The notes beneath the pieces were generated by a model, which made no database searches, was not told the DNA's origin, and worked only from the letters and a program-made list of their open reading frames with translations. Shown piece by piece: positions 1 through 60,079 of a stretch of 60,079 bases of DNA. How positions within the stretch are numbered: position 1 is the first letter of the stretch; every line of letters begins with the position of its first letter. The position numbers and the translations under genes are program-made. The DNA comes from Iphinoe sp. HA4291-MV1 (GTDB taxonomy: Bacteria; Cyanobacteriota; Cyanobacteriia; Cyanobacteriales; Nostocaceae), in assembly GCA_019359415.1 (NCBI GenBank), contig JAHHHH010000041.1, forward strand, positions 1 through 60,079, read 5' to 3'.

Positions 1-182
1 ATCATCCCAGAAACATTCAGATCCTCAATCCGAATTGTGTAAGCTTTACGACTTAAGTCTGTTGTCATCTTTTGCGTAGTATCTTGCCGAATATTAGCAA
101 TTCGCGCATGTTGACGAGCAGTTGCGTATAAATAACGTAAATCTATCAATTCATTTAATTTCTTGATAGATTTACTTCGGGG
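1..182 (-). pseudogene. TnpB (IS200/IS605 OrfB) fragment, runs off left edge
   Basis: The minus strand reads open from an in-frame stop at 183-185 to the window edge. The translation contains HARIANIRQDTTQKMTTDLS followed by a segment ending IRIEDLNVSGM. This matches the central region of TnpB/OrfB proteins (HARIANIRKD...; IEDLNVKGM), which carries the second part of the RuvC-like nuclease core. No start codon or N-terminal half is present, so it is a 5'-truncated relic unless the missing part lies elsewhere. The rest, including the zinc finger, would lie left of the window. Confidence 0.75.
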
Positions 183-519
183 CTATCATGCTCCCGCGTG
201 AATTAGCGTATAACACACTGCCATGCAAATATGTATCTTCAAGAGTACTACATTAAATAATTATTAAATATATAAAGTATTTATGACTTATTTGTTAATA
301 TTCTTTTCCTCTTTGCCTATAATTAGGAAGTGTATTCTCATGCTGTCGGCTTGAGGTGTTCTTCCCTTGGAGCTAATTGGGTGAGCAAAGATAATCAACT
401 TAACAGAGTTGAGACACGAGCCAGTCTAATGTGAGCGCTACCTTACCGCTCACGGAGTGCTTCTTTTGTTATCTCGTGACAGATGATAAATTTTATTATA
501 TGAATCTTCTGGAGAAGAA
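183..519. other. Intergenic region before receiver gene; one hairpin
   Basis: No coding sequence was recognised. A perfect 7-bp inverted repeat, GTGAGCG (431-437) and CGCTCAC (447-453), could form a hairpin about 65 bases upstream of the receiver gene; it has no T-run, so it is more likely a repeat or leader structure than a terminator. A good ribosome binding site (GGAGAAG) lies just before the ATG at 520. Confidence 0.4.
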
Positions 520-972
520 ATGGAGCAGGCACAAATATTCAGTGATCAAAAAAAGCAAAACTCTCAGCCGCCTTTAATACTAGCGGTGGAGGATAATGAA
601 GATAACCTACTGCTGTTGAGTTATGCCCTTGAGTTGCTAGGTTGTAAGCTTATTTGTCAAAAGGACAGTTCAACAACATTACTTGTTGCGAAAGAGTATC
701 AGCCAGACTTGATACTACTAGATATCTTGTTACCTGGGTCGAGTGGGATAGACGTTGTGCGTTCTCTAAAGCAAGAACCGCTAACCAATCATATTGCAGC
801 TATTGCAGTTACAGCGTTGGCTACTATAGAGGACAGAGAACGCATCTTGAGTGCAGGCTTTAACGACTACATCAGCAAGCCCTATATGATAGAAGACCTA
901 GAAGCTCTAGTTTATCGCTACCTCTGTAAAAAATTGCATCCAGATTTAGCATATGAGCTGTGTCAATATTAA
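520..972 (+). CDS. Stand-alone response regulator receiver protein
   Basis: A 150-residue protein made almost wholly of one CheY-like receiver domain (about residues 18-135). The acidic pocket is E24/D25, the phospho-accepting Asp is D68 in LILLDILLPG, the switch Thr is T98 and the conserved Lys is K120 in ISKPY, so it should be phosphorylatable. There is no output domain; such proteins act by protein contact or as phosphate relays. The ATG at 520 follows a strong GGAGAAG site. The nearby kinase at 2020-3141, on the other strand, is a plausible partner, but that is inference from proximity only. Confidence 0.9.
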   Translation: MEQAQIFSDQKKQNSQPPLILAVEDNEDNLLLLSYALELLGCKLICQKDSSTTLLVAKEYQPDLILLDILLPGSSGIDVVRSLKQEPLTNHIAAIAVTALATIEDRERILSAGFNDYISKPYMIEDLEALVYRYLCKKLHPDLAYELCQY

Positions 973-977
973 CCATA

Positions 978-1409
978 TCACGCGGATTTTGGAGTGTTAG
1001 TTTTATCAGATGAAGTTTTTCTCCTAACTTTGCTAGAATCAGGAGTGCGAACGGTAGGTGAATCCGTCAAAATAGCAATAAAGCCAGTACGACCACTCTC
1101 TAATGTGGTATCAGCTAAGACCTCTATAACTGAAACATCTAAAGTCTCTTCAATCAGTGCCTTGAGTTTTGGCCCAATTGCATCATCTAAATCTGATCGA
1201 ACCTCCTGTGCCAGTTCTTGATGACCTGTTTGAGCTAACAATTGTTCTGGTTGAGTGATAGAATTTTCCATGACAACCACGACATTTTGATCCGACAGTT
1301 GACAGATCACTTTAGTGGGCTGATGACCAAGTTGGTCACGATACATGGCTTGAATACGTTGTGCTAATGTTCTTTCTACTTGACCGCGAGTTGGTGTTGA
1401 TGTAGTCAT
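978..1409 (-). CDS. DUF2294 family protein
   Basis: A 143-residue soluble protein resembling the DUF2294 family. It opens with a segment rich in RGQVERTLAQRIQAMYRDQL and then has a small alpha/beta domain (LGHQPTKVICQLSDQNVVVV; the DVSVIEVLADT strand). The C-terminal 30 residues are Ser/Thr/Lys-rich and probably disordered. The biochemical function of the family is not known to me. It converges with the receiver gene, leaving only 5 bases between the two stop codons, so any terminator must lie inside coding sequence. Confidence 0.7.
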   Translation of the reverse strand: MTTSTPTRGQVERTLAQRIQAMYRDQLGHQPTKVICQLSDQNVVVVMENSITQPEQLLAQTGHQELAQEVRSDLDDAIGPKLKALIEETLDVSVIEVLADTTLESGRTGFIAILTDSPTVRTPDSSKVRRKTSSDKTNTPKSA

Positions 1410-1758
1410 TGGTTTGTTCTTTTTCCTAGAGATTTAGACCACCAACGACAAGTCAAAAAGTGATGTTATGAGAGCTATGAGTTACTTAAGTTCTCACGCG
1501 TCACTCACATAAGCGAGTTAAAAACCCAGACGACTCTCACTTTTGATTTTCCGAGTTGTCGATAGCAGTGTAAGTTTACCATTAAGTGTAAAAAACTCAG
1601 GAATCCCGAATCACTGACAAAATTATATTGGTCAGAATTATTGAAAATCACCATCCAAATGCAGTATTTTCCATAAATATCTATAAGTGTTGATTTAACC
1701 TCTTGGCATAAGTTCAAATATATATATACTGTGGACTGCAATCTCATCAATCACGAGG
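1410..1758. other. Intergenic region, nothing recognised
   Basis: AT-rich stretch between the DUF2294 gene and the MITE at 1769. Open frames here are short, have no recognisable domain and are unlikely to be genes. It presumably holds the DUF2294 promoter. Confidence 0.4.
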
Positions 1759-1768
1759 AGTATGTAGC

Positions 1769-1992
1769 CAGGGTAAGCGCATCTCAAATGGGATTGACAA
1801 AACATACACTTAATGAATTAACGATCAAATAAGGATTTAGGGTTCGATTGATTTCTACGGGCTAATAGCGATGCCTCCGGCAAGCCGCAAAGCGTCTACG
1901 CCTAAGTGCTTATCAAGAAACGGGGCTTAATGCGATTCTTTGACTCTTTCTTGAGATTCTTGCGTTCTTATTGACAAGATGCGCTTGCCCTG
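1769..1992. mobile_element. 224-bp MITE with 16-bp TIRs and 10-bp target duplication
   Basis: The left end CAGGGTAAGCGCATCT (1769-1784) and the reverse complement of the right end (1977-1992, CAGGGCAAGCGCATCT) match at 15 of 16 bases. A perfect direct repeat AGTATGTAGC flanks it at 1759-1768 and 1993-2002, as expected for a 10-bp target-site duplication. There is no transposase gene inside, so it is non-autonomous. A GC-rich repeat (GCGATGCCTCCGGCAAGCCG, near 1869) is nested within. The long duplication would suit an IS4-type transposase, but the family is inferred. Confidence 0.85.
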
Positions 1993-2019
1993 AGTATGTA
2001 GCCAAGGAATAAAAAGAAC

Positions 2020-3141
2020 TCAAGCTTGCTTCGGTAGACGTATAGTAAATACACTACCTTTACCAAGTTCAGAAAAAACTTCAATTGTTCCCTTGTGTGA
2101 TTCAATAATACGCTGCGATAGGTGCAATCCCAACCCACTACCAGCACGCTTATTCTTACCTTGACGAAACCGCTCAAATAGAGTTGCTTGGTCTTCCAAA
2201 GCGATGCCGAATCCTGTATCTTGGACTTCAATGATGACCCAAGCTTTACCCTGAGGTTTTACCGATGTTTCAGATACACGAATGTTGATACTTCCTGTAT
2301 CTGTAAACTTAATGGCATTTCCAATTAAGTTGCTTATGACTCGTCGCAATTCCAAGCGATCGCCTTTAACGACACTAGCAGTTTCGTCTCGTTGGTTTAA
2401 GTTGCTGGAGTCTATATTAATAGTCAAGCCCTTCTCAATTGCAAGAGGAGTGAGTTCTGGAACAACTTCTTCTACTATTTGCCGCAGATGACAGTTTTCA
2501 ATTTGTAGGTTCTTTTTACCTGCCTCAAAGCGGTAGACTTCTAGTAGGTTATTCACCATTTCCAACAAGTTTTTGTTGCTGCGAATCATGGCGAATATCG
2601 CCTGTTTCATGTCTTGTGAAATTGAGCAAAAAGTTTCTTCATGAAACAAATTGAGCATCCGATCTGCGGCTACTAGGGGGGTTCGCAAATCGTGAGTGAG
2701 ACGTGAAACAAAATCCTCCCGTTGACGTGCCATTTTTCGTTGTTCATCAATGCTGTGCTTGAGGCGCAGCATTGATCGCACTCTTGCTAGTAGTTCTTCA
2801 TGGTCGAATGGTTTGCGAATAAAATCATCTGCTCCTGCGTCTAAACCTTCGACAACACTTGCGTCATGATGAGCAGTGATCAACAATATAGGAATATATA
2901 TCTCTTGATTCTGACGAATGCGACGTGTCACCTCATAGCCATCCATTTCCGGCATCATGACATCTAAAAGAATCAAGTCGGGCGGAGATTGGGCAACTTG
3001 CTTGAGAGCATTTGTACCATTAGAGACTAATTCAACTTCATATCCTTCACTCTCTAAAATTGTCTCAAGTAAGATGAGATTATCGGGATTATCATCAACA
3101 GCAAGTATATGTTCTATTTGAGGATTGTCTTTTGCTAACAT
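2020..3141 (-). CDS. Hybrid response regulator-sensor histidine kinase
   Basis: 373 residues with no membrane segment. An N-terminal receiver domain (about 10-125; AVDDNPDN, phospho-Asp D60 in LILLDVMMPEMDG, K110 in IRKPF) is joined to a HisKA dimerisation helix with the phospho-accepting H150 (SRLTHDLRTPL) and an HATPase_c domain (N box NLIGNAIKFTDTG, G1 box DTGFGI, F box LFERFRQG, G2 box GSGLGLHLSQRI). This receiver-first layout suits a cytoplasmic kinase whose activity is set by phosphorylation from another kinase. Its ATG overlaps the stop of the short receiver gene upstream, so the two are translationally coupled. Confidence 0.93.
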   Translation of the reverse strand: MLAKDNPQIEHILAVDDNPDNLILLETILESEGYEVELVSNGTNALKQVAQSPPDLILLDVMMPEMDGYEVTRRIRQNQEIYIPILLITAHHDASVVEGLDAGADDFIRKPFDHEELLARVRSMLRLKHSIDEQRKMARQREDFVSRLTHDLRTPLVAADRMLNLFHEETFCSISQDMKQAIFAMIRSNKNLLEMVNNLLEVYRFEAGKKNLQIENCHLRQIVEEVVPELTPLAIEKGLTINIDSSNLNQRDETASVVKGDRLELRRVISNLIGNAIKFTDTGSINIRVSETSVKPQGKAWVIIEVQDTGFGIALEDQATLFERFRQGKNKRAGSGLGLHLSQRIIESHKGTIEVFSELGKGSVFTIRLPKQA

Positions 3142-3368
3142 ACTATTTCTTTTATAGAAAATAAAAATTCAGAACTATCTTCATCTGGCAAGCGATAGTC
3201 GAGAAATACGCAATCATACGAAGTCTCACTCAGAAGTGCGATCGCATTTTTGCCGTCACCCACCTCAGCCAGTTCCATTTCAATACTTGCTTTGGTTAGA
3301 GCGCGACGCACTGCCAAACGGTCTACTTCGTCATCATCTACAACTAAAATTCTTAGTTTCTCTTCCAT
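3135..3368 (-). CDS. Truncated response regulator receiver protein
   Basis: 77 residues covering only the first half of a receiver domain: acidic triad DDDE near residues 11-14 and phospho-Asp D57 in CVFLDYRLPDED. The usual switch Thr/Ser and conserved Lys, normally 25-50 residues further on, are missing because the frame stops at a TAG that overlaps the next gene (GTATGTTAG at the junction). A normal receiver is about 120 residues. It could be the remnant of a larger receiver-kinase gene whose 3' part was deleted; it is probably not a working receiver. Confidence 0.7.
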   Translation of the reverse strand: MEEKLRILVVDDDEVDRLAVRRALTKASIEMELAEVGDGKNAIALLSETSYDCVFLDYRLPDEDSSEFLFSIKEIVC

Positions 3369-3804
3369 TGCTTCTAGCGATCGCCATTAAACACGCTGTT
3401 TTCATGTATATCATTTCTTATTTCTTGGCAAATGTATAACATTTTATTGTTATAAGATGTTGTGTGAGACTTAAATGCATTGCAGCCTGCAAGCTTTGTG
3501 AGCTTATCATTGCAGTAAGCACTTCGGACAAACACGACTAACAGCCATGAAAATAATTATCTATTTAGCAATGAGAACTAAACTGTAGTAAAATAAGATA
3601 CCCATATCTAGTTCATTATAATTGTAAACTCACAGTCAAACACTCGTCTTCAGCCATTGGTCTGAACTGCATATCAACTTTCCAGAACGGTTCTGAGTAC
3701 CAAGTACTGAGGAGCTTTTCGCCCGCAGGGGTTTCTTCTGTTGTAGTTACAGACCCCTTCTGGTGCGAGACGCACTCGCGTTCGGGGTAGGGAACAGCTC
3801 ATGT
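3369..3804. other. Intergenic region with GC-rich repeat
   Basis: No coding sequence recognised. The right half (about 3715-3800) holds a GC-rich repeat mixture (CCCGCAGGGG; GAGACGCACTCGCGTTCGGG) like those scattered elsewhere in the window, directly beside the MITE at 3805. It presumably also contains the promoter of the truncated receiver/kinase pair near 3370-3430. Confidence 0.4.
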
Positions 3805-4043
3805 GGGAACTCTTAACAGTGATAAAAAATGCGCGTTGTGGGTAGGGCGCCCACTTTAAAAAAGATGTTTTTCGTTAGCGTCCCTTGCGCGTGTCCCCTT
3901 GGGACTCAGCGGCATGTTGGCTCACCTGTTCCGACAGGAGAAGTGCGACGCAAAGCTCGTGAAAAACGGCGTCCTTCTCCCAAAGGGAGACGCCAAGGGC
4001 GATGTCACAATCCCACTCTTTTAAGGGTGGGTTAAGAGTTCCC
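3805..4043. mobile_element. 239-bp MITE-like element, 13-bp perfect TIRs
   Basis: GGGAACTCTTAAC (3805-3817) is matched exactly by its reverse complement GTTAAGAGTTCCC (4031-4043). An open frame inside (3829-4035) is Arg-rich and repeat-derived and is not a credible gene. The same end, GGGAACTCTTAACAG, recurs alone at 32879-32893. No clear target duplication is visible. Interior sequence includes GC-rich repeat units (CAAAGGGAGACGCCAAGGGC). Confidence 0.65.
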
Positions 4044-4301
4044 TGTTGCCTCTGAATAGCGTTACCTAGTCGGGATCAAAAAAACTCAAAGAAAATACCT
4101 TATTATATCAAACTAGGTTGATCACTTACTGCATCTATACCTCACTCCGGCTACGCCACCTCTACCCTTTGGCTTAAAAATTGGGAATTGGGAATTGGGA
4201 ATGGAGAAGAGGTATTTTATTTTCATAGCAAGGTTTGTGAAAGACAGTTAGGTTGAATTGAGGAACGAAATCCAACCTACGTAATTCTATTTATGTAAAA
4301 A

Positions 4302-5129
4302 TTAAAGCTTTGTACGATCAGTCAAAATCTCATATCCAGTCTCTGTCACCAACACAGTATGTTCAAACTGAGCGGATAGAGAATTATCCACCGTCACAGC
4401 TGTCCAGCGATCAGATAACGTCCGTGTATACTTAGAACCGGCATTCAGAATTGGCTCAATTGCCAGCGTCATCCCTGCACGTAGTTTGACATTAGGCATT
4501 TCGCGTGTACGGAAGTTAAAAACAGAAGGTTCTTCATGCAGGTTGCGACCAACACCGTGTCCGGTAAAGTCTTCTACCACTGTGAAACCATTTGCTTTTA
4601 CATGGTCTTCAATTGCTCCAGCAATGTCAATCAGGTAGTTTCCTGCTTTCACCTGTACAATGCCTTTGAAAAGGGCTTCTTCTGCCACACGAATAAGTCT
4701 GGCTGCTTCTGGATTGACTTCGCCGACTGCAATTGTGATGCAAGAGTCACCATGAAAGCCTTGGTAATATGCGCCGGTATCAACTTTTAAGACATCTCCA
4801 GTGCGGATGACTTTCTTTTTACTAGGAATGCCATGTACAACTTCATTGTTAATGCTAGAGCAGATAGAAGCAGGAAAACCGTGATACCCCTTGAAACTTG
4901 GTGTTGCACCCATTTCCCGGATGCGTCTTTCCGCATGAGCATCCAAATCAGCTGTAGTCATACCTGATTTTACCAGCTCAGAAATTTCTTTGAGCACGGT
5001 TGCCACTATTTTTGCTGATTGCCGCATAATGTCTATTTCATGTGGCGATTTAATTTCAATTCCTCTGCGTTGTCTTGTTTGACGGTTATTTTGAGCTGGT
5101 TGAGAAAGCAGGTGACTGAGAATGTTCAT
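4302..5129 (-). CDS. map: Methionine aminopeptidase, type I
   Basis: 275 residues. It removes the initiator Met from new proteins. Metal ligands of the pita-bread fold are visible: Asp in [17 protein letters not shown] (both Asp), His in [12 protein letters not shown], Glu in AIEPILNAG and Glu in FEHTVLVTE. Active-site His in [18 protein letters not shown] is also present. An N-terminal extension of about 28 residues (Gln/Arg-rich) precedes IEIKSPHEI, which is where the shortest family members begin; the extension has no Zn-finger. It stands alone, with a long intergenic region downstream. Confidence 0.96.
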
Positions 5130-5361
5130 GGGAAATTAATAACTATTTGTGCCTTGTCTGTTGTGTGTCGATAGTTTTTCTAATTTTATTAAGAAACAAT
5201 ACCTATATTTAAGGTAACTGAAAACAGTGATCAGCTGTTGTCAGTTATCAGGTCTCCTATGGGGATTTAAACCCCAAGTGAGACTTACCACACTGCGAGT
5301 TGTAAAGGACTCTGGCTCCCAACTAAAAAACTAGTCACTGATAACTGGTTACTGATAACTG

Positions 5362-5868
5362 TTAATTGCTAATCACAATTTCTCCAGTCATACCCGCTTC
5401 TGTGTGTCCTGGTACTGAGCAATGTAGGGTATATTTTCCTGACTTTAGCGGCACAAAGACCCATTCTGCTTCTGCGTCTGGTTTTAGTTCTACTTCGTGG
5501 ATAGCTCCTTTAACTTCCACTTTGCCTGCTTCGACTTTTTGTGTCCAGATGCCATCGGCAAAATCTTTGGCAGTAAAATAGTGCTTTTGGACACTAGGAT
5601 TGATAAGTCGGAGTTCGTAGCGTTTACCAGACTCAAATTCCAGATGATTTGGTTCAAACTTCAGTTCATTAGCAGAATTACCTAAACTAACTGTGATTTC
5701 TGTAGCAGGTTGTTTGAGAATACCACCAGATACATTTGCTGCAACTGCGAGGGAGGTATTCAAGATGAAATCATATAGCAATAGGGTGAGAGACAAGGAA
5801 ATACAGAGTATGAGAGATGTACAGGTAAAAATCTTGTTAACAAAGTTTTGGATAACCATCAGAAACAT
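5362..5868 (-). CDS. Secreted plastocyanin-like cupredoxin
   Basis: 168 residues. A hydrophobic N-terminal segment (about 11-45) ending near SLAVAANV looks like a signal peptide. The rest is one cupredoxin beta-barrel with the type-1 copper ligands H96 (VQKHYFTA), C150, H155 and M160 (LHCSVPGHTEAGMTG). It is thus a small periplasmic or lumenal blue-copper protein, but it lacks the usual plastocyanin N-terminal sequence and is more like the auxiliary cupredoxins of unknown partner. The gene follows the M16 peptidase in the same direction, 80 bases downstream. Confidence 0.88.
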   Translation of the reverse strand: MFLMVIQNFVNKIFTCTSLILCISLSLTLLLYDFILNTSLAVAANVSGGILKQPATEITVSLGNSANELKFEPNHLEFESGKRYELRLINPSVQKHYFTAKDFADGIWTQKVEAGKVEVKGAIHEVELKPDAEAEWVFVPLKSGKYTLHCSVPGHTEAGMTGEIVISN

Positions 5869-5948
5869 ACAATAAGGATGTATCTGTATATGTCATTAGT
5901 CCTAGTCTTGTCTTCTTGACTAATGGCTAATGACATATAACTCAAGAA

Positions 5949-8780
<2,832 letters not shown>

Positions 8781-8918
8781 GAATTTTTCTATGCTGTCTG
8801 TAATGTAAGTTACATTTTCTTCTGGAATCTAATTTGATTTTTCTGAGTCGTGTGTGATTTCAACAACACAGAGAAGAAAATAACATTTTATTTTACAGAT
8901 AAAGAATCAGAAGTTCAA

Positions 8919-9362
8919 CTAGGGGAGTGTTGCTAATAGGCGGATGAATTCCAGAGGCAAATTATCAGTATCTGCAATAAAAGTTACTTCGTAAATTTTA
9001 TCACCTATCTGCTGCTGTGTGGGTTCTAAAAGAATTTTCAGTGGTTGCAACAGATCAGGATTGTTTCTTGCTACGACCAAAAAACGTTCTTTTAAATTTG
9101 TTAACCAATTAGATAAATCAGGTGTTATTTCAGTTAAATCGAATGAAAGATGGTAGTACCCCACATAGTGTTCATCTGTAAATGCATCTGGAGCAGGTTT
9201 TGGTTGAGGAATTTGGATCAGTTCAATTCTGCTATTGAGTCCTTCCATCCAACATGCAAGAGTATAGCCTGTCGTGAAGCGATCGCAGACTGTAAACCCT
9301 AGCTGTTCGTAGAAGGCGATCGCCTTATGAATATTCGCAGTACGAATAGAAGCATGATGCAT
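8919..9362 (-). CDS. VOC family (glyoxalase/bleomycin-resistance fold) protein
   Basis: 147 residues beginning MHHASIRTANIHKAIAFYEQ, the classical first beta-alpha unit of the vicinal oxygen chelate fold, followed by LGFTVCDRFTTGYTLACWME and a second module (YYHLSFDLTEI...; IYEVTFIADTDNLPLEFIRL). Possible metal ligands are His2/His3, Glu near the end of the first module, a His in GYYHLSF and Glu in LPLEFI. The substrate cannot be told. It is a separate unit between the M16 gene and the TIGR02652 gene. Confidence 0.82.
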   Translation of the reverse strand: MHHASIRTANIHKAIAFYEQLGFTVCDRFTTGYTLACWMEGLNSRIELIQIPQPKPAPDAFTDEHYVGYYHLSFDLTEITPDLSNWLTNLKERFLVVARNNPDLLQPLKILLEPTQQQIGDKIYEVTFIADTDNLPLEFIRLLATLP

Positions 9363-9429
9363 AATTTTAATTATTAGTCATCAGCCATTAGTCATAAGAA
9401 TGAGACAAATGACTTTTGACTCATGACCT

Positions 9430-9945
9430 CTACTCAAATAATCTGAAATAGGGATAGCGTGCTGGTACACCAGGTTCTTTTTCCAAATCAAAATTAATGA
9501 CGTCCCAACAAGACTCCTCCGACGAGGAATCGGGGCTAAACTCTACAGGTAAACCATAAAGTCGCGCTGAAGTCGCCTCTGACTGTCCAGAACGCCACTG
9601 AGTGCTACGCTCTAGATAGCCACTCATCAACTCTTGATAGCGTTTGGCAATAATCACCCGTGTCGCTCTATAGCCTTCAGTATAGAGCTTATCTAGTGCT
9701 TCGTGAATTTCAAACCGAATGCCATCGGGATGAGTATGTTGCCGATACCAGTCGCCATTCCATCTTCGCCAATGACGCCCTGATTGTAGATGGATTAATT
9801 CCCCAGTTTTAGGATTTGCTTCAAACGCGCCGTGACGCGGACATAAATAAGTATCGGTTAGTGTCAAAGCCGGTATTGTTTGGCGGCAGTGGGGACACTG
9901 AATTTCAGGACCGAATATAGGGTACTGCAAGCCTGGATTCATCAT
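9430..9945 (-). CDS. TIGR02652 family cyanobacterial protein
   Basis: 171 residues. A zinc-ribbon-like start (CPHC at about 18-21 and CPRHGAFEANP at about 36) is followed by GRHWRRWNGDWYRQHTHPDG and a helix EIHEALDKLYTEGYRATRVIIA. I recognise the pattern as the conserved cyanobacterial family TIGR02652, of unknown function. The Cys pairs suggest a structural zinc. Divergent from the carbonic-anhydrase-like gene. Confidence 0.8.
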   Translation of the reverse strand: MMNPGLQYPIFGPEIQCPHCRQTIPALTLTDTYLCPRHGAFEANPKTGELIHLQSGRHWRRWNGDWYRQHTHPDGIRFEIHEALDKLYTEGYRATRVIIAKRYQELMSGYLERSTQWRSGQSEATSARLYGLPVEFSPDSSSEESCWDVINFDLEKEPGVPARYPYFRLFE

Positions 9946-10153
9946 GAAGTGTGTACAAACATATTTTTGTCTTCACCAGTAGTGTTGGTTCCTTTTACAC
10001 TTCTGCTCCACCTTATTGGTGCTATCTGACTACGGCCCTTTGAGATTAGAGACTCTACACCGTGATATCCTGGTTTTGCAACCTATAAAGGCATGCAACC
10101 TACTAAGGTTGGAGTTCCTCCAGTGTTCCTGGGTACCACATCTATATTCTACC

Positions 10154-10684
10154 GTGTCTATCACTTCCTACTGGTCTTCTCCTGATATTTCTCAAGCTGC
10201 CTTCATAGCAGCGAATGCTGTTGTTATTGGTTCAGTAAAAATTGCTGCAGGGGTGAGCATATGGTACGGAGCTATTGTGAGAGGAGATGTGGAATCCATA
10301 GAAATTGGCGAATGTACAAACATTCAGGATGGAGCAATCTTACACGGTGATCCTGGAAAACCCACGGTATTAGAAGATCATGTTACCGTAGGGCATCGCG
10401 CTGTCGTACATTCTGCCTATGTTGAACGCGGCAGTTTGATCGGAATTGGCGCAGTTGTTCTAGATGGAGTACGCTTAGGTACGCTTAGTATCATTGGTGC
10501 AGGTGCAGTCGTCACAAAAGATGTACCGCCTTTATCCCTGGTTGTTGGTGTTCCTGGCAAAGTCGTGCGCCAAATTTCTGAAGCAGAAGCAGCAGAACTG
10601 ATTGAACACGCCGAACGTTACAAAAAATTAGCGTTAGTTCATGCTGGCAAAGGTACGGATATTGGGTTCCGGATATCGGAGTGA
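10154..10684 (+). CDS. Gamma-carbonic anhydrase-like hexapeptide-repeat protein
   Basis: 176 residues from a GTG at 10154. The left-handed beta-helix repeats are clear: AIVRGDVESIEIGECTNIQD, GAILHGDPGKP, VTVGHRAVVHSAYVERGSLI, GIGAVVLDGVRLG and GAGAVVTKDVPP, with GHRAVVH placing the metal-binding His residues. Family members act as trimers, as carbonic anhydrase or acetyltransferase-like proteins. An open frame runs upstream to a TTG at 10016, but the added 46 residues do not resemble the family, while GTG 10154 (VSITSYWSSPDIS) gives the normal length. Just upstream of psbY. Confidence 0.87.
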   Translation: MSITSYWSSPDISQAAFIAANAVVIGSVKIAAGVSIWYGAIVRGDVESIEIGECTNIQDGAILHGDPGKPTVLEDHVTVGHRAVVHSAYVERGSLIGIGAVVLDGVRLGTLSIIGAGAVVTKDVPPLSLVVGVPGKVVRQISEAEAAELIEHAERYKKLALVHAGKGTDIGFRISE

Positions 10685-10845
10685 GGGAACGAGGGGCAAT
10701 GGGCAATGGGATCATGACTAGAGTTGTAAATATTCTTTACATATTGTTTGGAAAAATTGACTAGTTCAGTTAAAAATAAATAATGAGATAAATAATGAGA
10801 AAAGCTGACAAAACTTTAATTTTTACATAGCAGAGGGTTGTAGAT

Positions 10846-10965
10846 ATGGATATGCGTTTGGTCGTTGTTTTAGCACCAGTCCTTATTGCTGCTGGTTGGG
10901 CACTATTTAACATTGGTGCTGTTGCTCTCAATCAATTGCAAAACTTTTTGAATAAAGAAGCATAA
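10846..10965 (+). CDS. psbY: Photosystem II protein PsbY
   Basis: 39 residues: [20 protein letters not shown] followed by a stretch ending [13 protein letters not shown] single membrane helix (about 4-26) and the LQNFLNKEA tail are those of cyanobacterial PsbY, a small one-helix subunit at the edge of photosystem II near cytochrome b559. The gene has the family's normal length and is followed at once by a strong hairpin terminator. Confidence 0.92.
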
Positions 10966-10991
10966 AATCTGATTATTAGCATAAAATACCC

Positions 10992-11025
10992 AACCGACTG
11001 TTTCTCTTTTGAGGAGCAGTCGGTT
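10992..11025 (+). terminator. Terminator-like hairpin after psbY
   Basis: AACCGACTG (10992-11000) pairs perfectly with CAGTCGGTT (11017-11025), a 9-bp stem with a 16-base loop, 26 bases after the psbY stop. The T-run is short (TTTACACTT). Confidence 0.8.
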
Positions 11026-11067
11026 TACACTTAGCCAATCTGCTCAACTCTCATCGCCGGTACCAAC

Positions 11068-12447
11068 GTGACTATTGACTCCTTACTTCAACCCTTTCAA
11101 CACTTTGGTGTTCACCTTGGGTTAGAACGTATTGTCAAGCTACTGGCAAATCTTGGAAATCCTCATCACCAAGTCCCGGTTATTCATGTTGCTGGTACTA
11201 ATGGCAAAGGTTCTGTTTGTGCCTACCTCAGTTCTATCCTCACTAAAGCAGGTTATCGCACAGGACGCTACACTTCACCTCATTTGGTAGATTGGACAGA
11301 ACGTATTTCCCTGAATGAACAGCCGATTTCTTCAGAGGAATTTTGCCAATTATTACTGCAAGTGAAAGCAGCAATTTCCCCGGAAGAATCACCAACTCAG
11401 TTTGAAGTCATTACTGCAGCGACTTGGTTATATTTCGCACAAGCTAAAGTGGATGTGGTGGTGGTAGAAGTTGGATTAGGAGGACGCTTGGATGCAACAA
11501 ACGTCTGCTCGAAACCTCTTGTCACCATTATCACCTCAATTAGTCGTGAACATTGGCAGGTTCTCGGTCCTACTGTTGCTGATATTGCAAGAGAAAAAGC
11601 TGGTATTCTTAAACTAGGATGTCCTGCTGTTGTGGGACCATTGCCAAGTGAAGCAGAAGAGGTTGTGCGATCGCGTGCTTTAGAATTACAATGCCCTGTG
11701 ATTGTGCCTCAACTTTCACAGTCAATTTCTCCAGGATGGGCAGAGTATCAAACAATTCAAAATTCAAAATTTATTAAATACCCTTTGCCATTGCTGGGAC
11801 AAATTCAGTTGACGAATTCAGCTTTGGCTTTAGCCGCTATAGAAGTTCTACAAGCTCAGGGTTGGGAGATTTCTGAAGAAGCCATTATTAAAGGAATGGC
11901 AAATACCAAATGGCTTGGGCGGATGCAATGGACAACATGGAGAAACCATAAATTGTTGCTAGATGGCGCTCATAACCCAGCAGCCGCTCAAGTTTTGCGA
12001 GATTATGTGGATAGTTTAACCCCACCCCTAACCCCTCCTCCGCAGTCGCCTCTCCTAAGGGAGACGCTCTTGCAACAACGGGGGGAACCCCCGCACGGCG
12101 CTGCTCTCCGCAAGCAGGGAGGGGAGACTACTGAGCAATCGGTTAGTTGGGTGATGGGAATGCTCTCTACAAAAGAACATGGAGAGATATTCAAGATTTT
12201 ACTGCGACCAAATGACCGATTATATTTAGTGCCAGTTCCTGATCATAGTTCAGCAAATCCTGGAGAATTAGCAAAACTAGCTTCAGATATCTGCCCAGAA
12301 TTGAGTTTTTGTCACACCTACCCAGATTTATTATCACCTCTTGAGGTAGCTTTTGCTTCAGGTGATAATTTGGTCATCTTGTGTGGTTCGCTGTATTTAG
12401 TTGGGCATTTTTTAGGAAGTACACAGGCAAGAGGAGATCATTCGTGA
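11068..12447 (+). CDS. folC: Folylpolyglutamate synthase / dihydrofolate synthase
   Basis: 459 residues. It adds Glu to dihydropteroate and folates. The P-loop HVAGTNGKGSVCAYLSS lies at about 40-56, the Mur-ligase middle domain follows (TSPHLVDWTERI; EVGLGGRLDATN; SREHWQVLG; REKAGILK), and the C-terminal domain starts at LLLDGAHNPAAAQ. Residues about 317-353 (SLTPPLTPPP ... RKQGGET) are a repeat insertion between DYVDSL and VSWVMGMLSTKEHGE and are not part of the normal fold. GTG start at 11068 agrees with the family N-terminus (IDSLLQPFQHFGVHLGLERI). Confidence 0.94.
   Translation: MTIDSLLQPFQHFGVHLGLERIVKLLANLGNPHHQVPVIHVAGTNGKGSVCAYLSSILTKAGYRTGRYTSPHLVDWTERISLNEQPISSEEFCQLLLQVKAAISPEESPTQFEVITAATWLYFAQAKVDVVVVEVGLGGRLDATNVCSKPLVTIITSISREHWQVLGPTVADIAREKAGILKLGCPAVVGPLPSEAEEVVRSRALELQCPVIVPQLSQSISPGWAEYQTIQNSKFIKYPLPLLGQIQLTNSALALAAIEVLQAQGWEISEEAIIKGMANTKWLGRMQWTTWRNHKLLLDGAHNPAAAQVLRDYVDSLTPPLTPPPQSPLLRETLLQQRGEPPHGAALRKQGGETTEQSVSWVMGMLSTKEHGEIFKILLRPNDRLYLVPVPDHSSANPGELAKLASDICPELSFCHTYPDLLSPLEVAFASGDNLVILCGSLYLVGHFLGSTQARGDHS
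12018..12126. repeat. GC-rich palindromic repeat inserted in frame in folC
   Basis: A Pro-codon-rich block containing short palindromes (TCTCCTAAGGGAGA; GGGGGAACCCCC) interrupts folC without breaking the frame. The neighbouring folC sequence is ordinary, whereas this block resembles the interspersed repeats seen in cyanobacterial intergenic DNA. Exact edges cannot be set without homologues. Confidence 0.75.
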
Positions 12448-12508
12448 AATAGATTTGAAAGCTATAATTGGGATACAAAGCACACGCTAATGTAGTGCAA
12501 AAGCGCCA

Positions 12509-13165
12509 ATGGCAGAAATAATAGTCAGCCCTAAAATGGATACCGTAATTACACCAGAAAGAATCGAGTTACCTCCAGGCGCTGTCTTGAAACTCTTGGG
12601 AAACTGGCAAGACTATGAAAGGCTGCAAAGCCAGTTAGGCGATCGCACTGTACCTCGCATCAAATATCGACTAGGAACAATTTTGTTAATGACTCCCTTA
12701 CCTGAACATGGAAGAGGTGCAAGTTTGTTGGGAGATGTTGCTAAAACTTTATTAGATCGTTTAGAGAAGATATACGATTCGTTTACGCCCATAACCATGA
12801 GCTTGCCAGAGATTAGCGGTATTGAACCAGACTACTGCTTTTATATTGAAAATTGGAAAGCAGTAGCAGGTAAAAACCGTATCGACTGGCAGAACGATCC
12901 TCCCCCCGATTTGGCAATTGAAGTAGATGTTACCAGTTATACAGATATCAATGATTATTTGCCCTATCGAGTACCAGAGGTTTGGCTGCTGAAAAATAAC
13001 CAATTATTAGTTTATAGATTGCAGGGTGAAAGTTACGTACTTGCAGAAAGCAGCTATTTCCCTAACATTTCAGAAATTGTACGGCAATGTCTTCAAATTG
13101 CAAGTGAGCAGACAACAAGTGAGGCGATAAGGTGGTTAAGGAATTTTTTGCACTCACCAAGCTGA
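12509..13165 (+). CDS. Uma2 family (DUF820) restriction-endonuclease-like protein
   Basis: 218 residues with the PD-(D/E)XK layout of the Uma2/DUF820 family: an early segment with Glu in PLPEHGRGASLLGDVAKTLL, then EISGIEPDYCFYIENW, and the core PPPDLAIEVDVTS with Asp and Glu, followed by YRVPEVWLLKNNQLLVYRL. These proteins are abundant in cyanobacteria and of uncertain role. The ATG at 12509 begins MAEIIVSPKMDTVI. It is convergent with hisC. Confidence 0.88.
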   Translation: MAEIIVSPKMDTVITPERIELPPGAVLKLLGNWQDYERLQSQLGDRTVPRIKYRLGTILLMTPLPEHGRGASLLGDVAKTLLDRLEKIYDSFTPITMSLPEISGIEPDYCFYIENWKAVAGKNRIDWQNDPPPDLAIEVDVTSYTDINDYLPYRVPEVWLLKNNQLLVYRLQGESYVLAESSYFPNISEIVRQCLQIASEQTTSEAIRWLRNFLHSPS

Positions 13166-13250
13166 AGAATAGGGAAGAGGAAAGAAGCAAGAGGGAAGAA
13201 GTGTTTTCTCTTCTTGTTCCTACTTCCTTCTTACTTCTTTCTCTACGCTA
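13166..13250. other. GA-rich / TC-rich inverted tract between convergent genes
   Basis: After the Uma2 stop an AG-rich tract (GAAGAATAGGGAAGAGG ...) is followed by a TC-rich one (CTTCTTGTTCCTACTTCC ...), giving an imperfect inverted repeat with TGTTTTCT at its centre. It overlaps the 3' end of hisC and could end transcription from both sides. A similar purine/pyrimidine tract lies between cdsA and cbiT (20666-20752). Confidence 0.5.
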
Positions 13251-14287
13251 ACTAACGCTTCTATCAACGTTTGATTTTGCTCATCTGTACCAACCGTAAT
13301 CCGCAGCTTATCTTCTAACCCCGCTTGCTTAAAGTAACGCACCAAAATTCCTCGTTCCTTCAGAGCCAAGTAAACAAATTCTGCATTTCCCTCGCTGGGA
13401 GTTGCCAAAACAAAGTTAGCTTGAGAATCAAGCACTGTCCATCCCAGATTCTTCAAATCTTGCGTTAGCTTCGTCCGCGAGATTTTGACTTTGTCTGCAC
13501 AAGCATTCTTGTAAGCCTGATCTCGCATTGCAGCTGTACCGACTGCTGTAGCGATCGCATCAATGTTATAACTATCTTTTACCTTAAATAACCCAGCGAG
13601 CAGTTTTGGATTTGCTACCCCAAAACCCATCCGCAACCCTGCCAAAGAATACCCTTTGGACAAAGTACGTAACACAATCACGTTCTCGAATTCTTGCACC
13701 AACGGCAATGCTGTATACTCAGCAAAGTCAACATAAGCCTCATCAATCGCAACAATTCCTGAGACTTGCTGCGCTAATTCCCGCACATCATCTAAAGGTA
13801 CCACATGACCAGAGGGACTATTCGGAGAAGCAATAAACGTAATTGCTCCATTCGCCGCAACGAGTTCTTTGATCGGTAACTGAAAGTTGGCAGGGTAAGG
13901 AACTTCAACCACTTGTGCAGGTTGGATGGCTGATAAAGTTCGGTACAGCACGTAGGTTGGCATGGGATACACGACTGTGCGATCGCTTCCCTCTGCACAA
14001 GAACGCACCAACACATTTAGCACATCATCGCTACCATTACCTACAATAATCCAATCTGCAGGTACTCCCAACGCATCGCTCACCGCCTGACAAAACTCTC
14101 TTGCAAATGGATCAGGGTAGCGCCGTAACCACTCACTATCTAAATTGTGCAGCACTTCCATCGCCAAAGGCGATGGCGGATAAGGATTTTCATTTGTGTT
14201 GAGTTTGATAATTTTTGTTCCTGGTTTGGGTTGTTCACCAGGAACGTAGCCAGTCATGGCATCAATAGCAGGACGGAAGTAGCTCAT
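13220..14287 (-). CDS. hisC: Histidinol-phosphate aminotransferase
   Basis: 355 residues, a class II/I PLP aminotransferase of histidine synthesis that converts imidazole-acetol phosphate to histidinol phosphate. Visible are KLNTNENPYPPSP near the start, GNGSDDVLNVLVRS, SPNSPSGHVV, IDEAYVDFAE and the PLP Lys K211 in LRTLSKGYSLAGLRMGFG. The C-terminus ends LRITVGTDEQNQTLIEAL, normal for the family. It stands as a single gene. Confidence 0.95.
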   Translation of the reverse strand: MSYFRPAIDAMTGYVPGEQPKPGTKIIKLNTNENPYPPSPLAMEVLHNLDSEWLRRYPDPFAREFCQAVSDALGVPADWIIVGNGSDDVLNVLVRSCAEGSDRTVVYPMPTYVLYRTLSAIQPAQVVEVPYPANFQLPIKELVAANGAITFIASPNSPSGHVVPLDDVRELAQQVSGIVAIDEAYVDFAEYTALPLVQEFENVIVLRTLSKGYSLAGLRMGFGVANPKLLAGLFKVKDSYNIDAIATAVGTAAMRDQAYKNACADKVKISRTKLTQDLKNLGWTVLDSQANFVLATPSEGNAEFVYLALKERGILVRYFKQAGLEDKLRITVGTDEQNQTLIEALVSVEKEVRRK

Positions 14288-14350
14288 AGTAAATGGTGGT
14301 AACTGATGTTAGGCTGGTCTATTGTAAACAACAGCCCACATCGATGCTTG

Positions 14351-14644
14351 CTATTCTTTGACAAGTGTTAAAGCTTCTTCGCCGTTATGTAAAATTACTA
14401 ACTTCTTACCATTTTCCTCAGATTTCACTTCCCACTCAAAGCCTGGTTTGAGTGGACGTATAGGAACAGATGTAATATTCCATTCACCTTTATCTAAGTT
14501 AGAACTTGGGTTACTTGTGGACTCTTGAACTTGTGGTTGCGCTTGAGAATCGCTTGTCTTTGCAAAGCTAGGGTTCTGAAACAGAAAACACAAGCTAAGC
14601 ATAACAAAAGTACAAACGATTACCTTTTTAAATAAACGTTTCAT
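14351..14644 (-). CDS. Small secreted hypothetical protein
   Basis: 97 residues with a clear signal peptide (KKVIVCTFVMLSLCFLF, then cleavage near SFAKTSD). The mature part has a Ser/Gln-rich linker and a short conserved-looking segment VPIRPLKPGFEWEV, ending HNGEEALTLVKE. I do not recognise a family. It lies upstream of hisC in the same direction and could be read from the same region. Confidence 0.65.
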   Translation of the reverse strand: MKRLFKKVIVCTFVMLSLCFLFQNPSFAKTSDSQAQPQVQESTSNPSSNLDKGEWNITSVPIRPLKPGFEWEVKSEENGKKLVILHNGEEALTLVKE

Positions 14645-14784
14645 GGCAATATACTACCTTCAATCACTTGACTACCGAAACCGTTGTAACACTTGAGCTA
14701 AAGATAGAATATCATCTCAGTCGCCCAGAGGTGCGATCGCCCTCCTTGAAATTTCAATTCGTTTCGCGGAATCATGAGATTTTG

Positions 14785-14943
14785 GGCGTTGCTGAATGTA
14801 AGAATGAATTGCCCTCATCCCCAACCCTTCTCCCTTTGGGAGAAGGGAGCCAAGATCCAGTTCCTCTCCCTTTGGGAGAGGGTAAGGGTGAGGGAAAAAG
14901 ACTGGCATAATTGGTAAAAATCATTCCTCAATTCAGCAACGCC
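14785..14943. mobile_element. 159-bp MITE, TIR GGCGTTGCTGAAT
   Basis: GGCGTTGCTGAAT (14785-14797) pairs exactly with ATTCAGCAACGCC (14931-14943). The interior has two hairpin-forming blocks (CTTCTCCCTTTGGGAGAAG and CTCTCCCTTTGGGAGAG). A second copy in the opposite orientation lies at 28565-28709. It contains no gene; the short frames over it are repeat-derived. Confidence 0.85.
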
Positions 14944-15133
14944 GGATTTTGCTACTTCGGCACTACCATGCTCCCGCGCTATCCTAGTGTGCGGCTTGTT
15001 TTGGCAGGTGTGTCAAAACCTGTTGGTAAAGGAATGGATAAGGGGACAAGACAATTCAAAATTCACGCATTAAGAATCCAGTTTCCGATTCCCATTGCCC
15101 ATTGCCCATCCTACAAAAATTGCAATAATTAAG

Positions 15134-16447
15134 CTAACTTCTCGTGCTATTCCATTCCTTTGCTGCATCCTCTACAGCTTTATCTACTGTCTTCTCACCC
15201 AACATAGCCGCTTGCAAGTTCTCGTAAATCGCCTTTTGCAAAAGTTTTATATCCTTGAGCACTGGAGTTAATATTTCTGCTTGTCGCAGTTCTTGTGCGC
15301 TGATGATTCGCGCCTTATCCAAAGTCGAGGCGTTTGCGGGTGTGTCTTTGAAGTAGCTGTCAGTAAGGGACTTCGTTGTAGATGGGAGAACATTCGCTGC
15401 TTTGGCAAAACTGAGCTGGTTCTCGTCATTTGTCAGAAACAAGGCGAATTTGAGAGCGGCGTCGGGTTGTTTGCTGTCACGGGGAATAACAACATTCATG
15501 ACAGCGACATTTTTCTTGCCATTTTCCCCCGTGACTTGCGGTGCGGTGGCGGAAACTTTGGCGATCGCTGGTGCATTTTTAGCAATGTTCTCAAGAAACT
15601 CCCCTCCAGAAAACAGGAATGCTGTTTCTCCAGCTTGGTACAAATCAACTGCATGGCGATGTCCTTGTGTCAATATCTCTTTAGGAATAAGCCCTTTTTT
15701 ATATAAGTCCACCCAATACTGAAACGCTGCTTTACCTTGTGGGGAGTTAAAAGCTGCTTTACCCTCAGCATCCACTAGAGTCACCCCCATTTGTACAAAA
15801 GACTCTAGCACGTCTCCAGCATCTTGGGGAACGAACGTTATAAAAAAGGCATACTTACCAGTTTTGTCTTTAATTTGTTGAGCCACCTGCGCTAATTCAG
15901 CGTAAGTGACAGGTGGTTTACTGATACCTGCTTGTTTTAATAGATCAGTGTTATAAATGGTTAGCCGTGTAGTGAGGTACCAGGGAATCCCAAAACTCTT
16001 GCCATTGAGCGTACTTGCTTTCCAGATATTCGGTAAATAGGAGGAACGCACTTCTTTTGGGACTTTTGCATCCAAATATAACCAAGCATTTCGTCCTGCA
16101 AGTTGGGAAGCAAAATCTGGATTGAGGTTAACCACATCAGGTGGTGTTTTCCCTGAAACTGCTGTTAAAATTTTATTCTCCATTGCGGTCCAAGGGATAT
16201 CATTCCAGGTCACTTTTATACCAGAATTTTGTGACTCAAAAGATGTAATTAGACTTTTAAAGTAGTTAGTAAATTGAGGTTGAAGCTGCATTGTCCAAAA
16301 TTCAACATTTTGCACTGCTGCAACTCCTGATGATGCTTGTTTTGTACTGGTACCAACGTTTCCTGTACCACAACTAACCATCCAACTGGTCAATACACCG
16401 AGTAACGCCCAAACAACAAATTTTTTGAACTTTTGAATTCTAACCAT
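15134..16447 (-). CDS. ABC transporter sugar-binding lipoprotein (family 1 extracellular solute-binding)
   Basis: 437 residues. A signal peptide ends in a lipobox (WMVSCGTG; Cys about 26). The remainder is a periplasmic binding protein of the sugar/carbohydrate cluster: FWTMQLQPQFTNYFKSLI, SGKTPPDVVNLNPDFASQLA, GKSFGIPWYLTTRLTIYNTD and PDAALKFALFLTNDENQLSF. It should deliver a sugar or related solute to a membrane permease, but no permease or ATPase is next to it, so the partners lie elsewhere. Confidence 0.9.
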   Translation of the reverse strand: MVRIQKFKKFVVWALLGVLTSWMVSCGTGNVGTSTKQASSGVAAVQNVEFWTMQLQPQFTNYFKSLITSFESQNSGIKVTWNDIPWTAMENKILTAVSGKTPPDVVNLNPDFASQLAGRNAWLYLDAKVPKEVRSSYLPNIWKASTLNGKSFGIPWYLTTRLTIYNTDLLKQAGISKPPVTYAELAQVAQQIKDKTGKYAFFITFVPQDAGDVLESFVQMGVTLVDAEGKAAFNSPQGKAAFQYWVDLYKKGLIPKEILTQGHRHAVDLYQAGETAFLFSGGEFLENIAKNAPAIAKVSATAPQVTGENGKKNVAVMNVVIPRDSKQPDAALKFALFLTNDENQLSFAKAANVLPSTTKSLTDSYFKDTPANASTLDKARIISAQELRQAEILTPVLKDIKLLQKAIYENLQAAMLGEKTVDKAVEDAAKEWNSTRS

Positions 16448-16593
16448 CGTGCTTATACTTTATTTAACGCGATCGGGGTGAGGTACTTATGCAACAGTTG
16501 TGGAGATTATAGGCTAAAACAATTTCTTAGTAACAGCATTAATCCTTAATATCATTTCATTTTTAAATTGGCAATCCAAGGGGCAAAACTGTA

Positions 16594-17691
16594 GTGAAGC
16601 TATTCAATAGTTTGTTTGGTAAATTCCATAAGGGAGTTGGCATAGAACTTTCACCGCAACGTGTGAATTTAGTTCAGCTGCGTAAGCTACGCCAAGGTTT
16701 GAAAGTAGAAACTTTAACATCAGTGTCTGTTCCGGAGGGGGTTTTCGTCAATGGTCAAATCATTGATTCCCCAACAATGGCGCAGTTAATCCAGCAAGCG
16801 CTAGCTGAAAGTCAAATCCAAGCTTCTCATGTCGCTACTGCTGTACCAGGGCGAGAATCAATTATACGCATCATATCCGTACCAGCAGAGTTAGATGACA
16901 AAGAACTACGGGAGATAGTACTAAACCACGAAGCAGGTTTACATTTACCTTATCCTCGTGAAGAAGCTGATTTGGATTATCAGAAACTTGGGTGTTTTAT
17001 AGATGAGGATGGCATTGAAAAGGTACAGATACTTTTAGTTGCTACACGCAAGGAAATCACTGATACATATATAGATATCTTTGAGCAAGCAGGATTACAA
17101 ATCGATGTTTTAGAGATTAACAGTTTTGCTCTGATTCGCACAATTCGCGAACGACTTCGACAATTTGGACCGCAAGAAGCAGCAGTGCTCGTGGATATAG
17201 AATTCGATAGCACAGAAATAGCGATCGCTGTTAATGGAGTGCCGCAATTTTCGCGTACAGTTCCTATTGGAACATATCAAATGCAAACTGCTTTATCTAA
17301 GGCAATGAACTTACCCGTCTCGCGAGATCTAGAACTGTTGTATGAAATGTCTATTCCTCCAACTTTTATAGATGGCGGGGTTGATGAAATTAATCCAGAT
17401 ATGACAGTGATGATGGAGGTGTTGGGAGAACTCACAGAAGAACTGCATCGTTCTATCGATTTTTATCTCAACCAAAATGAAAATTTGGAGGTAGCACAGA
17501 TTATGCTGGCTGGACTAGGAGGCGGACTGAGACAACTCGATGAGTTTTTTACACAACGATTGAATTTGCCAACCTCTCAAATAGATCCTGTAGCTGCTTT
17601 GTCATTGCAAATTGATGAAGAGAAATACTCCCTAGTAGAACGTTCTGGATTAGCAATAGTGCTTGGTTTAGGAATGCGAGAGGCAGAATAA
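16594..17691 (+). CDS. pilM: Type IV pilus assembly protein PilM
   Basis: 365 residues, an actin-like ATPase-fold protein of the inner-membrane alignment complex. The start GIELSPQRVNLVQLRK, the LPYPREEADLDYQ segment, AAVLVDIEFDSTEIAIAVNG and LAGLGGGLRQLDEFF are typical. GTG start at 16594. It is followed by pilN and pilO in one transcription unit. Confidence 0.94.
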   Translation: MKLFNSLFGKFHKGVGIELSPQRVNLVQLRKLRQGLKVETLTSVSVPEGVFVNGQIIDSPTMAQLIQQALAESQIQASHVATAVPGRESIIRIISVPAELDDKELREIVLNHEAGLHLPYPREEADLDYQKLGCFIDEDGIEKVQILLVATRKEITDTYIDIFEQAGLQIDVLEINSFALIRTIRERLRQFGPQEAAVLVDIEFDSTEIAIAVNGVPQFSRTVPIGTYQMQTALSKAMNLPVSRDLELLYEMSIPPTFIDGGVDEINPDMTVMMEVLGELTEELHRSIDFYLNQNENLEVAQIMLAGLGGGLRQLDEFFTQRLNLPTSQIDPVAALSLQIDEEKYSLVERSGLAIVLGLGMREAE

Positions 17692-17792
17692 AGTCAAGAG
17701 TCAAAAGTCAAAAGTCAAAAAAAGAAATGTAGTGGTTGCGAGTATCCTGCCAATGTCCAATATATACTATAAAGCGTAACAACTCATACAAC

Positions 17793-18563
17793 ATGTACAG
17801 TATAGATATTAATTTTCTCAAAGACCGCCAAAGTCATCAGAATAATTTTGAAAAGAAACGACCAGAAATATCTTTACCTACTGGCAATTTAACTCCAGTT
17901 TACATAGGACTAGTAGTTGGTCTATTTTTTCCAGCTTTAGTAGGTACTGGTTTGTGGTTTGTGCAAACAAAAAATAGTGCATTAGACCAGAAGATGACAC
18001 AACTGGATCAGGAAAACCAAAGATTAGAACTTGAAGTAGAAAATATTAAGAAAATCCAAGTAGAAACAAACAAAATTAATCAGGAAACACAAGCTTTGGT
18101 GAGTGTTTTTGACCAAATTCGTCCTTGGTCAGCTATGTTACAAGAGATGCGCGATCGCATACCAGCAACAGTGCAAATTGATAGTATCAAGCAAATCGCA
18201 CCCACTGCACCAATAGAAGGACAGCCAGCACCCAATCCTGCTGGGAGTGTGGAAATCTCTGGGTTTGCTCACTCTTTTAGCGATGTCAACGATTTCACGT
18301 TGACTTTGCAACAATCTCGTTTTTTCAAAGCTGCACAAACAAAAATTATGACAGCAGAGTTAATAGATGCACCGCTACCACCAGATACGACATCCGCTAC
18401 GAGTTCACAAATGAAACCACTCCAAATCGTTAAATACACAATTCAATCTAGTTTGAGTGATATTCCCGCCTCGGAATTAATTCGTGAATTGGAGCAAAAA
18501 GGTACAGTAGGACTCGTAACTCGGATTCGCAGTATGCAACAAACAGGAGTCATTTCAAGATGA
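17793..18563 (+). CDS. pilN: Type IV pilus assembly protein PilN
   Basis: 256 residues from ATG 17793 (MYSIDINFLKDRQ). One membrane segment (about 35-60; PVYIGLVVGLFFPALVGTGL) precedes a coiled coil (DQKMTQLDQENQRLELEVEN) and a periplasmic ferredoxin-like domain. The segment IDINFL near the N-terminus is the PilM-binding motif of PilN. The frame extends upstream to a TTG at 17736, but the extra 19 residues do not look like PilN. A heptamer-type repeat (AAGTCAA) lies in the gap after pilM. The stop overlaps pilO. Confidence 0.9.
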   Translation: MYSIDINFLKDRQSHQNNFEKKRPEISLPTGNLTPVYIGLVVGLFFPALVGTGLWFVQTKNSALDQKMTQLDQENQRLELEVENIKKIQVETNKINQETQALVSVFDQIRPWSAMLQEMRDRIPATVQIDSIKQIAPTAPIEGQPAPNPAGSVEISGFAHSFSDVNDFTLTLQQSRFFKAAQTKIMTAELIDAPLPPDTTSATSSQMKPLQIVKYTIQSSLSDIPASELIRELEQKGTVGLVTRIRSMQQTGVISR

Positions 18564-19321
18564 CGCTGGGCGATGAGTTCAATTTTGTAGAAGACACGGA
18601 ATTTGGTACAACTTCCTCAAGTTACCCTGTTGTTTTTGGTATCACCCTAACACCAATAATTATCGGCATTATCTTAGGGGTTTTAGGACTTGCAGGTGCA
18701 GCTTATCTACTGATGAATTTTGTGATGCCAGTATGGGAAACTTTTCAACAGCAGCAAACAAAACAGAATGAACTACTGCACAGCATTGACCAAAAGAAAG
18801 CTTATGTTAAACAAATTGACAAAGCACAACAGGAGCAAGCGTTTTCCAAACAGCAACAACTCCAAGTTTTAGCTTTATTTGCTCATGAGAAAACTTTGGA
18901 TACATTACTGCTGGATTTAAATCGTTTAGTTGAGTCTAGTAACACTCAAATTTCTCCTAATGCAGTGATAGCTCAACTGAAGAAGTATATGCCCACTGGA
19001 AAGGCTGAACCCATCACTGATGATAGTCTTGGTCCATTGGTGAATGGCAAGCTAAAACGCAGCAGTATCAATATTGAAATTATCGGAACTTACGAACAAA
19101 CACAATCGATTTTCCGCAATATAGAGCGGTTACAGCCTTTGTTGATTGTGAAGGACTATCAATCAAGTTTGGCACCGGAACCTGTTAATCAACAAGGCAA
19201 AGTTGTGGTAAGTAGAGTTAGACCAACACTTATTAGCACATCTTTTCAGTTACAGGCATTAATGCCACTTAGTCAAGAGGAAATTGCAACAGCTAAAGCA
19301 GCACAACAAAATACCAAATAA
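18560..19321 (+). CDS. pilO: Type IV pilus assembly protein PilO
   Basis: 253 residues. One membrane helix (about 29-55; IIGIILGVLGLAGAAYLLMN), a coiled coil (QQQTKQNELLHSIDQKKAYV) and a periplasmic domain that dimerises with PilN. Its ATG overlaps the pilN stop (ATGA), showing coupling. In cyanobacteria the secretin gene pilQ normally follows, but here the next gene in this direction is far away. Confidence 0.92.
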   Translation: MTLGDEFNFVEDTEFGTTSSSYPVVFGITLTPIIIGIILGVLGLAGAAYLLMNFVMPVWETFQQQQTKQNELLHSIDQKKAYVKQIDKAQQEQAFSKQQQLQVLALFAHEKTLDTLLLDLNRLVESSNTQISPNAVIAQLKKYMPTGKAEPITDDSLGPLVNGKLKRSSINIEIIGTYEQTQSIFRNIERLQPLLIVKDYQSSLAPEPVNQQGKVVVSRVRPTLISTSFQLQALMPLSQEEIATAKAAQQNTK

Positions 19322-19356
19322 CATTCTTTTTACTGTGAGCAATTAGGCAAAGCGGA

Positions 19357-19497
19357 ATGAAGCAATCTCAATTCCCTGTGGTTGTTGATCTTCAAAAACG
19401 CACGCACTCGCTGTTAAGGGAGAGATTTTTAGCTCCTACCGGACCAACATTACCAAACATTTTTGACACTTCTCCTTATTGTACTAAAAGTTACTAA
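19357..19497 (+). other. Short open frame after pilO (46 codons), possible pilQ start remnant
   Basis: An ATG 35 bases after the pilO stop opens 46 codons starting MKQSQFPVVVDLQKRTHSLL. Position and direction are those where pilQ is expected, but the translation shows no signal peptide or secretin motif after the first few residues. It may be chance. Confidence 0.2.
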
Positions 19498-19587
19498 GAC
19501 ATAAGTATTACCGCTCGGCGATCGCTCCCTTTTAAGTTCATCTAACAAAATCGCATTGCACAAGCGCCAACTTCCAAGGGCGGCTGC

Positions 19588-19740
19588 TTAAGTTTCAGTA
19601 AGACTACCTAAGACATCACTGGAATTAGAGTTGTTGAGGCTGCGACCTATAACGTACACAGTTGTACCTGCCTCACTAAGACCAATGGCAATTCCCTTAC
19701 CAACTGTGTCTTTTTGTAAAGGCGAGACGCCATTCGTCAT
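19588..19740 (-). pseudogene. Short-chain dehydrogenase N-terminal fragment
   Basis: The 50-codon minus-strand frame contains VGKGIAIGLSEAGTTVYVIG, which matches the first glycine-rich turn and beta-2 strand of SDR proteins (GIGKGIAIGLGEAGATVYVTGR). The catalytic YxxxK region and all of the C-terminal three quarters are absent. It is a relic in the gap between pilO and cdsA. Confidence 0.7.
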
Positions 19741-19771
19741 GCTAACTTATCGCTGCATGCTTGTTTATTCC

Positions 19772-20662
19772 CTACTTACCCACCAGTGGCAACAACAAAG
19801 TCACAAAATAATAAACCAAAGGAGCAGTGAAAATATAACTATCTGTACGATCCAAAATACCTCCGTGACCAGGAATCAACTGTCCTGAATCCTTTACCCC
19901 AGCATCACGCTTGAGCATAGATTCGGTCAAATCACCCAATAGACTAGCAATGCCAATAAGCAAACCTAATGCGACACCAGTCAAAGGGAATTTAGACCAA
20001 TTGAGATAATGGACTGCGACGACAGCTACGAAAACACTGGCAGCAATACCAAAAACAGCTCCTTCGACTGTTTTTTTAGGGCTAATCTCCGATAGAGGGG
20101 TTTTCCCAAAAAATTTACCAACGATGTAAGCACCAATATCAGCTGCCCAAATACATACAAATGTGAGTGCTGTTCCTACCAGACCTTGGGGTAAAGCGCC
20201 AAAGTCTCGGTTATCTATATTTGTCCAAATTGTGGACAGATAATCACTGATAGGCAGATTGCTGATAGTCACACCGTCGAGCGATCGCAAACGTACCCAG
20301 TAACTTGGCAGATACCCAGTGTAGAATAGCCCTAGAATGGAAGCGGCAATATCCGCAATTGTTGCCATTTTTGGCTGAAACAGCAGGTAAAAACAAATAA
20401 AAGTGCCAGCCACTGGCATCACGGCATCAGCTAAGCTCCCATCCAAAGTGCAAATGATGAGCAAGACTTGGCTGACAAACATGGTGGTTTTAGCAGCAGG
20501 AGCCATACCTTTTGCTCGCACCAAATTAAAATATTCTAGTTGACCGAGAAAGATGATAACCGCAAACAAAAGAGTGAAGTACCATCCACCCAAAAGGGTC
20601 GCAGTCAAAGCAAGGGCTATTGCAACAATTCCACTAACAATCCGAGACCAAGGCATGGGCAA
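19772..20662 (-). CDS. cdsA: Phosphatidate cytidylyltransferase
   Basis: 296 residues with about eight membrane segments. It makes CDP-diacylglycerol for phosphatidylglycerol synthesis. Family features seen are WAADIGAYIVGKFFGKTPLS, SPKKTVEGAVFG, and the C-terminal signature LLGDLTESMLKRDAGVKDSG with PGHGGILDRTDS. Start MPMPWSRIVSGIVA. A GA/TC-rich tract separates it from cbiT upstream. Confidence 0.95.
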   Translation of the reverse strand: MPMPWSRIVSGIVAIALALTATLLGGWYFTLLFAVIIFLGQLEYFNLVRAKGMAPAAKTTMFVSQVLLIICTLDGSLADAVMPVAGTFICFYLLFQPKMATIADIAASILGLFYTGYLPSYWVRLRSLDGVTISNLPISDYLSTIWTNIDNRDFGALPQGLVGTALTFVCIWAADIGAYIVGKFFGKTPLSEISPKKTVEGAVFGIAASVFVAVVAVHYLNWSKFPLTGVALGLLIGIASLLGDLTESMLKRDAGVKDSGQLIPGHGGILDRTDSYIFTAPLVYYFVTLLLPLVGK

Positions 20663-20757
20663 AAGAAGGAAAAAGTGAAGAGTGAAAAAAGAAAAATGAA
20701 GATTGAAGAATTTTTTGTATTTTCTTTCTTCCTTCTTCTTTCTTCATACTTTGTTTT

Positions 20758-21375
20758 CTAGTCTAGTTTCTCACCACTGAGAATAAAAATGGGGTTGACG
20801 GCAGTAAAGGTTTGAGAAGAACCTCGCGTCTCCAAACGGTTCACAGCCGACTGGATGACTTCAATATTTCTCGCTTGCAACTGGGCAAAGCTTTGAGAAA
20901 TAGCATACAGACCTTCTAGATTAGCAGCTGTAGCGACAACTCGACCTGAGGGTAGCAAATAATGCCACGCTGCTTTCATAATTTCTTGGATGGGACGTCC
21001 TCCCTCAATACAAACGCGATCAGGAGGTACTTTTAGGTTATGCAAACACTCAGGAGCGCTCCCTTCAATGACTTCAACATTCTTCACTTCAAAGCGATCG
21101 CAGTTGCGCCGGATCAAGTTGGCAACTTCTTCATCTCGTTCTACAGCGAAGATCTGTCCACTTGGAGAGAGTAAACCCACTTCTATTGGAATCGTTCCCG
21201 TTCCTGCACCAATGTCCCATAACACAGTATTGGGTAAAAGACGCAGTTGGGCAAGCAATAGCAGTCGAATTTCTCGCTTACTGAGGGGAATTCCTGGCAA
21301 GCGCTCAAAAAAATCATCTGGAATACCAGGAGTAATATAAGGCCAAAGTTGGGAGGGCATAAGCAATTCACGCAT
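20758..21375 (-). CDS. cbiT: Precorrin-6B C15-methyltransferase (decarboxylating), CbiT subunit
   Basis: 205 residues, a SAM-dependent methyltransferase of cobalamin synthesis. The family N-terminus PGIPDDFFERLPGIPLSKRE is plain, as is the SAM site LWDIGAGTGTIPIEVGLLSP and the next strand IFAVERDEEVANLI. The CbiE partner is not next to it. Same direction as cdsA. Confidence 0.93.
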   Translation of the reverse strand: MRELLMPSQLWPYITPGIPDDFFERLPGIPLSKREIRLLLLAQLRLLPNTVLWDIGAGTGTIPIEVGLLSPSGQIFAVERDEEVANLIRRNCDRFEVKNVEVIEGSAPECLHNLKVPPDRVCIEGGRPIQEIMKAAWHYLLPSGRVVATAANLEGLYAISQSFAQLQARNIEVIQSAVNRLETRGSSQTFTAVNPIFILSGEKLD

Positions 21376-21561
21376 TCACTCATTCATAAGGTACGGCATT
21401 GGAAAAACTAGACTTGACAAGTATTTCTAGTACCCTCTCTTTGCAACAGAGAATGTGGAACAGCAAAGAACCGTACAATTATGTTAAAGATATATATCTG
21501 TCTAGATTAGGAAAATAAAATAAATAAAAAGGTTTTAAATTTATATCCATAAGTAATCATA

Positions 21562-23103
21562 ATGAATGGTCAAATATTAGGCGATCGCTACGAAGTACAG
21601 CTGCAATTGGGGAAAAAGGCTGGGCGACGGACGCTTTTAGCTCGTGATCTCCTCACAAGTGAAATGGTGGTTGTCAAGTTACTGTCTTTTACCAGTGACT
21701 TTGAGTGGGATGATCTCAAGCTGTTTGAGCGAGAAGCCGAAACTTTAAAAAAAATAACACATCCGTCTATTCCTCGCTATTTAGATTATTTTGAGGTAAA
21801 TTCATCAAATATCAAAGGGTTTGCTTTAGTACAAACTTATATCCCAGCACAAACGTTAGAGCAATACATAAAAGCTGGGCGTACTTTTACGGAAACAGAA
21901 GTCAAACAGATTGCTAAAGCACTTTTAAAAATTCTCATTTACTTACACGAACAAAAACCTTCTACAATCCACCGAGATATTAAGCCTAGTAATATTTTGC
22001 TGACAAATCGCTCTGGCAATAGTGTAGGTCAAATATACTTGGTAGATTTTGGCTCGGTGCAGACTGTAGCAGCCTCTGAAGGCGGGACAATGACTGTAGT
22101 GGGAACTTATGGTTATATGCCACCAGAGCAATTTGGTGGACGCACAGTTCCTGCATCTGATCTCTACAGCTTGGGTGCAACTTTAATTTACTTAGTCACG
22201 GGGACACAACCAGCAGATTTACCCCAAAAGGACTTCCGGATTCAATTTGAGCAGGCGACAATTCTGAGTCCTACTTTGACTGAGTGGTTGAAGTGGATGA
22301 GTGAACCTACTTTAGAGCGACGATTGAGTTCGGCGCGTGAAGCACTAGCAGCTTTGGAACATCCACTGCTTTTGCAACAGCCCCACCCAGAAGAAATACA
22401 CCTCACAGACTGGATTAGAGGAAGTTGGTATTGGGATGGTCACCATTGGATGAGTAAAGCTCAAGAACAGCAAACACAAATTGTCTTGCCAAAGCTTAAC
22501 AGAAAAAATGAGTCTGGACGTCATAGTTTAACTATTAAAATTGCTAAACCAGCAGGAAGCAAAATAAAACTGCATAAGGATGAAAATTCTTTAGAGATTC
22601 TCATTCCACCAACTGGTTTTCAGCCATCAATGACGTTCATGGTTTTGTTTGCTATTTCTTGGAATTCTTTTATTCTTTTTTGGACAATTACTGCCCTGAC
22701 TGCACCTTTTCCAGAAAACATACCCTTTGCTTTATTTTCGCTTCCCTTTTGGGGTGCTGGTTTTCAGATGTTGTCTTGGATTTTATTTCCTTTGTTCAGA
22801 CGGACTCGGCTATCTGTAAATCGGGAAAAAATTGCTTTTAGTTGGGATTTGTTTGGCTTGAAATTCAATCGTGTTGCTTCAGCACGAACACAGGATATCA
22901 CTAAGTTAGTGTACTTGCCGAAGACGTTTACAACAAACTCTGAAGGTACGGAAGTGGAAATTCCACCTCAATTAATAATTTGGGCGGGAGTGCATAAGTA
23001 TCAGCTTGGTGGTAGTCATGGTCCTATTAAATCTGAACCGGAAATTGAATGGCTAGCTCATGAATTAAGCGATTGGTTAGGTTTACCACTGACGCAAGAA
23101 TGA
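21562..23103 (+). CDS. Serine/threonine protein kinase with C-terminal membrane domain
   Basis: 513 residues. An N-terminal Hanks-type kinase (about 8-275) has a Lys in VVVKLLSF, the catalytic loop TIHRDIKPSNILL, the DFG motif YLVDFGSVQT and PEQFGGRTVPASDLYSLGATL. The glycine-rich loop is atypical (LGKKAGRRT). A middle tail follows, then two hydrophobic segments (about 350-410; FMVLFAISWNSFILFWTI) and a cytoplasmic end. This kinase-plus-membrane-tail form is common in filamentous cyanobacteria. Transcribed alone. Confidence 0.92.
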   Translation: MNGQILGDRYEVQLQLGKKAGRRTLLARDLLTSEMVVVKLLSFTSDFEWDDLKLFEREAETLKKITHPSIPRYLDYFEVNSSNIKGFALVQTYIPAQTLEQYIKAGRTFTETEVKQIAKALLKILIYLHEQKPSTIHRDIKPSNILLTNRSGNSVGQIYLVDFGSVQTVAASEGGTMTVVGTYGYMPPEQFGGRTVPASDLYSLGATLIYLVTGTQPADLPQKDFRIQFEQATILSPTLTEWLKWMSEPTLERRLSSAREALAALEHPLLLQQPHPEEIHLTDWIRGSWYWDGHHWMSKAQEQQTQIVLPKLNRKNESGRHSLTIKIAKPAGSKIKLHKDENSLEILIPPTGFQPSMTFMVLFAISWNSFILFWTITALTAPFPENIPFALFSLPFWGAGFQMLSWILFPLFRRTRLSVNREKIAFSWDLFGLKFNRVASARTQDITKLVYLPKTFTTNSEGTEVEIPPQLIIWAGVHKYQLGGSHGPIKSEPEIEWLAHELSDWLGLPLTQE

Positions 23104-23189
23104 AAATAGCAGAGGAAGAAGATTTTCTGGCGAATGAGTATACGCAGCTCATGATGGCTAACTCTAAATTCTTTCGTAGCGGATGGTGC

Positions 23190-23212
23190 GCCGCCCGTAG
23201 GGCGGCTGTTTT
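23190..23212 (+). terminator. Hairpin terminator between convergent genes
   Basis: GCCGCCC-GTA-GGGCGGC (23190-23206) is a perfect 7-bp GC stem followed by TGTTTTA. It lies 86 bases after the kinase stop and could serve that gene. Confidence 0.7.
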
Positions 23213-23264
23213 AGTAACGCACCCGAAGCAAGAATTTTAGATTTTACGCTAAATCTAAAAGCAA

Positions 23265-24371
23265 CTATGCTACGTTCGGCTCAATTAAATTTTCTGCTCC
23301 TTGAATGACTTTTGCCGACTCAATTTTGTCACCCGCCTTCAGTTTATCCAAAACATCTTTTCCTTCAATGACATAGCCAAAAACGGCGTAGCGACCATCC
23401 AACAAGTTGCGTCCTGCTGGAGTGAGTTCTGGTTCAAACAAGAAGAAGAAGACTTGCGAAGAACCACCATTCGCATCACCTTCAGGACGTGCTAGCGCTA
23501 CAGTACCAAAAGCAGAGAAAGGCAGAACTGGTAAATCAGTGTAACGACCTGCTTGTTCTAAAGTGATACCGTATGTAGGTTCTTCGTCACCTTGTACAAG
23601 AACTTCTAACGGAATGGCGCGGTATTTACCCGTTTCTGGATCAATAAAGCCGAAATCCTTGCCTGGTGGATCTCCAGTTTGCAGAACGTAGGATTCTTCA
23701 GAACGGGTGAATTCTAAGCCGTCATAAAAACCCCGTTGCACTAAATCAACAAAATTCCCAGCGGTGACAGGGGCGCTGTAGCCGTCTACAACAACAGTAA
23801 GGTCACCTTTGCTAGTTTTCACCTCCACAGTAGCACGACCTTTCAGTTGAGGTAAATTGCTGTATTTGGCTGGCACTTCAAAGGGAAATTCGTTTACCAT
23901 TGATTCTTCTAGTTTGCCAACAAGACTCAACAATTTGGCACGTTGCTCTGAAACTTGTTTTTTATCTTTTGTTTTGACCACTTCTTGCAAGGCATTCACG
24001 CCGGATTTTAATTCAGCAATCACGGCTTCAGCTTGGGATTGGCGTTCTTCTGGAACACTTGCGAGAAGTTGGGATGGTTTATCAAGAATTCGCGATGCTT
24101 TGCTGAGGTCTCTAGAAATAGTACCCCAGCGTCGATTTGCTCGCAGTTGAGTGGCAATATCTTCTAAAGAAGCTTGCAGTTGCCGTACAGGTTTATTATC
24201 TATAGGGAGTGAATACCGCAATAGAGCATTGCCGTCGGTAATAGCATTGCCAGATGGTAGCGCAGCGCTACTAGAGGGAGTCCATCCAGCTGTACTTATT
24301 CCTAAAAATAAAGTTATCAGCAGGAGTGCAATTAGGCTGTTATTTAGCCAAGATTTCAATATTTTGAACAT
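23265..24371 (-). CDS. Thylakoid-lumen-type cyclophilin peptidyl-prolyl isomerase
   Basis: 368 residues from ATG 24371 (MFKILKSWLNN); an ATG eight codons earlier is also possible. A signal sequence (LIALLLITLFLGI) is followed by an N-terminal helical domain (about 50-165; QLQASLEDIATQLRANRRWG) and a cyclophilin domain (about 190-365; VTAGNFVDLVQRGFYDGLEF, QVFFFLFEPELTPAGRNLLD, YAVFGYVIEGKDVLDKL). This is the layout of the lumenal TLP38/CYP38-type proteins linked to photosystem II. Catalytic residues of the cyclophilin are partly altered, as usual for that group. Confidence 0.9.
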   Translation of the reverse strand: MFKILKSWLNNSLIALLLITLFLGISTAGWTPSSSAALPSGNAITDGNALLRYSLPIDNKPVRQLQASLEDIATQLRANRRWGTISRDLSKASRILDKPSQLLASVPEERQSQAEAVIAELKSGVNALQEVVKTKDKKQVSEQRAKLLSLVGKLEESMVNEFPFEVPAKYSNLPQLKGRATVEVKTSKGDLTVVVDGYSAPVTAGNFVDLVQRGFYDGLEFTRSEESYVLQTGDPPGKDFGFIDPETGKYRAIPLEVLVQGDEEPTYGITLEQAGRYTDLPVLPFSAFGTVALARPEGDANGGSSQVFFFLFEPELTPAGRNLLDGRYAVFGYVIEGKDVLDKLKAGDKIESAKVIQGAENLIEPNVA

Positions 24372-24495
24372 GGGATAGCTCAAATGCAGTATCAAATTGT
24401 TAACTAGGCGTTACCCAACAATTATCTTCCCACAGTACAGGAAGCACTTTCGCTTTGATATCAAGTTACACCTAATAAGAGAGGAAAACGCTCCT

Positions 24496-24518
24496 GACGC
24501 GGCTGTCACAACCGCGTC
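24496..24518 (-). terminator. Hairpin after rhomboid gene
   Basis: GACGCGG (24496-24502) and CCGCGTC (24512-24518) form a 7-bp GC stem, 15 bases past the stop of the rhomboid gene (minus strand). The T-run is weak. Confidence 0.55.
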
Positions 24519-24532
24519 CTGTCCTCAATTTC

Positions 24533-25210
24533 CTAATAGTCGTCGCGCCTAAATAACCCAAATAAAGGACCAAGAATGATACCAAACACAAAGCCACCGA
24601 TATGCGCCCAGTAAGCAACTCCTCCCGTCTCCACACTCATGTTAGCGGCTGCTTGCAGGTTGGCAAGACCAGCTATTACATTCTGAACAAAGAAAAGTCC
24701 TATCAGTACAAGCGCAGGAACTCTTATTGTGGTAATGAAAAAACCCAAAAAGACTAATGACATAACTCTTGTATGGGGAAAGCGGATAATGTAAGCACCC
24801 AGAATTCCAGAAATAGCACCACTTGCCCCCAAGGATGGAATTTCAGAATTGATACCTATCACCCACTGGCATAAGGCTGCGAGAGCACCGCAACTGAGGT
24901 AAAAAATTAGGTATTTAAAATGACCCAAGCGGTCTTCAATGTTGTTGCCAAAAACCCATAGAAATACCATATTGGAAATGAGGTGCCACCAACCGCCGTG
25001 TAAGAATTGCGAAGTCAATAAAGTTGTCCACTCACTAGCAAAGTTGTTAGTTAACTGTTGTGGTACTACTGCATATAACTGCAAAAATTGCTCTGTTTGT
25101 GCATTCGATAGACTAACTTCATGAAGAAAAACTAAGACGTTCATGCCAATCAACCCATAGGTAACATATGGGGTGATTCGTGTTGGGTTTTCGTCGTACA
25201 GGGGAAACAC
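24533..25210 (-). CDS. Rhomboid-family intramembrane serine protease (copy 1)
   Basis: 225 residues with six to seven membrane segments. The catalytic Ser is S130 in SLGASGAISGILGAY and the His is in AYWAHIGGFVFG near the end. HGGWWHLISNMVFLWVFGNN is the rhomboid L1/TM2 signature. It cuts membrane proteins within the bilayer. GTG start at 25210; the bases before it (AAAAACACCTGTG) match those at the start of copy 2. Copy 2 lies upstream in the same direction; the two look like a tandem duplication. Confidence 0.93.
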   Translation of the reverse strand: MFPLYDENPTRITPYVTYGLIGMNVLVFLHEVSLSNAQTEQFLQLYAVVPQQLTNNFASEWTTLLTSQFLHGGWWHLISNMVFLWVFGNNIEDRLGHFKYLIFYLSCGALAALCQWVIGINSEIPSLGASGAISGILGAYIIRFPHTRVMSLVFLGFFITTIRVPALVLIGLFFVQNVIAGLANLQAAANMSVETGGVAYWAHIGGFVFGIILGPLFGLFRRDDY

Positions 25211-25470
25211 AGGTGTTTTTCCTAATCACTGATTAACTGCAATATATCCTGTGAAACTGGCAGTTGCTGAATATAGTGCTTCTGACTTCGTTGTAATACC
25301 GTTGGAACCCTACCCTGGCTTTGGCTTGCGCCAAAACCGCCCCTAAGCGCGAACTCGTGGGGTCAAAGCAGCGTGCTGCATCCAAACGAGAACCGCTATA
25401 AAAGGAATTTTACCTACTGCTATGAGTCGCAATAAAAAATCTATATTGGGCAAACCTAATAATGAATAAC

Positions 25471-25496
25471 AAGTGCCAACCCTATTCGTGGCACTT
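25471..25496 (-). terminator. Hairpin terminator after rhomboid copy 2
   Basis: AAGTGCCA (25471-25478) and TGGCACTT (25489-25496) pair perfectly; read on the minus strand the stem is followed by a T-rich run (GTTATTCATTATT). It is 8 bases past the stop of the copy 2 gene, so it separates the two rhomboid genes. Confidence 0.75.
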
Positions 25497-25504
25497 GCTT
25501 TGTA

Positions 25505-26224
25505 CTACCCGTACCAAGATTCTTGCCTTGGTTTGTCGCTAAATAGTCCCAGCAACGGACCTAAAATTGCGCCAAAAAGAAAACCACCTGCATGCGCCCA
25601 GTAGGCAATACCGCCACTTTCCATGCCAATATTAGTGGGTGTTTCTAGACTGGCAAATCCGTAGAAAGCTTGCTGGATAAACCAAAATCCTAGGAAGAAA
25701 TATGCTGGAACACGAAACGTGGGGAAGAAAAACCCTAGGGGAATGATGCCAAGAATTTCCGCTTGGGGAAAACGGAGAATGTATGCCCCCATAACGCCAG
25801 CGATCGCACCACTTGCTCCCAAGGAAGGAATTGAAGAGCCTTGTGCAAAGTACCATTGGGCTAGTGATGCCAAAACACCGCAACTTATATAGAAAAATAA
25901 ATATTTGACATGACCCAATTTATCTTCAACGTTGTTACCAAAAATCCATAGAAACAACATATTACCAGCCAAGTGCAGTAAACCACCATGTAAAAACTGT
26001 GAAGTTATCAAAGTGATCCATTCTGGCACCGGCTGGTTGACTGAAATTCCCGCAAAACTAGCAGTAAGTTCTCGCGGAACAACAGCCGCAAGGTGTAAAA
26101 ATCCGTCTAATTGTTGCGGAGGCAAACTTGCTTCGTAAAGAAAAGCCAAGACATTGACGGCAATCAGCCCATAAGTGACGTAGGGCGTGATTGTCGTAGG
26201 GTTATCATCTTTGATAGGAACCAC
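25505..26224 (-). CDS. Rhomboid-family intramembrane serine protease (copy 2)
   Basis: 239 residues from a GTG at 26224 (VVPIKDDNPTTITPYVTYGL). The catalytic Ser is in SLGASGAIAGVMGAY and the His in AYWAHAGGFLFG. The frame extends upstream 12 more codons to 26260, but the GTG lies in the same sequence context (ACACCTGTG) as the start of copy 1, which favours it. It has about six membrane segments and is clearly a paralogue of copy 1. Confidence 0.92.
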   Translation of the reverse strand: MVPIKDDNPTTITPYVTYGLIAVNVLAFLYEASLPPQQLDGFLHLAAVVPRELTASFAGISVNQPVPEWITLITSQFLHGGLLHLAGNMLFLWIFGNNVEDKLGHVKYLFFYISCGVLASLAQWYFAQGSSIPSLGASGAIAGVMGAYILRFPQAEILGIIPLGFFFPTFRVPAYFFLGFWFIQQAFYGFASLETPTNIGMESGGIAYWAHAGGFLFGAILGPLLGLFSDKPRQESWYG

Positions 26225-26349
26225 AGGTGTTTTTTCCGATTTTTGAGGAACCAGCCTCACTGTACCTAATTTTTCGTGTCGTTTCTTCTAACCTGTGGAG
26301 GTATTTAGTACAGTGAACAGGGAACAACGAACAGGGAAGAGTTATCTAG

Positions 26350-26418
26350 CATTGCCCATTGCCCATTGCCCATTGCCCATTGCCCATTGCCCGTTGATAA
26401 CTGATAACTGATAACTGT
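26350..26418. repeat. Heptamer arrays (CCCATTG and TGATAAC types)
   Basis: Tandem CATTGCC/CCCATTG units (about six) followed by about three TGATAAC units just after the smpB stop. The same ordered pair, preceded by the same TTATCTAGCATTGCCC lead-in, occurs at 56483-56555. Confidence 0.95.
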
Positions 26419-26886
26419 TTAATACACTTTCATTGCCCGTTGCATCTCGCGCTGATCTTGGCGCCGCTTGATGTCCTCGCGCTTGTCGTGGATTTTTTTA
26501 CCTCTGGCAAGAGCTATACTTACTTTCACCCAGCCGCGCTTGAGATACATCTTCAAGGGTACTAAAGTCAAACCCTGCTGTTCTACTTTGCCAATAAACT
26601 TGCGAATTTCCTCGCGATGCAGCAGCAGCTTGCGTGTGCGGCGTGGTTCATGATTAAAATACTGCCCACTAGCATTGTACGGTGAAATATGCGCGTTAAT
26701 TAGCCATGCTTCGCCATCACGGATTAAAGCATACCCATCTTGGAGATTAACCTTACCCGCACGGATTGACTTAACCTCGGTTCCTGTCAACTGAATTCCA
26801 GCTTCGTAGGTTTCGAGAATTTCGTATAAATAACGGGCTTGACGATTGTCGCTAATCACCTTGTAACTTTCGCTCTTGTCACTCAT
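26419..26886 (-). CDS. smpB: SsrA-binding protein
   Basis: 155 residues: NRQARYLYEILETYEAGIQL, GTEVKSIRAGKVNLQDGYAL, LHREEIRKFIGKVEQQGLTL and the basic C-terminal tail ALARGKKIHDKREDIKRRQD are the SmpB signature. It binds tmRNA and helps rescue stalled ribosomes. The tmRNA gene was not recognised in this window. Confidence 0.97.
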   Translation of the reverse strand: MSDKSESYKVISDNRQARYLYEILETYEAGIQLTGTEVKSIRAGKVNLQDGYALIRDGEAWLINAHISPYNASGQYFNHEPRRTRKLLLHREEIRKFIGKVEQQGLTLVPLKMYLKRGWVKVSIALARGKKIHDKREDIKRRQDQREMQRAMKVY

Positions 26887-27265
26887 TGAAAATTATACGT
26901 ACCTCAAATGTGTTAGAAAAGATATTGTATGATTGTTTGTATCTTTGGGGCTATGAAACCGCCATCAATCTTCAACAGAATATCAGTGTTATCCTACTAA
27001 TTTAGCTTCTTTGTACTGTTTTAGGTTGTTTGTATTGTTGATTAAACTTTTTCAATAGTGACAACTTATTCAAGGTCATTCTTCTCCCTCTTCTACTTAA
27101 TTTGTAGTAATTAGTAATTAAAAATTATTAACAAATACAGACTTAGTACAGCTTTGCGTAAAATCGTGGCGAATTGAGGGTTGAAATTTAAACGCATAGG
27201 CGCTGAGTCGCAAAGCGACACGCACTCGCGTTCGCCTTCCCGCAGGGTAGGGGCGCACCAGGTAA
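26887..27265. other. Intergenic region upstream of smpB with GC-rich repeats
   Basis: AT-rich for about 290 bases, where the smpB promoter should be; no gene seen. The right part (27195-27274) holds a GC-rich repeat (AAAGCGACACGCACTCGCG; GGGGCGCACCAGGTAAGCGC) that served as the landing site of the MITE at 27275. Confidence 0.45.
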
Positions 27266-27274
27266 GCGCACCAG

Positions 27275-27543
27275 CATTTGTGACAGGTTAAGACAGCACT
27301 ACTTTTGTCAATTAGTAATTATCCTGAATATTGAGGAAAATGTAAGGTATAAAATTTAGTTTTATACTGACTTCTTTGGGCAAGAATGAATGATGCGTCT
27401 AAATACTAAGCGATTGCCCAAAGGGCACTGCGCTCTGCGCAATCGCTAACCCAAAAATCATGTTTTCGACCACAGTTTTCTGGATATTTTTCAGTCCTAT
27501 TACATATTGACAAATGCACCATAACCTTAACCTGTCACGAATG
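27275..27543. mobile_element. 269-bp MITE with 18-bp TIRs and 9-bp target duplication
   Basis: The left end CATTTGTGACAGGTTAAG (27275-27292) matches the reverse complement of the right end (27526-27543, CATTCGTGACAGGTTAAG) at 17 of 18 bases. A perfect 9-bp direct repeat GCGCACCAG flanks it (27266-27274 and 27544-27552). No gene is inside. A 37-bp palindromic repeat is nested at 27410-27446. Confidence 0.88.
27410..27446. repeat. 37-bp GCGATTGCCC...GCAATCGC palindromic repeat
   Basis: One of four related short palindromes in the window with ends GCGAT(T/C)GC and GCAATCGC: 27410-27446, 45322-45358, 49841-49875 and 50524-50558. The core contains GGGCACTGCGCT. The copy here sits inside a MITE, so it arrived in or after that element. 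Confidence 0.8.
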
Positions 27544-27637
27544 GCGCACCAGGGACGCGGAGAATTCGCGCTCGTATTAGAGAATAACTGTAGTTGCTGT
27601 CTACGAGGTATGTTCAAAAGATGAAACAACAAAAAGA

Positions 27638-27667
27638 CAAAAAGCCTTAGATATAAGGCTTTTTTTC
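27638..27667 (-). terminator. Strong hairpin terminator (bidirectional)
   Basis: AAAGCCTTA (27641-27649) pairs perfectly with TAAGGCTTT (27654-27662), with an A-run before and a T-run after, so it can work on either strand. It is downstream of the minus-strand gene at 27754. Confidence 0.85.
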
Positions 27668-27753
27668 AAGAGGATGAGCTTTCTTGCTTGATTACTGTAA
27701 ATTCTCCACACCTTACGGAAAGTCGTCTGGAGAACGTCCACAAGACTCAGGAA

Positions 27754-28404
27754 TTAGTTAGAAACTGGCACATTTTTAAACGCTGCTGTATCTGGTACAA
27801 AGATGTCTATATTGTTAACACTCTCAGGAATCCTTAACCAAACATAGGCATCAGCCGAAGCTTTAGGACGTAGTGTAAATAGAGCAATACTACCTGTTGA
27901 GCGATTGAGGTTTACTCCTTTATAGGTTTCGCTCGTGTCAGGATTACGTGCTGTTGTGCTGTAGACTCCTACAGATTCAGCAGGATTAATTCCATTCGTA
28001 GCAAGGCGACGGATACGCATTTGCACATTTATCACATCACGGTTTCCAGTTTCTGGATCTTTAATCCGCTTTACCGATAGTAACTCCACTTCTGCTTTCT
28101 GACCAAAGGAAGGTTGTACAAATTGACCAGGTTTAATAGCAGCACTGGCGGTGGCTGTTGATTGTGCTATTGTGGTTGGAGATGAAGACGCAGACGTTTC
28201 TAGCGGACTAGGTGTTGTGTTAGAAAGAGCAGTATTAGTTTCTACACTGGAAGTTCTTTGGGTAGAAGTGGTGGCGGTACTGTTACCAACATTAGCGGCG
28301 TTCAGCGTCTGTTGTAGGGTAAAAACTTGGTAAGCCGTATAGCCACTGCATAATAAAGCCAAAGTCGAGAGTAAGACAGCTACACTAGATAGGAATGTAT
28401 TCAC
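27754..28404 (-). CDS. Membrane-anchored hypothetical protein, DUF4352-like
   Basis: 216 residues. One N-terminal membrane segment (about 5-25; SSVAVLLSTLALLCSGYTAY), a long Thr/Ser-rich linker (about 38-92), and a C-terminal beta-rich domain (VELLSVKRIKDPETGNRDVI; VNVQMRIRRLATN; YVWLRIPESVNNIDIFVPD) resembling telokin-like DUF4352 domains. The domain would face the periplasm. The exact family is uncertain. Confidence 0.65.
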   Translation of the reverse strand: MNTFLSSVAVLLSTLALLCSGYTAYQVFTLQQTLNAANVGNSTATTSTQRTSSVETNTALSNTTPSPLETSASSSPTTIAQSTATASAAIKPGQFVQPSFGQKAEVELLSVKRIKDPETGNRDVINVQMRIRRLATNGINPAESVGVYSTTARNPDTSETYKGVNLNRSTGSIALFTLRPKASADAYVWLRIPESVNNIDIFVPDTAAFKNVPVSN

Positions 28405-28564
28405 ACCGTAACCTCTACTTCGTGTTTCTGCATATAGTTACTATGATTTCAATACAAGCTTGTCAATTTCTCGATTTTGTCATGCTATGAGTACATTTGG
28501 TTAATGCCTTGCATAGTTATCTTCAAAACCTAACTTAGGTTCCTTTCGCCGACACCCAGAATTT

Positions 28565-28709
28565 GGCGTTGCTGAATTGAGGAATGATTTTTAGACTTAT
28601 GCCAGTCTTTTTCCCTCACCCTTACCCTCTCCCAAAAGGAGAGGAACTAGATCTTGGCTTCCTTCTCCCAAAGAGAGAAGGGTTGGGGATGAGGGCAATT
28701 CATTCTTAC
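28565..28709. mobile_element. Truncated copy of the GGCGTTGCTGAAT MITE
   Basis: Begins GGCGTTGCTGAATTGAGGAA and matches the element at 14785-14943 in reverse orientation across its interior (CTCATCCCC, TTCTCCC and CTCTCCC blocks). It stops at CATTCTTAC, missing the second TIR (ATTCAGCAACGCC). Its last bases form the stop codon of the nuclease gene. Confidence 0.85.
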
Positions 28710-29302
28710 TTGTACAGGCTCCTATACTCCCAAGGCTTCACAAACTTAGAATCACTCCAGACTCCTCGGCGACTGTCTCTTGCCTCAGTTTCAGCTTGTT
28801 GAATAATATCTTTACTGGGACACTTATTTAAATAAGAACGATAAACAAGTGCTAACCCCTCTCGCACTAACACTTCTTGGATAAAAGTCCCATCACGCAA
28901 ACGGACTTCAGCTACTTTGCGTCCGTACCTATCGCTATCGATGATATTTAATTTAACGCGATCGCCTGCTTGTTTCACGAGTTGCTGCACTCGTTCTTGC
29001 GCCTTTGCACCCCAATTAAATTGATCGCGAGTTAGAGAACTTTTACTTTGCTTTTCCTTCCTAGAGTGAGCGATTTCCGGTGCATCCACACATGCAAACC
29101 GCACATTGAAATTGTTTCCCTTCTCGTCTTTCACCGTAAGAGTATCGCCATCACTAACTCTTTGCACTAAGTCACCAGAGGGAAAAATTCGGTCACAGCC
29201 TATCAAAGCAAAAATGAGGATAGCTGGACAAAGCCAAATAAATGTCTGTTTGATTTGTCTCACAATATATTTTCTATGGAATGATAATAAGCGAAAACAC
29301 AT
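28706..29302 (-). CDS. Secreted thermonuclease-family lipoprotein (SNase fold)
   Basis: 198 residues. A signal peptide ends in a lipobox (IFALIGCDRI; Cys about 35). The SNase core follows: RVSDGDTLTVKDEKGNNFNV, RFACVDAPEIAH (catalytic Arg and Asp), GAKAQERVQQLV and DSDRYGRKVAEVRLRDGTF (second Arg). It should cut DNA and RNA outside the inner membrane. The stop codon (28706-28708) falls in the truncated MITE, so the last residues may differ from relatives. Confidence 0.9.
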   Translation of the reverse strand: MCFRLLSFHRKYIVRQIKQTFIWLCPAILIFALIGCDRIFPSGDLVQRVSDGDTLTVKDEKGNNFNVRFACVDAPEIAHSRKEKQSKSSLTRDQFNWGAKAQERVQQLVKQAGDRVKLNIIDSDRYGRKVAEVRLRDGTFIQEVLVREGLALVYRSYLNKCPSKDIIQQAETEARDSRRGVWSDSKFVKPWEYRSLYK

Positions 29303-29537
29303 TTACATAGAGTGATTAATAATACTCTTGTAACAAAGATACTTTAACCTATAAAAATACATACATGAAAAAATTTAACCCCTCTCCACTCCTCTGCACT
29401 ACTACATTACACAGTTTTTTCTGCGGCGATAGTAATATTTTATTGATGTCTAACTCTCGCTTCTCAAACATTCAAAATTATTTTTTGAGTTTTGAATTCT
29501 CCCATAGGGAATGACGCTACCAAAAGGAATGCAGAAA
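29303..29537. other. Intergenic region, nothing recognised
   Basis: AT-rich; presumably holds divergent promoters for the nuclease and for the broken flavoprotein gene at 29538. No motif was distinct enough to name. Confidence 0.4.
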
Positions 29538-29600
29538 ATGGTTAAGAAAGTTGTCATTGTAGGTGCTGAACCTAGCGGAGTTCTGCTACAGCCATCCTAA
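29538..29600 (+). pseudogene. FAD-dependent monooxygenase N-terminal fragment
   Basis: The 20-codon frame starts MVKKVVIVGAEPSGVLL, the beginning of an FAD-binding Rossmann fold (normally VGAGPSG; here the second Gly of the motif is Glu). It runs into the IS630-type end repeat at 29587 and stops. The rest of the gene has gone. Confidence 0.7.
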
Positions 29601-29630
29601 ATAGGTCGTGAACACTTATCCATACATATA
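29587..29630. repeat. 44-bp IS630-type end, copy 1
   Basis: TACAGCCATCCTAAATAGGT followed by CGTGAACACTTATCC and CATACATATA matches 32009-32052 at 41 of 44 positions in the same orientation. At the second site the repeat overlaps the 3' end of an IS630-type transposase, so this is a solo remnant of the same kind of end. Confidence 0.8.
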
Positions 29631-29765
29631 GCGATCGCTCGCTGCATGAGAAATGCGGGTTGACATAGGTAACGTCGATGCGAGAGCATCAGTAAGAAAG
29701 TGCCCCTAAAGCAAAGTGCTGCTGTTTGCTGTAAAAAACACCTATACCTACCCATGTGATTACAC

Positions 29766-31211
29766 ATGAAACAAACCATGAGTATCAAAGGTTTAAATCG
29801 CCGTGAATTCTTGTGGGGACTTAGCCAGTCAGTCCTAGCCTCACTCGTTTTAGGACGGGCATTCCAGCAGGTAGCAGTAGCCGAGAGGCCGCCTGCCTCG
29901 GTGTTAGTTCTCGGTGCTGGTCTTTCGGGCTTATATACAGCGTTGCTTTTAGAGGCAAAGGGACTGGCAGTGACTGTACTAGAAGCACGCGATCGCGTTG
30001 GAGGTCGCGTCTATACTCTAGACGATATTCCTGGTAAGCCAGAAGCAGGAGGGCAATCATTCAGTGAGAGATACCAGCGCTTGCTAGCTTTGGCTGAGCT
30101 CCTACAAGTGCCTACGGAACCAATAAATAGTTCAGAGCAAGGAACACTGTTGTACGTGCGTGGGCAACCTGTACTGCCATCGGACTGGGCTGTATCTCCC
30201 GCTAACTTGTTAGCAGCGACAGAACGCAATACACTGCCACCGCAACTGCTAACATCTTACCTCAGCCCAGATAATCCTTTACCAGACAAGACAGCCTGGG
30301 CAAGGGCAGAATATTTTGATCTAGACATTCCCTTAGAGCAATATTTGAGTACCAAAGGCGCTTCGCCAGAAGCCTTGCGCCTCATGAACTTCAATCCTGC
30401 TTCCTTCTTCAATAGCGTGGAAGCTACCTCAGCTTTGTGGGCACTCCGAAATAACCAAAGAGCCAAGACTCCAGCCAAACAATTTATGCGGATCAAGGGT
30501 GGCAACTCTCGCCTACCAGAAAAAATGGCAGCAGCCCTCAAGTTTCCCGTTCAAACTCACAAGGTGGTAAAGTTCATCCGCTCAAGCCACTCTAGGGTGG
30601 AAGTTCAATGTGCTGATGGCTCAAGATTTCAAGCTGATTATGCTGTCGTTACTTTGCCGTTTTCCGTGCTGCGTCAGGTAAAAATTGTTCCCCCACTGCC
30701 AGAAGTCCAGGCTGAGGCAGTAAGTGAATTACCTTATACTTTAGTCACTGAAGTTCACCTAGCTGTCCGCCGTCCTTTTTGGGAAGAAGATGGCTATCCA
30801 CCGCAGATGTGGACGGATACCCAGTTACAAAATGTCTTGCCAGTTCGGGATGCTGATGGAATACAAGGTTTAGTCTGCTTTGTCAATGGAAGCAGCGCTC
30901 AACAGTTGGATGCAATGAGCAAAGCAGCATTAGCCGAATTTGTCAAAGCAGAACTGGCGCGAATCCGTCCAAAAAGTCAGGGGAATGTAGAAGTAACTCG
31001 TGTTGTTTCTTGGGGTCGCGATCCGTTTGCACGAGGCGATTACTCTCACTTTGCACCTGGACAAATCCGCCGCTTTCGAGACAAAATGGCTCAACCTTGG
31101 CAGAGGATTCACTTTGCTGGCGAACATACGGCGATCGCTTCTCCTGGCATGGAATCGGCTCTAGAATCAGCCGAGAGAGTGACGAGCGAAGTTTTGGCGC
31201 GCATTGAGTGA
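29766..31211 (+). CDS. Tat-exported flavin amine oxidase-like protein
   Basis: 481 residues. The twin-arginine signal NRREFLWGLSQSVLASLVLG near the start predicts export in folded form. The FAD site follows (VLVLGAGLSGLYTALLLEAK; EARDRVGGRVYT), with an amine-oxidase substrate region (AVVTLPFSVLRQVKIVPPLP) and the C-terminal FAD motif HFAGEHTAIASPGMESALES. It resembles monoamine/L-amino-acid oxidases. The substrate is unknown. It is flanked by IS630-type repeats. Confidence 0.88.
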   Translation: MKQTMSIKGLNRREFLWGLSQSVLASLVLGRAFQQVAVAERPPASVLVLGAGLSGLYTALLLEAKGLAVTVLEARDRVGGRVYTLDDIPGKPEAGGQSFSERYQRLLALAELLQVPTEPINSSEQGTLLYVRGQPVLPSDWAVSPANLLAATERNTLPPQLLTSYLSPDNPLPDKTAWARAEYFDLDIPLEQYLSTKGASPEALRLMNFNPASFFNSVEATSALWALRNNQRAKTPAKQFMRIKGGNSRLPEKMAAALKFPVQTHKVVKFIRSSHSRVEVQCADGSRFQADYAVVTLPFSVLRQVKIVPPLPEVQAEAVSELPYTLVTEVHLAVRRPFWEEDGYPPQMWTDTQLQNVLPVRDADGIQGLVCFVNGSSAQQLDAMSKAALAEFVKAELARIRPKSQGNVEVTRVVSWGRDPFARGDYSHFAPGQIRRFRDKMAQPWQRIHFAGEHTAIASPGMESALESAERVTSEVLARIE

Positions 31212-31228
31212 ATATAAGTGTGGAACTA

Positions 31229-31327
31229 TCAGTGTGCCACCATAAACTTGTGGAACCTAATGGTAGTGATTTCTTTTAGCTGTTGTGCCAATCTTTCTGG
31301 AAGTTCTAAGGTAATAATTTCAGTCAT
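31229..31327 (-). CDS. Small antitoxin-like protein fragment
   Basis: 32 codons starting MTEIITLELPERLAQQLKEI, which resembles the first strand and helix of short cyanobacterial antitoxin-like proteins. It ends abruptly (FHKFMVAH) where a normal one would continue for about 40 more residues. It lies 16 bases after the retropepsin-like gene on the same strand. Probably truncated; function unclear. Confidence 0.4.
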   Translation of the reverse strand: MTEIITLELPERLAQQLKEITTIRFHKFMVAH

Positions 31328-31343
31328 TTTGACCAGCTTTGCC

Positions 31344-31988
31344 TTATGAATTTAAATCTTCACGCCATTTAAAAATGATTTGCTCGTCAGCCTGCCTAAA
31401 CTCAATATTAAACTTATCAAATACAATTTCCCGCCCTAGAAGCAATTGTTCTCCACCTGTGTTAGTTTGTAACCATGCCACAGGAGCAAGAAAACTGTGT
31501 CCATCAATTGTCATTTCAACATTGCGTAAAACATACTCAACTCTTCCGCCTATGGTTTCTGCCAGTAAAGCTGATTCCGCATCAGCTAGAGCATATCCTA
31601 AATCTTGACCAACTTTTAAGGATATTAAACTCAGTTCGGCACCAGAGTTTACTAACATTGTTGTAGAAATATCTATGTCTCTATGCTTCAACTTAACATG
31701 ATAATTTGGTAGCCAATCATGGCGACTCACTGTACGAAAACGAATTGGCAAAATTTGGATAGAAGCGGTGCTACGGGGAACTAAGTAAATTGCATATAGC
31801 TGCTTTGAAGCCTCTGCTAACTCTAGAACTTCACGCAAGTTTTCACTGTGAGCAATTAAGCCATTAGCATTATAAGCAACATATTGATTTCGATATAAAT
31901 CTAATAACATCTGGCGGTTGTGGTTCAGCCACTTCAGCATTTCGCGACTTTCATTTTGAGAAGGTGTTTTACTCATACATATTGCCAT
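31344..31988 (-). CDS. Retropepsin-like aspartyl protease homologue with Asn in the active site
   Basis: 214 residues. The first half (WLNHNRQMLLDLYRNQYVAY; AHSENLREVLELAEAS) resembles the small DUF5678 domain. The second half is a retropepsin fold: STTMLVNSGAELSLISLKVG corresponds to the catalytic (V/L)DSGA motif, but the Asp is Asn (codon AAC); then YVLRNVEMTIDGHSFLAPV and LLLGREIVFDKFNIEF. With the Asp changed, proteolysis is doubtful. Start ATG 31988 or a second ATG at 31976. Confidence 0.75.
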   Translation of the reverse strand: MAICMSKTPSQNESREMLKWLNHNRQMLLDLYRNQYVAYNANGLIAHSENLREVLELAEASKQLYAIYLVPRSTASIQILPIRFRTVSRHDWLPNYHVKLKHRDIDISTTMLVNSGAELSLISLKVGQDLGYALADAESALLAETIGGRVEYVLRNVEMTIDGHSFLAPVAWLQTNTGGEQLLLGREIVFDKFNIEFRQADEQIIFKWREDLNS

Positions 31989-32008
31989 TTATAAATTAAG
32001 AAATAAAT

Positions 32009-32052
32009 TACAGCAATCCTAAATAAGTCGTGAACACTTACCCATACATATA
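32009..32052. repeat. 44-bp IS630-type end, copy 2
   Basis: Matches 29587-29630 with three mismatches. The transposase relic on the minus strand ends within it (the codons for YMYG and stop). Confidence 0.8.
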
Positions 32053-32690
32053 AGCTTTGTCAAAAGAGAAAACTTGATGATTAACAGCAAAATCAAACAG
32101 GAATTTGACCGCAGCGAATTATTTACATAACATATAAAATTGGCGGACAAAGTTCTTGGCTTGCAACAATCATGTCTTCTCCTGTCGGAGACGCTGCGCT
32201 AACTACGGGGTTTTGCTCAGGAGCGTAAGGAGCAAGACGGATACAGGTAATTTTCCATTGCTGTGAAGGTAAATTTTGGTTTATTGACGCAAGATATTCA
32301 CGTATTTCAACCGAACGATGGTACGACGCACCGTCCCAAATAAGTAAGTCGGCACAATAAAACCAATGTATGTTTAGTTTTGTAAAAACTCTGAAATGTC
32401 CTATTTCTAAGCTGTCTGTTAATTTTACATTTCGTTACATAGGTTGATTTTTTAACGCCGACTTACTTAATATAAAGCTTTGAATCCGGAAATTGCGAGC
32501 ACAAAAAATCTAGAAATTTAATTGTTGATTCAGTGTTACCCTTGGGGTATTGCTTAAGTGTGAACTGCTTACTATAGTAATCAAAAGCAGCGAAATATGT
32601 TTGTCTTTTCTTGTCAGATTTTACTGAGACTTCAACACGTTTGTTTCGGTTTCCCCACACATATCCACATATATCACCCCATAATAAATT
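32038..32690 (-). pseudogene. IS630-type transposase, C-terminal half, disrupted
   Basis: Reassembled from the minus strand: NLLWGDICGYVWGNRNKRVE, then FPDSKLY | IIWDGASYHRSVEIREYL across a MITE insertion, then RLAPYAPEQNPV, then a repeat insertion near 32185-32215, then LLQAKNFVRQFYMLCK, an in-frame TAA, and FAAVKFLFDFAVNHQVFSFD to the stop at 32038. DGASYH and PEQNP are IS630 DDE-domain landmarks. The N-terminal DNA-binding half is missing. At least three lesions make it dead. Confidence 0.88.
32341..32469. mobile_element. 127-bp MITE with TA duplication, inside IS630 relic
   Basis: TAAGTAAGTCGGC (32341-32353) and GCCGACTTACTTA (32457-32469) are perfect inverted repeats. Taking out 127 bases and one TA rejoins the transposase frame exactly (FPDSKLYIIWDGASYH), which proves the insertion point and a TA target duplication. 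No gene inside. Confidence 0.93.
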
Positions 32691-33057
32691 AAGTTACAGA
32701 TTCTTACCCTTGAAGTGTCAGACAATGCGTGGATTTTCGAAAATCGAATTGATTCCATGGCGAAATCCGTACAATGGTGATGCCTTGTATTTATTTAATA
32801 TTTACACTCGAATTCTAAGCAGTTAAAGCCTGAGTGCTTTTTATAACGGCAATTTTCGCCCTACGAATATTTATAGCAGGGAACTCTTAACAGGCTTGAA
32901 AGTCTCTTGGTGAGCGTGTTTTCTCATTAGTTCGTGTCCTAATCTACCTGGCGACTGCTATACCATTTGGGGGTGGGAGCCGTCGCTTTATTGGCGTGGC
33001 TTTAAGTATGTTTGAAATGAAATTAGTTTTGGCAACAATTGTGTCAAAATATTATCT
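32691..33057. other. Intergenic region with a solo MITE end
   Basis: Nothing coding was recognised. GGGAACTCTTAACAG at 32879-32893 is identical to the left end of the element at 3805. AAATTAAGTTACAG near 32685 is shared with 37466. The promoter of the GGPP-synthase-like gene should be close to 33000. Confidence 0.5.
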
Positions 33058-33987
33058 ATGCTGAATACTCAGGTTATAAAACAGTCATCTCCTGTTGAAG
33101 TTACCTTTGACTTAAAAGCCTATCTATCACAACAGCAAGACCTGGTGGAAGCGGCGCTTGAGCGCTCGATTACCGTTGTCTATCCCGAAAAACTCTATGA
33201 GTCCATGCGGTATTCCCTATTAGCTGGAGGAAAACGCCTGTGCCCAATTCTATGCTTAGTGAGCTGTGAACTTGTAGGGGGAACAGTAGAGATGGTAATG
33301 CCTACTGCCTGTGCTTTGGAAATGGTTCACACCTTTTCTTTGATCCATGATGACTTACCCACAATGGATAACGATGACTATCGACGCGGGAAGTTAACGA
33401 ATCATAAGGTTTATGGTGAAAACGTTGCGCTTCTGGCTGGGGATGCACTTTTAGCCTATGCCTTTGAGTTTATTGCAGTTCATACTCAAGGAGTTCCGGC
33501 TCACCGAATCGTGCAGCTGATTGCTAAGTTGGGTCATACAGTAGCCGCAACAGGTTTAGTCGGTGGTCAAGTTGTCGATTTGCAATCTGAAGGATTACAG
33601 AATATTGATATCGAAACCCTTAACTTTATTCATACCCACAAAACAGGAGTTTTGTTGGAAACTTCCGTTCTCTCAGGTGCAATGCTAGCCGGAGCTGACA
33701 ATGAAGTGTTGCAAAAACTTTCTCGTTATGGTGCCTACATTGGTTTAGCTTTTCAAATTGCTGATGATGTGCTGGATGTAACTGGGACACAAGAAGAACT
33801 CGGTAAAACTCCAGGCAAAGACCAAAAGGCACAGAAAGTGACATATCCCAGTTTATGGGGAATTGAGGAATCAAAAATTAAGGCAAAACAACTGGTTGAG
33901 CAAGCAAAAGCCGAACTGAGTTGCTTTGAAGAAAAGGCAATTCCTTTAATGGCGATCGCAGATTTCATCATAGCTAGAACAAACTAG
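33058..33987 (+). CDS. crtE: Geranylgeranyl diphosphate synthase-like protein
   Basis: 309 residues, trans-isoprenyl diphosphate synthase. The first Asp-rich motif is [20 protein letters not shown] (D98-D107) and the second [12 protein letters not shown]; normal length, C-terminal end [10 protein letters not shown]. It would make C20 GGPP for carotenoids, chlorophyll and other terpenoids. The conserved GGKRLRP motif reads GGKRLCP (TGC for CGC), replacing the Arg that holds isopentenyl diphosphate. It may be a second, altered copy; its upstream flank is IS debris. Confidence 0.9.
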
Positions 33988-34307
33988 CAACTTCTCATGT
34001 GACCGAAGAAGCAAGGGGGAAGCAGGGCTGTTTCATTCGTTAAGGAGGAAGGATTTGTCAATATGTAGCGCGATAATTTTTGGGACATAAGTTATAGAAA
34101 ACCTATATTTTGACCCAGAAAATTCAATTTTTCTCCAGGAAGTAAGGAGCGCACGCCAACATAAACCCTTGACATTATGAGCCTTTGAGGGAATGAAACA
34201 GCCCTGCTGCCTCTTCTCCCTTCTCCCTGCTCCCTGCTCCCCTGCCTCCGGCAGTGACACTCCTACACCGACCTGACGGTCAGAATGTAGATTAATCACT
34301 AGATTAA
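33988..34307. other. Intergenic region, nothing recognised
   Basis: Contains a TC-rich/CTCC repeat (CTTCTCCCTTCTCCCTGCTC at about 34213) but no coding sequence. An open frame on the minus strand at 34033-34356 has repeat-like composition and overlaps the acetyltransferase; not accepted as a gene. Confidence 0.45.
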
Positions 34308-34871
34308 TCACTCCTGCTTCCTTGGATACTGGGGAACACAGGGGTTTCCCCAGCAAACTTGCTCAGAAGGTATGTCACTAAAAACACTACTACGAGCGCC
34401 AATCACAGCATTAGCCCCAATTTTTACTCCTAGTCCAATGAAACAATCAGTGGCTATCCATACTCCATTGTCAATGGTAATACTCGCTGTTTTCAACCCA
34501 AAAGCTGGGTCTGTAATATCATGGCTACCAGTACATAGGTAACTCTTTTGAGAAATGACGCAGTGTTCACCGATATTGATGTGGTCAAGGCTGTAGAGAA
34601 CTACGTCATCTCCAATCCAGCTGTAGTCGCCTATTGTGATTTTCCAAGGATAGGTAAAGCGGGCAGTAGGTCGAATCAATACACCTTTGCCAACACGAGT
34701 ACCAAAAAGCCGTAGCAATGAGCAACGTAGATTATTGCATGGGTGAGGAGTTAGGGGAAAGGCGATCGCTTGTACAAACCACCATAACAAAATATACCAA
34801 CCTGCTCGTCCTCGGTCAAACCAGGATTGGTTGTATTTACGTAAATCTACAAAAGGTTCGTCATTGGGCAT
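34308..34871 (-). CDS. WcaF/HpsU-type hexapeptide acetyltransferase
   Basis: 187 residues from ATG 34871 (MPNDEPFVDLRKYNQSWFDR). Hexapeptide repeats IGDDVVLYSLDHINIGEHCV, GVWIATDCFIGLGVKIGANA and VIGARSSVFSDIP mark the left-handed beta helix; WGNPC precedes the end. It resembles colanic-acid WcaF and the hormogonium-polysaccharide HpsU proteins, which acetylate a sugar in exopolysaccharide. Upstream in-frame codons come from a heptamer array and should be left out. Last gene of a three-gene sugar block. Confidence 0.88.
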   Translation of the reverse strand: MPNDEPFVDLRKYNQSWFDRGRAGWYILLWWFVQAIAFPLTPHPCNNLRCSLLRLFGTRVGKGVLIRPTARFTYPWKITIGDYSWIGDDVVLYSLDHINIGEHCVISQKSYLCTGSHDITDPAFGLKTASITIDNGVWIATDCFIGLGVKIGANAVIGARSSVFSDIPSEQVCWGNPCVPQYPRKQE

Positions 34872-34925
34872 TGGGAATTGGGCAATGGGCAATGGGCAAT
34901 GGGCAATGGGCAATGGGCATTGGGA
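34863..34925. repeat. CCCATTG/CAATGGG heptamer array at a gene start
   Basis: About seven units of CAATGGG (with TTGGGAA variants) lie at the 5' end of the acetyltransferase gene. The chosen ATG is inside the array edge (CATTGGG), so the array fills the place of the ribosome binding site. Confidence 0.9.
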
Positions 34926-35019
34926 AACTGGATTCTTAATGCGTGAATTTTGAATTTTGTTAGCGCAGCGGGACGCAGTCCATTTTGAATTGTTTTGTCC
35001 CCTTGAGAAAGAAGATTTC

Positions 35020-35925
35020 TCAGTAATAGGAAGGAATGGATGTAGTATTGAGTCGTCCACCATACTGACGTAATTCGTAGAGTTTGACGCCTATTTGATA
35101 CTCATATTGACTCAAAAGCCGTGCATAAATATACCCGGCTTTGCCATCCAAAAAACCGCGTTGAATGATGTAGAACAAAATAAACCGCAAAAATGGTTTA
35201 AATGGCAATCGCACCCACAGTTTTTTCAAAAAGCGCTTGCGTTGTAGGGCATTCCCGAAGAGATTTGCACCAATGGTATCATTGTCGTCTTTACCTGTGA
35301 GCAGATTTCGATAGACATGAGCCTCCCAATTGGAATAACGGTTATGCCGTTCTATCCAGTGATAAAGGTCACGGAAATCCTCGTGTATCATGTCGTTTTT
35401 CAGATATCCAGCTTTCCCATCCAAGATAACGTGTTCGTGAACTTCATTATCGCCGGTGTTGGGAATATCCTCAGTATTAAGGTTTTCGTAGCGACCTTTT
35501 TTATGTTTGAATAAACGCAAATTCCAATCAGGATATTTACCACCGTGGCGAATCCATGTTCCTAAGAAAAAGACTCGGCGGTTTATATAGTAACCATTGT
35601 ATTCGGGATTTTGAATTGCTTGAGCAATTTCATCCCACAGTCCGGAGGTAATGCGCTCATCACAATCAACAATCAACACCCATTCGTTGCGAAAGGGTAA
35701 GTTTTCTAAAGACCAATTTTTCTTTTTAGGCCAGCTTCCACTAAAGTAGAATTGTACGACATTTGCGCCATAACTGTGAGCAATTTCGATGCTTCTGTCA
35801 CTACTTTGAGAATCTACAACAAATACCTCATCAGCTTTTTGAACACTTGCAAGACAAGCAGGCAAATTAACTTGTTCGTTTTTTGCTGGAATGAGCACAG
35901 AAACTGGTAATTTGGAAGACGACAT
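35020..35925 (-). CDS. Family 2 glycosyltransferase
   Basis: 301 residues, GT-A fold. VSVLIPAKNEQVNLPACLAS begins the fold; ADEVFVVDSQSSDRSIEIA and WVLIVDCDERITSGLWDEI (the DxD-like metal site) follow. A C-terminal helical region (FKPFLRFILFYIIQRGFLDG) ends the protein. It resembles WaaE/KdtX-type core glucosyltransferases and GTs of hps loci. It is between the two other sugar genes and in the same direction. Confidence 0.9.
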   Translation of the reverse strand: MSSSKLPVSVLIPAKNEQVNLPACLASVQKADEVFVVDSQSSDRSIEIAHSYGANVVQFYFSGSWPKKKNWSLENLPFRNEWVLIVDCDERITSGLWDEIAQAIQNPEYNGYYINRRVFFLGTWIRHGGKYPDWNLRLFKHKKGRYENLNTEDIPNTGDNEVHEHVILDGKAGYLKNDMIHEDFRDLYHWIERHNRYSNWEAHVYRNLLTGKDDNDTIGANLFGNALQRKRFLKKLWVRLPFKPFLRFILFYIIQRGFLDGKAGYIYARLLSQYEYQIGVKLYELRQYGGRLNTTSIPSYY

Positions 35926-35940
35926 ATAAGTTATAATTTT

Positions 35941-36873
35941 TTACTCTTTCTTTGATTTGAACAGAAGATCCGCAATTGCGGCGTTCAAATAACCAATTTG
36001 ACCATATGCATACACAAGTTTATCAAAGCGTTCTGCTGGGTCAGAAAAATATTGTAGTGTTTTATATAAACCACGCAAAAATCGCTCACTACCGCGCTGC
36101 AATTGACCTAAACCAGCTTTACCAGCAAGCTGTTCTCGGTAACACTCACTAACCCCTTGCCACCAACCTCGGCTAAAAAACCAAGAGCGTTTGAGGCGTT
36201 CTGGAGCGACATTGTGAGCGACAAGGGCGTTGGGAAGATAAGCAACTTGCATTTGGTGTTGAAGGGCAAGTTCGGTCATTTGCAGTTCTTCATTTGATAA
36301 TAATTTTGTCCCAACTCGACCGAGATGAGTATCAAAACCCCCTATTTTTTCCAGAAAGCTACGGCGGATAGAGTAGTTTAAGCCTCTAGGGGTTTGTCCT
36401 GGGTTGTCAATGTAGACTATACTGTTTCCCAAGTCATATGCCCCTAAATTTGCTGCTAATCCTTTTGATAGCCAACGTGGGGGTTGGATACCTTCGGGCC
36501 ATAATAGAGTCACTTTGCCACCCGCGATCGCAAGTAGTGGGTTATCTTTATAAGCCCAGTACAAAACATGAAGCCAGTGGGAGCTAGCCTCTGCATCGTC
36601 ATCAAGATATGCCAAAATTTCCGCACTAGCAACTCTCGCGCCAGTATTGCGAGCAACAGATAAACCAATGACAGGTTCAAAGACATACTTGAGGCGAGGA
36701 TTGTGGCTTCTGTGTTCTACGACTTCGCGAGTGCGATCGCTCGATCCATTATCTACGACCACAACTTCAAACTCACCATCAAAATCCTGTGCCAAAAGGC
36801 TATCTATAGCAGCGCCTAAATAGGTATCTCGATTGTGAGTACAAATAATTGCAGAGATTTGCGTGTTTAGCAT
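35941..36873 (-). CDS. Family 2 glycosyltransferase, HpsE-like
   Basis: 310 residues from ATG 36873 (MLNTQISAIICTHNRDTYLG); 16 upstream codons (to 36921) are unlike the family. VVVVDNGSSDRTREVVEH, ARNTGARVASAEILAYLDDD and GGFDTHLGRVGTKLLSNEEL are GT2 hallmarks. I recall the hormogonium polysaccharide enzyme HpsE as similar in size and start, but the assignment is tentative. It is 15 bases before the next GT gene, so they are co-transcribed. Confidence 0.88.
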   Translation of the reverse strand: MLNTQISAIICTHNRDTYLGAAIDSLLAQDFDGEFEVVVVDNGSSDRTREVVEHRSHNPRLKYVFEPVIGLSVARNTGARVASAEILAYLDDDAEASSHWLHVLYWAYKDNPLLAIAGGKVTLLWPEGIQPPRWLSKGLAANLGAYDLGNSIVYIDNPGQTPRGLNYSIRRSFLEKIGGFDTHLGRVGTKLLSNEELQMTELALQHQMQVAYLPNALVAHNVAPERLKRSWFFSRGWWQGVSECYREQLAGKAGLGQLQRGSERFLRGLYKTLQYFSDPAERFDKLVYAYGQIGYLNAAIADLLFKSKKE

Positions 36874-36917
36874 AAACTTTAAATTTATCCCTGTTCCCGC
36901 TTCCGTTGCAGGCTCTC

Positions 36918-37355
36918 TCAAGAGAGCATCATTTCTGTTTTATGTCGCAATTTTTGAGAGTAGAAGGAAGCAGATTCTTCACCCACAGCACGTTCTTGAG
37001 CAAACTTAATGAGATGGTGTGCCACAAGTCCAATATGAATCAAGTTTTCTATCTTGGCAGATTTCAATGCTGGCATTGCCATTTTCCAGAAGGTTTGGCG
37101 ATAGTGACTCAAAACACCTACCCTTAATAAAATGTTACTTAAAATGGTCAAACCTTTACGAATATTTGCCCAAGAAGTACGGGCAGGACTATTAGGAATC
37201 TTGATTCGATGAGAGTAAGTATAATCCATATTATAGGCATATCGCTGATAGAGAAATTCCGGCTCAGTGGTGGCATGAAAGCCCGGACATGACCTCTTAG
37301 GGGGTAGGCGTGGTGAAAGGTTCCAAACGACCGACTGTACTTGGGAAAGATGCAT
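36918..37355 (-). pseudogene. B12-binding radical SAM protein, C-terminal fragment
   Basis: The segment RYAYNMDYTYSHRIKIPN to the end (VGVLSHYRQTFWKMAMPALK; LIHIGLVAHHLIKFAQE) resembles the DUF4070 C-terminal part of B12-binding radical SAM proteins. No B12 domain, no CxxxCxxC. The first 37 or so codons of the open frame are unrelated to it and come from the neighbouring TnpB relic. So only about 105 residues of a ~500-residue protein remain. Confidence 0.65.
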
Positions 37356-37461
37356 AGGATGCGTCGATACTTGTATATGCTTCCTCAGTCGTTATTATCT
37401 TGATTCCAGCTAAAGCACCTTTGTACTCAAGCATCTGAATTAGACGCGCATGAGGAATGGC
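37345..37461 (-). pseudogene. TnpB (IS200/IS605) C-terminal fragment
   Basis: The minus strand reads AIPHARLIQMLEYKGALAGI followed by KIITTEEAYTSID. This matches the TnpB segment with the last RuvC acidic residue (EEAYTS). The zinc-finger end and everything before IPHAR are missing, and AAATTAAGTTAC follows at the 5' edge. Confidence 0.75.
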
Positions 37462-37522
37462 TGTAAATTAAGTTACAGTTTCATACCCTTCATCGCCAAT
37501 TTCTCCTCACAAGCCTGAACAG

Positions 37523-38725
37523 CTAACTTGATAGTACCTTTGGACAATCATTTGTAATTTCCACTAGCTTACCGCCTTTTGTCAGTCTCAGTCGTCGCCC
37601 ACGCCACTCGAACGTATCACTAACAAAGCTGTAGCACCACAATAAGAAGCTGATGAGATCGCGTAAAAGCACCAGCCACAAAAACTTTCTGGCGACCGGA
37701 TCTTTGAGGCTCCTAACTCCAACGACCCATGCCATGATTAACCTCGTACTCCAGATGAAACCAGCAACTACCCAACCGAAAATCGACCCGACTGTTGCTA
37801 TCAAGAATAATAAGCTTATTGCTGTGCCATGGGTAAAAATTAGCCCTAGGTAGCCCCAAGGTCGAGAAACTCGCGTGCAGCAATTCCAGCGTGTCTGACG
37901 ATGGATTAAATCAATAAAGCTTTCTGTGGCGATCGCATGGTCAATAACATACTCAGAAAGTACTACTTTGTAGCCTGCTTGGGTACTTAGGTAGCCAAGT
38001 TGGAAATCGTCTGCCAGATAATCGGCAATTGCCAGAAATCCTCCTATTGCTTCCAGGACACTTTTGCGGATTGCAATGGTTGGACCGAGGGCAAAGTTCA
38101 TTCCCTCCAGCGACCTTGCGACTAAAATGTTAGTATGGTACTGAGTGGATATCCCGATGCCTTCCAGGATTGCCACCCACCCTCGAACCTGCGGACGGTA
38201 CAAACAGGTGACAACACCCACGGCTGGATCGCGCATCGGCTGGATGATTCGCCTCAAATAATCTAGTCCAACGCGAACATCACTATCTGCAAGCAGCAGG
38301 AGCGAATACTTGGCTTCAGCTTCAGCGTTTGCTAGATTACTAACTTTCAAATTAGTGCCAATTGTGCGATCGCTGATTACGAGACGAATATCAATTTCTG
38401 GGAAGTCGTCGATGATTTTCTTGACAACTTGCACACTAGGGTCATGTTCATCACGCACACCGAAAATGATTTGGTACTCCGGGTAGTCTTGCTGACAGAA
38501 TGAGGCAAAGTTTTCGTAGGTATCGATATCGAGACCACAAATCGGCTTGAGGATAGTAATGGGCGGGTGGAAGTCGGGATCGATCTGTGTCTGATGGGAA
38601 AAGAACTTAATTGCCGCATAGATCCCATACCAGTAATACCAAATTGCCGACAAACACAGCATTAGGAGCAGGAAGTAGAGTCCAGTGCCTATCAAAGCAA
38701 AATAATCTGAAGCAATCTGAAGCAT
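37523..38725 (-). CDS. hpnI: HpnI-like glycosyltransferase (ceramide-glucosyltransferase type), copy 1
   Basis: 400 residues. An N-terminal membrane helix (about 8-35), a GT21/GT2 catalytic domain (ITILKPICGLDIDTYENFAS; LLLADSDVRVGLDYL; DDFQLGYLSTQAGYKVVLSE; the (Q/R)xxRW motif RQTRWNCCTRVSRP) and C-terminal membrane helices. HpnI adds N-acetylglucosamine to bacteriohopanetetrol, and HpnK and HpnJ then convert it to the cyclitol ether; both lie nearby. A second copy is adjacent. Confidence 0.88.
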   Translation of the reverse strand: MLQIASDYFALIGTGLYFLLLMLCLSAIWYYWYGIYAAIKFFSHQTQIDPDFHPPITILKPICGLDIDTYENFASFCQQDYPEYQIIFGVRDEHDPSVQVVKKIIDDFPEIDIRLVISDRTIGTNLKVSNLANAEAEAKYSLLLLADSDVRVGLDYLRRIIQPMRDPAVGVVTCLYRPQVRGWVAILEGIGISTQYHTNILVARSLEGMNFALGPTIAIRKSVLEAIGGFLAIADYLADDFQLGYLSTQAGYKVVLSEYVIDHAIATESFIDLIHRQTRWNCCTRVSRPWGYLGLIFTHGTAISLLFLIATVGSIFGWVVAGFIWSTRLIMAWVVGVRSLKDPVARKFLWLVLLRDLISFLLWCYSFVSDTFEWRGRRLRLTKGGKLVEITNDCPKVLSS

Positions 38726-38750
38726 TATGTTGATACAGATAGACCATCAG

Positions 38751-40064
38751 CTAACTTGATAAAACCTTTGCAAAATCGTCTGTCATTTCCACTAGCTCAC
38801 CCCCTTTTGTCAGTCTCAGTCGTCGTCCACGCCATTCAATTGTGCTGCCAAATAAGCCGCAGCACCAGATGACAAAGCCGATGAGATCGCGTAGAGGAAC
38901 GATCCAGAAAAACTTCTGAACACATGAGTCTTGAAGATAGCTAATCCCAATAACCCAGCCCATAAGCAGTCGCATTATCCAAGTGATAACTAGGACAGCA
39001 CAGCCTATTGTTGATCCACCCGTAGCAATCAGCAGTAGTAGGCTAGTGACAGTACCATAAGTAAAAATCAGTCCTAGGTAACTCCAAGGACGGGAAACTC
39101 GTATACAACGTGCCCAGCGAATTTGACGTTGGATGGAATCTGTTATGGTGCTAGATGCCAGTACGTGTTCAACTATGTAGTCGGAAAGCACAACCTTGTA
39201 GCCTGCTTGTGCGCTTAAGTAGCCGAGTTGAAAGTCGTCTGCAAGATAATCTGCGATCGCTCTAAATCCTCCAATTTTATCAAGCACTTGTTTGCGGATG
39301 ACAACAGTTGAACCAAAGGCGAACTTAATGCCTTCTATTTGATTGCTGATTAAGACACCTGCATTGAAAAAATCGGTAGCAATTCCAATAGCTTCTAAGG
39401 TGGTTACCCATCCTTTGGCTACAGAACGATATAAACAAGTGACAACACCAACACTAGAATTTTGTAGTGGTTGGATGACTCTTTGCAGATAGTCTGTCTC
39501 AACTCGGATATCGCTATCAGCAATCAGCAAGATTTCGTGTTTCGCTTTGGTGACGGCGTTAGCCAAATTGCTCACTTTGGGGTTTGTTCCGATTGTGTCT
39601 TCACAGACCACTAACTGAATATCTAATTCTGGAAAGTCGTGAATGATTTGCTTGACGACTGTTATACCACAGTCCAATGGGTCGCGGACGCTAAAAATAA
39701 TTTGATAGTTTGGGTACTGCTGTCGGCAGAAGGAAGTCAAGTTTTTGTATGCTTCGCCGTCGTCCAGCCCACAAATTGGCTTTAAAATAGTGACGGGCGG
39801 ATGGAAATTTAACTCCACAGAATGGGGATGTTGGAAGGTGGCGATAGCGAAGCGCGCCCTACGCCCCAACCAGGCTCCGCCTGGTTGCCCCGAAGCGGAG
39901 CTTCGGGGAGAGGGTTTCTCAAAGAAACCCTCTGGGCGTATATGGGCGATCGCTGCATATATTCCGTAGCTGTAAAACAAGACAGCCGATATACAGAGGA
40001 TAAACAGTAGGAAATTAATGAGAGTCAGACTAAAAGAAGTTGTTGAAAGAATAGAAATATCCAT
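38751..40064 (-). CDS. HpnI-like glycosyltransferase, copy 2, with repeat insertion
   Basis: 437 residues. Same layout as copy 1 (FHPPVTILKPICGLDDGEAY; LLIADSDIRVETDYL; DDFQLGYLSAQAGYKVVLSD; RQIRWARCIRVSRPW). It is 37 residues longer because residues about 41-80, between YGIYAAIA and FHPPVTIL, are encoded by a palindromic repeat. The inserted part is next to the membrane helix, outside the catalytic core. It is 25 bases upstream of copy 1, same strand; a tandem duplication. Confidence 0.87.
   Translation of the reverse strand: MDISILSTTSFSLTLINFLLFILCISAVLFYSYGIYAAIAHIRPEGFFEKPSPRSSASGQPGGAWLGRRARFAIATFQHPHSVELNFHPPVTILKPICGLDDGEAYKNLTSFCRQQYPNYQIIFSVRDPLDCGITVVKQIIHDFPELDIQLVVCEDTIGTNPKVSNLANAVTKAKHEILLIADSDIRVETDYLQRVIQPLQNSSVGVVTCLYRSVAKGWVTTLEAIGIATDFFNAGVLISNQIEGIKFAFGSTVVIRKQVLDKIGGFRAIADYLADDFQLGYLSAQAGYKVVLSDYIVEHVLASSTITDSIQRQIRWARCIRVSRPWSYLGLIFTYGTVTSLLLLIATGGSTIGCAVLVITWIMRLLMGWVIGISYLQDSCVQKFFWIVPLRDLIGFVIWCCGLFGSTIEWRGRRLRLTKGGELVEMTDDFAKVLSS
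39839..39946. repeat. Triple-hairpin repeat inserted in frame in hpnI copy 2
   Basis: Three consecutive inverted repeats: AACCAGG/CCTGGTT (39868-39886), CCCCGAAG/CTTCGGGG (39888-39908) and AGAGGGTTTC/GAAACCCTCT (39909-39933). All lie within the coding region. Confidence 0.85.
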
Positions 40065-40257
40065 TGATTGTCTGGGGTGCGATCAGTGCGCACGTGTTAT
40101 AAATGACTGCACATCAGCTTATGACCTTTGTATGCAAAAGATATAACTTTGAAATGAAAAAATTACGACTTTTAGGTGATACTATAACAAGTTTTTATAT
40201 GTAATTTTTATCCTCTTTCGTAGGAGTGGGCACTCAATTGGTTTGCCATCTACTGTC

Positions 40258-41886
40258 ATGAATCTGATTTACTTTCTTCTGGGTTCTTCTTGGCGAATGG
40301 TGGCGATCGCTGTTGTCACCGGCTTTTTAAGTGGCGGTAGCAGCGCTAGCCTCATAGCTCTGATTAGCACTGCAGCAAGTCGCAGTGCTAGTGAACGCCT
40401 CACGATTATAGCTTGGAGTTTTGTCGGGCTAGCATTAGTAGCACTTATCACTAGTGTTATTTCTCAGGTTATGCTGATTCGCTTATCTCAGAATGCTGTA
40501 TTCCAATTACGGATGCGCCTGAGTCGCCAAATTCTCTCTTCCGAGTTGAGTCATTTGGAACAGCTAGGAAGTCCCCGACTCTTAGCAACCCTCACGGAAG
40601 ATGTACAGACAGTTGCTAATGCTGTCCATTTAATTCCTTATTTATGTATTGATATTGCTATTGTAGCAGGTTGCTTGCTGTATATTACTTGGCTATCATG
40701 GTTAGTACTTCTGATGGTTATAGGACTTGCAGTAGTCGCAATTGGCAGTTCTCAATGGCTGTTAATAAGAGGAGAGAGATTCCTCGCTCTTGCCCGAGAC
40801 GATCAAGATATACTATTTAAGCATTTCCGTACCATTACTGAAGGAGTAAAGGAACTTAAGCTACACTACAGGCGACGTCAAGTCTTCCTTTCTAAGAACC
40901 TGCAATCAACAGCTGCTGAGTTCAGCCGTCACAGCATTCAGGGTTTGACTCTGTTTACATCAACAACAAGTTGGGGAAGACTTGTATTTTTTTTCGCGAT
41001 CGGTTTTGTCCTGTTTGCACTTCCCCATCTACTCACCATCAGTTCCCAAACTCTCTCAGGCTACATCTTGACATTTACATTCTTGATCATGCCAATGAAC
41101 AATATTGTGGAGAAACTCCCCCACATAAGCAGAGCTAGCATTGCGTTGCAAAAAATAGAGTCGTTGGGTTTATCTTTGGCAAACCAAGCTGAACAATCAA
41201 CGGTTCCACCCGAAAGTAAGTCTTCCTGGCAGTGTTTACAACTTGTGAATGTTACTCATACTTATCGCACAGATCAAGAAGACAGCAGCTTTATTCTCGG
41301 TCCTATCGACCTAACATTTTATCCTGAACAACTGGTGTTTATCGTTGGAGGAAATGGTAGCGGTAAATCCACTCTAGCCAAACTCATTACAGGACTCTAC
41401 ATTCCTGAAGTTGGAGAAATTTTGTTTGATGGAGAGTTGATTACCGAACAAAATCGAGAGTGGTATCGCCAACATTTCTCTGTGGTGTTTTCTGACTTTT
41501 ATTTATTTGAAGAACTTTTGGGGTTAGAGAATATTAACTTGGATACTCAGGCTCAAGAATACTTGAAACTACTCCAACTCGACCATAAAGTAAAAGTTGA
41601 AAATGGTAAACTTTCCACCACAAATCTTTCACAAGGACAGCGCAAAAGACTAGCTTTGCTGACAGCATACTTAGAAGATAGACCAATTTATCTATTTGAT
41701 GAATGGGCAGCTGACCAAGACCCAGTATTTAAAAAAATCTTCTATACTCAACTTTTACCAAAACTGAGAGATAAAGGCAAAACCGTACTGGCAATCACTC
41801 ATGATGACCGCTATTTTCATGTAGCAGACCGGATAATAAAACTGGACTACGGTAAAGTGGAGTTTGACAAGAAAACCAGTATTTGA
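40258..41886 (+). CDS. ABC transporter permease/ATPase, cyclic-peptide exporter type
   Basis: 542 residues from ATG 40258 (MNLIYFLLGSSWRMVAIAVV); a TTG at 40243 is an alternative. Six membrane helices (residues ~1-290) fused to an ATPase (Walker A IVGGNGSGKSTLAKLI; signature NLSQGQRKRLALL; Walker B PIYLFDEWAADQDP; His switch AITHDDRYF). This is the SyrD/PvdE-like family (TIGR01194) often linked to peptide natural products. It is the only plus-strand gene between the hpnI pair and hpnK. Confidence 0.9.
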   Translation: MNLIYFLLGSSWRMVAIAVVTGFLSGGSSASLIALISTAASRSASERLTIIAWSFVGLALVALITSVISQVMLIRLSQNAVFQLRMRLSRQILSSELSHLEQLGSPRLLATLTEDVQTVANAVHLIPYLCIDIAIVAGCLLYITWLSWLVLLMVIGLAVVAIGSSQWLLIRGERFLALARDDQDILFKHFRTITEGVKELKLHYRRRQVFLSKNLQSTAAEFSRHSIQGLTLFTSTTSWGRLVFFFAIGFVLFALPHLLTISSQTLSGYILTFTFLIMPMNNIVEKLPHISRASIALQKIESLGLSLANQAEQSTVPPESKSSWQCLQLVNVTHTYRTDQEDSSFILGPIDLTFYPEQLVFIVGGNGSGKSTLAKLITGLYIPEVGEILFDGELITEQNREWYRQHFSVVFSDFYLFEELLGLENINLDTQAQEYLKLLQLDHKVKVENGKLSTTNLSQGQRKRLALLTAYLEDRPIYLFDEWAADQDPVFKKIFYTQLLPKLRDKGKTVLAITHDDRYFHVADRIIKLDYGKVEFDKKTSI

Positions 41887-41903
41887 TTCCTTCTACCAAG
41901 TCA

Positions 41904-42020
41904 GGAAATGATGTAGTCATCCTTTTATGCGGTGGTGACAAAAGCAGTCAAGACAGAGATATTCAAAAAGCAAAGGAATATTGGCAGGCATACCAGGAGG
42001 AACAGAAAGATGAGCCATAG
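41904..42020 (+). pseudogene. HigB/RelE-type toxin, C-terminal remnant
   Basis: The frame reads GNDVVILLCGGDKSSQDRDI followed by QKAKEYWQAYQEE, which matches the last 40 residues of HigB-like toxins. The first half of the toxin, including most active-site residues, is missing. Its stop overlaps the antitoxin start, the normal arrangement for such a pair. Confidence 0.75.
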
Positions 42021-42328
42021 ATTAAGACATCATGATGAATTGGTTATTGATGAATTGCGGAATCCAGAGATGGCGAAATCCTACCTGGAAGTTGCCTTAG
42101 AAGAATATGAGCAAGACGGAGATTTACCGTTCTTCCTTCAGGCACTACGTAACGTAGTAGAAGCGCAGGGAGGGATAGCAAAACTTGCTTCAAACAGGCT
42201 TAAATCAGCAGAACCTTTATCAAGTCTTGTCTGAGAACGGAAACCCTGAATTGCGTACTATCAGTCTGATTTTACATACGCTTGGCTACCGCCTGAGTCT
42301 AGCCAGAGCAGACAGTTCGCCAGAGTAA
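42010..42328 (+). pseudogene. HigA-type antitoxin with frameshift
   Basis: From ATG 42010 (MSHRLRHHDELVIDELRNPE) the frame fits the antidote proteins paired with HigB-like toxins, up to GGIAKLASN. It then goes out of frame; the continuation GLNQQNLYQVLSENGNPELR and the end SLILHTLGYRLSLARAD are in another frame, stopping at 42328. About 2 bases are missing near 42190-42194 (AACAGG for an expected AACACAGG). The helix-turn-helix is thus broken. Confidence 0.8.
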
Positions 42329-42391
42329 ATAGAAATCCAAAATGAGCTACGGATACGCTGAGCGCAAGGGACGCGAACGGAGGAGCAACGC

Positions 42392-43297
42392 TTACCAGAA
42401 CTTCGGTGATTTTGAATGCGTGAATGTTTGAGAAGCCAGAGGAGCTTTGTCAAAATTTGTCAATTTAAAGCCCTTAACAGCCAGCATTTCACCCACTCGT
42501 CCACTCAATAAAGCAGCGAGTTCAGCTTCACCTGCTCCTGGTGAACCATTCAGCGGTTCGCCAGCTATAGCCACTGCTGGATGACAATAAATCTCCACTA
42601 AGTTTGCCTCAATTTGGGGTATGAGACCAAGCAAGTATTCCTCAGTCATAGAGCCAGTTTGCAGCAATCCGTAAACGCGCTCCGCAAAGCCAATGCCCTT
42701 TGATTTCAGCAAGCCCTCACCGTACCGGCGCAGTTTACCAAACACACCCGCCCAAACCAGTTTAGTTATTATCTCACGACGGTCAAGCCGCAGGCTCATT
42801 CCCAGTTCCTCATGAGGAAGACGGATGACTCGAATATCAAACTCATCCGCTAGTTCAACTAGGATACGCAGTACTACCGGATGGACGTGCATGTGCAAAT
42901 GCCCATCTACATGAGAAAGGCGTAACCCAGAGGAGCGAAATTTTTCTAATTGAGCGCGGATTTCCTGTCTCAGTTCCTCATGAGTTGCCTGAATGAACTG
43001 GTAGCGCAACCCGCTTCTCGGCGGACTGTATGGAAAGTTTCCTGCTGAGTCAACTAAGTGGGGAATTTGTGAGGATGGTAGCACAGATCGACCGCACACC
43101 AGAACTAAGTGCAGACCAACTGCTAAGGTAGAATGAGCACGTGCCAAATCAACAGCTTCATCAAATGCCTCACCCGTAACCATTAAGCTGGTACTCGTCA
43201 GTACTCCTTCTTTGTGCGCTTTGATAATTGCTTGATTGACGCCATGTGAGAAACCGAAGTCATCACCATTGATAATGGCGAATTTCTGAGCCTGCAT
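42392..43297 (-). CDS. hpnK: HpnK, hopanoid deacetylase (ChbG/YdjC family)
   Basis: 301 residues from ATG 43297 (MQAQKFAIINGDDFGFSHGV); 43 codons upstream are not of the family. The metal site is INGDDFGFSHG plus the His residues in LSHVDGHLHMHVHP. It should deacetylate GlcNAc-bacteriohopanetetrol in the hpnI-hpnK-hpnJ pathway. It comes between hpnI and hpnJ, which supports the assignment. The C-terminal end (FTHSKSPKFW) may be altered by a repeat just after the gene. Confidence 0.85.
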   Translation of the reverse strand: MQAQKFAIINGDDFGFSHGVNQAIIKAHKEGVLTSTSLMVTGEAFDEAVDLARAHSTLAVGLHLVLVCGRSVLPSSQIPHLVDSAGNFPYSPPRSGLRYQFIQATHEELRQEIRAQLEKFRSSGLRLSHVDGHLHMHVHPVVLRILVELADEFDIRVIRLPHEELGMSLRLDRREIITKLVWAGVFGKLRRYGEGLLKSKGIGFAERVYGLLQTGSMTEEYLLGLIPQIEANLVEIYCHPAVAIAGEPLNGSPGAGEAELAALLSGRVGEMLAVKGFKLTNFDKAPLASQTFTHSKSPKFW

Positions 43298-43307
43298 AAG
43301 TTTTGGT

Positions 43308-43613
43308 TTATGATTCGGAAAACTGGGCTGTCTGATTAGACTGACGCCGAGGTATGAGTTTGAGAATGCGTAGAGCAGTTGCTGCAAGTGTAGGTAGGAA
43401 TCGCGGCTGGAGGAGCTGTTGGTCAAAGACGCTCATGCGTCTGGCGTTTTCTTCAAGGCAAAAGGCTTCTCTCCAAAAGGGAATGCCGTGTAGGCGTTCT
43501 AGAGCGACGCTATCAAGAGAAGGCCAAGGGAGTTGCTCAGGTTCAAACTCTAGGTGACTTTCGATGAAGCTGCGGCAAAACAAATTTTTATGGTCTTCGC
43601 TTCCAAGTTTCAT
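43308..43613 (-). CDS. Conserved-looking hypothetical protein in hopanoid locus
   Basis: 101 residues starting MKLGSEDHKNLFCRSFIESH, with LPWPSLDSVALERLHGIPFW in the middle. The start resembles the opening of cyanobacterial ferritin-like (diiron) proteins, but the metal-binding body is absent and the second half (FLPTLAATALRILKLIPRRQ) is a basic helix. It sits 29 bases after hpnJ and just before hpnK, in the same unit. It could be a real small protein or a remnant fused to something else. Confidence 0.5.
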   Translation of the reverse strand: MKLGSEDHKNLFCRSFIESHLEFEPEQLPWPSLDSVALERLHGIPFWREAFCLEENARRMSVFDQQLLQPRFLPTLAATALRILKLIPRRQSNQTAQFSES

Positions 43614-43641
43614 AATTTCTTTGTTAGTAGTTAGTTATTGA

Positions 43642-45102
43642 CTACCCGTTCACAACTGATTGCTCTTTAGCAGCCGCTTGTGTGTGACGCTCTTTCAAGT
43701 AAGAGAAAAATTCGCGTCCCTCACGCAGGCGACGCACTAGCATCTGGGGATTGGTCAGCATTTCACCGACAATCGGAATGATGGCTTTGGGTCGAAAGTA
43801 GAAGCGACGATACATCTGCTCAACTGCATCCTCAATCTGGGCGCTGGTGAGGTTGGGATACTGTAGTGTAGACATTTGAATGCCAGATGAGGCGACTAGG
43901 GAATTATCGCTAAACCAACTGTTCGTCTGAGCTTGTCGATAAAGTTCGGTTCCTGGATAAGGAGCGGCGATGGAAACTTGGATGGTATGGGGATTCATAT
44001 CGCAAGCAAAGCGAATTGTTTCCTCAATTGTCTGGCGGGTTTCGTTTGGCAAGCCGATGATGAATGTACCGTGTACGGTAATGCCAAGTTTATGGCAGTT
44101 CTCCATAAACTTTCGCGCTACCTCTAATTTAATGCCTTTCTTAATTCCGTCCAGAATTTGCTGGTTGCCTGATTCAAATCCTACCAGTAACAGGCGCAAG
44201 CCGTTGTCACGCAGTTGCTTGAGAGTATCGTAGTCTAAATTAGCACGGGCGTTGCAGCTCCAAGTCAGCTTGAGTCGTTTCATGTGTTCGCTGATGGCGA
44301 TCGCTCGCTGCTTATCAATTGTGAAGGTGTCATCATCGAACATATATTCCTGCACTTTGTCACCAAAGATGGCTTTGGCTTCTTCCATTTCTCGCCCAAC
44401 CGCTTGTGGACTTTTGGTACGATACTGGTGACCGCCTATTGTTTGAGGCCAGAGGCAGAAGGTGCATTTAGCAGGGCAACCTCGTCCAGTGTAAAATGAA
44501 ACATAAGGATGCAGTAAATATCCGATAAAATATTTCGTAATATCTAAGTCACGTCCATAAACTGGTAGCACGCTGGGCATGGCATCCCAATCGTGGATTA
44601 AGTCACGTTCTGCATTGTGATGTAAGTTACCTTGAGCATCTCGGTAGCTGAGTCCCTTAATCTGATTCCAAGGTTTACCTTCTGCCAATTCCTGACAGGT
44701 GTAGTCAAATTCGTTGCGACACACAAAGTCTATCACTGGGTTCTCGCGCAGTGTTTCCTCTGGTAAAACAGCAACATGCGCCCCTACAAAACCAATCTGT
44801 ACATTAGGGTTTTGTTCCTTCATTGCAAGAGCACACGTTACATCATTTGCAAGCGAGGGTGTGCTGGTGTGCATGATAATCAATTCGTAATCTTTGGCAA
44901 TTTTCAGCACATCTTCCACAGTCTGATTGTGTGGAGGAGCATCTACTAGTTTGCTTCCAGGGACGAGTGCGGCGGGTTGCGCTAGCCATGTAGGATACCA
45001 GAAGGAAGTAATTTCGCGCTTGGCTTGGTATCGGGAACCTGCACCACCGTCAAACCCATCAAAGGAAGGAGGATTCAGAAAAAGAGTTTTTTTCACTAAC
45101 AT
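43642..45102 (-). CDS. hpnJ: HpnJ, hopanoid radical SAM protein
   Basis: 486 residues. N-terminal B12-binding-like domain (VDAPPHNQTVEDVLKIAKDY; QIGFVGAHVAVLPEETLREN) and a radical SAM core with CxxxCxxC in TGRGCPAKCTFCLWP. The opening TLFLNPPSFDGFDGGAGSRY is HpnJ-like. HpnJ contracts the sugar ring to the cyclitol in bacteriohopanetetrol cyclitol ether. Upstream neighbour genes and spacing fit an hpnJ-x-hpnK operon. Confidence 0.9.
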   Translation of the reverse strand: MLVKKTLFLNPPSFDGFDGGAGSRYQAKREITSFWYPTWLAQPAALVPGSKLVDAPPHNQTVEDVLKIAKDYELIIMHTSTPSLANDVTCALAMKEQNPNVQIGFVGAHVAVLPEETLRENPVIDFVCRNEFDYTCQELAEGKPWNQIKGLSYRDAQGNLHHNAERDLIHDWDAMPSVLPVYGRDLDITKYFIGYLLHPYVSFYTGRGCPAKCTFCLWPQTIGGHQYRTKSPQAVGREMEEAKAIFGDKVQEYMFDDDTFTIDKQRAIAISEHMKRLKLTWSCNARANLDYDTLKQLRDNGLRLLLVGFESGNQQILDGIKKGIKLEVARKFMENCHKLGITVHGTFIIGLPNETRQTIEETIRFACDMNPHTIQVSIAAPYPGTELYRQAQTNSWFSDNSLVASSGIQMSTLQYPNLTSAQIEDAVEQMYRRFYFRPKAIIPIVGEMLTNPQMLVRRLREGREFFSYLKERHTQAAAKEQSVVNG

Positions 45103-45456
45103 TTCTCCTTTTGTTACTTTTTAAACGCAGAGGAGCGCAAAGGAATACGCAAAGGGACGCAGAGTCTCGCCAAATTTAATCCGCTACGAATTCATGAAAT
45201 GCTGTACTAAGTTTTACATAACCTGTAGCAATCTTGTTGTCAGAAAAGTTGAGTACTCAAAATATGACGTTCATCTAAAAAAGTGGTGAGTAAGTGCGAG
45301 GAGTAATATTGAGTAAAACCTGCGATCGCCCTTTGGGCACTGCGCTGTGCGCAATCGCTTAGTCAGATCTAAATAAACATAGTTGATGGTTTGTTGAAGT
45401 ATGGGTGGATATGCCGTGGGACTTTCCCATAAGGGAAAAGCTTGACAGCTGGTATT
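45103..45456. other. Intergenic region with repeats
   Basis: Contains GC-rich repeat (ACGCAGAGGAGCGCAAAGG, about 45125) and the palindrome at 45322-45358 (GCGATCGCCC ... GCGCAATCGC). No gene recognised. The hpnJ promoter should lie around 45110-45200. Confidence 0.45.
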
Positions 45457-46278
45457 TTACCTGCTTGTGTTAGTCACCTGGTCAATGAGTGCAAGGACAT
45501 CACTGCGGCTAAGTTTACTTTTGCCATTGGCAAGAGCATCAAGGGTGCCGTAAGCTAAGGTTAAGGGAATTTGGCAAAAGTCCAAAGCCGGACCAGCACC
45601 AAGAGCGCTAGTGTATGCATCTGCCAGTGTCAGATTGCGACGAGCATAATGATGCACATCTTCTGCACTCCAACCCTCTGGGAAGAAGTCCACCCCACGC
45701 ACCAAGTCTTCAGCGTGGTTCCGGATGATATTCACGGCTTGTAAACCACGACCAAACCCAATTGCATGGATACGGTTTGTCTGCGTCCCATCGTACCAAG
45801 CCCATAAATCTGAGAGCATCAAGCCAACTGCACCAGCAACTCCAAACGTGTAACGATCCAAATCAGATTCTGTACGAATTATCCAATTGGTTTCTGCCCA
45901 ATAAGCCATTCTATCTGCCATTGCTGCAGTCGCATCCCAAATCCGAGGTGCAATGGTTGCAGGCGCAAGTATTGCCCATTCTCGAATCCGCAGGGAAACT
46001 TCTGGTAGTAAGTGTTCATGTGACTTCAATTCCTGATGGAAAGCATCAACAGCAAAGCCATCACTCCCTGCTTGTAATGTCAAGCTAATTGTTCGTAACA
46101 GCTTTGCTTTGGTGAAGTTATCTAATTCTGAATGGTCTTCAATTTCATCAATGGCTCGCAAACACAAGTACGCTGATGCTACCGCCTCTTGCAAGCCAAG
46201 TGGTAACTGAATTATTGGGATGTAAAAAGTCCGACTCGTTTCTTTGAGGATGTTTAAGGCATCGCCATACAAGTCCAT
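45457..46278 (-). CDS. Squalene/phytoene synthase-family protein
   Basis: 273 residues from ATG 46278 (MDLYGDALNILKETSRTFYI). The first Asp-rich motif is altered to LRAIDEIEDHSE, and the second reads AVNIIRNHAEDLVRGVDFFP. The latter resembles the squalene-synthase type more than phytoene synthase. It should join two prenyl diphosphates head to head, but the changed first motif and small size leave the product open. It lies in the hopanoid locus, which suggests squalene or a related precursor. Confidence 0.85.
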   Translation of the reverse strand: MDLYGDALNILKETSRTFYIPIIQLPLGLQEAVASAYLCLRAIDEIEDHSELDNFTKAKLLRTISLTLQAGSDGFAVDAFHQELKSHEHLLPEVSLRIREWAILAPATIAPRIWDATAAMADRMAYWAETNWIIRTESDLDRYTFGVAGAVGLMLSDLWAWYDGTQTNRIHAIGFGRGLQAVNIIRNHAEDLVRGVDFFPEGWSAEDVHHYARRNLTLADAYTSALGAGPALDFCQIPLTLAYGTLDALANGKSKLSRSDVLALIDQVTNTSR

Positions 46279-46303
46279 AAGATTGCAACTCCATTGGATA
46301 TCA

Positions 46304-46522
46304 TTAACTTTGCTTAATATTGTTGGTGAAAAAGTCACCAATTAAATCAAAAAGTTGGGATTGCTGAAATTGGTGTCCTTTACTCAACTGCAATGGCATA
46401 AATTCACAGTCGGTTACCAAACTTAATCCAATCCAACAGTCACCAACTTCTGATTCAAAAAGCAGATTTTGATTATCTATTTTCTTCAGAAACAAATTAA
46501 ACTTATTAGCCAAGAATGACAT
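46304..46522 (-). CDS. Hypothetical short protein
   Basis: 72 residues (MSFLANKFNLFLKKIDNQNL; DCWIGLSLVTDCEFMPLQLS). No family recognised. It is between the P450 and the squalene-synthase-like gene, same strand, and ends 25 bases before the latter. Could be a remnant. Confidence 0.35.
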   Translation of the reverse strand: MSFLANKFNLFLKKIDNQNLLFESEVGDCWIGLSLVTDCEFMPLQLSKGHQFQQSQLFDLIGDFFTNNIKQS

Positions 46523-46832
46523 TGGTCTCCACCTGCTGGACTTGTTAGTTATGGATCATATATGCTTCTTGGCTCTTATCCCTGACTTTCTTGATTACCG
46601 TGTTAATTGATACTAAAATTATACGGCTAATCTTGTGCAAGCTACTCTCCTCTGTGTGCGATATCGCAAAACGTTATGACCTGCATGAGTGTCAATTGAC
46701 GACGTTAATAGGTCAAAGTTCCCGGTGAACGCTTAACTTATGACACAAAACACCAAAAGTGTTGAGTCTTTTGATGAGCGCGATCGCTTTTATAAGTCTT
46801 GTTGTTTTGTATTCTTAAGGAAGAGAAATAAT
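46523..46832. other. Intergenic region, nothing recognised
   Basis: One HIP1-like site (GCGCGATCGC, about 46780). No other structure of note. Confidence 0.35.
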
Positions 46833-46880
46833 ATGGTAGCAGGCGAGACATCCACTTCACAAGGAAAGATAATTGTATAA
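46833..46880 (+). pseudogene. 15-codon leader, possible N-terminus of a lost flavoprotein
   Basis: ATG preceded by AAGGAAGAG opens MVAGETSTSQGKIIV then stops. GKIIV is where an FAD-binding fold (GKIIVIGAG) would begin, so it may be the start of a lost desaturase. Very short; weak. Confidence 0.2.
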
Positions 46881-46919
46881 GGTGAGCGCTGGATGATCAT
46901 TTGCATTAAATACCAAACC

Positions 46920-48317
46920 TTAACGTCTCAACTCAACAAGGCTTGGTTGCGAAACTAAAGGGCTTTTACGGTTGATTTTAATGTAAAAGCCTCCTTTTAC
47001 TCTCAATGGTATTGGGCTGTCTTTTGAGAAGAATGCTGTTTTCAACGTGTAAGTAGGTGGATCTAATTGTGGATGAACAGCGTATAAAAGAGTAGCCACA
47101 GTCAGCATAAGCTGTACTTCTGCTAACCTTGCTCCCGCACAAGTATGTGCTCCGAAGCCGAATGGCGCAAATGCTCCCGGCTGCTTATGTTCTTGACGCA
47201 GTGAGCCGTAGCGCTCCACGTCAAAGGTGTGGGGTTCTGGGTAAAATTCTGGTAAAAAATGCGATATTCCTAAAGCAATATATATAATTTGTCCACTCTC
47301 AACTTTATACTCTGCAAAATCAAATGGATGTTTGACATAGCGTTGCACCAGAAATCCTATTGGATACATGCGTAGGGTTTCCATGACTGCCCAACGCAAT
47401 ATTTTCATCTTTTTAATATCTTCAATATTGGGAATGCCGTTAGCAAAAGCTGTATTCACCTCTGCCATCACTTGCTCATGTATTTCTGGATTTTTGAGAA
47501 TCTCATACAGCAAAAATGGCACAGTTCTAGCAGATGTATCAAGTGCGGAAAAAAGAGGCAATGCCATAAAGGAAAATATGTCGTATTCTGTGAGGGGTTG
47601 ACCATCCGCATGAGTTATTGTAAGTAAGGTATCCAGCATATCTGGATTGTCAGTGACTGGGATGGCTTTTCGTCGTTCATTAATGATTTCTTGTATAAAA
47701 GCTAACGTTCGTTTTTTCGCTGTTAAATATTTTGATGTATGAAGTTCTGGGTTTAGCCCTTGCCGACTCTGAAAACCTTTTGCTACTATAACTTTTACTA
47801 TTGTACTAAACGATGTAATAATATCTTCACAATAGTCGCCTGGTATTGTGCTTAAGAAAGCTAATGCCAATTGCGTACAAATGGGCTTTTCCATCAAATG
47901 AGTTAATTCCACACGCTGACCTAATTGCCAGTCTTTCGAGAAGTCCAAGGTAGCTTGGATTATTGGCTTGACATATTGTGCTATTTTATCAGGAGACAGA
48001 AATTGCTCAGTTATCTTACGACAGCGACGGTGAGGCTCACCTTCCAACGCTACTAGAAGGCTCATCCCTAATTCTTTGACCAAGTCGCCGTAAACTTCAT
48101 AAGTCGTTAAGCAATCTATCATCTCCTTTTGAGAAACAAACATATTTGCTTCCGGTCCCCCTAATATCGTCATGACTCTTCCCGGAACACGAACTCTATA
48201 AAGGGGACCAAGCTTCTGGTAAGTTTTTACAAAAAACTGATAGGGATTTTGTATGAGAGGAACAAGATTTCCAATGAGTGGTAATCCTTTAGCTACTGGA
48301 ATTTCTTTGGTTGTCAT
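46920..48317 (-). CDS. Cytochrome P450
   Basis: 465 residues, soluble (no N-terminal membrane helix). The heme-Cys loop is APFGFGAHTCAGARLAEVQL, the ExxR motif is VMETLRMYP, and the start is MTTKEIPVAKGLPLIGNLVP. The I helix reads LFSALDTSARTVPF; the usual (A/G)Gx(D/E)T motif is ALDT, with Ala-Leu in place of the glycine, which may affect oxygen handling. A natural-product monooxygenase is likely; the substrate may be the terpenoid made by neighbours. Its first 58 codons and leader are duplicated at 50192-50424. Confidence 0.93.
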   Translation of the reverse strand: MTTKEIPVAKGLPLIGNLVPLIQNPYQFFVKTYQKLGPLYRVRVPGRVMTILGGPEANMFVSQKEMIDCLTTYEVYGDLVKELGMSLLVALEGEPHRRCRKITEQFLSPDKIAQYVKPIIQATLDFSKDWQLGQRVELTHLMEKPICTQLALAFLSTIPGDYCEDIITSFSTIVKVIVAKGFQSRQGLNPELHTSKYLTAKKRTLAFIQEIINERRKAIPVTDNPDMLDTLLTITHADGQPLTEYDIFSFMALPLFSALDTSARTVPFLLYEILKNPEIHEQVMAEVNTAFANGIPNIEDIKKMKILRWAVMETLRMYPIGFLVQRYVKHPFDFAEYKVESGQIIYIALGISHFLPEFYPEPHTFDVERYGSLRQEHKQPGAFAPFGFGAHTCAGARLAEVQLMLTVATLLYAVHPQLDPPTYTLKTAFFSKDSPIPLRVKGGFYIKINRKSPLVSQPSLVELRR

Positions 48318-48376
48318 AGATTTTCTCTAAAAGCAAAAATTCAGAGTTTTTATACCTGTCTGTAGTATCTTACCTC
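48144..48376. repeat. 233-bp direct repeat, copy 1 (P450 5' end)
   Basis: Covers the first 58 codons of the P450 gene and its 59-base leader. It matches 50192-50424 without gaps and with fewer than a dozen differences by eye. The repeats are 2,048 bases apart, in the same orientation. Confidence 0.95.
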
Positions 48377-48570
48377 TTAAAATGCACATTTTATAACCCT
48401 TATACAATAAAGGTTTTACCAAACAGCATTGACGTCACAACAGAACACACTTGTGCTCACTACACCCAAAGAACTGATGGTGGATACGCTATTATAAATG
48501 GTGTAAAAACGAGTGCCTTCATCATTGGTCACTGGCAAGCACGCAACCTAACCATTTAGCAGAGAGTAGT

Positions 48571-49893
48571 ATGATGGTGTTAGTCACTGATACTCCAACA
48601 CTTGAACATCCCTATCACCCTGTGGAGATTCGCTTTTTCAACTGGGCAGGAAGTCTATTAAGACGAAGTGGTTTACCATTAGCAAACCTTTCAGTGGAGT
48701 CGCTTTTGTCTACTGCCCAAAACCTTACGGGATTGTCTGATTGGGGCAATGAAAGTTTTCAAGTTTCTTTACGGATACTGCTCGAATCTTTGGAGACAGA
48801 AGCCAATTTAAACTTTTTTGGTCGATACGCTTTTCGGCAGAAATGTATCCGCCTGTTAGTAAATAGGCTGCGTATTCAAGACGATCTCAAACGCTATCCA
48901 GAAATCTGGCAAGTGCCTATTCGGCGACCACTGTTCATTACTGCATTGTATCGCAGCGGCACCACGTTACTTCATAACCTGTTGTCTTGTGATCCCGCAA
49001 GTCGATCGCTATGTTTTTGGGAAGCAGACAGTCCCTCACCCCCACCCAATCTCCAAACCCGTGAAAGCGATCCGAGAATTAAGAAGGCCCAGAAAGTCTT
49101 GAAGCTATATAACTACCTTGCACCAAGAGCTGTCTCGGTACACGCCATGATGAATTCAACAGGACCAGAAGAATGCATCTTGCTGTTTGACTATGAGTTT
49201 TTGAGTACTAACTTCGAATCGCTGGCGAATGTGCCAAGTTACTCTAAGTGGTTGAAGGCTCATGACATGGTTGCCCCATATCGGTACTATCGACAGCTGC
49301 TACAACTTTTGGGGTGGCGTTGTCCTGGCGACCACTGGGTACTGAAAGCACCCGCGCACCTATTTAGTCTGGATACACTGATGACCGTTTTCCCGGATGC
49401 TTGCATTATTCAAACACATCGCGATCCGCTTAGGGCGTTGCCTTCGTTATGTAGTATGAATGCCACTAATCGGGGAATGTTTACTGACAGGGTGGATCTT
49501 GCAGGTGTGGGTGAGTTTTGGCTCAATCGGTTAGCAGATGGAGTTGAGCGTGGGATGCAAGCGCGTGAGTTTGCCAATCCAGCCCAATTTTATGATGTGA
49601 ACTACAACAGCCTTGTACAAAACCCGATTGGTACTGTACGTCAGATTTATGAATATTTTGGTTATGATTTCCATCCTCCTATGGAAGAAAACATGAAAAG
49701 ATGGATAAGTGAAAATCCTCAGCACAAACACGGTGTACATCAATATTCTTTAGAACAGTTTGGCTTAGAGCCAGTAGTGGTAAACCAAAGATTTGCCAAA
49801 TATCGCCAACGCTTCAAAATTTCCACAGAGTTAGGTGAACGCGATTGCACGGAGCGCAGTGCCAAAGGCAATCGCCAGATGAGTGGAACCTAG
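48571..49893 (+). CDS. Sulfotransferase-family protein
   Basis: 440 residues. The PAPS 5'-phosphosulfate loop is LFITALYRSGTTLLHNLLSC and the 3'-phosphate site is IIQTHRDPLRALPSLCSMNA; HWVLKAPAHLFSLDTL precedes it. It should transfer sulfate from PAPS to a hydroxyl group of a small molecule or lipid. The last 18 codons (ERDCTERSAKGNRQMSGT) come from a palindromic repeat at 49841-49875, so the natural end has been replaced. Divergent from the P450; both could serve one pathway. Confidence 0.88.
   Translation: MMVLVTDTPTLEHPYHPVEIRFFNWAGSLLRRSGLPLANLSVESLLSTAQNLTGLSDWGNESFQVSLRILLESLETEANLNFFGRYAFRQKCIRLLVNRLRIQDDLKRYPEIWQVPIRRPLFITALYRSGTTLLHNLLSCDPASRSLCFWEADSPSPPPNLQTRESDPRIKKAQKVLKLYNYLAPRAVSVHAMMNSTGPEECILLFDYEFLSTNFESLANVPSYSKWLKAHDMVAPYRYYRQLLQLLGWRCPGDHWVLKAPAHLFSLDTLMTVFPDACIIQTHRDPLRALPSLCSMNATNRGMFTDRVDLAGVGEFWLNRLADGVERGMQAREFANPAQFYDVNYNSLVQNPIGTVRQIYEYFGYDFHPPMEENMKRWISENPQHKHGVHQYSLEQFGLEPVVVNQRFAKYRQRFKISTELGERDCTERSAKGNRQMSGT
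49841..49875. repeat. 35-bp GCGATTGC...GCAATCGC palindrome at sulfotransferase 3' end
   Basis: GCGATTGCAC ... GGCAATCGC, with core GGAGCGCAGTGCCAAAGG. It encodes the C-terminus of the sulfotransferase and separates it from the HpnA remnant. Confidence 0.75.
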
Positions 49894-50078
49894 GAGGTGG
49901 CAGTGGTCACTTAGGGGCTAACTTAGTCCGTCATTTACTGGCAGATAGTCATAGTATACGGGTTTTATTGCGAGAAGGAAGTAATAACACTGCTCTCGAC
50001 GGTCTAGATATTGAGCGCGTTTACGGCGACTTGCGAGACTTTTTGCTGTTGTGGCTGCTATGAAGGAATGCGATGGCG
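49893..50078 (+). pseudogene. HpnA-like NAD-dependent epimerase, N-terminal fragment
   Basis: GGGSGHLGANLVRHLLADSH and IRVLLREGSNNTALDG followed by LDIERVYGDLRD match the first 60 residues of HpnA/dihydroflavonol-reductase-like proteins (normally VTGGSG). A frameshift follows; FAVVAAMKECDG is in another frame. The sequence then runs into a GC-rich repeat at about 50080. Start codon and remaining 270 residues are missing. Confidence 0.75.
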
Positions 50079-50191
50079 CAGAGCGCCCGCTGAGTCCTTC
50101 TCTTGTCGGAGAGGCTGCTTCATGTGGACAGGCTGCGCGTTGGCACGGAGTGCCCGCCAAGGGCGATCGCAAAAGTTTTCGGTCTACTGAC

Positions 50192-50365
50192 ATTTGCTTC
50201 CGGTCCCCCTAATACCGTGAGGACTCTTCCCGGAACATAAACTCTATAAAGGGGACCAAGCTTCTGGTAAGTTTTTACAAAAAACTGATAGGGATTTTGT
50301 ATGAGAGGAACAAGATTTCCAATGAGTGGTAATCCTTTAGCTACTGGTATCTCTTTGGTTGTCAT
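50192..50365 (-). pseudogene. Cytochrome P450 5' fragment (duplicate)
   Basis: 58 codons identical or nearly so to the start of the P450 at 46920-48317 (MTTKEIPVAKGLPLIGNLVP ... VPGRVLTVLGGPEAN). The frame runs on into repeat sequence to 50120. Not functional alone. Confidence 0.93.
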
Positions 50366-50424
50366 AGATTTTCTCTAAAATCAAAAATTCAGAGTTTTTA
50401 TACCTGTCTGTAGTATCTTACCTC
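50192..50424. repeat. 233-bp direct repeat, copy 2 (P450 5' end)
   Basis: Second copy of 48144-48376. To its left is GC-rich repeat DNA (50080-50190), to its right single-copy-looking AT-rich DNA. Confidence 0.95.
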
Positions 50425-50889
50425 AGAATCTTGGTTCATTAACTGACTAAGTATTAGTGGAAGTCTTTATTCAAAGTTAAGTATAAGTTGACATGAGCGC
50501 GAATAAAGTAGTTTCTGGAAGGAGCGATCGCCCAAGGGGCACAGGCATTGCCAATCGCTTGAAGTTTTTTAAGTAATGTCATTTCTAATTAGGTTATATA
50601 TTGCTATATTTTACGCATTTATTTGATTGTTGTGTGACTTTATTAACTGCTTATTTGTGCATTACTGGTTTCCAATAATACTGGTTTTCACTAATAGATT
50701 CCGCTCTTGCCTGAAAAATTAAGTCATTAGATGAAAAAGGGAAAAGGTCGTTTCAAGTCTTTTCCGAAAAGTGCATAAGTTGATTTGAAGTTCATCTATG
50801 AAAGGGTAGAAGGAAAGCGGTCAACCTGAAGGGCTGATGCATTTAGTGTTCACTACTTTCCTAGTAATTATCCGTTAACGGATAGTATC
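50425..50889. other. Intergenic region with one palindromic repeat
   Basis: Holds the palindrome at 50524-50558 (GCGATCGCCCAAGGGGCACA ... CCAATCGC). The remaining AT-rich DNA may contain the promoter of the Cys-tailed peptide gene. No gene seen. Confidence 0.45.
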
Positions 50890-50949
50890 ATGCACCGTTA
50901 TTGGTGCAAAATTCAGTTTATAAATCCAACAATCGGCAAGGAAAAAATT

Positions 50950-51258
50950 ATGATTTCTGAAACGTTACAAAAGAATTCTGAGGAAGAGTTAAAGCAGCTA
51001 CAAGAAGAGATTAAGCAGAGAATGATGGAAGCTGTGAATAACTCTAAATTAATCGAATTATTCCAGCAATACGGTTTAACAGGAGACGGGCTGGTAAAAT
51101 TTCAGTGCATACTCGATATACCTAAAATTCAAGCGAGTGATACTGTTGTGGGCCAGCAATTTAAAGAAAGTTTACGAGCCATTCAAGAGAAGGAGATAAT
51201 TGTACCAGCATGTGAGTGCTGGTGCGAAAATCCACCAGGATTTTGTTGTGCTTGCTAG
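50950..51258 (+). CDS. Small protein with six-cysteine tail; candidate RiPP precursor
   Basis: 102 residues from ATG 50950, which follows an AAGGAAAAAATT ribosome site; 20 upstream codons (to 50890) are unlikely to be translated. The first 80 residues are acidic and helical with Gln/Glu/Lys runs (EELKQLQEEIKQRMMEAVNN; LIELFQQYGLTGDGLVKFQ). The last 16 are ACECWCENPPGFCCAC: six Cys as CxCxC and CCxC around PPG. Leader-like body plus Cys-rich end fits a modified peptide precursor, though the family is unknown and no specific maturase is adjacent. A metal-binding protein is the alternative. Confidence 0.6.
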   Translation: MISETLQKNSEEELKQLQEEIKQRMMEAVNNSKLIELFQQYGLTGDGLVKFQCILDIPKIQASDTVVGQQFKESLRAIQEKEIIVPACECWCENPPGFCCAC

Positions 51259-51266
51259 TAAGCTAT

Positions 51267-51433
51267 AACGGTATTGTCAATTTAATCAATTTAATAGCCA
51301 TAGTTTCAACTTCTTAAGAAGACAATTCATCAAGTTACACTAGCTAAACGATTCTTTGGTGAGGACTTTCTTGAAATTTGGTCATCATTCTTAGTCAGCT
51401 TGTCTTTTCACCAGTTAAATTGACAATACCGTT
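51267..51433. mobile_element. 167-bp MITE-like element, 19-bp perfect TIRs
   Basis: AACGGTATTGTCAATTTAA (51267-51285) and TTAAATTGACAATACCGTT (51415-51433) are exact inverted repeats. It starts 9 bases after the stop of the Cys-tailed peptide gene. No target duplication was evident. It has no gene. Confidence 0.8.
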
Positions 51434-51792
51434 CCTGATGAAGCTTTGGTAAAGAGCAAAACGCAAATTACCAAAGTCGATGTAAGTAGTCGTGTAAAAT
51501 TAAATATACAATGTCATTGCGAATGGAGCGGAGCGGAATGAAGCATAAGTCCTATGCCTTCGGCACGCCAAGGGTGAACGGATACGCTAAGTCCCAAGGG
51601 GACACGCTACGCGAACGCTGCATTTCATTCCGTATGCCCTATACGCAGAGCGCACGCCAAGGGCGAACGGGCACGCTGGACGAACGCAATGACATAAATA
51701 TTTTTGCGTACGTACTTAGTCTATTGAATATAGCTGCAATGTCACCGTTGTTCAGTAATAGCTACTTCATGTGGAGGGGTGTAATATTTGGG
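51434..51792. other. Repeat-rich region before haemagglutinin gene
   Basis: Contains a GC-rich repeat cluster (about 51515-51690: ATGCCTTCGGCACGCCAAGG; GGACACGCTACGCGAACGC; AGCGCACGCCAAGGGCGAAC). The frame of the haemagglutinin gene is open through it from 51511, but the encoded residues look like repeat translation, not protein. Confidence 0.5.
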
Positions 51793-54144
51793 ATGAGTAC
51801 TCGTAACTGTTGGTTTACGGGGATAGGAGTTGCAATAGGCGGTGCAATAACTTTCTGTGCAAACTGTGCTATTGCCCAAATCACCCCGGATGCGACTCTA
51901 CCTAATAATTCTCGTGTAACAACACAGGACAACATCAGAACAATCGAAGGTGGAACCCGCGCAGGTAGCAATCTGTTCCACAGTTTTGAGCAATTTTCTG
52001 TACCTACTGGGACTACAGCTTACTTTCAAAATGCTCTTGATATTCAGAACATTATTAGCCGGGTAACAGGTAAGTCTATCTCTAATATTGATGGCATCCT
52101 TAGAGCTAACGGACGGTCCAACCTGTTTCTGATAAATCCCAACGGAATTCTTTTTGGTCCCAATGCTTCTTTGAACATTGGCGGTTCATTTATAGCAAGT
52201 ACGGCAAGCAGTCTTAACTTTGCCGATGGTACTAAGTTTAGTGCCACAGACCCCCAAACAGCACCCCTACTGACAGTCAGCGTTCCTATTGGCTTACAAT
52301 TTGGATCAACTGCAGCACCCATCCATAATCAATCCCAAGCAAGTCCCGATGGTGCAACTAATATCTTTGGTTCCCCCATTGGTCTACAGGTGCAACCAGG
52401 AAAAACTTTGGCATTTGTGGGCGGTGATGTGACGCTGGATGGTGGAAATTTAACAGCGGCAAGGGGAAGAATTGAGCTAGGAAGTGTCGCTAGCAATAGT
52501 CTGGTCAGTCTGAACCGAATGAACCAAGATTGGGTCTTAGGGTATGAGGGTGTCCAGAATTTCCAGAACATTCAACTAATCCAGCGCACTGTTGATAGTT
52601 CAGTGATTCGATCTATAGTAGACACCAGTAGCAAAGATGGCAGTGGCAATATCCAAGTGCGGGGTCAGTCCGTGGAATTAATCGGCAATCTTGTGACATT
52701 AACAACTCAAACTACAGGTGTCAGAGATGGCGGAGACTTAATGATTACCGCCAAGAAATTACTTGTTAAGGATGGTGCACAAGTATTAACTGCTACTTTA
52801 GGCGAAGGTCGCGGGGGAAATTTGACCGTAAATGCCTCCGATACCGTGGATGTAATTGGTAATTTTATCACCTCAAATAACATTTATCCTAGTGTATTGG
52901 GTAGTACAACTTTTGCTTCTGGAAAAGCCGGTGACATAACAATCAATACTGGGAGATTGCGTATTCAAGGTGGAGCACGGGTATCAGCAGCATCTGGTGC
53001 AAGACAACAAAACTCAAAATTCATACCAGCTACAGGATCTGGAGGAAATTTGACCGTTAATGCCTCTGAGTCCGTAGAGATTATTGGAACTTCAGCAAAT
53101 GGTTCTGCGGTCAGCAGCTTATCTACTTTGACTCGAGGTTCCGCAGATGCTGGAAAATTGACAATCACCACAGGGCAATTGATTGTCCGGGACGGCGCTA
53201 CAGTAACCGTGAGCAGTCAAGCTCGAAAGAATGTAACCTACTTAGGAGACCCTAGAAACCTAGGAAAAGCAGGCGAACTCAATGTAACCGCTCGCTCCAT
53301 CCTGTTGGACAACAAAGGAAAACTCACATCTGAAACTGACACGGGTCAAGGCGGAAATATTACCCTACAAGTACGGGACTTATTACTACTACGCCGTAAT
53401 AGTCAAATTTCCACCAACGCAGGCAAGGTACAGGCTATTGGTGATGGCGGTAATATCACCATCAACGCTCCTAATGGCTTCATCGTCGCCAAACCACAAG
53501 AAAACAGCGACATCACCGCCAATGCTTTCACGGGTTCTGGCGGCAGAATTCAAATCAACGCTACTAGTCTTTTTGGCATAGCACCGCGTAGTCGAGATGA
53601 CTTGGCAAGACAACTGGGAACGAACGAGCCAACAAAACTAGATCCGCAAAATCTTCCCACAAACGATATCACCGCAATTTCTCAGACCAACCCGGTTTTA
53701 AACGGTGTGGTAAATATTAATACACCTGATGTTGATATCAACCGTGGATTAATTAACTTGCCAGTGGAACCAGAGGAACCGAAACTTGCACAGGGATGTG
53801 ATGCAAGTGTCGCGCAAAATCAAAGCGAATTCATCATCACCGGACGCGGTGGCATACCACCCAACCCTAGGGAATATCTTAGAAGCAACCCAGTGCAAGT
53901 GGATTGGGTGTCTTTGGGAGAGGATGCAAACCGTCCTTCGGATACTTCAAGCAGGGAGACGCAAGGGCGGAGAAGTAGAGGCAATTCACAAAATAAGAAA
54001 AATGTCAATCCTCCAGTGAATGAGATTGTAGAAGCACAGGGGTGGGTGGTGGATAGCAATGGTGATGTGATTTTGGTCGCTCAAGCACCCAATAAGACAC
54101 CTCATGGTTCCTGGTACAACCCAGCATCTTGCAAAGGTAGTTAG
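51793..54144 (+). CDS. Filamentous-haemagglutinin-type secreted beta-helix protein (TPS exoprotein)
   Basis: 783 residues from ATG 51793 (MSTRNCWFTGIGVAIGGAIT), with a signal peptide cleaved near CAIAQITPD. The TPS domain follows (AGSNLFHSFEQFSVPTGTTA; NLFLINPNGILFGPNASLNI), then a long beta-helix of repeats (GGNLTVNASD..., AGDITINTGRLRIQGGARVS). Such proteins are exported by an outer-membrane TpsB partner, often as adhesins; no TpsB gene is nearby. The C-terminus (QGWVVDSNGDVILVAQAPNK) is typical of the cyanobacterial group. It starts later than the longest open frame, which begins in repeats. Confidence 0.9.
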   Translation: MSTRNCWFTGIGVAIGGAITFCANCAIAQITPDATLPNNSRVTTQDNIRTIEGGTRAGSNLFHSFEQFSVPTGTTAYFQNALDIQNIISRVTGKSISNIDGILRANGRSNLFLINPNGILFGPNASLNIGGSFIASTASSLNFADGTKFSATDPQTAPLLTVSVPIGLQFGSTAAPIHNQSQASPDGATNIFGSPIGLQVQPGKTLAFVGGDVTLDGGNLTAARGRIELGSVASNSLVSLNRMNQDWVLGYEGVQNFQNIQLIQRTVDSSVIRSIVDTSSKDGSGNIQVRGQSVELIGNLVTLTTQTTGVRDGGDLMITAKKLLVKDGAQVLTATLGEGRGGNLTVNASDTVDVIGNFITSNNIYPSVLGSTTFASGKAGDITINTGRLRIQGGARVSAASGARQQNSKFIPATGSGGNLTVNASESVEIIGTSANGSAVSSLSTLTRGSADAGKLTITTGQLIVRDGATVTVSSQARKNVTYLGDPRNLGKAGELNVTARSILLDNKGKLTSETDTGQGGNITLQVRDLLLLRRNSQISTNAGKVQAIGDGGNITINAPNGFIVAKPQENSDITANAFTGSGGRIQINATSLFGIAPRSRDDLARQLGTNEPTKLDPQNLPTNDITAISQTNPVLNGVVNINTPDVDINRGLINLPVEPEEPKLAQGCDASVAQNQSEFIITGRGGIPPNPREYLRSNPVQVDWVSLGEDANRPSDTSSRETQGRRSRGNSQNKKNVNPPVNEIVEAQGWVVDSNGDVILVAQAPNKTPHGSWYNPASCKGS

Positions 54145-54199
54145 CGCGGGATTTCAGGAGTCGTAAATTTTGAACTGGACATTTTTCTTTTTTTGTATG

Positions 54200-54225
54200 A
54201 AACCACCCTGCTAAGTAGGTGGTTT
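54200..54225 (+). terminator. Hairpin terminator after haemagglutinin gene
   Basis: AAACCACC (54200-54207) pairs exactly with GGTGGTTT (54218-54225), a 10-base loop, 56 bases after the stop. Confidence 0.8.
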
Positions 54226-54467
54226 GAATTAAGTATAAAATGTAGTGTAGTGCGGGCATCCTAGCCACGTTGGTAATAAACTAGGGAGCAAGATGCTTCC
54301 ACTACCGCTATCTACGAATTATAGCAGTGGACAGAAATCTTAGGACATCTGAGAAAAGTTATCCTTTGAGGATAAGCCAAGAACCTTCGTCCTAATTAGC
54401 TTGGTGAGTGCTATAGTTACGCCTACCTACTTACCTCTTGACTGAGAAGGTGAGTCACTACCAACTA
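54226..54467. other. Intergenic region, nothing recognised
   Basis: No gene or clear repeat. It is the 3' side of both flanking, convergent genes. Confidence 0.35.
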
Positions 54468-55409
54468 TTAACTCACAACTACGGACAAAACCCAATCACG
54501 CAACAGACGGTTCACCTCATCTGGGATCTCATCATGGGGACAATGACCAGCTCGTAGGAAATACTCTGTCAGTTCAGGATAGTATTGCCTAAACTTCTTT
54601 GAACGTTCTCTGGCATTCACCCAAGGGTCAGCTTCTCCCCACAACAGTAACAGAGGACAAGTCAATTGCTTCAGTAGCGTATCAACTTTTTCTCCTTGAG
54701 GAGTGCTAAACACAGACGAAAATACATCAAAAGCACCTGAGTCGCACGCAGGGCGATAAATTTCTTCTACTAATTGGTCTGTAATCGCGCTTTTGTCAAG
54801 ATAAACCTTCTCTAAAGTTCGGCGAATGATCCTAGGTTGTTTTATGTATTGAAATAAGAAAAACTGGGCTAAAGGTTGTTGAAAAATCCACCTCACAGCG
54901 TCACCCAGTAGTTTTTGTAGTTGTTCATTTGTCTTAGGAGGCTCAATTTGAGTTTGCAAAGCTTCCGGTTCAGGAGAAGACTGGTTTTCGCTAAAAGGAC
55001 CAGCACTGTTGAGCAATACCAAACCCGCTGCTGCATCAGGGCGTTGTGCTGCAACACACAAGCTTGCATATCCTCCCAGAGAATTACCTGCTAACACTGC
55101 CTTTTGACCAATCACTTCAGTGATAAAGTCACTCAGTTGGTCGCGCCACAAGTCACCACTGTATTCTAATTTAGGTTTTGCGGAACGCCCAAATCCCAAA
55201 AGGTCAATAGCAAAGACTTCAAAGTCGTTATACAGTCTAGTGATATTTTTGCGCCAGTGATCACAAGATGCACCAAAGCCGTGCACTAACAACAAGGGAG
55301 GACATTGAGTGTTTGGTTCTCCCGCTTTGACGTAATAAATTCTCTGCCCTCGCCACTGCCAATATTTACCAGGAATTAGGGTTGTAGAGGGGGCTGTTGT
55401 TCCCTGCAT
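54468..55409 (-). CDS. Alpha/beta hydrolase-fold protein
   Basis: 313 residues. HGFGASCDHWRKNI (oxyanion hole), the nucleophile elbow LAGNSLGGYASLC with Ser, acid LLLWGEADPWV and His in RAGHCPHDEIPDEV form the triad. A cap domain is between. The family (cyanobacterial, chlorophyll/lipid-related hydrolases) is broad; substrate unknown. Confidence 0.88.
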   Translation of the reverse strand: MQGTTAPSTTLIPGKYWQWRGQRIYYVKAGEPNTQCPPLLLVHGFGASCDHWRKNITRLYNDFEVFAIDLLGFGRSAKPKLEYSGDLWRDQLSDFITEVIGQKAVLAGNSLGGYASLCVAAQRPDAAAGLVLLNSAGPFSENQSSPEPEALQTQIEPPKTNEQLQKLLGDAVRWIFQQPLAQFFLFQYIKQPRIIRRTLEKVYLDKSAITDQLVEEIYRPACDSGAFDVFSSVFSTPQGEKVDTLLKQLTCPLLLLWGEADPWVNARERSKKFRQYYPELTEYFLRAGHCPHDEIPDEVNRLLRDWVLSVVVS

Positions 55410-55494
55410 GATCCAAAGAAATGTTAAGTACCTTTTAATGATTTTAACTTTATTCTTTGTCTCAATTAATAATGACTAATAGACCTCACTTGAA

Positions 55495-55583
55495 AATGGG
55501 CAATGGGCAATGGGGAATAACTTTTGACTAATGACTAATGACTAATGACTAATGACTAAGGACTATTGACTAATGATAAACGA
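55495..55583. repeat. Heptamer arrays (CAATGGG then TGACTAA) upstream of aroE
   Basis: Three CAATGGG-type units, then about five TGACTAA units (55524-55559) and degenerate ones, ending at the ATG of aroE (55584). Confidence 0.9.
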
Positions 55584-56456
55584 ATGATTACAGGCAAAAC
55601 CAAATTGTTAGGAGTGATTGGGTATCCGGTGGAACATTCGCTATCACCAGTGATGCACAATGCTGCGATCGCTCACTTGGGACTAGATTACGTCTATGTC
55701 CCTTTTCCTATAGAACCACAGAATTTAGAAGTGGCTATTCAAGGCTTTGCTACTATCGGTGTTGTTGGCTTCAATATCACAATTCCCCACAAAAAGTCAA
55801 TACTGTCTTTGCTTTCAGAAATTTTGCCTATTGCCAAAGCCGTGGGCGCAGTGAATACAGTTAGTCGCCAAGATAACAAATGGATTGGAACAAATACTGA
55901 CATTGAAGGATTTCTCGCTCCTTTACGAACAACGTATAACCAGGATTGGAGCCAGACAACAGCTGTGATTTTAGGCAATGGTGGTGCAGCTAGGGCAGTT
56001 GTCGCAGGTTGTGCTGAGTTAGGTTGTGACAAGATTTTTGTTGTTGGGCGCAACGCCCAAAAGTTAGAAGAATTTCGTAAGAGTTGGGACAATTCTCAAC
56101 AGTTGCAGAATTTACATGTCCACACTTGGGACTTCTTACCAAACCTGATTCCACAAGCAAACTTACTGGTAAACACAACTCCCATCGGAATGTATCCTAA
56201 GCTTGAAGAATCACCTTTGAGTGTAGAGGAAATGGCAAACTTGCCAGCAGTGGCGATCGCCTACGATTTGATATACACCCCGAACCCAACAAAATTTCTC
56301 AAACAGGCGCAGCAGGTTGGTGTCATTGTGATTGACGGACTGGAAATGCTCGTTCAACAAGGTGCAGCAGCATTAAAAATCTGGTCACAACAGGATACAG
56401 TTCCCGTAGACGTAATGCGCCAAGCACTGCGACAGCATTTGGGTTTGAATCAGTGA
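55584..56456 (+). CDS. aroE: Shikimate dehydrogenase
   Basis: 290 residues from ATG 55584 (MITGKTKLLGVIGYPVEHSL); a TTG at 55566 is inside repeats. Catalytic Lys in FNITIPHKKSIL, Asp in GTNTDIEGFLAPL, NADP loop LGNGGAARAVVAG, and GLEMLVQQGAAALKIW near the end. It reduces dehydroshikimate in aromatic amino acid synthesis. Single gene. Confidence 0.95.
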   Translation: MITGKTKLLGVIGYPVEHSLSPVMHNAAIAHLGLDYVYVPFPIEPQNLEVAIQGFATIGVVGFNITIPHKKSILSLLSEILPIAKAVGAVNTVSRQDNKWIGTNTDIEGFLAPLRTTYNQDWSQTTAVILGNGGAARAVVAGCAELGCDKIFVVGRNAQKLEEFRKSWDNSQQLQNLHVHTWDFLPNLIPQANLLVNTTPIGMYPKLEESPLSVEEMANLPAVAIAYDLIYTPNPTKFLKQAQQVGVIVIDGLEMLVQQGAAALKIWSQQDTVPVDVMRQALRQHLGLNQ

Positions 56457-56482
56457 ACAGTAAACAGTGAAGAATTATCTAG

Positions 56483-56555
56483 CATTGCCCATTGCCCATT
56501 GCCCATTGATAACTGATAACTGATAACTGATAACTGATAACTGATAACTGATAAT
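56483..56555. repeat. Heptamer arrays (CCCATTG then TGATAAC)
   Basis: About three CCCATTG units followed by about six TGATAAC units, preceded by TTATCTAGCATTGCCC as at 26350. It lies between the convergent aroE and 56559 genes. Confidence 0.95.
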
Positions 56556-56558
56556 TGT

Positions 56559-57164
56559 TCACTCCTGTAGTCTTCGCCAATGAAAGCGATTCCATTCGTA
56601 CATACCTTGAATTTCAAACTCTGCACCGTTGTTGAAGCGGATGATGCAGTTAGTTGAGGAATAATCGCCATCGCCCGTTTCATCAACTTTAGTGACAATA
56701 CAGGAATACCATTGTGGACTGCAAGGACCACCATCTTGTACCCATTCCCAAAGAGCATTGCAAACTTCAATGCGATCGCCCACCTTCAGCTTGAGGATAT
56801 CCGATTCAGAGTACTTGTCAAAGTGATGTGGCTCAACACGATTCAGCCAGGTTAATCCATAGCGATCGCGAATAAATTGTACTGCTCCAGAGTCATTTTC
56901 ATGTAGCCAGTCGTTCAGTAATTGCGCTTTCCATGAGCGGTTTTGTTCCTCTTGTGCTTTGACAAACTCTAAAAATGCTTGCAATTCTTCTGGTGTCAGT
57001 TCGTCCAAGGGATTAGCGATATCAGACACAGCAGTATGAGATCCCTTAATTTGCTCTAAGACTTGTAGTAATATCTCTTTCTGCGTATCCGAGAGAGGGC
57101 AGCTTGCGCCATCACAACGATAAAACGCTACTTGCAAGGCTACTTCAATCTCATCTGGACTCAT
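56559..57164 (-). CDS. Conserved hypothetical protein (cyanobacterial)
   Basis: 201 residues, acidic and soluble. SPDEIEVALQVAFYRCDGAS at the start, an N-terminal helical part (LTPEELQAFLEFVKAQEEQN) and a C-terminal beta domain (KVGDRIEVCNALWEWVQDGG; SPQWYSCIVTKV; YSSTNCIIRFNNGAEFEIQG), perhaps an SH3-like barrel. I do not know its function. The first segment has the look of widely conserved cyanobacterial proteins. Confidence 0.7.
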   Translation of the reverse strand: MSPDEIEVALQVAFYRCDGASCPLSDTQKEILLQVLEQIKGSHTAVSDIANPLDELTPEELQAFLEFVKAQEEQNRSWKAQLLNDWLHENDSGAVQFIRDRYGLTWLNRVEPHHFDKYSESDILKLKVGDRIEVCNALWEWVQDGGPCSPQWYSCIVTKVDETGDGDYSSTNCIIRFNNGAEFEIQGMYEWNRFHWRRLQE

Positions 57165-57651
<487 letters not shown>

Positions 57652-58134
57652 ATGTTGAATCCCCTGCTTTTATCTATTAGGAACTTCTTAGGATTTAAGA
57701 CTCAGTACTCAGAACTACTTAAGGTTATTTTCATTTTCTGTGTCATTGTGGTTCTATCATGGGTGTTTACGCCAAGCGCCGTAGCGCTGACACAGATTAA
57801 ACTGTTTGACGTTTCCTATCACGAATGTTCGTCAGAAATAGCACAAGGAGCCGTGACGAGTGGTACAACAATGGCAGCAAACTGCTTTATTGTCACAGGC
57901 AAAGCTCAAAATGGCACTAATAAAACTGTCTACGATGCAGATATTTTTGGGCGCATTTATGATGCTAACAATGACTCTGTGTTGCAAAACCGCACTCGTC
58001 TTGGTTCTATCGACAAAATTCCACCAGGTGTCAGTGATTTTGAATTGAGGATTTCTGTCCCTGCAAATCAGCCCTTACCCTTGAAGTTAAAACAGTTCAA
58101 GGCGGCTGGATTTAGTGCTCCAGTACGTAGGTAG
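57652..58134 (+). CDS. Secreted or membrane-anchored conserved hypothetical protein
   Basis: 160 residues. A hydrophobic segment (about 25-46; VIFIFCVIVVLSWVFTPSAV) ends near the cleavage-like VALTQ. The rest is a small beta domain (LFDVSYHECSSEIAQGAVTS; MAANCFIVTGKAQNGTNKTV; ADIFGRIYDANNDSVLQNRT) that resembles extracellular FxLYD-like transport-associated domains. Two Cys could form a disulfide. Function unknown. Confidence 0.7.
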   Translation: MLNPLLLSIRNFLGFKTQYSELLKVIFIFCVIVVLSWVFTPSAVALTQIKLFDVSYHECSSEIAQGAVTSGTTMAANCFIVTGKAQNGTNKTVYDADIFGRIYDANNDSVLQNRTRLGSIDKIPPGVSDFELRISVPANQPLPLKLKQFKAAGFSAPVRR

Positions 58135-58150
58135 TTGGACAAGAAAAATC

Positions 58151-58183
58151 TGTAGAGACGTTTTTTTTACAAGCGTCTCTACA
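58151..58183. terminator. Hairpin between convergent genes
   Basis: TGTAGAGACG (58151-58160) and CGTCTCTACA (58174-58183) form a 10-bp perfect stem. The loop carries the T-run. It is 16 bases after the 57652 gene and could end both it and the YggT gene. TGTAGAGACG is also a common cyanobacterial repeat. Confidence 0.7.
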
Positions 58184-58209
58184 AAGATTGATATATCTCA
58201 AGTCTGCAC

Positions 58210-58494
58210 CTAACCAAACAATGGATTGATGCTTAGAGAAGAGAGCAAACTGCCCAAGAAGCTGAGTAACAGAAACGCCAAGATTGGAGAAAAATCAATA
58301 CCGCCCAATGGAGGAATAATGGAACGGAACAAATTCAAATAGGGATCGGTAATCTGGCTCAACGCAGCAAATGGCTGATTATACCAGTTGATGTTGGGAA
58401 ACCATGACAAAAGGACTCTAATGATCAGTAGAGTCGTATAAATCTGGATGAAAGTAGTCAGTGTAGTAATCAGTAGCGGTATTGTTTGACTCAT
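58210..58494 (-). CDS. YggT family membrane protein
   Basis: 94 residues. Two membrane segments around the conserved LLSWFPNINWYNQPFAALSQ and ITDPYLNLFRSIIPPLGGID. Cyanobacterial YggT/Ycf19/CCB3-like proteins are connected with thylakoid or cell-division functions (from family knowledge). Single gene. Confidence 0.92.
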   Translation of the reverse strand: MSQTIPLLITTLTTFIQIYTTLLIIRVLLSWFPNINWYNQPFAALSQITDPYLNLFRSIIPPLGGIDFSPILAFLLLSFLGSLLSSLSINPLFG

Positions 58495-58642
58495 GGATTG
58501 GTTAATTTCCTGCTAAGTGTCAAAAGCGGTCTTATTATTGATTTTAAATTAGCCTCTGTCATGGCGAGTGCAGATTCTACAGTTCTCCATGATTGGCAGA
58601 CTCACCATAAAGTTGGCATTTGCTAGAATCTCAAGATATTCG

Positions 58643-59002
58643 TTAGCGTAACTCCTCGCTACGCGACGAAGAGCGATCATGAATGACCTGCTCTGAATTG
58701 CCATTCACGTTCCCTAGCTGCTGCCGCACTTCATCAATTGTGGCATTGAGCTGGGCAATTTTATCCTCGAGCGATCGCCGCGCCACTTCCATTTCCATAT
58801 TGTCATTTTCCGAAGCTCTCATTTGACGCTTTCTTGCTGCTTTTTTAGCTTCTACTGAGTTGGTGACCGTTTGAGGCTCTTCTTGTGCTATTTGTTCTGG
58901 GTCACGTCTCGTTGCAACGAGCGTACCAATAATACCACCAACGACACCACCGAAAATAGCTCCGGCTAAAAAACCACTTGCAAAACCATCTTGCTGACTC
59001 AT
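58643..59002 (-). CDS. Glycine-zipper membrane protein with coiled coil
   Basis: 119 residues from ATG 59002 (MSQQDGFASGFLAGAIFGGV); 18 codons upstream are unlikely. One glycine-rich membrane segment (about 8-30; GAIFGGVVGGIIGTLVATRR) and a coiled coil (about 70-100; RSLEDKIAQLNATIDEVRQQ). It resembles YtxH-type and cyanobacterial gas-vesicle-independent membrane proteins of unknown role. Upstream of YggT on the same strand. Confidence 0.8.
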   Translation of the reverse strand: MSQQDGFASGFLAGAIFGGVVGGIIGTLVATRRDPEQIAQEEPQTVTNSVEAKKAARKRQMRASENDNMEMEVARRSLEDKIAQLNATIDEVRQQLGNVNGNSEQVIHDRSSSRSEELR

Positions 59003-59078
59003 AATTTTACCGCCTTGAAGAAACGCTGCACCTCTTAGGTTGTTTTTGCACCTCATGCTGTCTTAGCTGCATACTAGC

Positions 59079-59729
59079 TCATGTCCCAAAGATGCGATCG
59101 CCTGCATCTCCTAATCCTGGTACAATAAATCCCTGATTATTAACTATCTCATCAATGGTAGCTGTGTAAACAATTAAACTCGGATAAGCATCATTCAGTT
59201 TTTGTAAAGCTGGCGGAGCTGCCACCACACATACAATCCGCGTTAGGGCTGGGTCAACACCCCGTTGTGTTAATTCTGCCATGAGGTTCATGATTGACCC
59301 TCCCGTTGCTAACATTGGATCAGTCACTAACACCCGCGTTTGCGCTCTGAATTTTTCAGGCAATTTGTTTAAGTAACAAAAGGGTTGCAGTGTTTTTTCA
59401 TCTCGCACTAAGCCAAAATGGTAAATCGACGCCAGAGGTAACACTGTTTGTGCTCCCTCTAGCAATCCTAGCCCAGCTCGCAGAATCGGCACGACTGCCA
59501 CTGGAACTGTTGGATCTATTAAAGTTGCTGGACTGACCTCCAAGGGGGTTTGCACTGTCGTCTCTTGAGTTGGCAACCACTCTCTAGCTGCTTCATAGGT
59601 CAACCACCGTCCTAACTCAGTCATCGCACTGCGAAATAATACGGAGGGTGTAGCAGCATCACGGGCGACCGCTAACCAGTGCTTGATCAGAGGATGGGGT
59701 GGGACATAAACACGCAATTGTAGCGTCAT
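59079..59729 (-). CDS. upp: Uracil phosphoribosyltransferase
   Basis: 216 residues; converts uracil and PRPP to UMP. The PRPP site is RVLVTDPMLATGGSIMNLMA, preceded by PILRAGLGLLEGAQTVLP; the uracil-binding tail is GDAGDRIFGT. Normal length. Start MTLQLRVYVPPHPLIKHWLA. Confidence 0.95.
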   Translation of the reverse strand: MTLQLRVYVPPHPLIKHWLAVARDAATPSVLFRSAMTELGRWLTYEAAREWLPTQETTVQTPLEVSPATLIDPTVPVAVVPILRAGLGLLEGAQTVLPLASIYHFGLVRDEKTLQPFCYLNKLPEKFRAQTRVLVTDPMLATGGSIMNLMAELTQRGVDPALTRIVCVVAAPPALQKLNDAYPSLIVYTATIDEIVNNQGFIVPGLGDAGDRIFGT

Positions 59730-60079
59730 AGCTGGAAATGAGCTTCTTCCATATCGTATAACAACTGAAACATCATAATACTTTTTCCTGGATGCGGCTG
59801 ACAGCTAAAATTGACACACCTCGAATTTTATTGACAATATTTTTCACCAATAGTTGACACTAATTCTCAATCGAGGTTATATTGTACTTCAGTGTTCTCC
59901 TCTCTTTAAGGATCGGTAGACGGGATTGGCCAGCGGTAGCAGGCTTGTCCCTCTTTTTTATCGACATTGCCGGGAAGACCCCATACTCCGCGTAAGCGGA
60001 GTGTGGGGATGAAAGGCAGTTAAATGTGAAACATCCTTTGAACGTATTCTTGCAAAGCAAGAACAGAAAGAGGGATAGT
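59730..60079. other. Right-edge intergenic region with a strong hairpin
   Basis: No gene accepted. At 59979-60008 a 13-bp stem CCCCATACTCCGC/GCGGAGTGTGGGG with GTAA loop (12 Watson-Crick pairs plus one G-T) is followed by ATGAAAGGCAGTT. The shape and surroundings resemble the right end of IS200/IS605-type TnpB elements (and their guide-RNA end), but no tnpB frame is seen upstream in this window. Confidence 0.45.

Follow-up and report, generated by a model that had tools for sequence, protein, structure and literature searches.

The window analysed here, a stretch of 60,079 nucleotides from Iphinoe sp. HA4291-MV1, carries a gene for a small protein with a cysteine-rich tail, directly upstream of a gene for a two-partner-secretion (TPS) exoprotein. 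In alignments and trees of related loci, the class of the tail is congruent with one central segment of the exoprotein across several genera. The small Cys-tailed family was found to be undescribed, and we put at about even the chances that the two genes form a surface cassette in which a Cys-paired peptide would act outside the cytoplasm together with the matched exoprotein segment. The first-pass annotation of this DNA, made from the letters alone, took the small gene for a likely RiPP precursor and did not mention its recurrent partner, the TPS exoprotein directly downstream. The features to which we refer are listed below.

37523-49893: hopanoid-type cluster with two HpnI-like glycosyltransferases, a cyclic-peptide-exporter-type ABC gene, an HpnJ-like radical SAM gene and a squalene-synthase-like gene; then a P450 and a sulfotransferase
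50938..50942, + strand: AAGGA, likely ribosome-binding site (sequence; the 79% identical relative supports the start)
50950..51258, + strand: gene for the small Cys-tailed protein, 102 aa (sequence, profile search, dN/dS)
50950..51207, + strand: body, residues 1-86, conserved, no export signal seen (comparison with relatives)
51208..51255, + strand: hypervariable Cys-rich tail ACECWCENPPGFCCAC, residues 87-102 (comparison with relatives)
51793..54144, + strand: TPS exoprotein, TpsA-like (PF05860, E 3e-70; TIGR01901, 91.4 bits against a cut-off of 29.1); its ORF opens at 51511, and alignment with relatives places the likely start at 51793 (MSTRNCW..) or 51769
51874..52656, + strand: TPS secretion domain (domain match)
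52696..53292, + strand: central passenger segment, approximately residues 396-594 of the 877-aa ORF, whose tree matches the tail classes (alignment, congruence tests)

The frame at 50950-51255 (+) translates as MISETLQ...ACECWCENPPGFCCAC, a protein of 102 residues with six Cys within the final 16, and AAGGA stands at 50938-50942; the first-pass description of the gene was therefore correct. The closest named relative, from Brasilonema sp. UFV-L1, is 79% identical, as is the relative at locus L137, which shares the start and the tail type. Between the latter and the window gene the synonymous rate exceeds the non-synonymous rate both in the body (0.18 versus 0.07) and in the tail (0.28 versus 0.21), and among eight pairs of relatives dN was lower than dS in seven of the eight bodies and all eight tails. 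Given this shared start and tail type, and dN below dS across pairs, we regard the ORF as a real protein gene and not a chance ORF. The gene itself is the one match to the small protein in its own genome (a 7.36 Mb draft).

A single-sequence search of 388 genomes of the order recovered the small-protein family in 24, and with a profile, members came up in 109 of the 218 genomes examined from the same taxonomic family, spread over 23 of 56 genera. Profile matches were present in 14 genomes of a phylum-wide sample of 386, of which 13 belong to the same taxonomic family and one is marginal. The marginal match (G418:C1:208678-208821, E 6.6e-4) lies outside the taxonomic family and inside an 873-codon frame. 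NCBIfam gave no match to the window protein (P0001) and its Pfam matches stayed below cut-off, while other family members gave scattered weak matches (best E 0.0022 in NCBIfam and 7.3e-5 for Pfam Tag1_C). A search of PDB sequences with the small protein returned nothing significant (best E 0.22), and plasmid and phage sequences held no match to P0001.

Tail diversity was examined in 120 small genes from the regions fetched first, a set collected with the family profile and hence not random; gene calls are ORF calls made in this analysis, on genomes that are mostly drafts. These genes have 115 distinct last-20 sequences, and Cys makes up 17.9% of the last 24 residues versus 0.9% of the body. 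The number of Cys in the last 24 residues ranges from 1 to 8, with widely variable spacing, and is even in 94 genes and odd in 26. Recurrent kinds of tail are CxPCPxxGxPxGCxC, CTCWSxxxxDFVxCPCH, CWCPCxGxCPCxxxC and CWCExxxxxCCxC, the last of which is the kind borne by the window gene, and an I-P-G-x-x-[IL]-like motif often stands just N-terminal to the first Cys. The profile search for homologues with variable Cys tails, which the first-pass annotation had advised, thus returned conserved bodies and hypervariable tails. Two outcomes had been named there as contrary to a RiPP reading, namely no homologues or an unchanged tail kept beside metal-homeostasis genes. Homologues exist, and no unchanged tail beside metal genes was seen among them; one kind, CxPCPxxGxPxGCxC (as CIPCP..GCNC), is almost invariant across many genomes of one genus, g7. 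Since some paralogues bear the tail on a different N-terminus, the tail behaves as a separable module. By eye, the body appears twice in tandem ahead of a single tail at L172 (4014-4445).

The association of the small gene with the exoprotein gene is regular. Of the 120 small genes, 89 are followed directly by a TPS exoprotein gene on the same strand, 20 by another small gene and nine by another ORF, the remaining two running off the stretch; for five of the nine (L054, L154, L181, L184 and L188) no TPS gene was found downstream. In a later set of 47 small genes, a TPS exoprotein gene follows within 2.5 kb in 42, and the remaining five lie at a stretch or contig edge. The genome of the window contains 22 TPS-domain matches, some of them cut by contig ends, and in the stretches around its other TPS genes, a few of which start too close to a contig end for the preceding DNA to be visible, the best small-gene match had E 0.07. 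POTRA_2 matches, as candidates for the cognate TpsB transporter, number seven in this genome, all on contigs other than that of the window, and the excess of TPS-domain over POTRA_2 matches implies that transporters may be shared. The paired exoproteins have a conserved C-terminus (IVEAQGW...C). The Cys in this C-terminus was considered as a partner for the tail and set aside as not specific, as it is also present in the 16 unpaired TPS proteins of the window's own genome whose C-terminus is visible. Two observations concern the exoprotein genes themselves: a repeat-like intergenic stretch at 51511-51700 lets the exoprotein ORF of the window open about 280 bases before the likely start near 51793, and at L151 (4036-6540) an ORF that by eye is transposase-like lies between exoprotein fragments behind the small gene.

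We also examined the chromosomal setting in 29 loci, comprising 28 regions of 9 to 20 kb and the window. Twenty-five gene families recur in at least three of these loci, one being the cassette itself; 20 of the other 24 were scanned against Pfam with one representative each, and the remaining four were judged by eye. These neighbours are mostly housekeeping genes (fatty aldehyde decarbonylase, AccA, GTP cyclohydrolase, PRA isomerase, ribosomal S4 and others), and the shared neighbourhood also holds a MoaA-type radical SAM gene (8 loci) and an M50 peptidase gene (9 loci). In 37 loci with one or both flanks visible, the small genes and, except at L184, the exoprotein genes adjoin an ABC permease gene, located next to the fatty aldehyde decarbonylase gene, and a conserved 343-aa gene without a Pfam match. 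Both flanks were seen in genera g2, g7, g23, g250 and g259, and a single one in g12, g22 and g244. The tails found at the orthologous site vary between genomes, and at g7 sites with two units the second unit is the more variable. Judged by these flanks, different cassettes occupy one orthologous site across genera.

The matching of tail and exoprotein was analysed in 88 pairs, from which exoproteins shorter than 740 aa, scoring below 300 bits or lying 900 or more bases from the small gene had been excluded. Dereplication at 85% identity reduced these to 70 pairs, and 50 of the 70 were labelled with a tail class at a threshold of 0.45, single-member classes not being counted. When tail similarity, corrected for body similarity, was compared with exoprotein similarity in 40-column windows, r was 0.24-0.41 at columns 280-520 and 0.21-0.37 at columns 0-120; the values were 0.02-0.13 at columns 120-280 and 0.04-0.11 from column 520 onwards. 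Within columns 300-500, exoproteins with similar tails from different genera resembled each other more (0.53-0.56) than those with different tails from the same genus (0.45-0.52), the opposite of the pattern in columns 700-783 (0.41 versus 0.74). Comparing similar with dissimilar tails, both across genera, gave a difference of +0.085 in columns 640-700 (p 0.003 in a permutation that treats loci as exchangeable) and a slight rise in columns 500-640 and 700-783. For the six multi-genus tail classes, similarity was raised in the central segment in all six, in the frame in four and in the C-terminus in all six; the tail class of the window gene is uninformative alone because its rise is larger in the C-terminus than in the centre.

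On the tree of columns 300-500 the number of tail-class changes was the minimum possible at each of four thresholds (6, 7, 9 and 10). Trees of columns 80-240, 0-80, 240-300 and 500-640 each required a number within 14-16, the tree of the C-terminus 17-19 and the tree of the small protein's own body 12-13, and shuffled labels averaged 27-31. In a scan with 80-column windows the fewest changes (8) fell at columns 360-440, against 10-11 in the other windows within 280-520 and 13-19 elsewhere. Because the central segment had been chosen on the same 70 loci, a further 32 regions were fetched as a held-out set. The 11 dereplicated held-out pairs gave r of 0.335 for columns 300-500 versus -0.009 for columns 80-240, 0.032 for columns 500-640 and 0.037 for the C-terminus, and all 39 held-out pairs gave 0.364 versus -0.001, -0.080 and 0.016, respectively. 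With the held-out loci added, the central tree required 9, 9, 11 and 11 changes, versus minima of 8, 9, 11 and 11. Columns 40-80, a candidate second matched segment in the first-seen signal, were dropped on weak held-out correlations (r 0.213 for the 39 pairs and 0.128 for the 11). The class of the tail tracks a distant segment better than it tracks its own body, which physical linkage alone does not predict but which would be expected of a partnership between the tail and the central passenger.

This congruence could partly reflect old cassette lineages and gene conversion of the conserved parts, the main alternative where congruence is concerned. In its strict form, which is compatible with the other readings, tail and central segment would be rarely recombined remnants of old paralogous cassettes, the conserved parts having been homogenised by gene conversion, and no physical partnership would be involved. 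Such a history fits the finding that frame and C-terminus follow genus, the expectation that conserved DNA recombines more readily and the excess similarity for similar tails that is also present in C-terminal columns 640-700. It sits poorly, however, with a body whose congruence, although it adjoins the tail, falls below that of the distant central segment, and with a C-terminus that is about equally variable and is the least congruent region. We consider descent alone rather unlikely.

Evidence on where the tail acts comes from paralogues with export signals, which were called by a hydropathy rule and by eye. A hydrophobic N-terminus is present in 24 of the 120 small genes; 21 of these, from eight genera, were judged genuine and three look like artefacts of an upstream start. 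Eighteen of the 21 signals are of Sec type, 13 of these with a TPS-exoprotein profile score, and three have a twin-arginine motif (L161 and L162). Copies at L143 and L144 consist of nothing but a signal, a short linker and a tail. Of 18 signal-bearing copies that could be compared with an apparently signal-less neighbour, 11 have that neighbour's type of tail (p<0.05), two of the 11 involving a gene that is cut by the stretch edge and has its N-terminus outside the stretch. Body similarity is low for some of these tail-sharing copies (0.12 at L146, 0.04 at L176 and 0.26 at L158), and bodies are similar at L147, L157 and L167. Seven of the 21 signal copies had no significant tail match to a neighbour and three had no signal-less neighbour. 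As the tail is repeatedly found behind export signals, we infer that, most simply, it works outside the cytoplasm. The commonest form, the window gene included, lacks a signal peptide, which counts against a surface role. A five-gene array of small genes with differing Cys tails precedes one exoprotein gene at L146 (4018-8299); three of the five have signals and one is cut by the stretch edge.

In the two-gene surface cassette that we propose, the first gene would encode a carrier body and a hypervariable Cys-rich peptide module of 25-30 residues, and the second a TPS exoprotein whose central passenger segment would be matched to the tail of the first. The cysteines of the tail would pair as disulfides, and at the cell surface the tail may either dock on the partner's central segment or be displayed by it. 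Tails this variable and cassettes this polymorphic point to a possible function in recognising or antagonising other strains, phages or grazers. A more specific version is speculative and in our estimate rather unlikely: filamentous cyanobacteria might possess a polymorphic surface recognition system in which each allele, a disulfide-bonded peptide with a fitting exoprotein, is swapped at a fixed locus and serves discrimination of kin from non-kin or antagonism of competitors. In PMC10811720, one table of genes linked to phage resistance in a cyanobacterium includes a protein with a filamentous hemagglutinin N-terminal domain.

By its N-terminal domain the exoprotein of the window is a member of the TPS exoproteins (FHA/HMW1 type; PF05860, TIGR01901), but the cassette differs from these in its hypervariable small Cys-tailed partner gene. 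We know of no TPS system with a partner gene of this kind, and a search of open-licence papers found no description of a small Cys-tailed gene paired with a TPS exoprotein. CDI and polymorphic toxin systems, as set out in parts of PMC3482391 and PMC3415462, likewise combine a surface exoprotein with a small partner gene and are polymorphic at one site. As for the immunity gene of CDI, no neighbour other than the small gene was constantly seen beside the exoprotein. Unlike in those systems, the C-terminus of the exoprotein is conserved here, the tail-matched variation lying in the small gene and the central segment, and no C-terminal toxin domain was detected in the window exoprotein by Pfam or NCBIfam.

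The RiPP reading, under which the body would be a leader for an unlinked maturase and the Cys tail a modified core, is in our view unlikely. The split proposed by the first-pass annotation held, in that relatives have a conserved body and a hypervariable Cys-rich tail, as do the leader and core of RiPP precursors (lanthipeptides, NHLP leaders, cyanobactins); arrays of paralogues and the IPGxx[IL]-like motif that frequently lies immediately ahead of the core also favour it. A linked maturase or dedicated exporter was not supported. Co-occurring maturases had been suggested as a check, and the 20 of 24 recurrent neighbour families that were scanned contained no known RiPP maturase. The cyclic-peptide-exporter-type ABC gene had been correctly placed at about 9 kb (40243-41886, ending 9.1 kb away and scoring over the TIGR01194 cut-off), but it belongs to another cluster, the hopanoid-type one.

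An unlinked maturase may nevertheless exist. A lanthionine RiPP was rejected, LanC-like proteins not being found in the window's own genome. An azole RiPP was rejected on the distribution of YcaO, which is present once and at full length in that genome: of eight draft genomes of the genus (89 to 99% complete), all carrying the small gene, five gave no YcaO match, among them the genome of the 79% identical relative. SPASM radical SAM matches were sub-threshold in the window's own genome and not found in G685, yet they exceeded the cut-off in six of the eight genomes, so that a SPASM enzyme stays a candidate. A resemblance to the NHLP leader was ruled out by hhalign (probability 0.3%), and with no NCBIfam match either, P0001 matched none of the known leader families compared. 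Unlike RiPP precursors, the family includes fusions of export signal and tail, from which the leader is absent, and a RiPP precursor would leave the matching to the exoprotein unexplained.

For function, the main alternative to the surface cassette is a dedicated chaperone or escort. The small protein would stay in the cytoplasm or periplasm, and its tail would keep the central passenger export-competent, hence the matching. This agrees with the signal-less form being commonest, with the strict pairing of the genes and with a tail matched to a passenger segment. We nevertheless hold it to be quite unlikely, given that the variability of the tail is above what a chaperone would lead one to expect and that the window's own genome has 22 TPS-domain matches and one small gene, so that most exoproteins need no such partner.

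Metallothioneins are characterized by a Cys-dense short segment, a likeness that extends to the tail of the small protein, and the dense CxC, CC and CCxC motifs could bind a metal. A metallothionein-like role is very unlikely, however, because the number of Cys (1-8 in the last 24 residues) and their spacing vary widely, the recurrent neighbours scanned include no metal-resistance or metal-transport family, and the matching to the exoprotein would be left unexplained. A Cys-codon attenuator, or regulatory upstream ORF, for the exoprotein gene is scarcely tenable: the Cys-rich end does lie upstream of that gene, but about 100 aa are under protein-level constraint, versions with an export signal exist, terminator-like sites are at chance level (1 found versus a shuffle mean of 1.0) and there is no Rfam match up to E 1.

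To our knowledge, the roles of TPS exoproteins in filamentous cyanobacteria are largely unknown. A regular partner gene names the segment of the exoprotein to test, and dozens of natural matched and mismatched pairs are at hand, so that specificity could be measured in vitro. These loci would also be a source of short Cys-rich peptides that searches for RiPP maturases would miss, provided that the peptide is displayed or released. In three short genes (L044, 3390-3677; L048, 8727-8981; L191, 2996-3478) a Cys tail is attached to an exoprotein-type N-terminus made up of the signal and a portion of the TPS domain.
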